Made by a program: the position numbers and the translations under genes
The notes under the pieces: generated by a model
Seen by the model: only the letters and a program-made list of their open reading frames with translations
Database searches by the model: none
Told to the model about the DNA's origin: nothing
Shown: positions 1-64,000 of the stretch, piece by piece
Layout: each line of letters opens with the position of its first letter
Position numbering within the stretch: the stretch's first letter is position 1
Assembly: GCF_000524195.1 (NCBI RefSeq)
Contig: NW_020170382.1
Span: forward strand, 3,159,446 to 3,223,445
Source of the DNA: Echinococcus granulosus
Taxonomy: Eukaryota; Platyhelminthes; Cestoda; Cyclophyllidea; Taeniidae
Length of the DNA: 64,000 bases
Reading direction: 5' to 3'

Positions 1-3000
1 GCCTGCAAATAGAAAGACGAAGTAGTAATTATGAAGAGTGCTCAAATGAATTCAAGACCTCCAACTTCACCAGCACACAGTGGTAAGTGACAGCGCATGT
101 CACAGGTCTGCTATTCCAGTCCAAACGCCGGTTACCACGATGAAATGACAGACAACAGTGGCACTGTGAACGCGAACTAAGTGTCTCAGTCGCTATAGTT
201 TCGGCTTAAAGCAGCCGAAAGCATTTGGTTAACGAAAGGAATATGGGACCTTCTGCGAAGCTGAAGTCAGTGATGTATCGTTTTATCGGTCATATCTGCC
301 GAAAGGCGAAATGTACTGAATTACTTTGCAAAGGAAGTCGTTCTTGATGATTTTTAATTACATAAAATTTGTATTCTTCCACGAATCCAATTGATTGTTG
401 TTATATCAAGCATAGTTTCAATGACAACTCTCCTCACTACACGATTATGGCTAGGTACACAAATAAGCAACCCAATTTGCCGATTTTTAACCGCTTTGTT
501 GAATATCAAAGCCCCTGGATCTGTGCTTGAAGTTCAAGAAGAGAACAGAGATACTTATACCTCCAAAGTCAATACTTGATCCTAGAGTACGGGTAAGTTA
601 GCTTTAGATATCTGCAGTTCTAGTGAGGTCCTTAAAAGTAACCCGGAGAGCATATCCTGTACACAAAAAACTATAGGAATTGAAATTTATGGTAAAAAAA
701 ACACGATACCTCAATGTCCTTCCACCGCAGGTTGGGATACTGCTTCTCAAAGGCCTGAATGAAGTCAGTGTGGTGGATATGCAAAAGCTCATCAGCTTCG
801 CGATAGTTCATTACGGTAAAATGCTTCGTGTAGTCGTCGAAATGGTCCAGTGAAAATTGCCTGGAAAAATTGATTGGGGATAAGTTACTTCTAGTGAGTC
901 AGTTATACAGCTGCACCAGTGAGTTCATGAATTCCATGCCTCGATTTCCAAAGAAGACGTTATGATTCCGTTAACACTAAGTCCCTAGAACGTTACTAGA
1001 TTCGTATCTGAGCGGGGGATTATGCATAATGATACAATATGCTAGAAAGCAGTAAGAAAAAACTCTCTAGAATTTGAAACGTTAGTCGGAGACAGTGAAG
1101 ACGACAGGAGGAGTGGCAGATTACTTGGACCATTTCAGCACCCACCAATCGGCCTCCACGACAGTAGTACGGGGCTCCGTTCACGTAACCTGTGCTGTAG
1201 AACATGCAGTCCTGCTGCATGTTTACAACAAATACACTTCCAGGGTAGATCCCGGGCACCGCATAGTAGTCATTAATTTCGTGCCTGTGTGTGTCATATG
1301 AACACTTCTGTATGGCAAAGGAGGAGTTCTTGTAGCTAAGATGGATGCATGTACAGACATTGAGAGAAGGACGGTGTTATCATGAAACTGGGTTGGAAGC
1401 ACAAATTCACCTCCAACGGCATTTGGTCTTAGTATTGAGATAAAGTCATCACCCGTAGCCTCACCCACGACTCAACTAAAGCGTGAACATAAGCCTACCG
1501 ATGTGATGCATGAATAGTGACTTAGACTTCCACTTAGCTATACTTCTAACCTCGAGGAATGAAAAAGAATCCTGAAACTGAAGCGGGAAAAACGGGCTGA
1601 CGTAGGCAATTTAAGTTCAAGTGTCAGACCTGCCTGTGTTCTGATTCAGTATAGGTTTAATATCAGTAATGTCTGGGGCAGCAAAAGTCCGTCATCCCGA
1701 GGGGTTTTTGTTGTTCACCAACGGTAGCTGGCCAGCAGCGCAATGTAATGTCGGAAGTTTATAAAAGATAAAACCGTCAAACGGTTCGAAAAATTGGGAA
1801 ATGCATCATTTCAATCCAACTGCCAATTTCGTAGGGTAAGGGATGGTGAAATGACTCAGCAGTAAGACAGTGGCGTCACCATTCGGATGGATACCTATCC
1901 ACGCTTTATAGTAGATATACGTAATCGTGTTTTACAAATGTCTACAAGCTGCAATAAGCCATTGCCATGAGCCAAACCGAAGACCTGGATCAGCATTTGA
2001 GTTGATACAAAAGTTACTTCAGAATGCCCAAATGGGATGCTCAGAAGCTGGGCGCGAAAAGGGACGACAGACATCCCCAACACCATCCGAACACCGGAGA
2101 TTGCATTTTGTAACAACCACATGGTGAACGTGGTAATGCACTCGCGACCAAGAACTTGGGGAAAAATCAACCACCACAGCTGAAATGTTTTTTTTTTGTT
2201 CTTAAACAAAAGGGCTATTCAAAAACTGTTAAAATGAGGCCGTCCCCCTTCGGACTAAGAACATTCTACGTCTATTTCGTTGTTCAAAACTCAACTAATC
2301 TATTTATCGTAGGCGATTCGGTGCAGGCAGCTACCACAAATTGATAAGAAATGCATGTCACATGAGTGGGGTCAGGCTCAAGTAAGACAGTGGAGGCGTC
2401 ACGTATTTGTGACGCTAGCGTTGAAAAGGCTAAAAAGAATTGATTTTGGTCAAAAATAAGAATAAATTGACACGCGGAGATAAGTTGTTGCTAAAAATTG
2501 CGCGAAACCAAGCTTTTCGCGATTTTTTGATCACAGACAAAATAACTCGGGAGGTACGCACTTATTGGCGAAGCGCAACCAAAAGACCTTGTGAGTGTAG
2601 AGCCGGAGGGGCTGGGTGGATATGAGGAAGACGACATAGCGCAAATCGAATTTCACCCAACTGGAGATGTCCTTCCGGTAGAAGAGCACAGGATCAGTGA
2701 TATATCGACTAGCAATCTGAAAGCAGAGTAACAAACTACTTACACAAGTCTGTGGAGCAACAGGAAGAACAGAGGCAATTTTTACGGATGATTACTTCCA
2801 AATAACCTGCAATGCTACGTAGATGACAGATTCGCTAGCAAAGTCACAGAAAAATCGACCACCACAGCTTAGGCATCTAGTTGTCTAAATGGTCAAACTA
2901 ATCTAGCTGCTACTTACAAATTAAATGTAACACTTCTCCTCAGATCAAGATCATCATACATTTATTCGTTACCTTAGAACCGGCAAAGCTGTTGGTGATA

Positions 3001-6000
3001 CAAAAGTGGACAATAACACTTTTCATAAACTGATAAGGAACGCATGTCACACATTTGTGACGTGTGGGATCAAATGGTGAAATCGAGGTGGCATATATGT
3101 GATGCGAGTGTCAAGCTTGCTATGTACAGAGGGCTCGAGTCCAAGTTCACTTGTTACTATCCTATGGAGACAAAAACGGGTGAAGAAATTTAACCCCAGG
3201 ATACCCTACTGGGGAGTTCGCGTAAGGCCACTGAAACACCGAGATTGTTGGGGAAAGGGCTACAAGATTTTATAATTCATTTCGTCTTCTGAGAAAAAGC
3301 TAAAAACAAAAGCATACCATTGGGCCACATTCATTGAGTCGGAGAATTTGATCTAGGTTCTCGGAAATGCAGATGCCCAAACCACGACCCAGGTTCCAGG
3401 GTTTCACGATCCAAATATTGCGTTTTTTTGACTCACAGCCGATGGTAACAGACACATGTCGACCTTGCCTGTCACAACGGAGACACACGTCGGCATGGGG
3501 ACATTGTAACAAGTCATTTTTTGTCTGAGGAGGATAAAAAACGGGCGATTTATTGTCGTTGGACAAGCCTGGTCCAATTCGCATTGATCGAGGTGAAAAT
3601 AGCAGAGTCATCATTCTTTTTGGCGATACAAGTGAACTGCCTGTATACATATTTGGGATTAAACAGACGAGTCTCAATACTTTTGATCAAGGCGGTTGTT
3701 GCCATGTGTTGCCATTTGAACTCCACCAAAGGTGACAATAGGCATTGGTGAAGGACGGTTTAAGCAAATACCTTGATAACCCAAATGATCCAATAGCATA
3801 AAGCTCCGAAACCGAAACTAGTGAATCATTTTCGACCCATACGAAAGTGCGGTCAATCGTGGAGCACCGGCATGCCAATCAAAGCGAATACAAAGTGACA
3901 ACTCTCTTCTACAAGAGCTCCGAAGAAAAAAAAGGTCCATAAGTGAAACCATAAAGCCCGATTGCTCTGTACGATTTGGACTTCTGACAATAGTTTAAAC
4001 AGACAACAATAAAAACGAAAGAGTGGGCAAGAAAAAGTTTAGACATCAGAATTACTCAGAATCGTCCCCAGGAAAACATTCCCATGGAAATAAACTCACA
4101 AGCGTAAATTCTAAGAGAATAAAAGCAAATCACCTCCAATGAGAGGTAGAAATTGCAAATTGAAAGACACGTAGGATACCAAAACTAACATCATTCCTTT
4201 CTGCTTTCTTCTCTTCTTCTGCATCTGAAATCTCCTCGGATTTACGCTGGAAGAAACCCACAAACTGTGCTAACTCGTAGAAGAGGTTAAAGGTTACGGG
4301 ATACCAGGCGGAGGTAAGAGCCCGCTTGGGGCGGTCAGCGTCACCACGGGGATTCTCCGCATCCGCTTCGTCCTCCTCCTCGAGGTCAAATGCGTCACCG
4401 GGGCCGCTGATTTCGATGGCACGCTCGGAAGCAGCGAGGGCGGCTAGCATATCCTTCACAGTGAGGACGGACTCGTTGGGAAACTGGTTCAACCACACGT
4501 GGCTTTGCTTTTGGGACAACCACCTAGAGGCAAGTAGACACCGTAATAGTAGGGTTTTTTAGCTTTACCGAACGCGGGTCGTTTCGGTCGTACCGATGAG
4601 ATGGAGCTATGCCCTGATACACCCGAGTGCCAATTATCCCAGCCCTTCCATGTGCGTTGGAAATGACTCGATAACCACTTCAAAAAGACAAGAACAGCTC
4701 AGATTTTATGGGTTAAAGAGCATGGCTTAGCGAAACAGCGGAAAGACATCCGCTGTGGATGGCTGAGTTTGCAGAGGCAGGACTATTAAAAGTGCGCCGA
4801 AGTTGAGTGACTACTCTAGTCTCAAGCTCTACATAACGGGTAGTAATGAAGCCCGACTAGGTTTAAAAGAATTAAAAATGTGTCGAAGAGAAGGCATGAT
4901 GGAAGGAGTGAAAACTTAGAAAGTTCCCCCGTTTTAAGAAATGGAGAAAAGTAGCGCATGGCAACATAACCATTATTCATCGAATTCGTTCCCAAAATCA
5001 CCGAAACATCGAAATTATGGAGAACTGGAGCAACTTCGGTTCAAAAAATTACAGTAGGAATTTTCCTAGTAGCGCAAGAAAGCGGTGTGGATAACCTTGC
5101 AGTGATAACGTGATCCCGTGCAAACAAAGCCCCAGAATTAAACGAAAGAGGGCTCCTAAACATGTAAAGGCTTAATGGAGCAAGGAATGAGAGTTTAATG
5201 TAGAATCAAGCATCAACATTTGTGCCGTCAAATAATTACTGGATGATAAGTTTGTTTAACATCATGAAGCATTCTTAGACTTCTCTTTCTTTATTACCTG
5301 AAATGAGGTATTAAGTCGAAAGTATACGCACTCACGCATAATCGCGAATGTGTTTGCGAACCCAGACAATCCCGGCTTGATCACGATCCGCAGTGATCTT
5401 GTAGTTAGGACTAGTCAACGACTTAGAAACCAACTCAAGATCCGTGTAGACCAATTGGGGTGCTGTTACAGAATCCACTAACTTTGCGTTGGGATCAGGG
5501 AGGGTTTCAGCAATTTTGTGACTCTAGGTGAAAAAAAAGGACGAGGTCAAGTGAAGTGATAGAGCAATGTTGGTTGGTGAAGCAGAGGGAGATGAAGATA
5601 CAGTGAAGAACTTTTCCGTTAAGACGAAGGTATGAGCAGAAAACCTATCCGAAAAGTCTCCACCCTCCCAGGGAATGAGGAGAAGGGATTTTTTTTCCTC
5701 ATCAGTCACAACAGACAACCAGTCAACGTAGAGAGTGTCTACAGGAATGCAGAAAGTTCGTTAAAAAGCAGCTACAAAAGAGGCATCGAAAGGTAGAAAG
5801 GATGATCAAAAATTACCTTCCTTGTGCAAATCTTCGATGGGCCAAAACAGAGAGTAGCAGAGCTGTTCGGGGACGTAAAGTAGCGAAGCGACACAAACTA
5901 GAAAAGATTGGGTGTTCAGATTTACATTTAGCTAAAGAGGCCCTCCTCCTACTATGATGTGAATTGGCCATGTCACCTTGGGACCAAGAAAGGCAAAGCT

Positions 6001-8942
6001 CAAAACAAGACGGAGACTGCAAAGTTAAATGATATCGTGAATTCGCGCATGACCACGCAAGCCTTTTCTTCGAAGACAATTCCTTTGCAAAATCGGTGGC
6101 ACCATTGGCTAAGGCACTCCGAGAGAACGATAACCCCAATTTCGCCGATTCGATACGACACAAAAATGCCAGCTGTGGATGGCTGAATAGGGAAGGATTG
6201 GTAGGAATACCATTTAAACTCTGTCGACTCATAAAAAACCATAACAGTCCTGAGTTTTGCAGCATAGCTACAGCAGAAGAGCAAAGCAAGAGCCAAAGGA
6301 CTAGAAATCATTTATAAGGGAGGTGCCTGCAAAATTGCTGAAAAGAAACAAAAAAACTATTCCAGATAGGCCACCGAGAAGCATTTAAATGAAAATAATG
6401 CGGAAATGAGAAATGACAACAGAACAGATTTTCATGAACCTACTGTACATTGTTCGGTTGTTTATGGTGTACTTTAGAGCTTACGCGATGAACCGGTAGT
6501 GGGTCATCGCGATTATGGCTAGGGTTAGACGTGCAAATTCAGCAATGCGATCTTCATTCCTGTCTCACAGTCTGACTGCTTAACGATAACCAAATCAGAA
6601 CAGCCGCAGGGAGAGTAAAGTACGACACTTAAAGCAATAATGATTAGAGTTGGAATGGCACTTTGGACTAGGCAGATGGCATCAGTCTTCAGGGATTCGG
6701 TCTCCACGCTGATAGTATGAAGCTCTACGCATCTACCAGCGCTTCTACATGCTTTCAACCTAACTGCTTCCAGACTTGAACGCCTTTTGAAGTCTGGAGG
6801 GACCGCCGAGTGGCACAATAGGCTCACCCTAAAACGTTACGATATTCACAAGCCGCTTATTCATGAGTGAAAAGAAAAATGCAGCAATTGAAGTACAGTG
6901 CCACAAATCAAGACAGCGCCATCATACAGTTGGGCTGAACTCTTAAACACTTTTAAGAATAACAGAAAAGTTACCGTTAGGAGTAGTGGACTGCTTTAGG
7001 CTGGAGCCAAATTCATCGAGAATGTACCAGACATTCCTTTTGATCATGCTCTCCTCTTCATCTTTGTCTAGTGGCTGCGAAAGTTGGTAGAGGCGACAAA
7101 ATCTGAAGGTTAAGGGAGAAGTACAACTCCAGACGGGTGCATACGGCAACATCACAGATAAGGTATAAAGAGAGGCAGATAAATATAGCACAGCTGTTAC
7201 CATGTTGATTAGGAAAACTAGAACATTAAACACAAAATTCCTTTCTTTCCCCAAAAATGAAAGGATGTGCGGAATTTAGTGATTTGATTGCCTTCCTTGT
7301 TGAACAGAACACAGAACATATCCGATCTCACCAAAGTGGCTCAATCAGGTTCAGTAATAATTGGAGTGCCAGTATACAAATAAAACAGATTTACCAGTAG
7401 AATTGCTGTGAAAATCAAGGGACCAAGAAACATTGATCACAGATGCCGCCATTCATTTACCCGCTCTCCCTATTTACTCGAATACATCGTTTAGGCGGTG
7501 GTCTGTTTAATTTATTACTAATTTTCAGTGTAGTTTTTCGTTCTACTCGTGACAGCTGAATTATCTGAGGGTGTAAATAGGGGGTGGACAGTCTCCAAAA
7601 CCTTACACTAGTAGTAAATAATTTTTATTGCATAAAATACGTCGCGTGCCGACAGAGAATCAACAAACCAATCTAGAGCCGCTGAGACAAAATGGCTTCA
7701 GATTTTCACCAAGTTGTAAAGTTAGCTGAACCCAACAAAGCTAGTGTAGCAAGATTAACGTTCCACGGAAATGTCTACAAACTCACGACTGTGTCTAGAT
7801 GAGAGATTAGATGGGAAGCACAGTCCAAGAAGATTAGATAGAATACACGCAGATAAATGGGCCAGAAATTGAGTATTTTTAACCTGCATTTCCCACTGCA
7901 TCGGGAGGTTTCGATACTGCGGAAACAATTTACGTTCATATCCTATTCTGTAATAATCGTGCAAGCAATGATAACAAGGCAAGACCTAATCTTCAGTGTT
8001 GAAAACTTGATGAATCACAAATGTCATGACGAAGACTGAAGGTGGACAGTTGAATTTGAAAAGTCAGCAGCATCTACTGCTAAAAACATAGGCTAAGCTA
8101 AAATATCAACTCATTTCCTTTTTCAGTCACGGTGCAGAGGAACGAGCTTCCACAGTTTAAACCAGAAAAAACAACGGCTTGTCGGTCATTATAACAAGTA
8201 TGATCTAGGCACAGAACAAACTACCCAAATGGGCCACGTCGAGAACAAAAAAGGAACGGATACCAACCACCTGTTAAAATATTTGCTAATGTAAGATCAA
8301 CCTAAAAGTTATATGTAGGATCCAAGCAAAACCAAAGAAAATATTGCTGAAAAAAGATGAGACCATGGTAAGCAAAATAACCCAATCGTGAAGAACTCAA
8401 AACAAGGCGCTGATCTTGAAAATGTGATGGAACAAACAACGCCAGGTAGCCTTTTAAGTAGCCAAACCAGCAATAAACTTAGCAGAATGACAGCAACCAA
8501 GGCATACTTCCATAGCTTTCGCATAACTGCTTCAACTACTTCACTTTCATCCTCTATCTCGATGCACATCATTGTCTTCATTCTCTGCAGCAGAGTAGCG
8601 TTCGACTCCAGAGTACTCCGTACATCTGGCAGTTCAAACGTCCACGCATGATCGACGAGAAAGACGCTAAACGGTAAGGCGCAAAGTTGTGAGAACAAAC
8701 CTCTCCGAATCGGAGGCTCGAACCTCGTCCACTTTGACAGAGACAAAGAGTTCCCTTTCGACCACTTCATGTGTGGTCTCACTGGTGTAATTAAGCATGC
8801 CAAGTTCGAACTTCGTTGGAGCGTCAAAAATCTTATTCTGTAGTTTGATGTGCACTGAGGGCCAGTAAAGCTCAGGAACCCGCATGGAGATGAGGACAGC
8901 ACCGTGATCGCGTAGAAAATCGCTATAGGTGTATTGGTCCAT
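1..8942 (-). CDS. TTLL12: TTLL12-like tubulin-tyrosine-ligase family protein (3' end outside window)
   Basis: Coding exons in transcript order: 8942-8701, 8666-8498, 7916-7884, 7074-6975, 5897-5817, 5738-5602, 5523-5336, 4523-4190, 3431-3318, 2716-2562, 860-710, then an acceptor (TTTGCAG, bases 9-3) starting a further exon at base 2. Every junction keeps phase and gives about 568 residues; human TTLL12 has 644, so roughly the last 90 lie beyond the window. Recognisable segments are the N-terminal domain (VPELYWPSVHIKLQNKIFDA), FLVDHAW, VWYILDEFGS, WLNQFPNESVLTVKD, IWIVKPWNLGRGLGI, SRYITDPVLF, KVFWLRFANK and DDYTKHFTVMNYREADELL, all in the human order. The family joins a SET-like N-terminus to a TTL-type ATP-grasp domain and acts on or binds tubulin. 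ATG 8942 is the first Met before the conserved start. The exon 2 donor (TTG|GTTGCT) and the exon 8/9 boundary are the least certain junctions. Confidence 0.9.
1125..1335 (-). other. Coding-like fragment inside a TTLL12 intron
   Basis: On the minus strand, inside the intron between TTLL12 exons 10 and 11, there is an open stretch of about 70 codons bounded by an acceptor-like CATCTTAG and a donor-like CAA|GTAATC. It contains IYPGSVFVVNMQQDCMFYST followed by GYVNGAPYYCRGGRL. It has several Cys and Tyr and one NxS site, like a secreted or extracellular domain. A second open stretch on the same strand (about 1468-1360) could be an upstream exon but does not join in an obvious way. I do not recognise the family, and it is not part of TTLL12. 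It could be a nested gene fragment, a pseudogene or chance. Confidence 0.3.
2396..2415. repeat. Hairpin of repeat family 2 (TTLL12 intron)
   Basis: GCGTCACGTATTTGTGACGC: a 7-bp perfect stem and 6-nt loop. It is preceded by GATAAGAAATGCATGTCACA, shared with the copy at 3030. Confidence 0.6.
3030..3061. repeat. Hairpin of repeat family 2, second TTLL12 intron copy
   Basis: GATAAGGAACGCATGTCACA followed by CATTTGTGACG. Same arrangement as at 2341-2415, about 640 bp away and on the other side of TTLL12 exon 10. Confidence 0.55.
8667..8700 (-). other. 34-bp intron of TTLL12
   Basis: The intron runs from GTTTGTTCTC to CCGTTTAG. Removing it joins GAG-AG to C-GTC and restores the conserved FLVDHAW frame. 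It is one of a set of very short introns in this window. Confidence 0.8.
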
Positions 8943-11900
8943 TTTGGGAGGAGGAGCTAGATTGAAGGGAACGCAAAGATGGGTTTATATAACGCTTGAC
9001 ACCTGTCAAAGACAAATAATTGTGTAAAAGGAAGTCAATTTATAAATGAAAGGCCAATGGTCAGCTAAGATAGATACATAGGAAGAACAGTAGAAAAAAA
9101 GGATTGGCAGAAAAAAGACCCAAAACGTTCACGTAGTTGGATAGGAAAGTTTCGGAAGAGCTGAATCCAAAAAAGGCGGGGAAGAGTTCGGACATGCCCG
9201 AAGGCATATAACAATAAATCACCTTAATTTCAAAGGCAAAGGATGGGCTGGATTTAAAGGGGGGCACAAGTAGCTAGTTTATACTTAAGTAGTTAGTTAA
9301 TAAAATTCCAAAAAGGTGAACAGTTCGCAGAAAAAGTGAATGGAGGTCATTGCAGATTTAGGTGATTTCGCGTGACATTTAGGCTAATGTAAAGCGCGTT
9401 TTGGGAGAGAGTTGGAATGGAAAGTGGCAAATTATACAAAAAAGTTTATTCATAATATGAAATTAGGATGTTGAGAGACTGAAAAGTCGTTAAGATGATG
9501 TTAAATCGGGGACACATAATCCCATTATTTAGCACCAAATTCTTCGCGTTCAGAGACGAGCTACAGTATCTTCGAAGAGGAACTAATATCACAACAAATT
9601 AGGATACTATCATGTAAAACGATCTAGTTTTCAAAGAACAAAGCTAGTAAAAACCACAAGACACATTGGGGACAAAGTAGCCTGCTTTCTAAATATTACA
9701 CACTAGCCCTGCCTGACCAATCACTACTAAAAACGTTCGCAAGGAAAGATACTGCAGAAATAGCATCTAAAAATACGAGAAAATGATGCAACCTGCATAA
9801 CACAATGACCAATAAGAAACAGACGAACCACACCTTCTCTAAAATTAGTCATCCCGCCAAATTACACGAACGCACTAAATATATGTTGTGTGGTAGAAAT
9901 TTCAGCGCAAATAACACATTTTTGACTAAAGATTCGAAGATCATAAAATTTTGCTTCAGCGTGACTCTGCATCACTACTAACCATTTTTAAGGACTTTAG
10001 GGAAGTGTTGATTAACATACTTTGATTTGTAGATGTTGGCAAATTTTTTCACTTCCAACTGCCTCAATATGTGTTCAGATTATCATTTTGTATAAAGCAC
10101 AAGCAAATGCATTCTAGGCAATATTTCTAATGCCCTGTGCATGTGTATGGCGTAGCGCATTACTGATAGATCCAAAGTCGCAAGTTTAACCGGCATTCTC
10201 GTATTTGATTTGCATATGCACAGACCGCTAATATGTGCTAGACGTTGATCCTTACTTAGAAAAATTTGGTCGAGCTATAACCAACTAGTAGACCAGTAGA
10301 CTAACCTCCCGCCTAGAGCTCTTCTCTCACTTAGCTCCTACTTATTAGGCCACTCATTTACACACTGAGTTCATTTATTTCTTTGTTTCAATATTTAGTT
10401 CCTTTATTTCATCTATTTTTCGACCTGCTTATTTGCACCAAAATAACAATGGATGCCCGATGCTTCAAAAATCAAGTTTGCCAAAATTAAAGTGAAATCC
10501 TTTATCCATCTGAAAAATATGTAGGTGATTTTTGCTTTAGGATTCTGAACAATATACGTTGTAATCATGCATTAAGGAAGAGAAAAGCATCCCGCACAGT
10601 TTAACAAATTGTCAGAGAAAAAAACCGAGATGAGGCACCACTTCTACTCTGTGAGAAGAAGGTTTCCAAAGTTAGGGGTCGCTTACATCGCCAAGATGAG
10701 CAGCGTCAACAACCCCAGCATGGCAAGAGAATGCGTTCCCAAGCGACAGGTCACTATCTATTGTTTCCTTTGACTGCAAAGTGGAACTATTTTAACCAAT
10801 AGACACCTACATTTTTGAAGTCCACCATTAGTTCTATAAAGTCTCCAAAGTTAGTTAGAGTGTTGAGTAACTCAAAAACCTCTCCATCGCACGTACTTGT
10901 TTGTGAGCTAAAAAACAATCTGACGTAAGTTGTACGAACCTTGCAACCTTGCAATAAAGCAAGGAAATATTTGGTTTCGTACCAATTTTGATAAGGCATT
11001 CTACATTGAACACTTTTAAAGACCAAGGAAAACGCAAAAAGTTGGATGAAAAAATGTGCTTTTTAACATTTGCTTACGCAATGTAATCGGAGATGCCTTG
11101 CAAAGTTAGTTTCGACGATTTTTCGAGAAGATTTTGTTCGATATAATTACGCATCAAATTATTCTAAGAACAGTTGAAATGAAAACTTTATTTATGCGTT
11201 CATTAGAACAATTGCATATAAAGTGCTTTTTTTATTTTCAAATAAGTAGAAAGTGGCAGCACCATTCTTAGCCAATAAACTATCTAGTCAGCGTTCCCAA
11301 GATCCGTGGTTCCGAATGGACTCAAAATGCATGGAAGATCTCGGACAAAAATAAAACCTCATACTCCTTGAGAACTATGAAAAGTTACATACTAATAAAA
11401 GGCATTAAATCTTACGTATTTTTTATGTATTTCACGAAGAGGAGATGTGTTGTCCCCCGGATCTGTGAAATAAACGCAGTTTTTCTCCATGAATTCCGAT
11501 TGTAGGCTTTTAAATTCATTACCAGAGAGGTAAAAAACAAGAAAATGACTTTACTAATCAGCATTTCTTCAAGAATTCCTAAAGACTGGTCGAATGCGGA
11601 TATGTCATTATCCGATCTTTGTCGGTAGAGTAAAAAGTACTAGCACCTACGAGACGATGTCCTGAAATGGGTCTTCATCATAAGATTGTGAAGGTTGCAT
11701 TGGTAGAGAGTCTAAAACGCAATTCATTTATGATTTTTACCTCCACTTTCCATTTCAGCGCTTGAGTATCTATGCTTATTGGTACATTGCTTTAATCTAG
11801 CTAAATACCTTCGACCTTTAAACTACGCAACTGTAAATGTAGAGTTGCACAAGATTTCAAAAAAATGAGTTGTTAATAGAAAAGTAAGCATTTCATTTTT

Positions 11901-13761
11901 AGGTGGGAGCTTTATGAAAGGAAGTTAAGTTGGTCTACATGTAAAAAATTGTTTAATAAGTGGGTAATTTGTACTGTTTTACTGTTTTGGTGCTTTTACA
12001 GGCCATGTGACCCTTTGATTTCTTGCGAATTTTACTTTGCTTTTGTGGCCCATCCTATGGACCTTACCAGTTACACTTCATATGTTCTATAAGTTAGCAT
12101 GGCATTATATTTCTAATATGTTACGATTTTAATCAAGTCTCGAAGTCAATGGCTTAATATAATTGTAACTAAAATGTAAGATAACAAAAGTAGTGGATCT
12201 ATCATGGAGAGACAAATATGGGCAAGCTCTTATCAGAAGAGCTGCTAACGACAGCGGACCTTAACATCTACCTCAACCCTGTGTTGCCCATAAAGACTCC
12301 TAACAAAGAGACGTATACCATTAAAAAATATTCAAAATAGGCAAATAAGGGTTTATTTACGTTACTTTTATGAGGATGAAAAATACATGAATAACCAGAA
12401 GCAAATTTTCGCCTCCACTAGATGAATGAAATCCAAATTGACCTACAGTTAAGTAGCGCTTACTAAAAAAGGAAACAGAAAAAGGATTAGAGATCGCATC
12501 TTCTATTTTGTGGCTAGCGACTGGTACGCTAGTTTCCATTGTTGTGGACTGTCAACAGAACTTGAGCAGTGTAAAATCATTATGAACTCTTTAGTACGAC
12601 TTTTAAATAAAACTAACCTTAAAAAGGGTAAAGCCGTAGAATAAATCCTTTAGGCTAAAGTTAAATTCTTAATTAGTTGCGCCAATGCTTCGTGGGACAT
12701 TTTTCTAGGTATCGAGTACATTGCGACAACCGATGTGAGTGGTTAGACTGGCGGAAACTCTACATATGACACTCGAAACTAAGTAAAGTTTTTGTAGATA
12801 TTTGGTACATTGTTTGACTATGTACTAAAGTAAGGTGACACTCAAGTCCAAGCAAGATTTGTTTTCACTTTGAGGTATGGTATTCGAGCCAAAAATCAGC
12901 TAACTAACTCTTGTGAAAGCCAGAAATATATCTTCTATTACAGTATCTTAACAAAGACTCAAAAATAAATAGTCTGACTTTGTGAACAATTTCGTCTGTA
13001 TAATAATTCATTCGCAATGTCTAATACCTGCATACACTGAGCTGGGTAGGCTAATGGTGTGGCCGCCGGTTTCGGTAAAGGCCCACTTTGCTTCTCCACC
13101 ATTGTAACTTTATAATGCCTGTGTTGTTTGAATGTTCTTTATAATGAGGAGGTGGGTGGAGGAATAGAAGCCGGTGACTAAGGAGCTGTCAACATCCATG
13201 AACCCGGAGAAAAGCACCATGTTCAAGCCTCCATAAACCCGTACACAGTCCCTCATTTGCTTTAAGGAATAAATATGACAAATTAAAGCTAGCCCTAATA
13301 AAGTTTTTGAGTACCGTCTGCACAAAAAGCTTAATATTTAAGAGTGCTTGAAAACATACCAGCCCATAAATTAAATACTGTGCCGTGACCGTTCCTAATT
13401 GTTATGGCTACATAAGATATAATGGTGCCACAGTGGGCTTTTTTCTTCTGTTGCAAAAAGGTCCTTTTCTCAAAAACCTTTGCTTCTATCAACAGTGACA
13501 TTACATATGGACCCACCTTGTGGTAGTTTTATGTCATTTGGTACTCTTACTTTGTATTTTTGCTGCTCTAATATTATTATAATAGTCTTAGCCTTGCACA
13601 AGATGCCTAAGATGCAAAAAGTGCAAAAAATAATTATTTCTTGATGTTGTGGATCGTTTTACTGCACTAATATGCACTCTCTTGAGACTTGCAATTAAAT
13701 TGAGCCTAGTTGAGGAGGCGGCCTTCATTGTTTCCCGACTTCCACTAGTAGGCCTGGAACC
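8943..13761. other. Intergenic region between divergent TTLL12 and myosin light chain genes
   Basis: About 4.8 kb of AT-rich sequence with only short, non-conserved open frames. It should hold the promoters of both flanking genes, which point away from each other. The only structured element I found is a reverse copy of a dispersed repeat near 13055-13112. No RNA gene was seen. Confidence 0.6.
13055..13112 (-). repeat. Partial copy of dispersed short repeat (family 1)
   Basis: The reverse complement holds ACAATGGTGGAG and GGCC.TTTACCGAAACCG, matching the 3' part of copies at 35425, 41370, 45775 and 46795. It is the only copy found on the minus strand. Confidence 0.55.
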
Positions 13762-16259
13762 ATGGCGTTTGCGAAGTCCAAGAAAAGGGTTCGTTCTAGA
13801 ACCCAGCGTTATACAAGCAATGTGTTTTCTATGTTTACAGAGGCTCAGATAAATGAATTTAAGGTATGTTAACTAATTCTTGAATGATATTGGGTGTTAA
13901 AGTGAATATGATCTATCATCAAATGCGACTTCCTTAGCGCAGATTACTTTTTCGCGGTTTTCTTTTTCGACCCCTTAATATCGACTTTAAAATGGGTGTT
14001 GGTGCATGTCCAGAGTCGCAACTTTCTTTTGTGTTGGAGACAAAGTTACTCCTTTACATGTCTCATGATTTCTCTTCATAACTTTTTACTCGTTTCTAAG
14101 TTAACTAGCTGTTGTGAACCGCTTTGCTCTGCCCAATTGATGTGTTGATGTCACTGCCCAGAACTATTTGTAACTTTGCAAGAGGTCCATTCGGCATTAT
14201 TATTGACGTTATTTCTTATCCAAGGGTGTATTCCAAAACTTGGTCGTGTTTAGGTGGCCACTTTTGTAATTGCCTAATTCTGCAGATGAGTCATCTCTAT
14301 TATTTTTCCAAACATTCGGGTTTTCTCTCATTAATCACTTAACGGCCTTTTCTGTTTTCAGGAGGCTTTTTCCTTGATCGATGGCTCAAAGGACGGAATC
14401 ATTGACCAGGGCGATCTTGAAGAGGTTTTCCGCTCTATGGGGAAAAACCCATCAGAGGAATACCTTGACGAGATGCTTAAACAAGCCCCCGGTTGCATTA
14501 ACTTCACCATGTTCCTCACTCTTTTCGGCGAGAAAATGATGGGATGTGATCCAGAGGAGACCATTCTCAACGCCTTCGCTCAGTTTGATCCCAACAACAC
14601 AGGTCTGTGCAGCAATTTTTAGTCAGAAAATAAGTCTAATGCAACTCATGTTTTGGCTGCATAACTTTAAGTCGATTGTATGAATGAATAATCTGACAGG
14701 CTTAAAATATGAGACTTCTTTTTGCTTCCGTAGCGATTGCATTACTGTCAGAAGTACTTGTTTAAGACCTAGCTAACTTTTCTATATGTCATTGAAAAGA
14801 TAGTTAAGCTTTCTAATGTGTGGAGTCCGGCACGGTTCATTGACTCGCGCGCATGGAGAAAAGCTGCGCACGCATCCACCAACTGAGCTCTCGCCACTGG
14901 TTGTTGCTTTTGTGACACACAATTGCTTTCGCACTCTGTGTTTACTGTTTTGCATATGCAAAGCTGTGCACAAAACTCTTACGTTTCTTTGTTCATTTCT
15001 CACTTGAGGCATTCTTGCATAATGCGCTAGATGAATCAACAGCCTGTCTGAACTGTGAAGACAGTCGTATTGCATAGCTCCTGTATACAATTCCGTCTGT
15101 ATGTGGGAAGAGTATGGGAACAGTTAATTAGACTTGGAACCAGGGCGTATCGCTCCACGCTACCGTACTTGTCCGGTTGTGCCCATTTCGCCCTAATTGT
15201 CATGAGATTTTAGGTGATTTTGCTGAACGATTTTAATTTCAGACCTTGACTTTCAAGCAAATGTAAAACACAAAAAGACGCATATTCATAGCTTGTTTTT
15301 GGTTTAGACACTTTGATCTACCTATGCTGTCTGACATTTGATTGCATATTGCTTAAAAAGTCAATATAAAAGGTAAATATTATAATTTGCAGCTGTTGAT
15401 TTTGCAAAGTTGCAATCTAAAAGGGCAAATATTTGTCTATTCTGAAGTTATTGGTGCATCATTCTGTCATCTGCCATCTCTTTAGAAGCTAGTTCGTGGA
15501 GAACTTACTCCTACGCAGAACGTGAATCCTAGATTGATCTTTGCTTTATGGTAATTCTGTCAATTGCATCGATAAGTCCTACCAGCAGGATTAGAATGTT
15601 TTTGACCTAATAAGAATTTGTTCTGCAACCAACTGCGTTAGGGCTTCAAATATCATTGTCCCTTCGCATTGATGTACTATTTTTTGGCTTTTATGATTCC
15701 ATGTCCGTGACAAAGTGACCGTTTACTTTACTCATCAAATACAGCTAGATTCTGAGAACAAACAGATCCGGCACCCCTGAATGATGTTCATTTTTTCTTG
15801 CCTTATAATGAGAGTCTCGTCATCACGCAAGGCACTGTTGCCTGCATTTTGACTAGCGGTGCCCACTGGACTGAGTCAAGACATGTGCTCGGGCTGTTAG
15901 TAGTGCGCACAGGGCACTCGCCTCTGGCTGCTATGTGCCACGCCGTCACGGTAGCTTTCACTTTCATCATGTGGTTTTAGCAGTAGAAGCCTCTATTTGA
16001 CTCGAACAACATCGCATTCATGATGCAGCCTAAGGCTTGAGGCCGATGTTATTTTCTTTTTCTTGCAGGAGTGATCAGCGAGGAGCGACTGCGCGATCTG
16101 ATGACCACAATGGGCGACCGTTGGACGGACGAGAAGGTGGACGAACTGTTTCACGGTGCACCCATCAAGAATGGGGACTTCAACTACCGCGAGTTCACTA
16201 AGATGATTATGCATGGTCAGCAGGACGATGAGGATCAGAATCACCCAGTGGGTCGATAA
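13762..16259 (+). CDS. Myosin regulatory light chain (smooth/non-muscle type)
   Basis: Exons 13762-13863, 14362-14602 and 16069-16259 encode 177 residues, the usual length for this family. The product is the EF-hand light chain that binds the neck of myosin II heavy chain and controls its motor activity. The N-terminus is basic and ends [13 protein letters not shown], which aligns with the Thr18/Ser19 phosphorylation site of vertebrate RLC, so regulation by a myosin light chain kinase is likely. EF-hand 1 reads [19 protein letters not shown] and keeps good Ca/Mg ligands. [32 protein letters not shown] and [18 protein letters not shown] are family hallmarks. EF-hands 2-4 look degenerate, as is normal. 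Intron 2 is about 1.5 kb and holds no recognised gene. The gene converges on WDR89. Confidence 0.95.
14603..16068 (+). other. Intron 2 of the myosin regulatory light chain gene
   Basis: About 1.47 kb from donor GTCTGTG to acceptor TTCTTGCAG. It contains short open frames on both strands without family resemblance, and GC-richer islands around 14815-14900 and 15820-15960 that may be remnants of mobile elements. Nothing more specific could be supported. Confidence 0.6.
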
Positions 16260-16354
16260 AATGCCCTCTTGCAAGTCTCTCCTCTTGGGAAATCGCTGTC
16301 ACCACCAACGTAATCACCATCGCTCACAATACTTTCATTTAGATTTGCACGGAA

Positions 16355-16360
16355 AATAAA
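16355..16360 (+). terminator. Poly(A) signal AATAAA of the myosin light chain gene
   Basis: Canonical AATAAA about 95 bp after the stop codon at 16257-16259. Confidence 0.6.
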
Positions 16361-17457
16361 CTACCCATAAAAGTTTTCGCTGATTTCAGTAGTTATTCAA
16401 CCGCCTCCCACTGAGGAGGCAAGAAACGTTTTCCTAGACTTTTAACAGTAGTCAATAGAATGCGGACCCCTGTTTTGAGGCGTTTTTTGTGCTAGAGCCT
16501 ATCTACCTCTGATGTGCTCCCATAGGATGATGTATTAGCTTTCATTAAAATTTTCGGTTTAGCATAATTGACGGTCCCATCGTTGCCTGGATGAATCTGC
16601 AAGTTTCATAGAGATTGACAATCGCAAACGAGGACGTTGTGACCAAGATAAAACTGCTTCTCTAGGAATGGAGGCAGTTATTACTTGATAACATGTGCTT
16701 CTTTTGATTGGGGGATGGAGTAAATCGCGCGGCATTTTACCGCATGTTAATTTACTAACTCGGTTTGCAGGTGATGTACAATGGCTTACATGACCTGAGT
16801 TACACAACTTGGCACTCCAAGAAAGCCAAAGGAGGCGTTTAAACCTTGGGGAGGACCAGCGCGTATTTGATCCATAGTAAATTAATGAATTCTTAAAGAA
16901 ATTGTTTGGGTTTTGGAGGCACCTGATGGAAGCCAAAACAGCTCGCTACGATGATTTGGAATACCTTGTGGAACCCTTTAAAACGCGTAACTGTCAAATT
17001 TCATCCATTATGGAGTACAGATATGGGTTTGTTGGTGCTTTTTGTGCTCTCTACTACTTTCCTTCTATTTGGAAAACCTGTCAAATATTGGCCAAACCTA
17101 ATGGAGGAGGATGGAAGTTGTCTGCCTCACGTCATTTTGAAAGTGAACGTTGATGAAGCAGTGGGTTCAGGTCTCCAACCAGGAGAAAGTCGAAGTGAAA
17201 GCCACCAAGGGGTCCACTTGTATGCCATGCAATAACATGACAGGCAGAAAGTTAAAGTCTGTCAACTCCTCACATGCACGTCACAAAAGACCGTCATTTG
17301 AAAAGGGTTGTTTGGTGGTAGAGTAAATAACTAGACGGGAAGTCGCTTTTGTACTGTAAATGATCATATCGGTGATTATCCTCAACCGCTTGCTACTATG
17401 GGGTAGTTATGAGCAGAATAAAACATTTGTACACAAAAGGGTATACACATCCTCGAC
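16361..17457. other. Intergenic region between convergent genes
   Basis: About 1.1 kb between the 3' ends of the myosin light chain gene (plus) and WDR89 (minus). Open frames at 16559-16936 (minus) and 16902-17235 (plus) overlap each other and resemble no family I know. I treat them as non-coding. Confidence 0.5.
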
Positions 17458-19491
17458 TCATTCAGTCACCTTGCCCAGCAATCGATGGACGGAGTGACGT
17501 GTCACCACCAAAACTTCCAAAGTCCCCTCCATCGTTGAAGAGCCCAACACATCGGCGTAGAAAGCATCCGAGTCCAAATTAACCTCCTCCTTGAATAACC
17601 GTCGTCTGGCAACAACTTTGGTGTTTTCTGGATTCATCAATGAGAGTCGAAGATCCCGCTTCACCGCTGAGGTGCTCAAAAGACAGGCAGTTGGCTGATT
17701 ACTTGGTAGGCGGGCAGCGGAGAGAAGGTATCGGGCATGAGGAGGCGTCTTCAATCTCTGCCATTGGGAATTATCTTCCTCGGAAGCCAACGGCCACGCA
17801 GTGAAATGTGAACGCATGTTGTCGAAGGCGTAGACACCGGTGCTGATGTCTGTGGAGACAACAGGATTGAAGAAACCGCAGTAGTTCGCCTGACGTTCCG
17901 CGTTAAATACCTTAAACGTATTGAAACCCAAGGCAGCCATTGATGCAGAAGCCTACTCAAATACTTTATCTGGCATATATGCAACAAACTATACAAACCC
18001 CAGCAAAATTTCTCCATTTTTTCCGTCACCCTGTGCCCTTGAACTTGCGTGCTGGTATTGCGAAACTATGCAAATTTTAAATCCATTGCATCTAACGTGA
18101 TGACTTAGACATTACATTACAAGACTTCGTAAACACACCTCAAAGGAACAACCCCAATTTTGGCGACTATCAGGACCCTACAGGAAGAAGACTACTGCTG
18201 TGGATGACTGAACCTGTGGGGACTCTCAGCAAAAATGAAGTATCATGACCACCTCAACCTTTGGCTAGTAATATACAAAGAATATGTTCAAAAGAGTCGA
18301 GACTATTCTTAAAGATATGATTGAAAATGACATCAAAACAATGGAGTGTTATATGCTTGTAACAAGAACTTCTGCGACCGAAAGAACAGAGTGAGTTCCA
18401 TAGTTGTGGTAAACTGAAAACTAAAAACCAGCGGATGACTCTTGATAAAGTCCTCCCAAGTAACGTTAAAAAAATCCGAGGAAAATATAGTTACCAAAAA
18501 TAAAATAGCTTCTCCAAAACAATTATTTGCGCAACTTTTCGCAGCAGCTTATTGTTTTTATCATGTACTCGGTCCAAATAGTTGCTCCAATTTACAATCT
18601 AGTATTGCTAAGTCCGAAGGGTTGTATTCCATTTGCGAAAGATTGGCTAGATTAATTACCGTCGAAATCAGTTGATCCATTAAAGTTCTTAAGGCTACTT
18701 AATTCGAAAGCAACACCGACACCCAATCTTACCTCAATTAACCTATCCTCAGGAGGAGCATTGAGGTCTGTCAGGCACACCAGACCATCATCAGCACAAC
18801 TAAGCAGCCTGGAAGACGCAGAGGGGGGATTCGTCTCAAAGACGAGATGATTCACATCATCAGAATGTACATCATTCAGCATTAGCAAAGGTCGCCCCAT
18901 CTGCCGTGTGTCCCAACAAATCAAATAAGCAGAGGATTCCCCTTCACTATCATTGTAATTGTCGCCGAATCCACTTCCATCGATTTCTTCATCAAGACTC
19001 ATGCGTGGACGCTTACTTTTCTTGGCCTTTTTGTCGGTTTGCTTTCGCTTACCAGTCACTACACAAGAACCGGCACAAACAAGGCGTGCGTCAGAGCTAA
19101 CCGCTGCGGCATAGAATGTAGCACCTTTGGGCAGGAAATTGCGACCTGCTTCTGAAGCGCTAGTCTGTAAAAAAAATTGGTTGAAATCATACACCTGCTA
19201 AAACTTTATAAGTAGAGAAACACCTACGGACTGCCGAGGATTTCGGAGATCCCACAGACGAACGACACCATCAAAGTCTCCGGAAAGGAATGTGTTAGTG
19301 CTTGTACGAGCGAAGTCCATGACAACGCACCTAGAAGAGCCTTCAACGCGATAGGAGGACTTTTTGAGGGAGTAAAAATCGAAGAAGGCGAATTGATCCT
19401 CGAGGCAGGAAACTAAAACGCTGCCTGGTGTGGAGATAGCCGCTGTAAAGGTGATCCCTTCAAAAATGCGTTTGCGCAGACTTTTTAACAT
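17458..19491 (-). CDS. WDR89: WDR89-like WD-repeat protein
   Basis: Exons 19491-19228, 19164-18733 and 17952-17458 join in phase 0 and encode 396 residues, close to human WDR89 (387). WD-type segments include FLSGDFDGVVRLWDLRNPRQ in exon 1 and AYLICWDTRQ in exon 2. HSDDVNHLVFETNPP and LLSCADDGLVCLTDLN follow and match the WDR89 signature HSDDVxxVRFHP..DGLVNVFDIN. Exon 2 also carries a lysine-rich then acidic insert (KRKQTDKKAKKSKRPRM, then DEEIDGSGFGD), which could be a nuclear localisation signal. The family is a beta-propeller scaffold whose role is poorly known. The ATG at 19491 gives a propeller lacking much of the human N-terminus, so an upstream exon is possible. The gene lies divergent to DCAF12. 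Confidence 0.8.
18146..18211 (+). repeat. Dispersed repeat family 3, copy within a WDR89 intron
   Basis: Shares AACCCCAATTT, a GCGA/GCCGA core and CTGTGGATG.CTGAA with the copy near 6124-6190. The shorter CTGTGGATGGCTGA core also occurs at 4753-4766. Confidence 0.45.
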
Positions 19492-20873
19492 TTCAACCGC
19501 TAAATAGCCTGCTAAATAGTAAAAAAAGTGTCAGAATTCGTAGAGAACTGCATACTTTCATACTGGCTTATAGATTCAATTTTTTGGCAATTTAAAACAT
19601 ATTTTACTAATACTTGAGGTGAGGATTTGTTTGAAGCACAGCAATGTATGATATTTTTGAACGAAAGGTACAAATGAAATACGAGGTATCATCTAAAGCT
19701 GCAAAGAAAACAGTTACCCACATCTATTAAACTGTCGACATTTGCTATGGAAAATAAAATGCAGCCATTAACCACATAGAAGATTCCATCAATTCAACGA
19801 ACTGAAAGCAAAAAACGAAACACCCTCAGCCACACATGCAAAGTGCTAGAGTAGCACTTTTTATTTAATGTACAGGACTCACAAGAGTAGGGAAGTCTAT
19901 AAAAAATAGGACCCGACAGTTGTAAAAGGCTGACCAGAAGAATAGGTATAACTAACAAGGATAAACCAGAAAGAACTCAGGACTAGAAACCACACTAAAT
20001 TTATAAGTAAAAGTAACGTCACCAATAGAACGACCAATCCAACAATCCTGTTTTATTTACGGCGCGTCAGAAATTATGCCTATCTCAGGGTTCCGCCGAG
20101 AATAGCTGACACACAGAATTACATGGTTCTGCCAAAAAAAGGCGAGCCCCCGTCATTATGAGAAGATTTATTTAGGCAAGCTTTAAGTTATGCTAAAGTC
20201 AAAAACCATACGACAGCTGCTACCAACGCGTCACAACATTAGCCTTGAAATAAATATAATGGAATTTCGAAAAAATCACAGCCATTTTCTGCCATTATTT
20301 AGGTCACAAAACTAATGTTGAAAAGACTGCAAAGCATAGATCTACTTTTAAAACTCGTTGCCTGTGAGTCAATCAAAGCAAGTGGTATTTATGTCCAAAA
20401 TAAATTCCACAATTCAAATGACCATGCCTTAATCTTGACCATTCCCGATAGTGGTTAAAAGTAAAACATACACATCTGAAAGTTAAATTTGCTAAACAGA
20501 GATATAACATGGGGAGGTCCTAGTGATAAACCTGTTTGAACCTCTGCAACGGGTTTAATAAGCACAAAATTATATTTTATTGAATTTGGTGGTAATACCG
20601 ATGCCTATTTGTCTTTAGCGATAGTGATCTTTGTTAGCAACAACTCAGAAGCGTTTACCACATCTCGCATAATCATGGAGAAAAATTGTAAATACCAAAT
20701 ACTGCATTCTTTGGCAGACTTTTTGCCTGCACAACTTAGACGCAAAATAACCGCCGTAAATAATTTCAAATAATTATTTGTGGGTTTGCGCTACCCTTCT
20801 GTTTAGCAAACATATGTACACCCAGTTTTACCCATTCCGTGTGCGGCGGTTTTAAGTCTTGGTGTATTCTGCA
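19492..20873. other. Intergenic region between divergent WDR89 and DCAF12
   Basis: About 1.4 kb, AT-rich, with no open frame of note. It is expected to hold both promoters. No TATA box or other clear site could be assigned. Confidence 0.5.
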
Positions 20874-23122
<2,249 letters not shown>

Positions 23123-23410
23123 GCTAGATAGGTCTTTCCTCTTCTTCCTGTGAATTTCGCATTTTACTTGTAATTATAATCTGCCTTTTTGCGACGATAT
23201 TACTACCACATCAACGACGACGACTACTATAACCAGGAGGGGTTGACGAGGTTGTTTGAGGTCATTTTTGCTACCTTCTCTTTTCCTAATTTACACGTTA
23301 GTGTTTTCTCTCGAGACTTTACGATGTTTTTGGTGGGCTTCGACGGGGCGTTTTTTTGTGTTTCGTGTACATTGACTATCGCCATTGCTGTCGAAGTCTT
23401 TCCTGCCGAT

Positions 23411-23416
23411 AATAAA
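23411..23416 (+). terminator. Possible poly(A) signal of DCAF12
   Basis: AATAAA about 290 bp after the stop at 23120-23122, in a U-rich context. Confidence 0.4.
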
Positions 23417-23942
23417 TCTTATCTGTGGGTGAACACGCCTTTTTTTTTCCAATTTTTCCCTTTATTGAAATGGTCGTGGATTCTTTACTCATGAAATTGC
23501 ATAGTCGGTGATTGATATGGTGGTAATACCGATGCGAATAATCCATGCACTCACTTTGTTATTAGAATCAGCTACGATGCGGGCTCGATTTGCACCAATG
23601 GCAAAAGTCTCTGCGCTATGCAAGTACAATTAGTTTGTGACAATCTGAAGACTTTGCTGTGTTCAGCAGCTGTACTTAGTAAGCCGTGAGCCGAAGTAGG
23701 TTCCTAACACTCCATTCTTTATCTCAGCGATTGACAACTGGAATTGGCGCTACCGAAACAGTGCGATCTCTTTATGTACTTCAAATGTTTAAGCAGGACA
23801 ATTCGCTAATCGGCGTCACGTCGACATGTCCTGTTTATAGTGGTGTGGCTTGACACTGGTAAACGCAGCGTTTCACCAATGACTTGGTTTTCTCTATTGT
23901 TCCAAGATTAGTAGCTCTTTTTTTGTAGCCTAGTAAGCAAGC

Positions 23943-25353
23943 ATGGAGCCGTGGCGTTATCCACCCCAACGCATGATTTTCGACCGACCACCCCCATTGC
24001 TCACTTATCGACAACCAGGACCACATGGAATGCCGGTGGAACCTCCCCCTAACTTCCTTCTCCCACCACCGCCCCCTCCTATCCCATCTCCAATACTCGA
24101 TACCGCTTCATCGGTAGTCTCCGCCTGGGAGGCTGAATTTGGTCCAACCTTTCAACAACGACGAGAAGAGCTGGATGCTAAGAGGCGAATTTCTGTTGTT
24201 GATTTTAAAAAGAAGCTTGTTAGATGGAAGGAGCTATTGGAAAATGCCGGGAACGCCAGCCCTGGGGTACGTGACCCTCTTCACACGCGCGAGAAAATGC
24301 ACCTTTCCAAAACAATACCTCTACTCGCTAATTTAATAGTAGATCTTGATTGTGACGATGGTGTTTATTTAAAGCAATACATAAGTTTCTGGTGTACAAT
24401 AACACAAAGTCTGTCCATTTCATTAGCTAAATACGGGAAAGTGTTTTTTTAAACGAAAATAGACTTGCTAAGTAATTTTTTATTTCGTTTCAGGAAGAAC
24501 TTGAATGTCTTGAGCGAGAATGTACCGATCCTGAACTCCTGCAGATAATAAAGAGGAAAATTGGAAGGAACCGGCGAAGGAAAAGATTAGTATGCTTTTA
24601 GCAAAAAAACTGCAAATTATATTCCCTTGTTTTAGGGTGAAGACATACCGATTGTGTTACCAACTAGTGTTGGAGAGGTTCTATCACGACTGTCTTCAGC
24701 CGATGCATCCGAGCCGTCGCCGCTGCCATCGTCAAGGTGATAACATGTTTTTTAACTAAAGAAAATCAGTGGAAATGAATTCTCATCCCCGTTAATATAT
24801 TTTAGCCAGTGTAGTGCTCCTTTGAGGAAGACAGAAAATACAGACGCATTGCCCCTCACAAAGTACCTATCGGGCTTGAAAAACGCATCGGCCTTTTGTC
24901 AAGAAAAGTTACGGATTTTGAACAAGTTGAAGTATTTGCGCGAGGCGCGTGTCCTTCAATTGCGAAATCAAGGTATGGTTAATTTCTTCCTTCTCCATTT
25001 GCAAACTCTTCTCAGGAAAGCTTATTCCAGAAGAACTGGACGAAGACTTTGAAAAGAAAAGGCATTTTATTCAGTTGGAGATCGAGTCGATGCAAAAAAC
25101 GATCAACAGACTGATGAGACGACTGGAGAGTGCGAAGCAGGGATCGGTCCAAGAAACGCACCAGCCAGCGCTGTCATCTGATGACGCTGTGACACCGAGC
25201 GGTCTCCCGGAGGGTGTGCATTATCTCCTTTTTGGTTCGCGAAATGCTGGTAAACTACCTTAAAAATGCTCCGATTAGAGTAAATCTCTCAACGTTTTAG
25301 AAACAGCACAGAAACAAATAAGTTTGGGCAGTTTTTTTATGGGTAAAAAATAA
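23943..25353 (+). CDS. Proline-rich coiled-coil protein resembling PDCD7 (U11/U12 snRNP 59K)
   Basis: Exons 23943-24266, 24494-24589, 24636-24736, 24806-24972, 25016-25249 and 25301-25353 join in phase and encode about 324 residues. The N-terminal 50 residues are Pro-rich (PPPNFLLPPPPPPIPSP). A conserved-looking segment follows (VSAWEAEFGPTFQQRREELD), then a charged region (KIGRNRRRKRL). Next comes a coiled coil (KLRILNKLKYLREARVLQLR) leading to KLIPEELDEDFEKKRHFIQL and ending near LLFG. The order Pro-rich, helix, LRxLxKLRKLR-like coil, second helix, xLFG recalls PDCD7, a minor-spliceosome di-snRNP component, but the human C-terminal block (DWDQYLV...) is absent. AATAAA overlaps the predicted stop, so the last exon is plausible. 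The identification is tentative; the gene structure is firmer. Confidence 0.55.
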
Positions 25354-28300
25354 ATGCTTGCTGAATGCTTCTTAAAATCTTTGTAGTTGTTAAAGTGGTC
25401 GCCATTATGATCTCTCGGTTTTTTGCTCCGAATTCCACTTTTATAATGATTCCCTAGAAGCCAAGAATAAAATCTACCCTTAACCGCGTCTATCTTACCT
25501 TTACTTATCTTCCATTCTACTTCGTGTTTCTGCATGGAAAGGCAATAATTTAAAAAAATGTGATGAGAATGTGGGGGATGAGCATGATACTGTATCTCCC
25601 TCTCTCCCACCCCATCATGTCCAGGTTTTGTGGCACCTTGAGGTGTTGTGCTGTCGCTTCTTGTAAGGGTGAGAAAAAGGCTTTTCCAACTGCTTTATGA
25701 GCCTTGACTGCTTCAAGCTGTATCGCATAAAACAGATCTCAATCGTAACCCTTTAGACTTCTGCGAGTGAACTATTCATAGGCGTAAACGGTTTCTTCCG
25801 TCTACCAAACCTGAAGTGAGTGGTAGTGAGTCAGTTAGCAAAAAAATCTCATCCCAGTCATGCATTTTCATAGCATACGTAGGCGAATTGAATGACACCA
25901 AAAATGGGTAGTTTTTGAGGCCTCTTTTCATCTGTTGATACTTGGTGTGTGGAACCCATTTGGTTAGTAGCTTCCACTGCCGCTTTCCCTTCTCAGGTAA
26001 TGCAAGTGTAGACACTCGTATCAAACATTGCTGGAAGTGATTCTCCCATTATTTACCCAGTAGTGGCACGCAAATCTTCATCACTAAATATAAAGTGTCC
26101 ATCTGAACTCATTACACCATCTATCACCAAAATGAACATAGGTAAAATTGCTATACTTGAGCGGTACGCGATCTTCCGACTTGCTACGGCCTACCTCACT
26201 CTCTCCGGGCTTGACCAGAAGCTTCTATCAAATCCCTGGAACAGAGTTCAACGCCATTCATGAAGTGAATTAGCTCGACTCGCATAAGGCTCAACTGCTG
26301 GAGTGCAGGCTGTCCGTCGTATCGTGTCTGTGTTTTGTGATGGTGCGTAAGCAAATGATCACACATTTTTTTACAAACTACACAAACTTTCTTTGGTCAT
26401 CTGATAAAATTGTGCTTTGATTTTCACTATTCTTTCCTTCCAGTGGTTTATGGACTATCAGATGCCTCATTCTTGCTTGTCCCCAGTCTGAGAGTCTAAA
26501 TCCTACCTTAAACACACGCATTCTCTTGTAATTCCATTTTAAAAGCCTCAAATCTGAGATGTTTCTGCTTTTCTTCGTGAAATAAACAAGTGATTGAAAT
26601 GGTTAACTAGGGGATTATATTTCAGTCTCTGGTTTGCGTAGGAAGTCCTCCTCTGGAAGGCATTTGTAATTCTAGGATGAAGTCATCTGGAACCAAGGTT
26701 GTGGGCATTGATAAGGTGACTTGAAAGCCATAGCAGAAGAATATCTAGTTCCGCATTAAGTAGGAGCGCTTTCCGACTGCTTAAGGGGACCAAATCAACT
26801 GGATAGGGAAACTTTGTAGATGAGTCTTGCGGAATTGACTAGAAGTATAATGTTAATAGACTCAAGGTCTGAAAAGGTAGTGTATATTGAATAATACCTT
26901 TTTTCAGTCTACAGCATTGTGTTCATTTTTTTTAACGTCATCGGAGTTGAGAGGTAGAGGCAGACCATAAAAAGCCTCGCAGAACAAGGAACTTTTGCCA
27001 TAACTTGATCTTTGTCGCGAAATCCGAACTTTTTCTGCCTTTGTGAAGTTGCATACCTGTCACTAACAACATTTCAGAATGCGATGTTGTCACTCGCCAG
27101 ATTCGTCATCTTTATGAAAATGAGCTATATGCCCCTTGACATGGGCTAAGGGATATTCTACTCAACTTTTGGGAAATTATTCGTTTTTTTTAATTAAATA
27201 GGGAGCGGACTTCAAGAGTCCGCATTATTGAATTGCGACCTTTATACTGTCTCGACCTTTGCTTAGGTGAAGATCCTCTGATTCGCCGTGTTCTAGGACA
27301 AATTTCCGAGTTCTGCCACAGACTGCTCGAAATGTCAATGAATTTGGACACTTAGCCACATTCTGGTCGGTACATTTAGCTTTGGGACCAAGTCACCTGC
27401 TGCCTGAGAGACCTGTGCTGAGAGCAAAGTTAATAATGGTTATGTTCAACGTTGGTGGAAGCGGTAGATGCATCCATTAGCATTGAGGACAAGGATGACT
27501 GTGAGACTGATCTTCGTCCCTGCTGTTTAAACTGAGCTCAAGATCTGAACTTGGTGACTGTCCGATGTATTCACTAGACCAACTGTCTGCATTCTATGTG
27601 TTCTGGACTTCGCGCCACTTCTCGGGGTCTATCGAAGTGCTCTTACAAACGACTCTAGCCAGAAACGTGACGTTTTAAACTGATTTTGAATATACTTTCG
27701 CCTTTTAGAATGGGCCCTCTTCCATCCTCCAATAATTAAGGCTTTGTTCTGTTTACCGCCTTTCAGACACCAACGTCCGTTGGAACAAGTTCTACTGTCA
27801 AGCGAACCGCAACTTCTGCGATTTCCTACGAATAAGGTAGGTAGGCAGCCAGGCAGGCAAATTGCGCTTCGAATAACTTGTCATTCGTATCTCTCACTGA
27901 TGATCGTGTGAAGATGTCAGGCCTTCAATCTTTCATCAGTCTTATGGAGAAGAAACACGGTAGTGATGGTGACAATGTGATGTCAGGGCATCAAGGACAT
28001 ACAGAAATACTTGGTGATTAGTACGAGGGACGCTCAAGTCAAATTGGAAATTGAGTTTACGAAAGTCTCACCTTTTTTATTCCACATAGCTTTCAGCTCC
28101 AAGGAAACCCTTCTTAGAATAAGTCCGTTTTAACTAATCTGTCTTGGTGCTCATGGTGCACCAACTTTTCAAAATTGCGCATTCATTTCCAACGTTTATT
28201 TAGGAAAGAATTGTATAATTTTAGCATGGGTTATGCAACGCTTAGACGGGTGACCCACGCGCCGCCTTAATGTCTATAAGTCTAAACGTCCATACGTATT

Positions 28301-31300
28301 ACGAGACCTAATAGCAACAGGATTGAAAGGCAAAGTCGTTAGATGAGTTGACATTTTGGAAGACCTGGGCCGAAACTAAGGCGGTGGACGAAAGTAATTG
28401 TCGTGAAAATAAGAGGTCTTTTCACCTTACTCTAGCTATACATAACGAGGGGCTCTCAACTAGATATTACAGGTATAGAGAGGGATGCTGCCGTGATGGT
28501 ACTGCACGCAGTGGTAAGTGTGACCTAGTACCCTCCGTATTTGCTGGTGCACTTGTCAACCGGTAGTCAAGACACCTTTAATTGCGGTGAGATGGGCGGC
28601 AACAGCAGCAGCGCATGCATATGACGATGGGGTAATGAAAGAAGGCTTAAAAGCCTCCAATATCTACCTATACCTGTAGAATGCCTCAAGCAAAGTAAGG
28701 TGTGGTGATACGACGCTCAACATTAAGACGTCTGAATGGTGCCGAGGTCGGGAGGTTGCACTTCTGTACTTTGCTTACGATGTCGATTGTGGTAATTCGC
28801 GGCTCATCATCTCTGTGAACATTCAGACGACGCGTGGAATACTCGCCAAATTGCTGCATAACCCGTGCTGAAATTACATCTAACGAATATTTGCATAAAA
28901 ACGGTAAACACGAATGTGAACATCTGCAAATTTCGAAAAATTTGGGCACGCTGGACTTGAAGCCAGACGACGTGGAGCAGTTCGCTCTAGGATAACTCAC
29001 ACGTGCCGACAACTTACCTGAGGCTTCTTTAAAATTTGCCTCCATTCATAAACTCACCTTTCAGTGTGGTTTGATGGGCTTCGTATCACTAGTAGACCTT
29101 GACGTTATCACAGTTTCCGTGTCAGTATTCAAACGTTTGAATTTAACAGAAAAAATTGGTGTGGTGAAGCGGAAGTCAGGTGACCGGGAGGTATAAAATC
29201 AGTCATTTTGGAGCTTATTTGTATTTCGACCCTGCTTTGAAGTTTTGTGAGTTCCTGCTTTGTTTTTACTTCTAGATCTCGATGGGATGAATATCTGGTC
29301 CCTTCGGATTCCATGAAAATGCAGGATGTTGTGGATTCCAGTAGACACCCTCCCTCACTCCTGCCTATTACTTGGCAATTACCTCCACCCTAACTCTATC
29401 GAACAAAACGCTGTTTGTGTGTCTGTAATGTCTGAGTAATTGTAGAGATGTGTAAATTCAATTCTCAGTCGTTTGGCTTGCCAGTCACGATGGATCAAAC
29501 TGCTCATTTGGCTAAGTGTGCGAAAGTCGGTGCACAGCTTTGCATCACGTGGATTTCAACTAGAATTTTGCACGGTCTAGTGCTCTACGGAGAGCACACT
29601 CTGCATGCCCCTAACTTTGAACAGATTAGGTAAGGAACGCAAAGTGAAGCCTTCAAACTACATCTTGCCTTTCACTCCATTCCACCTTGATACCGCCTTA
29701 CTGACCAATGCACAGAACACGAGATTGGAACGGTTATCAGGAGCTGGCATGCCATCAAGTCCCCCTTTCGTTAGGCCCCTGCAGATTCTGTCGCCTGCGG
29801 CTGATGTCTTCCGGGACGTTGTGGACTTATTGGTCTTTGAAAGTGGGCCCATTAACGCCGCCAAATTACAGTGCTCGAGTTACGGGTTCACGAGTCTGAT
29901 GGAAGCAGACAGAAGGATTGGGCGATTGGGATGGTCATTGTCGATCAACTCGAGCCTGGCAAGGGACGACATTTGAGAGGAGTGGGTTGTGGAAGAAAAC
30001 GATATTTGTCTTGGCTAGCTCTATTTGCACGAGCTCTCTAGTCTGCGTGGTTGGTAAGTCTTCCCTCGACTTGTATGACCTGTTAAGGATTTTGATAAGG
30101 CTCGGAGTGCTACAATGCATTTCTAAAGTACCGTTCACGATGGAAAAGGGCAAAAAATCATAACTGTAGCCTAGCAATATACTTCTAACAAAATCTTTGC
30201 GAAAGTTAGGGGTAGTAGTTCATTTCAGTGACTTTCTCTTCGCTAATGCGACTAAAATATGGGAAATGGAGTAGGAGCATTGCACATAGATGTGGTACAA
30301 ATTCGACAGGAAAATTGACGAAGATCACGTTTCTTGAGTGACAATTGAGTTGCCCCATTGGTGAGTGAGTCAATCACTCACTTGCACCTTGGCTACGCAG
30401 TTGTTAATAATGCTTGTGTAAAAATTGCCATACGCCCTCCTGTTGAGTACCTTATTGCATTTGATGTTAAAGCTTGAAAAGGAGTTCTTGCTTTGTTCAC
30501 ATGAGAGCCCTTCCGATCTACTGGGCCGGATCGGCCTCCATGTTCGCGGCAAGGAGCTCTGGTTGCGTCGTTAATCGCCCACTCCTTCTGCATATTCATC
30601 ATAGAGCTCCATTTAGTCTCGCGGCAGCAACTTGGGCACTACAGCATACTATACAGTTCCTAGAAGAATGGGAATAGATTAGAATGTATTATGATCTGCA
30701 TTGTCGACGTTTCTGGACGCTCAATTTTCCTTGTTAAACACGGGTATCCGAAGCCTAGGGTAATCAGGAGAGAGGGTAGATACAGTAGAGCCTATGTGTA
30801 GCACGCAACTACCCCCTTGTTGATTGTAGTAGCCTCATGAATTATAGCAAAGCATAATATTTATGGTGGTCAGTTCCTTTTTGTCAAACGTAAAACTTTT
30901 CTTAAAGAGGGCGTATATTTGCCAGAAAATCAACTCCAGCTAAACAATTAAGCAATCTATACAGTCAAAACCTATTTAAAAATTAACCCTGCTTTTAGGT
31001 AAATGTCCTCACGAAAATCTGATGGACGTAAGAAACGCAGGCCTTGTAGACCACCAACCCTCTTTTAGCATCATCTCTCAAGTAAATCGCCCCCTCCAGT
31101 GCAGTCCACCTGACTGCCGACGTGGTAACTGAGCCACTTTGAGGTTAGCGGGATGTCCGACTGATGTTGAACGAGTTTGTATTGCACCTAAGGTTTTGCC
31201 TGAACTAACTCCTTTCTAGGAGGTCCGAGGTCGACGCCAAAATGGCACTCCGATGGCAGCCAAAAGACTTGTGAAATTTAATTTCGTAAGCACTGTTTAC

Positions 31301-32503
31301 TTCGCTTACTTTGCGTCACCCTAGTGGCAAAGAAGTGAAAGTTGTTTTGAGTTGCGTGGAGAGCACGAAATGTTTCTTGTACTAAGTTTCTGCACTGGAA
31401 GTACTTTAACACAAACTCTCGGAGCAAAATCAAGTTGAGGTCAGATTGGTGTGGTCTTTTTCAAGGAAAGTCTGTTAGTTTTCTCCAGCACTTTTCCTTT
31501 ATTTCCCACATTTGACAACCAGCTGCGTCAAGAACTGTTATTGGAAAAAAGTTACTGCTAAAGCTATTCGCGCATCCAAACAAGATTGATGATGAGTAAA
31601 GTGTAAATTGTGTAAAAAGAGAAGCATAAATTTGGCTTACCCCTGAAGGGCGTGCCTTTTAAAGGTAACCACCATTTTTCATGCAGGGTCAGGATTTTCT
31701 GCTGGCAAATTTTGTTCTTTTTTTTTAATTCGTCATAGTACGACTTTCTGAATTTGACCTTAACGCTGATGGATTTGGAAAGCTCGCAATCTGGAGTTGT
31801 CGCATGGCGAAGTGAAGTGGAATGAGGTTTAACTCATATTCATGACTCACCACATTCATGTGACAATTTCTTAACTGAAGGCGTAAAGCGCACGGAGCAG
31901 AATATGGAACGCTGTCGTCAAGGTTTGCCATTGTGACAAAAAGCTATTGGTGTTATGATGCGTAAAAAACCTAATAAAAGAAAATGACAGCCTGGGAGAC
32001 CTCCCCTGACTGGTTGGAATCGCCTCAATTAGAAGGTTGCCAATCGAAGGTGCCATATACGGATGGAATTCGCCCTGTTGTGGCACTCACAATTTCTGCA
32101 CCTCTGTAATGCTCACCTTAGTAGAAGATGGGTGAATCGCAACCACTGAGGAGGCAGAAACCAAGACGACAAATGCGGTTCTGTTTGAGGAAGAAAGGCG
32201 AAGGCTGGGCCGCTTGAATCTCGGCGCAACTTGCCGATGTTCAGGTGATGTTCCACCACCATAACTCTTTCTAAAAAAGGTGGCAACAAAGGTACTATTA
32301 TTTTTCAGTAAATAATTGATATTAATTTCGTTGGCCAATCAAAATTCAAGAAAATCACTTTTCAGATCACTGAACAACCCCCTGTGTGCAGAATTGCAGT
32401 TTCACAGGAATGATTGATTTTTATGACACATGCAATCCCAGTATTTTCAGTCACCACTAAAAGCGGTTTCGCCATAGAACAGTCATGACTTGCCTTCAGA
32501 AGC

Positions 32504-32530
32504 ACACGCACACACATGCGCACACACACT
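32504..32530. repeat. CA-rich microsatellite
   Basis: Imperfect CACACGCACACACATGCGCA-type tract of about 27 bp. Confidence 0.7.
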
Positions 32531-34699
32531 AGCCAGCCAAACAGCGGAAGACTGCCCCGGGTGCCAAAATGCGCAGGTATAAATTAACGTGTTAAAGTGA
32601 AGTTGAGCTCAGGGTAGTCAGCGCAATGACTTTGCAATGTATGCACTCCAACTTGGAAAACACCAGCCCCGTATTAATGAAGTGTGTGGTGAGTGGATTC
32701 TGATACAAAAATTGTCAAATTTACCCGCTGTAGTACTAGATATCACACTGATTAATTCTTCTTGCAGACCAATGAACACGTATTAGCGGCTCCAGGATCC
32801 AATAACCACCTGCGGAGAAGTGCCACTGCTCCAAAAAGATGAAAAAGAATCTGTGCCGAAGGGGTGAGTGGTTCTCTCACACCTATTAATAGGTATTTTT
32901 ATTAGTTCAGAGCGATGTAAAAACTTTTATGCCGACTGATAAGTTGATTTGTTTTTAAATAAAGAATTCAGAGGATTAGGCGATTTCATTTATTCGTGTC
33001 AATCGTAATTTGATGTTGTTGCTGTTGCTGATGGCGATGTACGCCTAAGTCCGCTAACTTGTGAATACAAACATTACAGCCGCATTATAGTGGGAAAATA
33101 TCAATGCAATAGCAATTATAGGACAAGTAGAAATCAGATTCGGTAATTAGAATTGAGATCTGGAAACCTTTTTGCAAAATTGAATCACCGATAGCATAAC
33201 GAACGAACACTCGGGTGAAATGGCTCTCTACTTCAGTAGCAGAGACATCCTTTACTTGATTAAAGAGTCCTAAATTTTCCTGTCAAAAAGGAAAACATAC
33301 TAAGGCAATTAGCCAGACGAATCCACACTATTGGCATATTTTAAAATTAATTTAAATATCGTCTAGCTGTCTGCAAACGTTATTGAGGAATTATCCACCT
33401 GGAAGGGGATACCGTGTCTCGTGAGCATCAAGCATTTGATGTCATAGGGCTTCAGGAAAGGAGGTTGTTTCGTGCTCCGCTACACCTCAAGGATGAGGCA
33501 CCAAAACATTCAAGTTATTTCGTATTGTAGCAATACTCACCATCAGGACAGAAAATATTCCTTTACTTTGGCAAAACGAATGGGAATAATATGCAGGACT
33601 AACACGTATGGGACTTTATAAAAAAGCTTTATTGACTAATGATAACTAAGTAATTGATGGTAAACGTTACTATCATCAAGAACTGAGCAAAGTGGTAGGG
33701 TATGCTGACCTATTTGTTCATCTTCTTCAAACATTTTCGCATTGGTTTTCCCTGTTGGAAAACATGCAACGAATGATTATTTATTTGGACCGCAGCCAGA
33801 ACAACTATTTAATTATAGGGAAAACCAGAAAAGTTCTTAAACTAGTTTAACACTGGGCAAATTTAGAACATTTGTCTCTGTCCCCAGTCTTAGAGGAGAA
33901 TTGTCTGCCGGAACACATACGTTTTGGTGAACAACTATACCACCAACTGACATACTTTGGAAAGATGTGCCTGCGTTGGGGACTGGGCCTACACAATACT
34001 GGGTTGCAGATAAAACCGGTTTTTGATGAAATGGCAAAAAGTGTCAATCAATTATTTGATGCGTCGTACTCTGAATAAAGGGTTCGCGGTCACTTGAGGG
34101 CAACGCTGATGGCAATGCGGTACAGCACAAAGCCATAATAGTGGGTTATTATCGTAAATAATGAGAAATGCTTTATTTTCCAAGTACTTGGATAATTCTC
34201 ATGGTACCAGATCAGTGAAAATCGTATTTTCTAAAGCATTATCATCTGTATGACACTTAAAGTTTGAACATGCTACTCTTAATCCTTTGGTTGCTCCTCT
34301 CACCTTGCGTGAGTAAAGTGGGTAGCATTGAAGTTCTTCAAAAAATTGTGTTTTTTAAAATAAACACGGGAGAGTAACGAAAACGGTAATGTTAAAAAAA
34401 GCGGAATTAAGTATGGTAATTTGTCTAAAGTCGCGTAGGCAACAAATTTACTGAGCCCAATGATCCTAGTACAGATAATGCTCTAAGCTGGAATAAAACT
34501 ACTATTGGTGCCATGGTTACGCAAGCCCATTGAAACAAGAATTGCCAATAATTTCTAACACTTCTGCTAATTTCGAAGAGTTGTTTTCATATTTTAAACA
34601 TTTTCCATTTTACGGTAGGCATTACCGATTTCTCTTTTCTTTATAAGCAGGAAAATTAAAGGTGAAATCCATGGGTTCACACTCATTAAGATGCAGCTC

Positions 34700-34850
34700 T
34701 CGAAGACTTCCCCAAAGGCGACAATACTCGTGCGGAATATGTACTGTTGACGTACAGAAGAGGTAGTGGCTTTTGGTATAGCCCGAAGTCCGGGCCACCT
34801 GGCAAGGACACAGTGACTGAGACCCTATGTGGTCCCTTACCAAAATCGAG
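34700..34850 (+). repeat. Dispersed short repeat family 1, copy A
   Basis: Diverged copy just upstream of the first annexin. It shares ATGTACTGTTGACGTAC with copy D (TGTACTGTCAACGTGC) and the 3' block TGTGGTCCCTTACCAAAATC with the other copies. Confidence 0.5.
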
Positions 34851-35035
34851 AGAGAAATACATCTTAACTTTGCTCAAATAAAAAGTGACCCGCCCATTTT
34901 CTCCCATTTTGATCTGTATGATAACAAACTTCACCCTCTACCTTACCAACTGCACTTTTAGCTTTGTATCTGAAGATAATATTAGACACTTTGCTTTACT
35001 TTGCAGAGAATTACCTCTTGTAACCATTAGGAAAC

Positions 35036-38000
35036 ATGAATTACGACTATAATAATGATGCCGAACGAATTTACAATGCTTGCAAAGGACTCGGTATGTT
35101 AAACTGCCACTGTTCGCTAGATAAGAGATGTACAAATTTGGCCACCCGTATTTGCGTATGTGTATCTGATACATCCTAAATGCATACAAACGATATACAA
35201 TTTAGCATAAACCGTAATTCCTTAACTCGTTTGCTGCCAAAGTCAACTTGTTATGACGGCCTACCCTCTTATCTGACCTCGATCACACAGTTTTCACTTT
35301 GCGAGAACTGATTTATCGCATTTAAAACAGTAAAGTAGGTGAGGGACCTCTCCGTCTAAGGGTGTTTCCGGTTTTATTTCTCGAGCAACAATTAAACTCA
35401 TCAATTTGGTGGTGTTCAAGTGTTAGCGTTATGGGGCTTGGGGCCACTTGCATGGGGTAGAGGCCAGACAGCACTGCGGAGGTACGATGGTGGAGCCCCT
35501 ATGTGGCCTGTTGCCAAAGCCGAGAGTTAAACAAACAATTAAAGGGGTATAGATATACTTGGCCAAAGAAGCATTTGGGATAGAGCGGATGAATTTTTTT
35601 GATACCCTCATAGCTAACTTGCTATTTCTCTCTGGTAACCACTAAACACTGTAACCTTTCCCTGTTTCCTTCTAGGCACTAGAGAGGAGGACATAATTCA
35701 GGTTATTGGCAAGCGGAAATTGGCTGAAAGACATCAAATTCGATTGGCTTACTTTTCTAAGTACAACAAGGTAAAATTGACGAGTGTGACAATGATGTGC
35801 TTAATATCCATTGCCGGTCCAACATTGGTGACCACTTAAGGAGCGGTTACTGCAGTAAAAATCTAGCTGAACAAGCGACACCGAACATTAGAGTTGGAAG
35901 GCGAGCGCAGATAGAACTTGTGCTTATTCACTTTTGTTTTTATCCCTGCTATTCGATAGGATCTCTTGGATGTACTGGACAGTGAATTGAGTGGAGATTT
36001 TGGAGAACTGGCACGCAATCTCTTCCTTGGTCCAATTCAAGTTTTGGCGTTTGAATTGTACAAAATTTTCAAGAAGACCGGCTCAGCTGGTGGCGATGTT
36101 AATGACATTATTTGCTGCCTCAGTCCAACTGAAATCACAGCACTCAAATCCGCCTATCTTGAAGGTGAGGTGATTGCACGTATTATCACTACCGCGTAGC
36201 CCCTCTTCCGCTATCAATCGTCTACCTCACGGCTCTTCATGGTCGCTCTTCCATGCGAGAGGGGTGATGATAGCGTTTCTTTAAGATCGAAAAGCGAACT
36301 GCAACAGAGAGAAGGCGCTATTGTCCCTACGCTATTCTAAAAAGGTGTGCCATTTGCCTCAAGAAACCGGGCAGAAGAGGAGTGAAATTTCCTCTAACTA
36401 TGCTATAAACCAAGGGCGTCTGATAACCAACTCTTCAGGAATGCTTTCACTTCACTTGTGACGATTGTTTAAAACTCGGAAACGGGGTTTTACAAAATAT
36501 GACCCCTTTTTAACCCCTCCGTAGTGTGACTTTGTAGAGTCCTACTCCTGTTTATTGTTCACTTAAATCGGGTTCGTTTACTGTTGCCCTCTATACGAGG
36601 TTCTGAGGCATCCGGCTACTCATTCCAATGTGGGAAGTCTATGCGCCGATGGGCCTGGAGGTTGGCGGCACCACCAGAGACCGCGCCACCAAACAAACGT
36701 CAAAATTGAGGGGAACCCTAGAGTCTGCGTATATTAAAGGCACCGTGGCACAACACCACTACAAATGCATACCTTTAGATTGATATGAATGCGGTTTTAC
36801 AGCGAAAGTTTACTTATTTACTATTGTTTTTCCCATTTTAGTCCTGCAATACGAAGATGTGAAAGGTACGTCTGTTTTAACATTATTGTAAATTGCTATA
36901 GTATAGGAGCTATCATATAAAGAAGTTGCCAAAAATACTATTTTTTTTTCTTATTCTACTTAAGACGAATGTGCCGCCTCTCAGTTAGGGGAGGAGTTGC
37001 TATGGCACCCTTTCCTAATGGGTCTTGCATTTTAGTGAAGATCCCCCTAGTGGACGTCATTCCACCATCTCAAACGGTAAAAAGGAAGTGATAGACAAAA
37101 TTTGTTCCGTTCAAAAGTGCATTTTAAATTTGGAAAACACTTTGTTTGGATAAGGGTTGAGTGGCGACTTATTGTATCACTAACGGAAAATTTTGAAATA
37201 ACCACCAAATTCCCTTGCCAACTTTATTGTACAGACAAAACGCGTAGCCTGGAGAAGGACATTGAAAAGGAGACTAAGGGCGGTCACCGTGACTTCTTGC
37301 TCAAATTCATCAGCACCCACCGGCCCGAGTATTCCGCCGAGCAGATCAAATCCGCCGCTGCTACCGGACACTGGGAGGATCTTATCGACATGCAACAGGT
37401 TGAACGCAGTGCAGCTGCCATCCATGCCGCTGGTGAAGGGTCAGTGTTGGAATCTGCAATGGGATCAGTAGTAACAAAACATTTTTGGGTTGGGTGTCAC
37501 CAGCTACCAAACGTACTAGTGGATCTGATTGCCTCTTGTCAAGGAGGCTTTGTACTGCCTTTTTCCATTAACGGATCGAGATTAATTAACTATATTTAGG
37601 TTTGCTCTTCAAATATTTTTCTTCTATTTTCACATTACAACTCCGTTGTGTGATTAACTGCCAAATGATCCAGTACTTTCATACGCTCTATTCAGTAATC
37701 ACCGAAGTCAAAGGTAAGGAATGCGCACCGGCTCTGCGTGTCGTGTCTCTTCTGTCGGATGTAGCTTACCCATCTATTCACGTAGTACCTGCGTTCATGA
37801 GCACGTGAATGAATTGCCCTTTTCATTGGAATTGTAACTGCTTACTCCACCCACCTCCCAGCACTCAGATCGTGGAGTTTAAAGTCGGAGAGACCTACTT
37901 ATTTCGGAAAATCAAAACCACACTCATTTGGAGTTAATGGTTGACTGTTATTAGTTGATCAGAAAGAGGACTGGGGTGTATGTTTTTGTTTTCTGCAGGA

Positions 38001-39115
38001 AAGCTGGTAAAGGGAATGAAACTGAAGTGACGCGAATCCTTTGCACCGCAAGCGTTCTGGATATACGCGCCATCTATGATCACTTCAAAGATGTACGTCT
38101 TAAAAACATTGTGTTCTAGAGCAATTTTTCGAAGCGGGGCACTTTAGTGGACAATTGGACGAAACTTCAGTCGTTTTGATAATGTTTGAAGGGAAACAAA
38201 CAGCTGATATAAAACCTTTCGCTTTCTTGAATTCCCATAGGTGTACAATGTTTCGTTAGTGGATTTCATTACAAAGGCCTTCAAGAATCCACTTCGAGAT
38301 GCTTACAACAATGTCAGTAAGTCCTGTACTGCCTACTCTTCCACGTCAAAGTCAAACCAGGTGAATGAGCGATTTTAACAAATCCATCTTTCTTTCGCCC
38401 TACAGTCATGTCAGCAGTGGATCTCCGTCTCTTGTTGGTGGCTCAACTCTACAATTCCATGCATGGCCTGGGAACCGATGAGCGAACCTTGTCCAGAATC
38501 ATCGCTATCCGCTCTGAGGTAATTTTCTAGGCTCTAATGCTGAGAAGAAAAATATATGTAGAAGATACCTAACAAAATACGCCTTATAAGGCATTGCAAT
38601 CCATGAGAAATGGGCCCGTTATGCGCTAGTTCCAGACATCTGCGGCTGGGGCTGAAGAACTTACCCCCACCAATAAACAATACAATTCTAGGTAAATAAG
38701 CAGAACTTTAAGGTCGCGTGGAAATTCTGCATGACTTTTTCGCAGTACAACCACTTACAGTTCTAAGGATCAGCCTCAAGGTTCCGAAATGTACCTTTTA
38801 AAAGCTACAGACAGGACGAATTAACAGTCCCAGGAAAGCATTGTTTATCTCATTGGCAAGAATAACAGCCCACTGCAGACTTTGTCAAAAATCGTCCTAG
38901 ATTTCGGGCTCAAAAAGAATGGAATTTTCCGATTCTGCGTCAGTGATGTTATATTCTACATTCTAACTACACAATCTACTACCTTGTAGATTGACCTCCC
39001 AACTCTAAAGGTACTCTACCAACAGAAGATCGGGCGTTCATTGGCTGAGATGGTAAAGAGCGACACATCCAGCGACTACCGATCGCTCCTAATGACCCTT
39101 TTGGGAGAGAAGTAG
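35036..39115 (+). CDS. Annexin (tandem copy 1, degenerate calcium sites in repeats 2 and 3)
   Basis: Exons 35036-35093, 35676-35770, 35960-36164, 36842-36865, 37235-37439, 37999-38092, 38241-38316, 38406-38518 and 38990-39115 encode 331 residues. Annexins bind acidic phospholipids through calcium and act at membranes; flatworm annexins are often tegumental. Repeat 1 has the type II loop GLGTREED and SELSGDFGELA. Repeat 2 has KTGSAGGDVND where GxGTDE is expected. Repeat 3 has GKAGKGNETEV, also without GT. Repeat 4 is canonical (GLGTDERTLSRIIAIRSE, then KSDTSSDYRSLL). A 24-nt microexon (LQYEDVK) inserts extra residues into repeat 2. There is no signal peptide and the N-terminus before repeat 1 is only about 18 residues. 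It is followed by a paralogue 6.2 kb downstream on the same strand. A poly(A) signal lies at 39205-39210. Confidence 0.92.
35425..35545 (+). repeat. Dispersed short repeat family 1, copy B (annexin 1 intron 1)
   Basis: Contains GGAGGTACGATGGTGGAGCC and the tail GAGAGTTAAACAAACAATTA, nearly identical to copy D. Confidence 0.65.
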
Positions 39116-39204
39116 GATAGAAACCTTGAGTAGCAATTTCACTACCTTTAACATTCCCCGGGAAATAGCCTACAGTTGCCCCATCTCACACAGTTGCATA
39201 CACT

Positions 39205-39210
39205 AATAAA
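39205..39210 (+). terminator. Poly(A) signal of annexin copy 1
   Basis: AATAAA 90 bp after the stop codon. Confidence 0.55.
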
Positions 39211-41259
39211 CAATCTAATTGCACATTCTAAGGCAAATCTTCTACCGTGCTTTTTCATGTGGGAAAAACTAGTCTGAAATGGCGGGACTTATAGTACCAA
39301 TTACAATTTGGTAGGTTAAAACAAGTGACGATTTTTATTAGAATCAGAGGTTTCCGACTAAGTTATATGGTTTTAAACAAAGATGCGCAAAATAGAACAT
39401 TGGCAATTTAATATGGTAACACCATATTAGGTGAAGATTTCATTTCTGATATTAATGAAAAATACTAATTTTGTGTCAAATAGGTCGTTTACTTATTTTG
39501 GTGCTAAGATAAGGCGCTTTTATTTGCCTTTTTGATTGTGAACTCTCTAGAAATTAGACACTATGTAAATACCTAAGCAGTTATATCGATTGCTTAATAA
39601 AAATTTTCTGACTTGAATGTGTGGATGGTAAACTCAAAAAGCCTGAACGAAACATGCCTATCCTAGGTGCAAATTAATGTACACTCCCATGGCGACTGAG
39701 TGGTTCCGAGGTAAACCTTAGCTCACCGAGTTTTTTCGAAGACGCAATGATCCGTGGCAGTATAAAAGAAGTCTCGCTTAGCTAAAAGACTAGTAGCACG
39801 AAACAGAGACTATTTCGCAAAGCAAAAGCTCGTCCTGGAGATATCCGATCCTTGGTTTTATTAAAAATATATATAAACAGCATCCATTCACTAAACAACA
39901 ACGCGCATTGTAAAGCCACCGCATGTCAAAAGTCAGTCAATCAGTCAGTCGATCAGTTACTCGTCCAGTTGGTCATTAAGCAATACGTTCCCGGAGTCAC
40001 TTATCTACACAAGTAAAAGAGGTGGAAAACAACACATCGGTCGTCTTTGCCCCTTGTTGTCGACAATCTCTTTATGCATGATTCGGGAGCCAAACTCAGC
40101 TCCTAACCAACCCTCGTAATTACCTTCGCCCCTTGTTCGATGCGGATGCAGACGACATATTTGCTTATCGCTATTATCACTTACGTTAAAGGCATTCTTC
40201 TTAATCAAGCTGCCAACTTGCAAGCGTAGTCTCGATCGGCTTTAGCGTGTCTCCCGTGTGTCAATTGTGATACACGACATGGTTCCTCCAGATCAAGAAT
40301 AGTGTTTCAACCTTGAACTGATGCCTCTGTGTTAAAATGGCTCTTCATTACGGCTCAACTACTTATTTGGACCAGTTCTTCTGCATAATGCTTTTTGCTA
40401 CCACAACTTCTGTAAAGCCCGCACGACAAATTTGACGCCGGGCTTTTAGAAAGGCTTACTATAGGGTTAAACTCGGTCTACAAAGAGGCAGGCGATAATT
40501 ATAACACCATTTATTTCAAAACAAATCTTAGTTTGTTAATTTCCCTAATCAAAAGATAGATGGCAAAGATAGATGCACATGTGTACATACAACACCTTGC
40601 ATTTTACAAGTTTTTATAAAATTCCAGAAGTTATTCTAACAAGCGTTATCTTAAACCGCAGAAATTCGTTAAGTTATTTGATATTTCGTAGTAAATAGCT
40701 TCAAGCATTGTCAAGAGATGTCAGTAGTTGCTACTGTAAACTTCCAGTAGACGTGTTCTGGCAGCACCCGCAACTATTATTTTATTAATTGAATCTTGCT
40801 TTTGTCACTATGGCAACCAAATAGTCGTAGGTACGTTATTAATTTGGTTGCTAATATTATGAGTCTTTCGTCGGTTGGCCGCCTGAAGGCAAGTCTACGT
40901 AGTTTAATCTGAAGAATTGGAAGAAAGAACAGTGTCAGCTTACGAAATCTCAAATGAATTTATGCAGTTAAGTAAAACCCATAATTTTAAGGCGATTCTT
41001 TAACCGCAGGTTTTGGGGCTCGGCAACCCGTAAATGCGCATAATTCTTCAGAAAATGAGTATTAACCTCCACACTTACGTTTGATGTAAAGGAATTACTT
41101 TTCGTAAATTATTCTCGGTAAAAATCGCGCCACTGTTTAGATACATATTTACCACTTAATAAAATGCGTTTCAATTATCCCCATTTTTAAGTGTGGTGCC
41201 ACCAGTCTTCCCTGGGTTCGTTTAAAGCCATTCATGGAGAAAGGAAGGCATAGCATAGT

Positions 41260-41455
41260 AAAGCCCTTGACTTCCCTAAAGAAGAAAGGAGACATGAAAT
41301 TCCGGGTGAATATATATATATATATATATTCGACTTGTAAAATAGGTTTGAATGACCCTGAGGACAACCCACTTCGTAAAGGTATATTGGTGGCGCCCCT
41401 AAGTGACCCCTTTACCAAAACCAAAAGCTAAACAAACAGCTAGTGTATCACAGAG
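41260..41455 (+). repeat. Dispersed short repeat family 1, copy C, with AT microsatellite
   Basis: The 3' block GGTGGCGCCCCTAAGTGACC and the tail CTAAACAAACAGCTAGTGTA match copies B, D and E. An (AT)9-like tract at about 41311-41329 interrupts it. Confidence 0.6.
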
Positions 41456-43899
41456 CAACTGGCAGCGTCAGTTTACTTTGAACAAAAATTGTCAACGAGG
41501 AACGAGATTTAGCTGTCTAGTATGCTTGTTTGCGCAAGTTAGACGCCTAGAAATTTTGCTTAATCTAATGCCATTTTAACATATTCGCGAAATTCGCATA
41601 ATCGAGAAAAACACTAATTGCAACCCAAAGGCACCCATCAACCTCTCAGGTGACTTGAAATTATTTTGTTGAAAATAGTGAGGAATCAACTTAGCACCCC
41701 GTTCAAAAACACAAACCTTAAGTAATTTGCTTATTACCTATAACACTTAAACCTTGTATTTGATTGGTCATATTTATCGATTTCTGTGATTCAACAAGTG
41801 ATTGGATAAACGCGGATCAATAGAGAAGTGGAAGAAATAGTAATTGGTATTGGTTTACTTCACACCCTTCTTTGTGCTTCTGCAAGGCAGAATTGCACGA
41901 GTTGATTTTATAAAACGGTAACGGAATCACCTAATGAACAAGCAAACAATTAACGAATTCAAAACAACCGCCTATTTATTCATCTCTGCTTTCGCAAAGG
42001 CAAACATCAGATCAACAAGGGAAGACAGTCGGCGTTACATCTTGAAAAGGTAACAAACTGCGTGTTGCTTTTCGAGTGTGTGTGTGCATGTAAGTGTGTA
42101 TGGGTGAAAAGGCAGTACTTAAGTTGGCAACGTCTGAAGAGATCAATAGCGTAAATCACACAAATAGGAGTGAGACTATTTCATGACCCAAAGACTGCTT
42201 CTGACTCACCCACATACATAGTGGAGCACTGAGAGCCCTGGTAAAAGTGTGCTCTTCGAAACAAGTTAAATCAAAATTTCCACGTTCTCAGACTTCGTAA
42301 TGGAACACAAACATATTTTAACTACCGTAGAGTAAGGAGCAGGTCTGATTAAGCCAAAGATACTGTTCCTTCTTACTTACAAATGGGTAAATTGGTTGGA
42401 AGGGCTTACACAGTGGCGGTGGTTTGATGGACCTCGTATCGCTTAAGCCGCTATCACGCGGAAGCTGTGCATTTACCCTTTTAACAACGCATTTCTGGAA
42501 GAGAAGTGATTTTTACCAACACTGAGTTTGGGTAATTATTATCAAAACCAAATCGAAAGATCAAATAAGCTTGCTAGAATTACTTTTTGTACTTGATTAA
42601 CACCACTAAAATGAATAAACTTTTGGAATCCACTATCATCGTGTTAAACTAGTTGTGCGACTCTTGAAGGAGATGAAGTAGCAAAACTCATCACTTGGAA
42701 GAACAAGTCCAGATAAATAATTGCTGGAGACAGTATTTCGAGGAGAAAGCCTCAAATTCTTGATCAGAGGATATTGTGTCGTTTGTCGCTTTTGATACAC
42801 ACGAGACTCATTAAAACCGGTCGAGATTAAAGTGTCAAAACTAAAGACGATGATGATGATGATTTATGGGGAAGGTGTTCAAGCCCTTATAAACCGAGAG
42901 AGGAAGCTGAACACAACGGTTGGTAAGGAGCTGAGTTCCATTTCCATATCAACCATGAAGAGCCAGTCGATGATTGTTCTTGACTTCTTTTACCTGCATA
43001 AAAATGCGACTTTGGGAGCGTATTGTTTGGTGGGTGAATGGGTAAGTGGCCGAGTGATAAGTGGTGCTACCTTAATGTCCGTTCACTTACCACACTACTC
43101 TACACTTCCAAGACTCGCAATACTTCTTCCCTAAAGTCCGTTCCCTAATTGTTTGTGTGTGCGGGACTTCAGACATGACACATTGACTCCCTAGGACTTA
43201 TTTAACTGCTGAAGGTCAAACGACTACGACTGAGGTCTCGTCATGACTCGAGTGTGTGTCAGATGCATTCCTTTGGAGAAATTATCTAGAATGGAAGAAG
43301 GTGAGAAGTATGTAATATCTCACACGACTGAGAAACTCAACTGCAAGAGGAGCTTCATTTCAGCAGAAACAGTTGAAAATGCTACCGCATTCCCCTCCTT
43401 CGTAATTCATTCGTGCTTCTCCCGGTGATTATTATAACCACTTCTTGCCGGAGACGTTGGACTTTCACAAGTTAAGTGAAATAGACAGTTGGGAAATGAA
43501 AGTGAGATGGATCTGTGCATGTGGCTAAACCGAGGGCTATATTCTTGTCTTTTTAGACCTAAAACCTTGCGTAAAATTAAATTATGGGTAGAAGTTAATC
43601 AAAGAAGTTTTCTTGTAAATTTATGTATTTGCTAATACCGAAATTCATCTTCTTTCCCTATTGGCAAAGAATATAACCTCTTTTATGCCTGTTGTCAAGA
43701 CTGTTGTAAATAAATAGGGTGCAGTGAAGAGTAAGTGCTCTTAGCTACCAAGGTCTCAGAGGAAAGGGAATCACAACAACTCCTCAAAAAAATAAAAGAT
43801 TTTTAAGTGTTAATAACTTTCTTGGACCAAGAAAACCCCGTTTCTACTTTACTGATTAAAATTTACATCATTTGCTTTCATTAAATGGTAAAGCACACT

Positions 43900-43917
43900 C
43901 GTCACATATTTGTGACG
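43900..43917. repeat. GTCAC..GTGAC hairpin of dispersed repeat family 2
   Basis: CGTCACATATTTGTGACG. The stem GTCAC/GTGAC has a 6-nt loop and is the exact reverse complement of the element at 48801-48816. Confidence 0.6.
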
Positions 43918-44561
43918 CGGGGTGGGAGTAAATGCCTCCTCCGCCAATTCACTACAAATATTTTTACAGAGTTTGAAGATATGCCATCGCTAGATCTTCT
44001 GTCAAACAAAGCATCAAAATGCATTGTGCTTAAATACCGGTTAAATCCATTCAAGAGCTCGAGCAACAGTGCAGACAACAATCCCACAAATGTTTTCCAC
44101 AAGACAAGGGTGGGCCAGGAGACCTGCTCTGTCGTACTGCTCCACCCCTTCAAAATAGTCTACCAGCCAAGTGGGTGGAGGGGGCTGAAATGAGACAGGA
44201 GTGAAGACCAACGATGAGCCGAAGATTAAAGCTTGAGCGTCGGTGAATACAATCCACAAACTCCTCATTGACGCTGACTTTGCCTAAATCCTCTAAAGAG
44301 AATTATTTTCTACCAACACTTCAAGGTCAAGTAAAACCTGAAGTCTTTTCAAAAAACTCCCCCAATTGAAGTAAACAACACCCCGAGTAGGAGGTGCGTT
44401 TTGTAGCAGACCGTTTCATTGTTGACTAACTCAATGGAACTGGCGCTTCATTTTAGGGTATGGGAGTAGACTCAAATGCATGTGCACTTAGGCATTAGTA
44501 CCTATGAATGTTGCATTTTCCTCTCATAAAAAAGTAACAAATTCATGCGAAATCCATAGAG

Positions 44562-44753
44562 ATGCCACTACCGCTTCAAAGGACTGGTGACGTGCTAGCG
44601 CTCAAGGCATCGCTGCCTAGCGCTGATTGGTGCGTTGTAGACTTAGATGCGGGCAGTGGAGAGTACTTGAAGAGCACACACACACTTCTCACAATCTTTG
44701 TTGAGTGCGCTCGCCTCATCGAGTCGGCTCTACGCTCGCTTCTCTACCGCCAG
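44562..44753 (+). CDS. Candidate isolated exon, unrecognised
   Basis: An ATG-initiated open frame of 64 codons that is GC-richer than its surroundings and ends at a strong donor (CGCCAG|GTGAGG). The product includes DWCVVDLDAGSGEYLKS and ends ECARLIESALRSLLYRQ, which looks like a soluble alpha-helical segment. No partner exon could be joined upstream or downstream, and the family is not recognised. It may be an orphan exon copy or an exon of a lost gene. Confidence 0.25.
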
Positions 44754-45339
44754 GTGAGGATTTTATGCATATTTTAACTGTCTCAACTTCAACCTGAAAG
44801 TTCTAGTGTATATGGTGCTAGGCAAGCCAAAAACTGTAAAATTGATGCAATACGTCGAGAAATTTTGTGTCACCCATGAGGAATATGTGATAGAGGCGGT
44901 CTAAAAGAAAATGTGAGCAGCTAATGCCTTTGTAATTGAGCAATTAACTCACTACGGTTAAAATTACCTCTTATTGAATCCCAGAGTGGGAAACAGGCAA
45001 AATTCCGAGGCATTACAACAAAGTCCAGCTCTAAAATGACAGAAATCGGTGCCCAGATTATTAGGCCACATAGACCATTAGTTTTAAGAACTTGTCTTTT
45101 TGACAAGGATATACCCTCTTGAACGCAAATTCTTGCTAATTGCGACAATTTAACACATGTAGTTGTTTTACCCGAAAGTGAAATAGACATTTGGTCAGTT
45201 GGTTTTTCACAGAGAAGACTTTAAACACTTGTAGGGGAACCAAAGAAAATGCTACCTTCTCCTTTATTTGCGCATTTTGGACTGAGATGACAATTTGTGC
45301 ATTGTAGAAATTACAAAACAAATCTAAGGTGTTTGAAAA

Positions 45340-48300
45340 ATGAGCATCAAAGTTACCAATTGTGGTCTTCCATGCAATCCCACCTTGAGGCCCTACCCCA
45401 ATTTCAATGCAAACAGTGATGTGGAACTCCTTAAAAAGGCTATGGACGGAATGGGTAAGACATTTAAAGTTTTTTTTTTGAAAAATTGCAAGCTGCTAAA
45501 TAAAAACTGTTGTGTTGGATGCAGACACAAAAGACTGCACGTACAGCATTCTGGACTTGCAATTGGTCCGAATCCCTGAACTGGGTTGTCGTTTAAAAAT
45601 CCACAAAAATATTCATTTTTTAAGGACAAAATTGGGAATGATTAAGTTTTTATAATCATTTTTAGCATTAATGTAACAGTTGCAGCAATTTTTTCCATAA
45701 AAAGGAATTTTGAAGTCATTTTAACTAATCTTGTTTGAAATAACGCTGGTAATGTCTGAAAGTGAGTGCTAATGTAGCGCCCCGAGATGACCCTAGACAC
45801 GAAAGAAGACATGAAACTCGGGCAGAATGTGTACTGTCAACGTGCAGCAGGGCTTGGAACCACTGGCACGGCCCGGAGGCCAGCCTGCCCGGCGGAGGTA
45901 CAATGGTGGAGCCCCTGAATGGCCCGTTACCGAAACCGAGAGTTAAACAAACGATTTACTTATCATACTGATATCATGACGATGTTTCCACCACGTAGCA
46001 CAGAAAAAGGCTTTTGTTTGCAATCAAGCGAAAAAATGAGGTTTTAGGTTTGGCTCACTTCAATAAATTGGGAAGTAGTTGCAGTCTGTGATGAGTTAAC
46101 TACTGTGTCTTCAAAAGAATAACCTTCTCTGATACTAATACTTTTATTCTTAAGAAATGTACTTTTGGATAAAGATGTCTTCGCCTCTATGAGTCACAGT
46201 CTTCCGGGTCTCCCACGTGGCTCTTTGTGGCAATAGTTAAAAGTCTTCGGGCATTTCCACCTCTCTGTTGCAGGGCAGAACTCTTTCATTTATAAGTGTA
46301 CATATCTTCTCCCAAATCATGGTTTACAGATAAGTGATGGAACTTCAAGAAATAAAGTAGGAATTGCGAATAGTAGTATGAATACGGCACGAATCGAGGG
46401 CATGAGCTACTTCGTATTATATGACTTAATAGTCCCCAAAATGTTTTTTCATCGGAACCAAAAGGCCACCAGTGGACTCCCTTACCGCAGAAAGAACTCT
46501 TTTACTTGGTGTAAAAATGTAGAAATACAGCATTTGTTGGTACTGCAATTCATCTCACAGTAGTGTTGTGAGAGCAGTCAAATGGTCACGGCATATACCA
46601 ACACCAATTCACCATCTTTGTGATTGTCAAGGCCCCTTGTATACTTGCGCCATCACCGAATTCCTGGGTAATTGGATTACAAACACAAACACACGAGTGC
46701 CAATGCAGACATTCTGACAACACCGATGTATGAAAGCGCTTAATGCAAACGATTTCAACAATTTTGTCTAGCCTGTGGCATGGCGCCAATGCACATACTG
46801 CATTGCCTGAGTGAAATAAACGTAGCGTCTCGAGACTTCCTTGAGGACGAGCCCCAAAGTGGCTCGTTAGTAAAAACCGAGATTAAACAAACAATTAGTG
46901 TATTACACTGACTGCCTCTTTTCTGGCGTATAGAGTGAGATAATAAATCAGGAACCACAAAACGACAGGTATTGTAAGCAACTTTTGAGTTTTTCTACCT
47001 CTAAATGGGGTCAGTGAATGTGCACGCGGGGGGCTTTCTGATTGGTTAGATGCCTACACAATTCAGAGTTGATAGGCGAAGAAAAGTGCCAATTCAGGGA
47101 AGCGAATAACTTTGTGAGGAACTAATACGTTTTTGTTGGAAATTCGGTAAATCTCTGACTTGCATGTGAGCCCAAACAGATCATTTGGACGAACATATAT
47201 TTCCCCACTATTTTTTGTTTTTTAAACAATTCAGGCACCGATGAAGCTATGATCATTGAAATTTTGGGAACTCGCACCAGTCAGCAACGTGTTGAAATTG
47301 CGGAGGCCTACAAGGGTTCCTACGGCGAGGTTAGTTTTTAAGCTTACCCAAGAAAGTAGAATGACTTTTGGTGACTTAGATGCCAACAGTTATTATAAGT
47401 CGCCCTTAACAAAGAGCCCCTATTTTCCTTTTGAAGGATCTGAGGGAGAAACTTCAGGGTGAACTGAGTGGTGATTTCGGCGAATTGGTAGACCTCATGT
47501 TCTACACCATTCCTGAGCTTAAAGCGCAGCTTTGCTACGACGCAATTAATGGAGCTGGGACAGACGAGCTGGCCCTCATTGAAGTTATCTGTACTTCAAC
47601 CAACTCTGAAATCGAAGAACTTAAAAAGGAATACGCTAAGGGTGAGTGTTTTGACTGCATTTTGAAGCTGCCATCTCCTCTCTTTCTTATAAACATATTT
47701 CTCCTCCCTTTTAGTGTGCCAAAATCACGGAAAAGCTGGTATGTCAAACGTTCATACCAACTAGAAAAATAATCTATTCTAGTTCTGTACTAAATAAAAG
47801 ATCCCGAAATGCGGTGGTTTTGAGTGTAATTTTAGCTTGCAGTTGCAACACTTCGTGCACCGTTCCGAAACCACAGTTGATCAAATTCGGCTCACTTCCG
47901 CACGATAGCTCCAAGACCAACTTAATTAATTAAAACGTTAACTTTTATTTTAATTCTTTGATATCTTTTGCACAATATTTTACGCTATCCCGTATTTGGC
48001 ATTACGATTGTTAAAATGATATTGGATTCCCAATGATTTCGCGATGAAGACGCTCCTAGGGTCCCTTTTTCCTCTCTGGGTAGCCAATGAGAACTCTTTG
48101 GAAAAAGACGTCGTGGGCGACACCAGTGGCTATTTTAAACGCATACTGGTGGCCCTGTTGGCAGCTCAACGCCACGAACCCACGGAACAACAGTTGAAAG
48201 ATATTGCAAATCGCGGAATTGACTCAATCATCGACAAGAAGGCTGCTGAAGCGGACGCTCAAAAGCTCTACGATGCTGGCGAAAAGTAAGCTTGTCACTG

Positions 48301-49800
48301 AGAATTAGGTAGAACCTAGTGATCATACTTACAGCAACAAATTTTTTTGGTTTACCTCTTAAGTGGGATTTAAAAAACCCACAACACTGGTGATGCTACT
48401 GATAACTGAATCAGTAGCAACTACGAGATGAAAGAATCGTAGGGCGTTGCTGTAAACAATGTGCATCTTAATCGGCGATTAGTTGTCTAAGTTGAAGTTC
48501 ATGTCCCATCCCCAAGATGTCCTTGAGTTATGGTAATGCTGTGGTCAAGGGGGAACATTTATTCAGTAGGCTATCAAGAGTTATCGAAATATGGAAATAT
48601 GTCCTACATTTAAATAAGTGTATTACACCCCGTTGAAGCATAATTTCATCTTATGTTTTAGGAGACTCGGAACAGATGAGGAGGCCTTTATTACTATTTT
48701 GTGCACGAGAAGCCCATGGCAGCTGATTGCAATTAGCAAGGCCTACGAAAAGGTAAGAAACGGATTATATGGTGCCATGACTTTATTACCCAAGTCCGGT
48801 GTCACAAATATGTGACAGCTTGTATTCTCCATTATAGCTGGGGTCATTAAGGAGGATTAAATGAGGGTAATTTAATTGTATTAGCCTTTTTCAAATCCTT
48901 TTTAGGGCCTCATCTAAAGACTAGCTACTGGTAGTGTCATATCACAATAGAAAACTTATCTGGTCTGTGGTGGTCAGTTTTGCCACAAGACAGTTCTCGG
49001 CAGCAAAAGTGTTAATTTTACTCGTTTCAATTCGAAATTCCTACTAAGGACGAAAAAATGGCCTCAAGCTTTTCCTGACATTAGCTTAAGTTATTATACC
49101 ACTAAAATGGAAGTTCCGGGATACGTCTGTTTACTTTCTAAATAGTATTTCTTAACAGATAAGCAAACTACGACTTGTTGAGGCCATCGCGAGTGAAACA
49201 AAGGGCGATTTCAGAAGAGCTCTCTTGACAACCTGTAAGTTCTCATTACAACAACTTCAAACTGTCCACCCGTAAACATTATTTTTAGCCTTATTGCCCG
49301 CTTTCTCCTCCTCACCTTACTGGTTGGTTTAGCTTCAGTTGTCTCCTCAGTCCACTTTTAATTTTTATTATTATACCCATCGGTGGTGGCAGCCAGTGTA
49401 GTATTAAGAATGTCCTTCGACCAACAATCATTGAGACATCCGATTTGAGCAATATCGTGCGTATTTATCTGTTGTCCAATGTAGTGCTTGCCAATACCAA
49501 TACACCTATGGCGTTTGCCGAGCACTTCAACGACGGTCTAAGCGGTGCTGGAACCAACGATGACCAGTTAATGCGTCTCATTGTGTGGCGCTCCGAGGTA
49601 TTTCGCAAATCAACAGTTTTCCGTCATTGTGTCATTCCAAAGACATTCTACTTGCTTAATTTTTGCTTTACTAGGTTGACATGAAGGAAATCAAGAATTG
49701 TTACCTCACAAGGTACAACAGAGATCTCGTCGATGACATCAAAGATGATACGTCTGGCGACTACGAAAAACTCCTCGTTCGTCTCCTCGGATCTCAGTAA
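45340..49800 (+). CDS. Annexin (tandem copy 2, all four repeats canonical)
   Basis: Exons 45340-45454, 47235-47329, 47437-47641, 47715-47738, 48084-48285, 48662-48752, 49159-49234, 49485-49597 and 49675-49800 encode 348 residues. All four repeats carry the type II calcium loop: GMGTDEAMI, GAGTDELAL, RLGTDEEAF and GAGTNDDQL. Their acidic partners are in GELSGDFGEL, VVGDTSGYF, ETKGDFRRAL and KDDTSGDYEKLL. The N-terminal extension (MSIKVTNCGLPCNPTLRPYP) is longer than in copy 1 and contains two Cys. As in copy 1, a 24-nt microexon (CQNHGKA) lengthens repeat 2. Exons 2, 3, 4, 7, 8 and 9 have exactly the same lengths as in copy 1 (95, 205, 24, 76, 113, 126). The gene is expected to be a calcium-dependent membrane-binding protein, with nothing visible to direct secretion. 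ATTAAA at 49968-49973 may be its poly(A) signal. Confidence 0.94.
45775..45960 (+). repeat. Dispersed short repeat family 1, copy D (annexin 2 intron 1)
   Basis: The longest copy. Landmarks are GAAGACATGAAACTCGGGCA, TGTACTGTCAACGTGCAGCA, GGAGGTACAATGGTGGAGCC and GAGAGTTAAACAAACGATTT. Confidence 0.65.
46795..46915 (+). repeat. Dispersed short repeat family 1, copy E (annexin 2 intron 1)
   Basis: Has GACGAGCCCCAAAGTGGCTC and then ACCGAGATTAAACAAACAAT followed by TAGTGTATTACA, matching the tail of copy C. Confidence 0.55.
48801..48816. repeat. GTCAC..GTGAC hairpin of repeat family 2 (annexin 2 intron 6)
   Basis: GTCACAAATATGTGAC, an inverted copy of the hairpin at 43901-43916. Confidence 0.55.
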
Positions 49801-51423
49801 AAATTGGCACTATTTACTTCTTTCGACTAATCATCCTCAATCCTTCTTTAGCCATATTTGAGCTCTGGCGTCTACTGATTTACTAAATTAGCAGTTCTAC
49901 AATACCTCCGGTCCTTGTTTCGTGGTGGAGTGTCTTACTCATTTCGTGCTAATTTATGAAGGAGTATATTAAACAGAAAATTCTAATGCGATTAACAGTT
50001 TAAAAGTGCTGCTAATTTGAGATCACCATACCGTGGACTTTCAATCCACTAAGAAGAGGTACAAACTTTCTGCCGCGCGTGTTTTACGCGTCGTTTCACC
50101 CACAGTCAGCGCGTCTGTTGTGAGCTGGCCCAGGTATTACCGGTCAGGGAGTCAGGGAACAGTCGCAAACCCTCCTCGCAAGAGAGAATGTGTGGTGACC
50201 AACGTAGGCACGTATCTAATATCACAGAGATCTTTGGTCATAGTTTGTATGGTGATGGGTACCCTGCAAGGAGTTTGAGCGATGTCAAGGCTCAAAAGAC
50301 GACAAACCGTACATTTGTACGTCAGTCCTCCAACGCGGCATTCATCCCTTGCACATTCAGTTCAACCCCGCAACGCACCTAATCATAGGTCCCTGACCCT
50401 TGCATAACCTGATTTGTGAATAAATTACACAAGAAACGAATCCTTCTGCGCATCTCTACACATGCGCGGACCTTTGCACCGGTTCTTTCAAGAATGGTTT
50501 AGCCGTCCCGGTAAATCTTTTAAGTAAACGCAGCTTATACTCCCCGAAGTGCGCTATTCTGTGATGCCGATAAGTCAAAAGTGGCGGCGTAATTTGGATG
50601 CTCCATAAAAAACACCCAATCCGGCTTACCATTTAAGCAAATCTTACCCCCCCCTCTGTATTACTGCTTTTAGGAACTGTAAATAGAGAGACAAATTTCC
50701 TATGGGCTGTGAATTACTTGGTTTTGCTTGTTATGTCAGGAGCATCCGAATTCGAAGTGGCTTTTCTTATAAACAAATAAATCAAAATATTGTCATCAAG
50801 GTCGTAGTTACCGTTATGTAATAACCAAACGAATGAGTAATCAATAGACTTGGATTTAAAATTTTGTCATTTAGCATCATAATGTATCATAGCAGGGCTT
50901 AAAACACCCTCAAATTTGGTACGCAATGCAGGGAGAACAATAAAATCTCAGCTTTTTACTTTTCTTGTAAAATAACCTCAGTTACAAATTGCCAACCTAT
51001 ACTACTGATAGATTCATAGTAACGAAAGGTCCTTTGTTCATCATAATTTCCGTGGCGGGCAAATTCCTTAGATATTTTAGAACTGGCTATCCCACTTTAC
51101 TGTAGAGTGTAAAAAGTATATCCAAAGCACTCAAGCCCTTAGATCGTAGCAAATAATCTGAAAATGTCTGTTTTTTTAAAATAGCCGCACAAAATCTTGA
51201 CATTGTCTAACTGGGTTCATGCCAAAATTCTAATAGCTCCAAAGAAGTTGAAGCAGTAGGTGACAGAGAAAAGAAACGGTTGGGTCAAGAGGAAATGTAT
51301 TTTAGCGAAGAAAAAAAGAAAGACATGACATCTTTCTCAAATCATACATCCACACAAAATGAAACACTCAAAGCCGTCACTTATATGCAGTATTGCATAC
51401 AACTTTGTGTGTGTGCGTTTTGT
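49801..51423. other. Intergenic region between annexin copy 2 and beta-tubulin (convergent)
   Basis: About 1.6 kb. Open frames at 50033-50278 and 50188-50382 overlap in two frames and show no domain. I see no gene here. Confidence 0.5.
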
Positions 51424-51429
51424 TTTATT
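51424..51429 (-). terminator. Poly(A) signal of beta-tubulin
   Basis: TTTATT on the plus strand, that is AATAAA on the transcript, about 20 bp after the stop at 51448. Confidence 0.55.
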
Positions 51430-51447
51430 TTCCCTTTTCTGTTCACT

Positions 51448-52867
51448 TTAACCACACGATACAGCAGGTGCCTCCATCTGGACCTCATCGTCCATAGCAG
51501 CATCCTGAAATTGCTGGTACTCACTATTCAAGTCATCCATGTTCGTCTGTGCCTCTTGGAATTCTATCTCATCCATTCCCTCACCAGTGTACCAATGTAA
51601 GAAGGCTCTTCGTCTAAACATCGCCATAAACTGCTCCCGAACTCTTTTGAATATCTCCTGGATCGCCGTATTGTTTCCGATAAATGTGACAGCCATTTTC
51701 AACCCACGGGGCGGAATATCACAGACAGCGGTCTTAACATTATTGGGGATCCATTCTACAAAGTATGCCGAGTTCTTGTTTTGCACATTCAGCATGTTTT
51801 CGTCGACATCCTTCATGGAGATACGACCTCGAAACATAGCTGCAACAGTGAGGTACTTTCCATGCCTTGGATCACATGCAGCCATCATATTTTTGCTGTC
51901 AAACATCTGGAGGGTCAAATCCTGAACAGAGTAGCTTCTGTAGGCCTGTGAATGACGGCTGGTTAGTGGTGAGAATCCAGGCATAAAGAAGTGTAGTCGT
52001 GGGAAGGGAATCATGTTTGTCGCAAGCTTTCTCAAATCAGCATTCAACTGGCCGGGGAATCGAAGACAAGTAGTCACCCCAGACATTGTCGCACTGACCA
52101 AATGGTTCAAATCACCGTACGTTGGAGTTACTAATTTCAAAGTCCGGTTGCAAATGTCATAGAGGGCTTCGTTGTCAATGCAGAAGGTCTCATCGGTCCC
52201 CTCAATCAAGTGGTGGAAGGATAAAGTAGCATTGTAGGGTTCTACGACCACATCTGATACCTTAGGTGAAGGCACAGTTGAAAAGCAACAAATAATACGA
52301 TCTGGATACTCCTCTCGTATTTTAGTAACCAGAAGGGTTCCCAACCCAGCTCCTGTACCGCCTCCAAGAGCATGGACAACCTGGAATCCTTGAAGGCATT
52401 CGCTATACTCAGCTTCCTTGCGAACGACATCGATGATATTGTCGATTAACTCAGCACCGTCAGTGTAGTGGCCCTTTGCCCAGTTGTTTCCAGCCCCTGT
52501 GGTTCCAAACACATAGTTATCGGGACGGAAGAGATTTCCAACTGGACCTGATCGAATAGCATCCATTGTTCCAGGCTCCAAGTCAGTGAGTATGGCTCGA
52601 GGCACAAATTTGCCACCTAAAAGTGGGCTGTCAAGCTAAGTGGGGATGTTACCTGTGGCCTCGTTGTAGTAGACACCGATCCGCTCCAGTTGAAGATCAC
52701 TGTCACCGTTGTACAATCCGTCGGCGCTCAGGCCATGTTCATCGGAGACAACCTCCCAAAACTGAGGAGAGGAAGGGTGTGGGGCTTGAAACAAAGGGAA
52801 GAGAGCTTACCTTGGCACCCATTTGGTTGCCGCATTGGCCAATCTGAATGTGCACAATTTCACGCAT
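51448..52867 (-). CDS. Beta-tubulin, divergent isotype with atypical C-terminal tail
   Basis: Exons 52867-52811, 52761-52653 and 52616-51448 encode 444 residues with no gaps against human TUBB. It begins MREI, the beta-tubulin mRNA autoregulation tetrapeptide, followed by [19 protein letters not shown]. The GTP-binding loop is GGGTGAG (usually GGGTGSG). [40 protein letters not shown] and [12 protein letters not shown] are intact. Positions 167, 198 and 200 are Phe, Glu and Phe, the benzimidazole-susceptible pattern of helminth beta-tubulin. The tail is odd: after EYQQFQDA it reads [16 protein letters not shown], with few acidic residues and no Glu run. Other substitutions ([22 protein letters not shown]) also mark a divergent isotype. 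Introns are 49 and 36 bp. It lies head-to-tail downstream of an alpha-tubulin gene. Confidence 0.95.
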
Positions 52868-52953
52868 TTTGCACGAGCCTCAACTTCTTCAGTGACGGTC
52901 CTCCGACAGTGCTCTCTCAGTCGCGCTCCTTTGAATCCCAATCAATCGCGTTT

Positions 52954-52982
52954 CACGTGGCTGACAATTGATTCGACACGTG
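52954..52982 (-). promoter_or_regulatory. Two CACGTG E-boxes upstream of beta-tubulin
   Basis: Palindromic CACGTG at 52954-52959 and 52977-52982, 23 bp apart and about 90-115 bp before the start codon. E-boxes are bound by bHLH factors. Any regulatory role here is inferred from position alone. Confidence 0.35.
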
Positions 52983-53606
52983 ACTGTTGAGTTGTCGTCT
53001 CCAACGCTGGGATGTGGACACTTGTGCTGCGGCTCTTCGGAACCATAAAGAGAGAGAACCACTTATCGAATAAGTAGTAAATAGCTCCAGCTGAAGAGGT
53101 GTTGATAGCGTTTTCCATGAAATATTCCTTAGGATTGTTTCTATTACCAAATTAGAGAATTTCGTTTTGATTTAAGGACCTCTTAGTAGAAAAAAGGACT
53201 TCTAGTATGCTAGCTTTTCGTTCTACCCAGTGGCATGAATTCAAGTATCGGTCGTTAGGAAAAATGCGAGGCTCACCTTATTTACCAATCCTCCGTGTTC
53301 ATTCATGGAGGTATCTTTGTGGAGTGCGTGAGGTGGTTCGATATGAACAGGTTCAGGGTAGCTTGATTTGACGAGGCCCAAGGCCCCATAATTGTGCCTT
53401 CTGAAGCACCGACTTTTTGTTTTGGATGGACAACGATGCTGAGACGTCCTGCGCATCACCCCACCGATCGCGACGACGCTATATGAATCCTATCCAAGCT
53501 CCTCCGTCTGTCGATCACTAGCTCCACTTCGGCAAAAACGAACCCCCCTTCACCATATTAATGAGTCATAAGCGGAAAACAACCCACGATATTCGCTTTG
53601 CATGTC

Positions 53607-53612
53607 TTTATT
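53607..53612 (-). terminator. Poly(A) signal of alpha-tubulin
   Basis: TTTATT on the plus strand, about 130 bp after the stop at 53743. Confidence 0.5.
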
Positions 53613-53742
53613 TATGTCATATCCTCGTGTAAACTCACTACAAAAAGCAAGCCTTCTGCACAGAAGTAGATTGAAAAATTGTCCGCAGTTCCCTAAAAGC
53701 ATCTTGCAGTATTTCAGCCCATCCTTCCTTCCAAATTCTACC

Positions 53743-55314
53743 TCAGTATTCCTCCTCCTCTTCACCCTCGCCCTCCACGCTGTCTTGTCCTACCTCCTCA
53801 TAGTCTTTCTCCAGGGCTGCCAGATCTTCACGAGCCTCAGAAAACTCGCCCTCCTCCATGCCTTCACCGACATACCAGTGAACGAAGCAACGTTTGGCGT
53901 ACATCAGATCAAATTTGTGGTCCAGACGGGCCCAGGCCTCCGCAATCGCTGTTGTGTTGGAGATCATACATAGTGCCCGTTGAACCTTCGCAAGATCACC
54001 GCCTGGAACCACAGTAGGTGGTTGGTAGTTGATGCCAACCTTAAAGCCGGTTGGACACCAGTCGACGAACTGGATGGTCCTCTTGGTCTTTACGGTGGAG
54101 ATGGAAGCATTGACTTCCTTGGGAGCAACATCTCCGCGATAGAGCATACAACAAGCCATGTACTTTCCGTGGCGTGGATCACATTTAACCATCTGATTGG
54201 CTGGTTCGAAGCAGGCATTAGTAAGTTCTGGAACCGTGAGTTGTTCATGGTAGGCCTTTTCAGCTGATACAGTAGGTGCATAAGTAACTAGAGGAAAATG
54301 AATTCTTGGATAAGGCACCAGGTTTGTTTGAAACTCTGTGACATCCACATTCAGGGCTCCATCGAAACGCAGCGATGATGTTAGTGAGCTGCACACCTGA
54401 GCAATAATGCGATTCAGATTGGTGTAAGTCGGACGTTCAATGTCGAGATTGCGTCTAGAAAGGGTGATGTCAGTTAAGAGATACATGTAAAGTATATTTC
54501 ATAAATGCGGACACGAAAATCTACCGGCATATGTCATAGCAAGCCTCATTGTCAAACGTGAAGCAGCAGTCTGAATGCTCGATGGTTGAATGTGTGCAAA
54601 GAATGGCGTTGTAAGGTTCAACCACAGCCGTGGAGATCTGAGGTGCAGGGTAGATGGAGTATTCCAGCTTCGATTTTTTTCCGTAATCTACACTGAGCCG
54701 TTCCATAAGCAGGGAAGTGAATCCAGATCCTGAACCACCTCCGTACGAATGGAATATGAGGAAACCTTGGAGACCAGTGCATTGGTCTGCAACTTTGCGA
54801 GTTCTGTCGAGAACTAGATCCACCATTTCCTTCCCTACTGTGTAGTGCCCACGAGCGTAGTTGTTAGCTGCGTCCTCTTTCCCGGTAATAAGTTGATCGG
54901 GATGAAATAACTGACGATAAGTCCCGGTTCGCACCTCATCTATACATTTCAAAAGAAGGGGTTAGTAAGACAAAGGTATGGGCGGTGGATAAAGATGTAT
55001 TCCGCGTATACATACCGATAACAGTGGGTTCTAGGTCGACAAAAATTGCTCGAGGAACGTGTTTTCCAGCACCAGTTTCACTAAAGAATGTCGAGTAAGA
55101 GTCATCTCCACCTCCAATTGTCTTGTCGCTAGGCATTTGACCATCAGGCTGGATTCCATGCTCTAGGCAGTAGAGCTCCCAACAGGCGTTTCCAATCTGA
55201 CAACCACCCTGGCCAATGTGGATACTGATACATTCACGCTAAAAAAAGAAAGTTTAAATGTACGCAGTATTTTAAGCAACCACTTGCAGGAGCACTTTGC
55301 GAAAAACTCACCAT
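53743..55314 (-). CDS. Alpha-tubulin
   Basis: Exons 55314-55312, 55238-55016, 54939-54525 and 54454-53743 encode 450 residues. The first exon carries only the ATG; an intron straight after the start codon is usual in animal alpha-tubulin genes. The second starts [20 protein letters not shown]. Lys40 ([10 protein letters not shown]), the luminal acetylation site, is present. Glu254 ([15 protein letters not shown]), needed for GTP hydrolysis in the beta subunit pocket, is present. The tail ends [11 protein letters not shown], with a C-terminal Tyr that can be removed and re-added and a Glu run suited to glutamylation. The nucleotide loop is GGGSGSG rather than GGGTGSG. Other changes ([34 protein letters not shown]) suggest a moderately divergent isotype. 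It forms the obligate heterodimer with beta-tubulin. Confidence 0.95.
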
Positions 55315-55987
55315 TTTGAAAGATAGCAGTTGCAGTTGACGCAGCCGAGACTGTTCCGAAAGTGTCGAGTTGTCGACTTTGCGAGTGGCGGATCGATAAT
55401 TTGAAAATCCTCATTACGTCTACGACGCGGAGATATCGACTGCAAACAGCTGATTTCCGCGGTCACTGGTCCATCTTGTTGGGCGAAAAGTAAAACCCAC
55501 CGAAAGCCACACTCCGGCTACTGGGGCAAAAGCTGTACACCTTCCTTCCAGCCCACATGCCAATTTAGTAAGGTAGCGACTGCTGTTTTGAAGCGTTCCT
55601 TCCTTTAGGGTAGTGGGACGCTCGCTAGCCCCCTCCCCAATTTGGTCCCTCAATTTGAACCAAAAAAGTAATGACGCTTTAAGTACCGCGGCTCCAAGTA
55701 AGAAGCATGCTAGTTTTGAAAACACCCTCTGTGCTAGTTTACGGTGGCACTATCGAAGCTTTCTAAGAGAAGCCGATTTGGATAGCGAGAAATAAATAAA
55801 ATTAAATATTCCCCCCTAACGACAAGAATGTTAAATACTCCTTTATTCTACAAAGGAACCGACTTAACTTTCCCAAGCAGCCACTGTTCACGGAAAGAAG
55901 TATCATATTTTGTTGGAAAAAATATACAACGCACTGGATTGTCACGGGTATGGACAAAATAAATAAACTAGAGGGGCCTACATAATC

Positions 55988-57587
55988 TTAACGGGAAAGC
56001 CAGCAAATTGCGTAGACCAAGACACAAGCAGAGGTTACACATAAAAGCTTCGTTTTAAAGCTCATCTCTTCTGTGTTGACAACTGATATTCCAGTTGGAG
56101 ATGACGATCCCACGGGCTGAAGTCCTTCACTATCCTTTTCCAACTAAATTCAAAATACCGAATAAATAGCGATTGCAATATTTTCCATTCCTTTAAAATA
56201 AGTAGACATACGCGTTTCTGGAGTGTTGCAAAAAGCAAGTTCAGTTTCGACGCGATCTCCATCTAAGAAGCCGAAACAAGTGAGCGCATTAAGAAAGCGA
56301 ATTAAGAAATATATTAAAGCACAACAAGAGCAAAAGGCTAACCTGAGAAGAATACACCTCTTGAACTTTTTCTACACTGTCGTGAAAATCACCCTGAAAA
56401 TTGGGAGAGAGTAGATAATGACTAGAGGTGCAAAAACCAGCCCCCAAAACTACATACCTCGTATTACTTTTCAGATTAATTGGGAAAAAAAACGAATAAG
56501 AGGAAACGAGAGGACCCTCCGTTCATGTAAAATAGGTAGACATACCTGTTTCTGAAGTGCTGAACAGAGCAAATTTAGCTTCGACGCAACTTCCATCTAC
56601 GAAACCAAAAAAAGAAAATTAAGAAAATACATTGGAAAGAAGCGGATTAAAGTGCAGCGAAAACGGGAAACTCACCTGGGAGGTATAAACTTCTCCGACT
56701 TTTTCCACACTGTCGCGCAAGTCAGTCTAAAAAATGGCAGCAGAGCAGATAATAATGAGAGAGGTACCAACAAACTCCGAAAAATTAGAAATTTTTTTAG
56801 CTTAGAAATACGGGAGACCTACAGATTGTGCTGTGTGGAATCGAAGCCATGTTGCGAATGCAGAAAAGAATCCTACGATTACTGAACCAAGGAGTGCCCA
56901 TTGACGCATTCGCATATCATAGTTCCGTTCTTCTACATGCATATAACGCAAAAGACTCGTAAACTTTTCGTACGTAGCGCGTTCAACAAGATCAGCCTCA
57001 TGATGCTGCGATGCCAGCTGGGCCTCTTCCCGAGCTAACTGGATTTAAGAAATGGATTCTTCCCTTTAGAAATAGGCCATTCTAGCAAGCAATAAAAAGG
57101 GAAAGTGGATGCAACACCCACTTCGTGCTCCTTGGTGATCAAGGAAAGGAAGGAGTCATCAGCACGTGAAACGACATCCAACTGCTTATTTACTTCATTG
57201 CGTTTCTTTTGCACGTCAAACAAAGCCTGCTGGAGCGTTCGCCTCTGCAGCTGTGAAGCCACGAAATCTTGTTCGGCCTAGAATACGTGAACGCTTAACC
57301 TTGTGAACCTGTAAGAGCTCAACACCGGCTTTTCTGACAGCATCTCTGCCAGATACTTTGTCGTATAATAAAGAAAATTTGTCCACGGATGTATCTATCT
57401 TGGAGTGAATACAGCTACCCAATTTTTCGTAGGATGATTTTATTATGTCAAAGTGACGGTTACTATCTAAAACTGATTTGAGCGAAGACATTCTAGAGGA
57501 ATCCAATAGTTTTGCGTTTGCATTGTTAGAAAACTTTGTAATGGATTCAACAGCCTTGGAAATAAAGCTACGGCAGTATCTTGACAT
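55988..57587 (-). CDS. CCDC51: CCDC51-like mitochondrial coiled-coil membrane protein (MITOK family) with duplicated exon pair
   Basis: Exons 57587-57309, 57277-57122, 57038-56823, 56726-56676, 56596-56546, 56393-56343, 56262-56212 and 56143-55988, all phase 0, encode 336 residues if all are used. The match to human CCDC51 covers YDKVSGRDAVRKA, a coiled coil (QQALFDVQKKRNEVNKQLD then VVSRADDSFLSLITKEHE), a membrane segment (WALLGSVIVGFFSAFATWL) and a C-terminal membrane segment (LLCVTSACVLVYAICWL). CCDC51/MITOK is an inner mitochondrial membrane protein reported as the pore of the mitochondrial ATP-sensitive potassium channel. The N-terminus is Arg/Ser/Lys-rich with few acids, fitting import into mitochondria. 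ATG 57587 is used because the frame further upstream has no ATG. Four 51-bp exons form two copies of an exon pair (described separately). Intron 1 is only 31 bp. Confidence 0.85.
56200..56745 (-). repeat. Tandem duplication of a two-exon unit in CCDC51 (period about 333 bp)
   Basis: Exon 4 (56726-56676, TDLRDSVEKVGEVYTSQ) pairs with exon 6 (56393-56343, GDFHDSVEKVQEVYSSQ). Exon 5 (56596-56546, MEVASKLNLLCSALQKQ) pairs with exon 7 (56262-56212, MEIASKLNLLFATLQKR). All four are 51 bp and phase 0-0. The intron sequence between members of each pair and the flank GTAGACATAC are also alignable, so this is a DNA-level duplication, not convergence. Confidence 0.85.
57278..57308 (-). other. 31-bp intron 1 of CCDC51
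   Basis: GTTCACAAGG...ATTCTAG. Its length is not a multiple of three, and removal connects ELLQ to AEQDFVASQL in the frame that matches CCDC51. It is the shortest intron seen here. Confidence 0.7.
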
Positions 57588-58485
57588 CAAAAGTAAGACA
57601 TTCACCGAGACGCGCGCTTTGGGCAACAGTCGGTATAAAGACAGAAAACGTGCAACTTCTAGTAAACTTCAACTAACATTTAGGATCTTGAATACTTACT
57701 ATAGTTTTAAGAAATGCCTAAAATGTTTTGCAACTCCCGCATGATTGTGGAAAATAAGTCTGGGTATCCGAACTCACTATCGTGGAAATTACTAGCACTT
57801 CCAGACCATAGAAAGGTTCTCATTTGTATATAAACCGCATCCCTTTTGCTATTACTTTTCAAAAAATCTATTTTTACTTGTTTTATATGGTTGGTGTGGA
57901 ACCGGTGTGCTTATACGTAATTTCGATTTATTCACTTGACCATCTGCGCCACTTAAGTATCTAATGCATTCCTTCTCCATAAAAATTCTATTTTCCAAAA
58001 TAAACGAGTAACATGTGTCACTTTAGAGCACGTAAGAAGAGCGCCTTTAAGCATATTGCGCCCTTTGAGGTAACTTTCTTTAACGAAAGGGTGCTCCCGG
58101 TTCTTCAGAATCACGGGAACCTTTCGCCTTGCGTTTCTCCATATGTTGAGTCAATTTCTTTGGTGCGCTCAAGCGAAATGCCGTTTCGTCATGCACATAA
58201 ACCACCCTAAATCTAATTTGGAGGAAAATTTCTTTGTGTCTGTAACAAGATTTATCACCCTAAATAGCAATGTTGTACGGTTCACTTTACTCCAAAATGT
58301 GCCACGACGCATGATTGTCTCCGTAAATTCGTGAATTTATATTTCTTTTGCATGTTTGTTCTTGTAAGTGGTTCTTTCTAGGTTTAAAGAAGTACATGTC
58401 ATTTTGACCCTGAACATACTTTATACTTCCTGCGGCCAGAACGCCTCTGCCGCATTTCTCAAATTCCTCGTTTTTTTATACAAGC
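57588..58485. other. Shared upstream region of CCDC51 and the ferredoxin gene
   Basis: About 0.9 kb between divergently transcribed genes whose products are both predicted to be mitochondrial. No open frame is convincing. A bidirectional promoter is an inference from spacing. Confidence 0.4.
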
Positions 58486-59327
58486 ATGTTGTTTCGTCCG
58501 CTGCAGCGCGTCTCGCGCCTTTTTGCAGCACACTTTATGCGTTCAAACTACTTTCAAAAGCACGCAGCATCACAATATTCAACTGATTCTTCAAATGTGT
58601 ATGTCTTCCTTTTGAAGTCATTGTGGTGCTAGAGTACAGCTGACATTTGAGTGGCTTTGCAATGGTGTTCGAAAAACAGTTCCTGCAAACGTTGGTGATA
58701 CTCTTCTCGAAGTCATTTTAGACAACGAACTTGATATCGACGGGTTTGGTAATCTTTCGTTTTTTCATCTACGTTGTTAAGGTGCCTGTGGGGGTGAGCT
58801 TGCTTGTTCAACCTGTCACCTAATTTTGAGTGATGACATCTATAATAAGCTCCCAAATCCACCCTCTGAAGAAGAAACAGATTTGTTGGACTTAGCTCCA
58901 GTTATAACGGATACGTAAGTCTGATTAAAACTACTCTCACCAGTCATTTGTGTAATTCTTGACTTACAACTTTTGCTTTTTGATGCTTTATCGACCAGTT
59001 GTTTTAGAATGAATTGTGTATTGTGATACATCCTTTGTTACGGTATAATTAGTGTTTTTACTACGTCTTTTACAAACGGTTTTTAGGGGAAACTTTATCA
59101 AACCTCTTTCTTGAAAGCATCTGCTTAAGTCTTCTGTTCTGTTTTTGCTTTTAAAACATTTGAGAAGTCTTTTATGATTATTGACTCTACTCGCCTTGTT
59201 ATATGGGGTCGTTTGTATTATTTTCAACCAAAAAAACCTATTTTTTGGCAGTTCTCGACTTGGTTGCCAAGTTATAGTCTCTGATGAAATGGATGGCGCT
59301 GTGATAAAAATCCCTGAATTCTTGTAG
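58486..59327 (+). CDS. Adrenodoxin-type [2Fe-2S] ferredoxin, mitochondrial (FDX1-like)
   Basis: Exons 58486-58598, 58633-58748, 58782-58914 and 59252-59327 encode 145 residues. The first 38 residues are Arg/Ser/Ala-rich without early acids ([20 protein letters not shown]), as expected for a mitochondrial targeting peptide. The mature part starts [20 protein letters not shown]. The cluster ligands are in [13 protein letters not shown] (C-x5-C-x2-C) and the fourth in [18 protein letters not shown] and DDIYNKL are closer to FDX1 (adrenodoxin) than to FDX2. The protein would carry electrons from ferredoxin reductase to P450 or Fe-S/heme assembly enzymes in the matrix. It ends IKIPEFL, lacking the longer tail of vertebrate adrenodoxin. 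Introns 1 and 2 are 34 and 33 bp, and intron 3 is 337 bp. Confidence 0.9.
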
Positions 59328-62300
59328 GATGCTCTTCCCTAAACAACGTGAGTCATTTTGTTTACTTATGCTTAATTAGTAACATTTCGTTCGACTTGAA
59401 TCTAGCCAACTTTTTCATCCTGAACCTCTATACTCCGTAGTCTCCACACGTTTGCTCCAATTATAAATGAATAAATAGGTCCCAATCTTCCGCAAAACAA
59501 TTCGACTTAAATGTTGTTATAAAGATTGCAACTAATTGGTCAACTCTTGTGCGACCGTGAAGTATTCTGTGAAATCGGTTCCCTCAATTCACGTAGTCGA
59601 TTGTGTAGATATGATTGCTGGGACCTCCTAGACTGCATTATTTTCCTTTCAAACAACAGCAACAACAAATGGTGCAGTTAGATGGGTATGAGGAGTTTTA
59701 GCAGCCAAAGTGATAAGTGAGGTGATAGGGTAGCGACTAGTCGTGTTGCGTTCATTGTGGCCATTGACGTGGCCGGCCTTTTGGTTTGCAACTGACCCCG
59801 AACCTGGGCGAACGATCTTTTTCGCAGGCGGAGTTTATCCCTTTGAACCTTCTCTTTCACCCATTTACTCAAGTAAAGGTAGAGAATACCCACTATTACA
59901 CTACACTTGGAATCAGGTTTCGAAAACCCTGTCATACTTTATAAACTGTTACTTTGTACTTGTAAAAATTTATTGTTTATTAGCTGGTTTGACTTATTCT
60001 TCCGCGTCTAAATGACCCGGTAGTTAATGAAGCTTGCAACAAATCCACTAGTCTGTATTTTCCCCCTTCTGTCATTGTAATATTAGTGCCAACCGTGCCG
60101 TCTATTGTGTTTTTAAACTATGGTTATGAGTTAAAACTGTTTTTTCCATCCCGTCCATGCATTAGAAGGCCAGTTTCGTAAGTAATTGATTTGATAGCTT
60201 TTATTTTCATCTGTTTCCCTAGTGGCGAATGACATCAACTAGCCTCTTTGCAGTTGTTCATACACCCTCGTGAGATGCTTTTAAACTTTAATTTCTAAAT
60301 TTTCGGTTCCCTAATGAAGAAACCAAGTTATAATTAACAATTGTTAATGCTGCCACGTAAGGTTTTCGCAAAGATAACGAGTTTTAGTCTTATGTACTAT
60401 GCTGTGCTTGTTTTCATGTCATCATTATCCACTAGTTCGACCCAATTTCAGTTTTAAGAACCGAGACGGACGCCAGGAATGAATTTCTTTCTTTAAAGTA
60501 GTTTGAAGCTTTCAAGATTTGCAGTGCACACTATGAGTATCCTTTGAGGTAACAATTTGTCCATCTCATAGTACTTTGTATTTTCTAAAGTTACATCTAA
60601 CCCCTCTTTTGATGATTTCTTGCCCTTTTGAATCCTTTTTTATCCCATTCCAGTTAGCGTTTCATCCCAAGAATTTTCACACCTTGTGACATTTAAACAC
60701 CAATTCACTGAAAATGTATTGTTTTCACGGTCTTGCTTAATCTTTCAACTCTGAAGTTTCTTGGAACTGGTTTGTGCTGCACTAATTTTTCTGCTTTTGC
60801 TCAATATTTTCTTGTACTGTCCAGCTTGCTCTTCCTTTTTGAAATCGAAAACGAGTTTTCATGTTCAATATCGGTATTAATGCTTTTAAGTTGCATTCTC
60901 TTAAAAAAAGATGTGTCTCCAATGTGTTTGTCTTTTGAGCTTTTTTTTACCAAATGCCCCAAATGCATGCCTTCAGCCGCGGTAACTGCTGCTACTTTTT
61001 CCACACAGTTTCCCGCCGCTGCATCCATGCACTCATCCCGACAGCGTTTAGCTAGTATTCAGATGGCAGATTCCGCATGGAAAGGTTTATAACCTTGCTT
61101 AACTCTTCGTAGAACATCGAGAGTGAGCTAACTTCCAAAGCAGCAAGTGTTCGCGGTTATAATCTTTGCCGTTCTCACAGAAAGATCCGCCTCTTGTGCC
61201 ATTTCACCATAGGATGGATTTCGCACCGATCAGGCGTCCAGAATAAGGCAGGAGATCTAGGTGTTGACGCTATGTTTCCGATAACTACTGCCTCAGAATA
61301 GAAACGGAATTGCCACATCCTCAATCTCCCCTAACGTACAGATGTACAGCCGGCTGTCTTTGAGGCGTTAACACCGCTGCTGAGTGGACGAGCTCCCATC
61401 ACCATGCAAACTGTGGTGGAAGGCCTCTGTAGGAATAGATATCCGCGAATTTTGGTTCGATGTCTTCGTTAATGAGAAACTCCACTGGTCACCATACGTT
61501 GTTTCATGTATGCGACTACTACTACTGTTCCCTGACTCCTTGATTAATGACAACTGGACTAGTCTACGACATATGCGTTGGCTATATTTAGCGCCTATTA
61601 CTGTTTGTAGTGTCACTAAGACGGTGTCTTTATTGCGTGTAAAATTGGGGGTCCCGACTTGACTTGAACGTGTCTTGATTGGTTCTGCCGTGTTTCGATG
61701 TTTCCTTTTTTATTTACATATAACATGTTGGAGGTAAGTGTGTGGGTAGTCTCTTCACGGTTTCTCCACATAAATAAGTGTCGGATTGCTGTGGCACTTG
61801 ATAGGTGTCAAGTGGGGTAATAATCGGATGTTATCACACCGCTCGATATATACTGATAGTCAACACAAAAACGGTCACCAACAGGGAGCCACTGGTGAAG
61901 GGAAAATAAGATGTGCGGGATGCGCTGAAGGGTTGTTAGCCATCTCCGCTGCCACAGCAACAGGCTAGGTAGAGGAGCAGCCAATCAGGAAGCATTTCTT
62001 CCATTTCAAGTTGTAGTTTTCCAAATACATTACCCATGTTTTCACGTCCAGCAACTCATGCAGGCACGTACAGATTCCCCCATTAGCACCACTCCCTCCT
62101 AGTCCTTTTATTCCTAAACGGCTTCAGACAGGATCGCGAGGAAGTAACTCACTTTTCGTTGCTACTTTAACTAATAGGAGCGTTTCTGTGACTAATTGTA
62201 AGATTTTTAATTTCTTGGAATCATGACTGTATCTGTCTGAAAAGTTTGGCGAAGTTGGCTTCCAATGACTACGAGTTGAGTTGAATTAATGCAGGGTTTC

Positions 62301-62635
62301 CGTTGCCATTGGAACGAAATGCACTCATGAAGGCAGAGGATAAATAGGATCCTAAAGTAAGGATTTGCTAATTTACGGTAAATCAGAGTGACCGCTTCTT
62401 GCAAGCAAACAGAACACTAAGAAATGCTGGCCTTGAAGTGGGTTGACGGCTTTATTGCAAGCGTAAAAGCTTCTTGGAGTGTCGCCTGTATGCGAGATGT
62501 GCACTTGATGAGCCTGTGCTGTACCACATCACCGGGCTCAAACGGTTTGGTTGTGTAAGATAATACCATATATGTGGTCCGTTACTGGTGTGAGGAAGTT
62601 AATTACTTTCTTAGTCGAATAAATTAAATAGAGCC
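59328..62635. other. Region without a recognisable gene
   Basis: About 3.3 kb. The open frames at 60733-61092 and 61384-61662 (plus) lack domain features and overlap open frames on the other strand. A short CAACAG/CAACAA tract lies near 59655. Nothing else could be supported. Confidence 0.45.
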
Positions 62636-63276
62636 ATGGGATATTTGGACTGTAGTGGTCGATTTGCCTCTGATCCAGATCCCAGTAACGAGCTTATTAA
62701 AGCCTTTTTTCGAAGAGTTTCACTGGAGTGGAACTGGATTCTTTCAAAGGGCCTTTCTATCCATTCCCACTAGTCCGATGATTTTGGACTTATTAGTAGG
62801 CGGCTTTATGAGAGTGATGACTTCATCGTCACGTCGAGTACCCGTGTCAAAAGAGACGAATTTGTCCTCTTGGAACGCGTCTATTCACAATACTCGGCGT
62901 GTGACGGAGAACTACTTTTCTTCGATGTAGTTCGCGTACAAGTTCTGTGGGCGTCTTTACTTCTAGATGGGAGCTGAGCGCTTAGATTGGGCGAATCTGG
63001 TGGCATGTTTAGACGCGACCATTTACTACTTCTCTCATAATGAATCGCTAGACTTTTTGAAATCTAATAAAGTCGTTCTCATCCCGACCTCAAACGCTGT
63101 TTCGTCGTCTGGCGAGGTCGTGGTTATCGTTATTTACCCCTTGTCTCACTCAAAAGCGAGTTCTATCCCGTTATTTTACTTATACATTCCTTCTTTAGCC
63201 CCTCGTAGTGCAATTCCGCTCCGGTGGCATTCAGTTCCGATCCGCCTTCCTATTTTGCCGAATGTACAGCAAATAG
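62636..63276 (+). CDS. Unrecognised four-exon candidate gene
   Basis: Candidate exons 62636-62716, 62774-62926, 62967-63116 and 63199-63276 (with TAG) are all phase 0 and would encode 153 residues. Introns are 57, 40 and 82 bp, in the local size range, with acceptors CCCACTAG, TACTTCTAG and TTCTTTAG. The product is soluble-looking: SGRFASDPDPSNELIKAFFR, then ISRRLYESDDFIVTSS, RVKRDEFVLLERVYSQY, and a third block WANLVACLDATIYYFSHNES ending SNKVVLIP. The third block faintly recalls the N-terminal von Willebrand-like fold of TFIIH p34 (CIDA...SNKLAVIA), but the upstream 78 residues have no counterpart there. I therefore do not assign it. The last exon is the least certain; a splice at 63289 to a later exon is an alternative. 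Confidence 0.4.
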
Positions 63277-63518
63277 CCAAATACAGGTCTTTCTTGCATG
63301 CTCTGTTTTCTTTTTAGTATTTCAACAATTAAGTGTGATGACTACAATTCTCACCATGCAGCAGAAGGGGTCACCTTATCCATGTGGTTGATGTATCACT
63401 AATTTGCAAGCAAATGTCCTTAGTCGGTCTATAAATATGGGCTTCCCTCATAAGAGTTGATAGCAGTTCGACAGTCAGACTTGTTTCTATTTCTAGCCTT
63501 TTTCTTCAGAAAGGTAAG

Positions 63519-63660
63519 ATGACAATTGAGGCGGTATTGAAGTCTTCCAAAAAACACAAAAAGTTGTTGGATTTCAATAAAGGGCCCCAAGCTGCTGAGG
63601 AGGATAGGCAATCCTCCGGACGAAAGCGAAGTGCAAAACTTGCAGAGGCGAATGATTCAC
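63519..63660 (+). CDS. Possible first coding exon of a gene leaving the window
   Basis: ATG 63519 opens 47 codons ending at a consensus donor (TCA-C|GTAAGG). The product is lysine-rich (EAVLKSSKKHKKLLDFNKGP and GRKRSAKLAEAND), which suggests a nuclear protein. A poly-pyrimidine tract and AG (TTTTTCTTCAG) just upstream could be a spliced-leader or intron acceptor. The remaining 340 bases hold no firm second exon. The family is not recognised. Confidence 0.3.
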
Positions 63661-64000
63661 GTAAGGCTTTTTCTGCTTAAATCCGCTTCTTTTGCAAAGT
63701 GACCAGATATCTTGGCGCGATTTGTTGTAGTAGAAAACTTCTACTTTATCGTCCTCTCCCCACGAGGTACCTGTTCGATGCGAGTGTAGCTTTCCTACAG
63801 TGCTTACCTCTGAGGGGGGAGGGGAATAACCTGGCCCTACCAACTTCTCCTATCGTCTCAGTTTTCCCACTTACCCATCCCCCATGTGATCATGTAGTGT
63901 TTTAAAACTACTACCAACAACTTGGAGAAATATGAATCATACTGATAAGAAGGATGAGGTGTGAAAATATTCCCCTCCCTCCACCTTTTCAAAGAAAATT

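What the first reader, a model, noticed from the sequence alone, without database searches (positions are those of the whole stretch)
56200..56745. Duplicated 51-bp exon pair in a CCDC51/MITOK gene, possible combinatorial exon use
Two consecutive 51-bp phase-0 exons are repeated once with period about 333 bp, including alignable intron sequence. The pair encodes a 34-residue helical module between the two membrane segments of a protein whose human relative is a mitochondrial potassium channel pore. Because each exon is 17 codons in phase 0, any inclusion or exclusion keeps the frame, so the linker length could be tuned by alternative or mutually exclusive splicing. I know of no description of this for the family.
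Basis: partly seen in the sequence, partly recalled or inferred. Interest (0 to 1): 0.75.

Follow-up and report, generated by a model that had tools for sequence, protein, structure and literature searches.

The report
Tapeworm mitochondrial gene with doubled exons
A tapeworm gene for a mitochondrial inner-membrane protein carries a real, old tandem copy of two short exons, and the available messenger RNA evidence shows all four exons used together, so the copy most likely lengthens one helical part of the protein and is not shown to be a splicing switch.

Summary
On the minus strand lies a CCDC51 (MITOK) gene whose spliced product is identical over 336 residues to an Echinococcus granulosus record. 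Exons A1, B1, A2 and B2 are each 51 nt, phase 0, repeated at 333-334 bp; the copy includes intron sequence, and the middle intron is a hybrid of the two flanking ones, as a tandem segmental duplication predicts. Both copies evolve as protein (dN 0.18, dS 1.58). The proposed combinatorial use is not supported. A record from short contigs (P0011) reads e3-A1-B1-A2-B2-e8 without a break, so it must come from spliced RNA; the public E. granulosus model has all four exons; a dedicated search found no shorter E. granulosus form. Of 8 taeniid, hymenolepidid and anoplocephalid records, 5 carry four units; 3 gene models omit one or two in frame, so lineage loss, skipping or annotation error stay open. 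Best reading: a constitutively spliced tandem exon-pair duplication that doubles the intermembrane-space coiled coil, each exon adding about five turns of one hydrophobic stripe, with a predicted helix break between modules. A new example of a known kind.

The parts
57309..57587 (-). exon 1 (279 nt, phase 0): N-terminus with net charge +3 in residues 1-29, likely mitochondrial targeting sequence, then coiled coil
   Evidence: targeting role inferred
57278..57308 (-). 31-nt intron 1
   Evidence: the spliced protein matches P0001 over all 336 residues
57122..57277 (-). exon 2 (156 nt, phase 0): matrix coiled coil (side by analogy with human)
   Evidence: homologous to the human CCDC51 fragment
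56823..57038 (-). exon 3 (216 nt, phase 0): end of the matrix coiled coil and TM1 (protein 192-210)
56727..56822 (-). intron 3 (96 nt); homologous to the 3' part of intron 5
   Evidence: 62/92 aligned columns, 0 of 1000 shuffles
56676..56726 (-). exon A1 (17 codons): TDLRDSVEKVGEVYTSQ
56597..56675 (-). intron 4 (A1-B1), 79 nt, homologous to intron 6
56546..56596 (-). exon B1 (17 codons): MEVASKLNLLCSALQKQ
56394..56545 (-). intron 5 (B1-A2), 152 nt: hybrid intron holding the seam of the duplication; 5' part like intron 7, 3' part like intron 3
56343..56393 (-). exon A2 (17 codons): GDFHDSVEKVQEVYSSQ
56263..56342 (-). intron 6 (A2-B2), 80 nt
56212..56262 (-). exon B2 (17 codons): MEIASKLNLLFATLQKR
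56144..56211 (-). intron 7 (68 nt), homologous to the 5' part of intron 5
55988..56143 (-). exon 8 (156 nt with stop): spacer of low model confidence and TM2 (protein 316-334)

Best explanation
An ancestral tapeworm CCDC51 gene had one pair of 17-codon exons (A, B) coding a 34-residue helix on the intermembrane-space side of TM1 [inferred from one-module outgroup gene models]. A recombination between introns 3 and 7 duplicated the pair in tandem and left a hybrid intron (intron 5) between the copies [hybrid intron shown from sequence; the recombination itself inferred]. The event predates the split of Echinococcus from Taenia and Hydatigera [supported by shared diagnostic residues, not by DNA of the other species]. 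Both copies are spliced in constitutively [supported by a spliced read-type record and gene models; not quantified], so the intermembrane-space coiled coil is doubled to 68 residues. Each exon codes about five turns of one hydrophobic stripe (17 residues, period about 3.4), so adding whole exons keeps the stripe in register [periodicity shown; structural consequence inferred]. The second module is predicted as a separate helix after a short break at the module boundary [low to moderate model confidence]. Likely effect: a longer or hairpin-like intermembrane contact surface for self-association or partner binding of this inner-membrane protein [inferred].
For: The four-exon spliced model matches the E. 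granulosus record at 100% over 336 residues. P0011 (lgn source, 9 contigs, longest 3647 nt, 3 member sequences) reads through all five junctions e3-A1-B1-A2-B2-e8. T. crassiceps P0003 holds both modules; P0006 (one 1010-nt contig, 309-aa uninterrupted frame) and Anoplocephala P0009 hold four units. No shorter Echinococcus form among the 202 candidates. dN 0.175, dS 1.58, Fisher p 9e-6 (site counts rounded down); 24/34 residues kept where 17.9 are expected from random placement of 27 changes, P 0.0015. The three taeniid A2 copies share F3 and Q11, against L3 with G11 or R11 in the four A1 copies; the two B2 copies share F11, against C11 in the three B1 copies (read). Hydrophobic period 3.42 in E. 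granulosus and T. crassiceps and 3.40 in Anoplocephala; 2, 3 and 4 of 2000 shuffles reach the moment. Helix breaks at 251-254 in the E. granulosus model and 225-229 in the T. crassiceps model, both at the B1/A2 boundary. In CCDC51-depleted human cells, CCDC51 with residues 227-364 (intermembrane coiled coil) replaced by a linker predominantly failed to rescue mitochondrial shape (PMC11668171, passages read).
Against: Three of 8 informative taeniid/hymenolepidid/anoplocephalid records omit units exactly at exon boundaries: T. asiatica P0002 lacks A2B2, Hydatigera P0007 (a partial model) lacks B1 and B2, H. microstoma P0008 lacks A2. Assembled contigs favour the dominant isoform, and the database is clustered at 90% identity, so minor isoforms could be hidden. 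Splice donors differ (A1 9/9, B1 8/9, A2 7/9, B2 6/9 matches to the consensus), which could bias inclusion, although the three other donors of the gene score only 5, 6 and 5. In E. granulosus B2 is closer to T. crassiceps B1 (14/17) than to T. crassiceps B2 (10/17), so exchange between copies or a separate origin is possible. The module tree is unresolved. The hydrophobic period is nearer 3.5 in the Hymenolepis-like, T. asiatica, Mesocestoides and Spirometra stretches, and in T. asiatica 105 of 2000 shuffles do as well.
Confidence: 0.8

Rival explanations
1. Regulated skipping: the four symmetric exons are used in different combinations (0, 1 or 2 modules, or single exons) in different stages or tissues, tuning the length of the intermembrane coiled coil.
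For: All 16 combinations are in frame. Three tapeworm gene models omit one or two units exactly at exon boundaries. Exon skipping makes up 16% of splicing events reported for Echinococcus protoscoleces (PMC5440512, passages read). A2 and B2 donors match the consensus less well than A1 and B1 donors.
Against: The spliced E. granulosus record holds all four; no short form found. Phase 0 applies to every exon of the gene, so it is no sign of selection for skipping. Donors of exons 1-3 are as weak or weaker. Gene models in this family are visibly unreliable: P0005 leaves the frame after TM1 and P0003 lacks part of the exon 1 region. Intron retention, not skipping, was the commonest event type (PMC5440512).
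Confidence: 0.12
2. Mutually exclusive use of the two modules (one pair or the other, never both).
For: Tandem duplicated exons are a known source of such events (PMC9741552, PMC9013439, passages read). The T. asiatica model has one module.
Against: P0001, P0003, P0006, P0009 and P0011 hold both modules in one protein. Introns between the copies are 79-152 nt, longer than the 31-nt intron spliced in the same gene; of 10 intron pairs tested, the strongest is reached by 16 of 200 shuffles.
Confidence: 0.03
3. Recent Echinococcus-only duplication; the second modules of other tapeworms arose separately.
For: Introns are still alignable; E. granulosus module 2 is closer to its own module 1 (24/34) than to T. 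crassiceps module 2 (20/34), and closest to T. crassiceps module 1 (26/34); second modules of P0006 and Anoplocephala barely resemble their first (8/34, 7/34).
Against: dS about 1.6 is not recent; T. crassiceps and Hydatigera share A2-diagnostic residues with E. granulosus. Exchange between copies can explain the rest.
Confidence: 0.2
4. Assembly or annotation artefact.
For: Rests on one assembly at the DNA level.
Against: The copies differ at 27 of 102 coding nt and the spliced record holds both.
Confidence: 0.01

Closest known systems
CCDC51/MITOK (human) and its yeast counterpart Mdm33/She9
   Same: Positively charged N-terminus, coiled coil, TM1, helical segment, TM2 at the C-terminus; 41/120 identical to a published human fragment.
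   Different: Eight coding exons here against three in human (exons 2-4 coding, PMC8346125, passages read). TM1-TM2 spacing about 105 residues here (210 to 316) against about 165 in human (222 to 387, PMC8346125). Here 68 of these residues are two 34-residue copies.
Tandem exon duplications (human, fly, worm catalogues)
   Same: Neighbouring homologous exons in one gene (PMC9013439, PMC9741552, passages read).
   Different: The unit is a pair of exons, and both copies sit in the same transcript instead of substituting for each other.
Mutually exclusive exon clusters (such as tropomyosin, Dscam)
   Same: Equal-length homologous exons in tandem.
   Different: Both modules are in one mRNA.
Micro-exon genes of flatworms
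   Same: Flatworm gene with small symmetrical exons.
   Different: Only 204 of 1011 coding nt lie in the 51-nt exons; the family is that of a mitochondrial membrane protein, whereas micro-exon gene products carry a signal peptide (PMC4350168, passages read).

Membership tests
CCDC51/MITOK | Sequence homology to human CCDC51 | tested here: met
   BLASTP 41/120 identical, E 5e-17; profile comparison E 3.5e-13; human fragment of 129 aa taken from PMC8346125, so only the part up to TM1 was compared
CCDC51/MITOK | Two transmembrane segments with helical (coiled-coil) stretches before and between them | tested here: met
   Hydropathy peaks 192-210 and 316-334; predicted helices 81-128, 134-250, 255-291
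CCDC51/MITOK | Mitochondrial inner-membrane location; channel or fission activity | not testable with these tools
   No localisation or activity data for this protein
Pfam She9_MDM33 (PF05546) | Match of this protein to the Pfam model | tested here: not met
   P0001 has no listed match at E up to 10; 1 of 11 alignment members matches, E 0.0087, its score against the cut-off not shown. Relatedness of CCDC51 and Mdm33 is taken from PMC11668171
Tandem exon duplication | Adjacent homologous exons plus homologous introns in the same gene | tested here: met
Mutually exclusive exons | The homologous exons are never in the same transcript | tested here: not met
   P0011 and P0001 hold both modules
Alternatively spliced cassette exons | Transcripts with and without the exons | tested here: inconclusive
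   No short E. granulosus form; three gene models of other species omit units; no reads available
Micro-exon genes | Most of the coding region in very small symmetrical exons (definition from PMC4350168, passages read) | tested here: not met
   204 of 1011 nt in the 51-nt exons
Micro-exon genes | Product with a signal peptide, secreted or plasma-membrane anchored | not tested
   No signal-peptide prediction was run

The most novel reading that the evidence does not exclude
Tapeworm CCDC51 is built from interchangeable 17-residue exon units, each five turns of one hydrophobic stripe, and tapeworm lineages or life stages vary the number of units (2, 3 or 4) in the intermembrane-space coiled coil by exon gain, loss or skipping, so that the reach of a mitochondrial inner-membrane fission/channel protein is set at the exon level.
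Probability: 0.15. Interest if true: 0.55.

Novelty: new member of a known kind. Interest (0 to 1): 0.27.

Why it matters
The intermembrane coiled coil is the part of human CCDC51 that is needed for its effect on mitochondrial shape (PMC11668171, passages read), and no flatworm description of CCDC51 turned up in the searches of the held library. Tapeworms seem to offer a natural series with one or two copies of a defined helical unit in exactly that part, which could be used to ask how its length matters. As an evolutionary event it is ordinary: a tandem duplication of two exons, kept and used.

Tried and rejected
Mutually exclusive splicing by too-short introns, by other splice-site types or by competing RNA pairing: all seven introns are GT-AG; the introns around the modules are 68-152 nt; duplex energies of 10 intron pairs among five introns are unremarkable (16 to 176 of 200 shuffles as low).

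Origin of A and B from one 17-codon exon: hydrophobic positions 3, 7, 10 and 13/14 recur in most units, but pairwise A-B scores are weak (shuffle p 0.05-0.13 in E. granulosus, 0.01 in Spirometra) and a shared coiled-coil pattern explains them. Not claimed.

Tree of the 34-residue modules: unresolved (9 inner branches, 0 well supported, 8 drawn open).

Pfam and solved-structure searches gave no useful family for this protein. RNA family and tRNA scans of the window were empty. Tandem Repeats Finder did not report the pair; the direct-repeat search did. Structure matching was not run because the models are of low overall confidence (pTM 0.40 and 0.36).

So gene-model omissions in other species could not be checked against DNA. 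Of the 12 protein records, P0005 (model leaves the frame after TM1) and P0012 (N-terminal fragment) were dropped from the module count; P0004 and P0010 were counted as one-module outgroups.

The shuffles were scanned on a coarser grid of periods than the real sequences, which slightly favours the real ones.

Full report
What was checked. The finding claims a repeated pair of 51-nt exons in a CCDC51 gene and suggests combinatorial splicing. I rebuilt the gene on the minus strand: eight coding exons of 279, 156, 216, 51, 51, 51, 51 and 156 nt, all phase 0, with seven GT-AG introns of 31, 83, 96, 79, 152, 80 and 68 nt. [quoted passage not shown] The window's assembly has 103.6 Mb; a protein search of it gives four matches from eight scored candidates, all four inside this gene, so it is single-copy at that sensitivity.

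The repeat is real. A1/A2 and B1/B2 lie 333 and 334 nt apart. The exons are 73 and 75% identical (37/51, 38/51), and the introns align as well. Module 1 finds module 2 in the whole window at E 2.9e-15, and the pair is the only direct repeat of 40 nt or more within 1.5 kb that the repeat finder reports in the window. Intron 5, between the copies, matches intron 7 in its 5' part and intron 3 in its 3' part. That is what a tandem duplication with both breakpoints in the flanking introns leaves behind.

It is old and both copies matter. Between the copies dS is 1.58 and dN 0.175 (22 synonymous and 80 nonsynonymous sites; Fisher p 9e-6 on counts rounded down); 16 of 27 differences are in third positions; 24 of 34 residues are kept against 17.9 expected for random changes. 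With only 22 synonymous sites the dS value is rough. Taenia crassiceps carries both modules, and Hydatigera carries both A units. A2 units of all three genera share F3 and Q11, and B2 units of Echinococcus and T. crassiceps share F11, while the A1 units have L3 with G11 or R11 and the B1 units C11 (read), so the duplication most likely predates these genera. The B2 unit of E. granulosus is closer to T. crassiceps B1 (14/17) than to its B2 (10/17), which suggests some sequence exchange between copies.

How many units other tapeworms have. Of 12 protein records, 8 are taeniid, hymenolepidid or anoplocephalid with readable linkers. Five carry four units: P0001, P0003, P0006, P0009 and P0011. Three carry fewer: T. 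asiatica P0002 (A1B1), Hydatigera P0007 (A1A2, a partial model), H. microstoma P0008 (A1B1B2). Mesocestoides P0004 and Spirometra P0010 have one 34-residue stretch that I align by eye to a module. P0005 and P0012 are not informative. The species of P0006 is inferred from its similarity to P0008. The second modules of P0006 and P0009 resemble their first ones weakly (8/34 and 7/34), so I do not claim that they come from the same event. Exon boundaries in these other species were not seen.

Is splicing combinatorial? P0011 comes from contigs of at most 3647 nt (source code lgn, which I take to be assemblies of public sequencing runs; inference) and reads MHVEE...TDLRDSVEKVGEVYTSQ-MEVASKLNLLCSALQKQ-GDFHDSVEKVQEVYSSQ-MEIASKLNLLFATLQKR-LEKD... 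to the C-terminus. Genomic DNA cannot give this reading, because five introns interrupt it; so it is spliced RNA with all four exons. It stands for 9 contigs and 3 member sequences; I could not see the members apart. A further search with P0011, whose length window admits fragments with one or no module, returned only P0011 and Hydatigera P0007 among 202 candidates. Full-length one-module forms would have fitted the length window of the first search, which returned P0001 alone from Echinococcus; but clustering at 90% identity could hide a short form in a cluster. These results are against frequent skipping in whatever samples fed the database; they do not measure it. The genome-wide splicing paper for Echinococcus protoscoleces (PMC5440512, passages read) lists intron retention as commonest (39 and 42%), skipping 16%, mutually exclusive exons 1%; its main text does not mention CCDC51, and its supplements could not be opened. 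In human, PMC8346125 (passages read) raises a possible second CCDC51 isoform that differs in the 5' region, not in the linker.

What the modules do. The gene belongs to the CCDC51 family by sequence (41/120 identical to a human fragment printed in PMC8346125). Hydropathy peaks at 192-210 and 316-334 mark TM1 and TM2. The modules lie between them, on the intermembrane-space side by analogy with human CCDC51 (PMC8346125, PMC11668171, passages read). Most units repeat the pattern of hydrophobic residues at positions 3, 7, 10 and 13/14; the best period is 3.42 in E. granulosus and T. crassiceps and 3.40 in Anoplocephala (2, 3 and 4 of 2000 shuffles as strong), that is five turns per 17 residues. 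The P0006, T. asiatica, Mesocestoides and Spirometra stretches peak at 3.46-3.54 (28, 105, 1 and 50 of 2000 shuffles as strong). AlphaFold2 models of P0001 and P0003 run TM1 straight into module 1 and break at the boundary to module 2, which forms its own helix (breaks at 251-254 and 225-229). In human cells, CCDC51 without its intermembrane coil (227-364) predominantly fails to rescue mitochondrial shape, while loss of the matrix coil is tolerated (PMC11668171). A product without modules would therefore probably be defective; one with a single module may resemble the state in outgroup tapeworms (inference).

Verdict. The anatomy in the finding is accurate. The most likely mechanism is plain: tandem duplication of an exon pair, both copies constitutively included, doubling a coiled-coil segment that is required in the human protein. 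Combinatorial use is a live but minority possibility, resting on three in-frame omissions in gene models. On novelty: searches of the held paper library for CCDC51 with flatworm (0 papers), tapeworm with exon duplication (1 unrelated paper), two or more of six CCDC51/cestode/exon-duplication terms (12 of 3,343 listed, none of the 12 holding CCDC51), and CCDC51 with splicing terms (7 papers, seen as a listing, not read) showed no description of this; most subscription papers are not held.

Noticed in passing
window 53745-55314, minus strand: An alpha-tubulin-like gene lies on the same strand, its start codon about 670 nt downstream of the CCDC51 stop, with an apparent first exon holding little more than the start codon (identification by recall of tubulin sequence). 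An AATAAA-type signal lies at 55847 between the two.
   Followed up: partly
window 57278-57308, minus strand: A 31-nt intron is spliced in this gene; P0012, a Taenia-like fragment, seems to read into the same intron and so retains it or is genomic.
   Followed up: no
window 57038-56823, minus strand (P0011 start): The frame of P0011 begins at an internal methionine of exon 3 although its longest contig is 3647 nt, which would fit retention of intron 2 in otherwise spliced RNA (inference).
   Followed up: no
window 55988-57587, minus strand: All seven introns of the gene are phase 0, so every internal exon could be skipped in frame.
   Followed up: no
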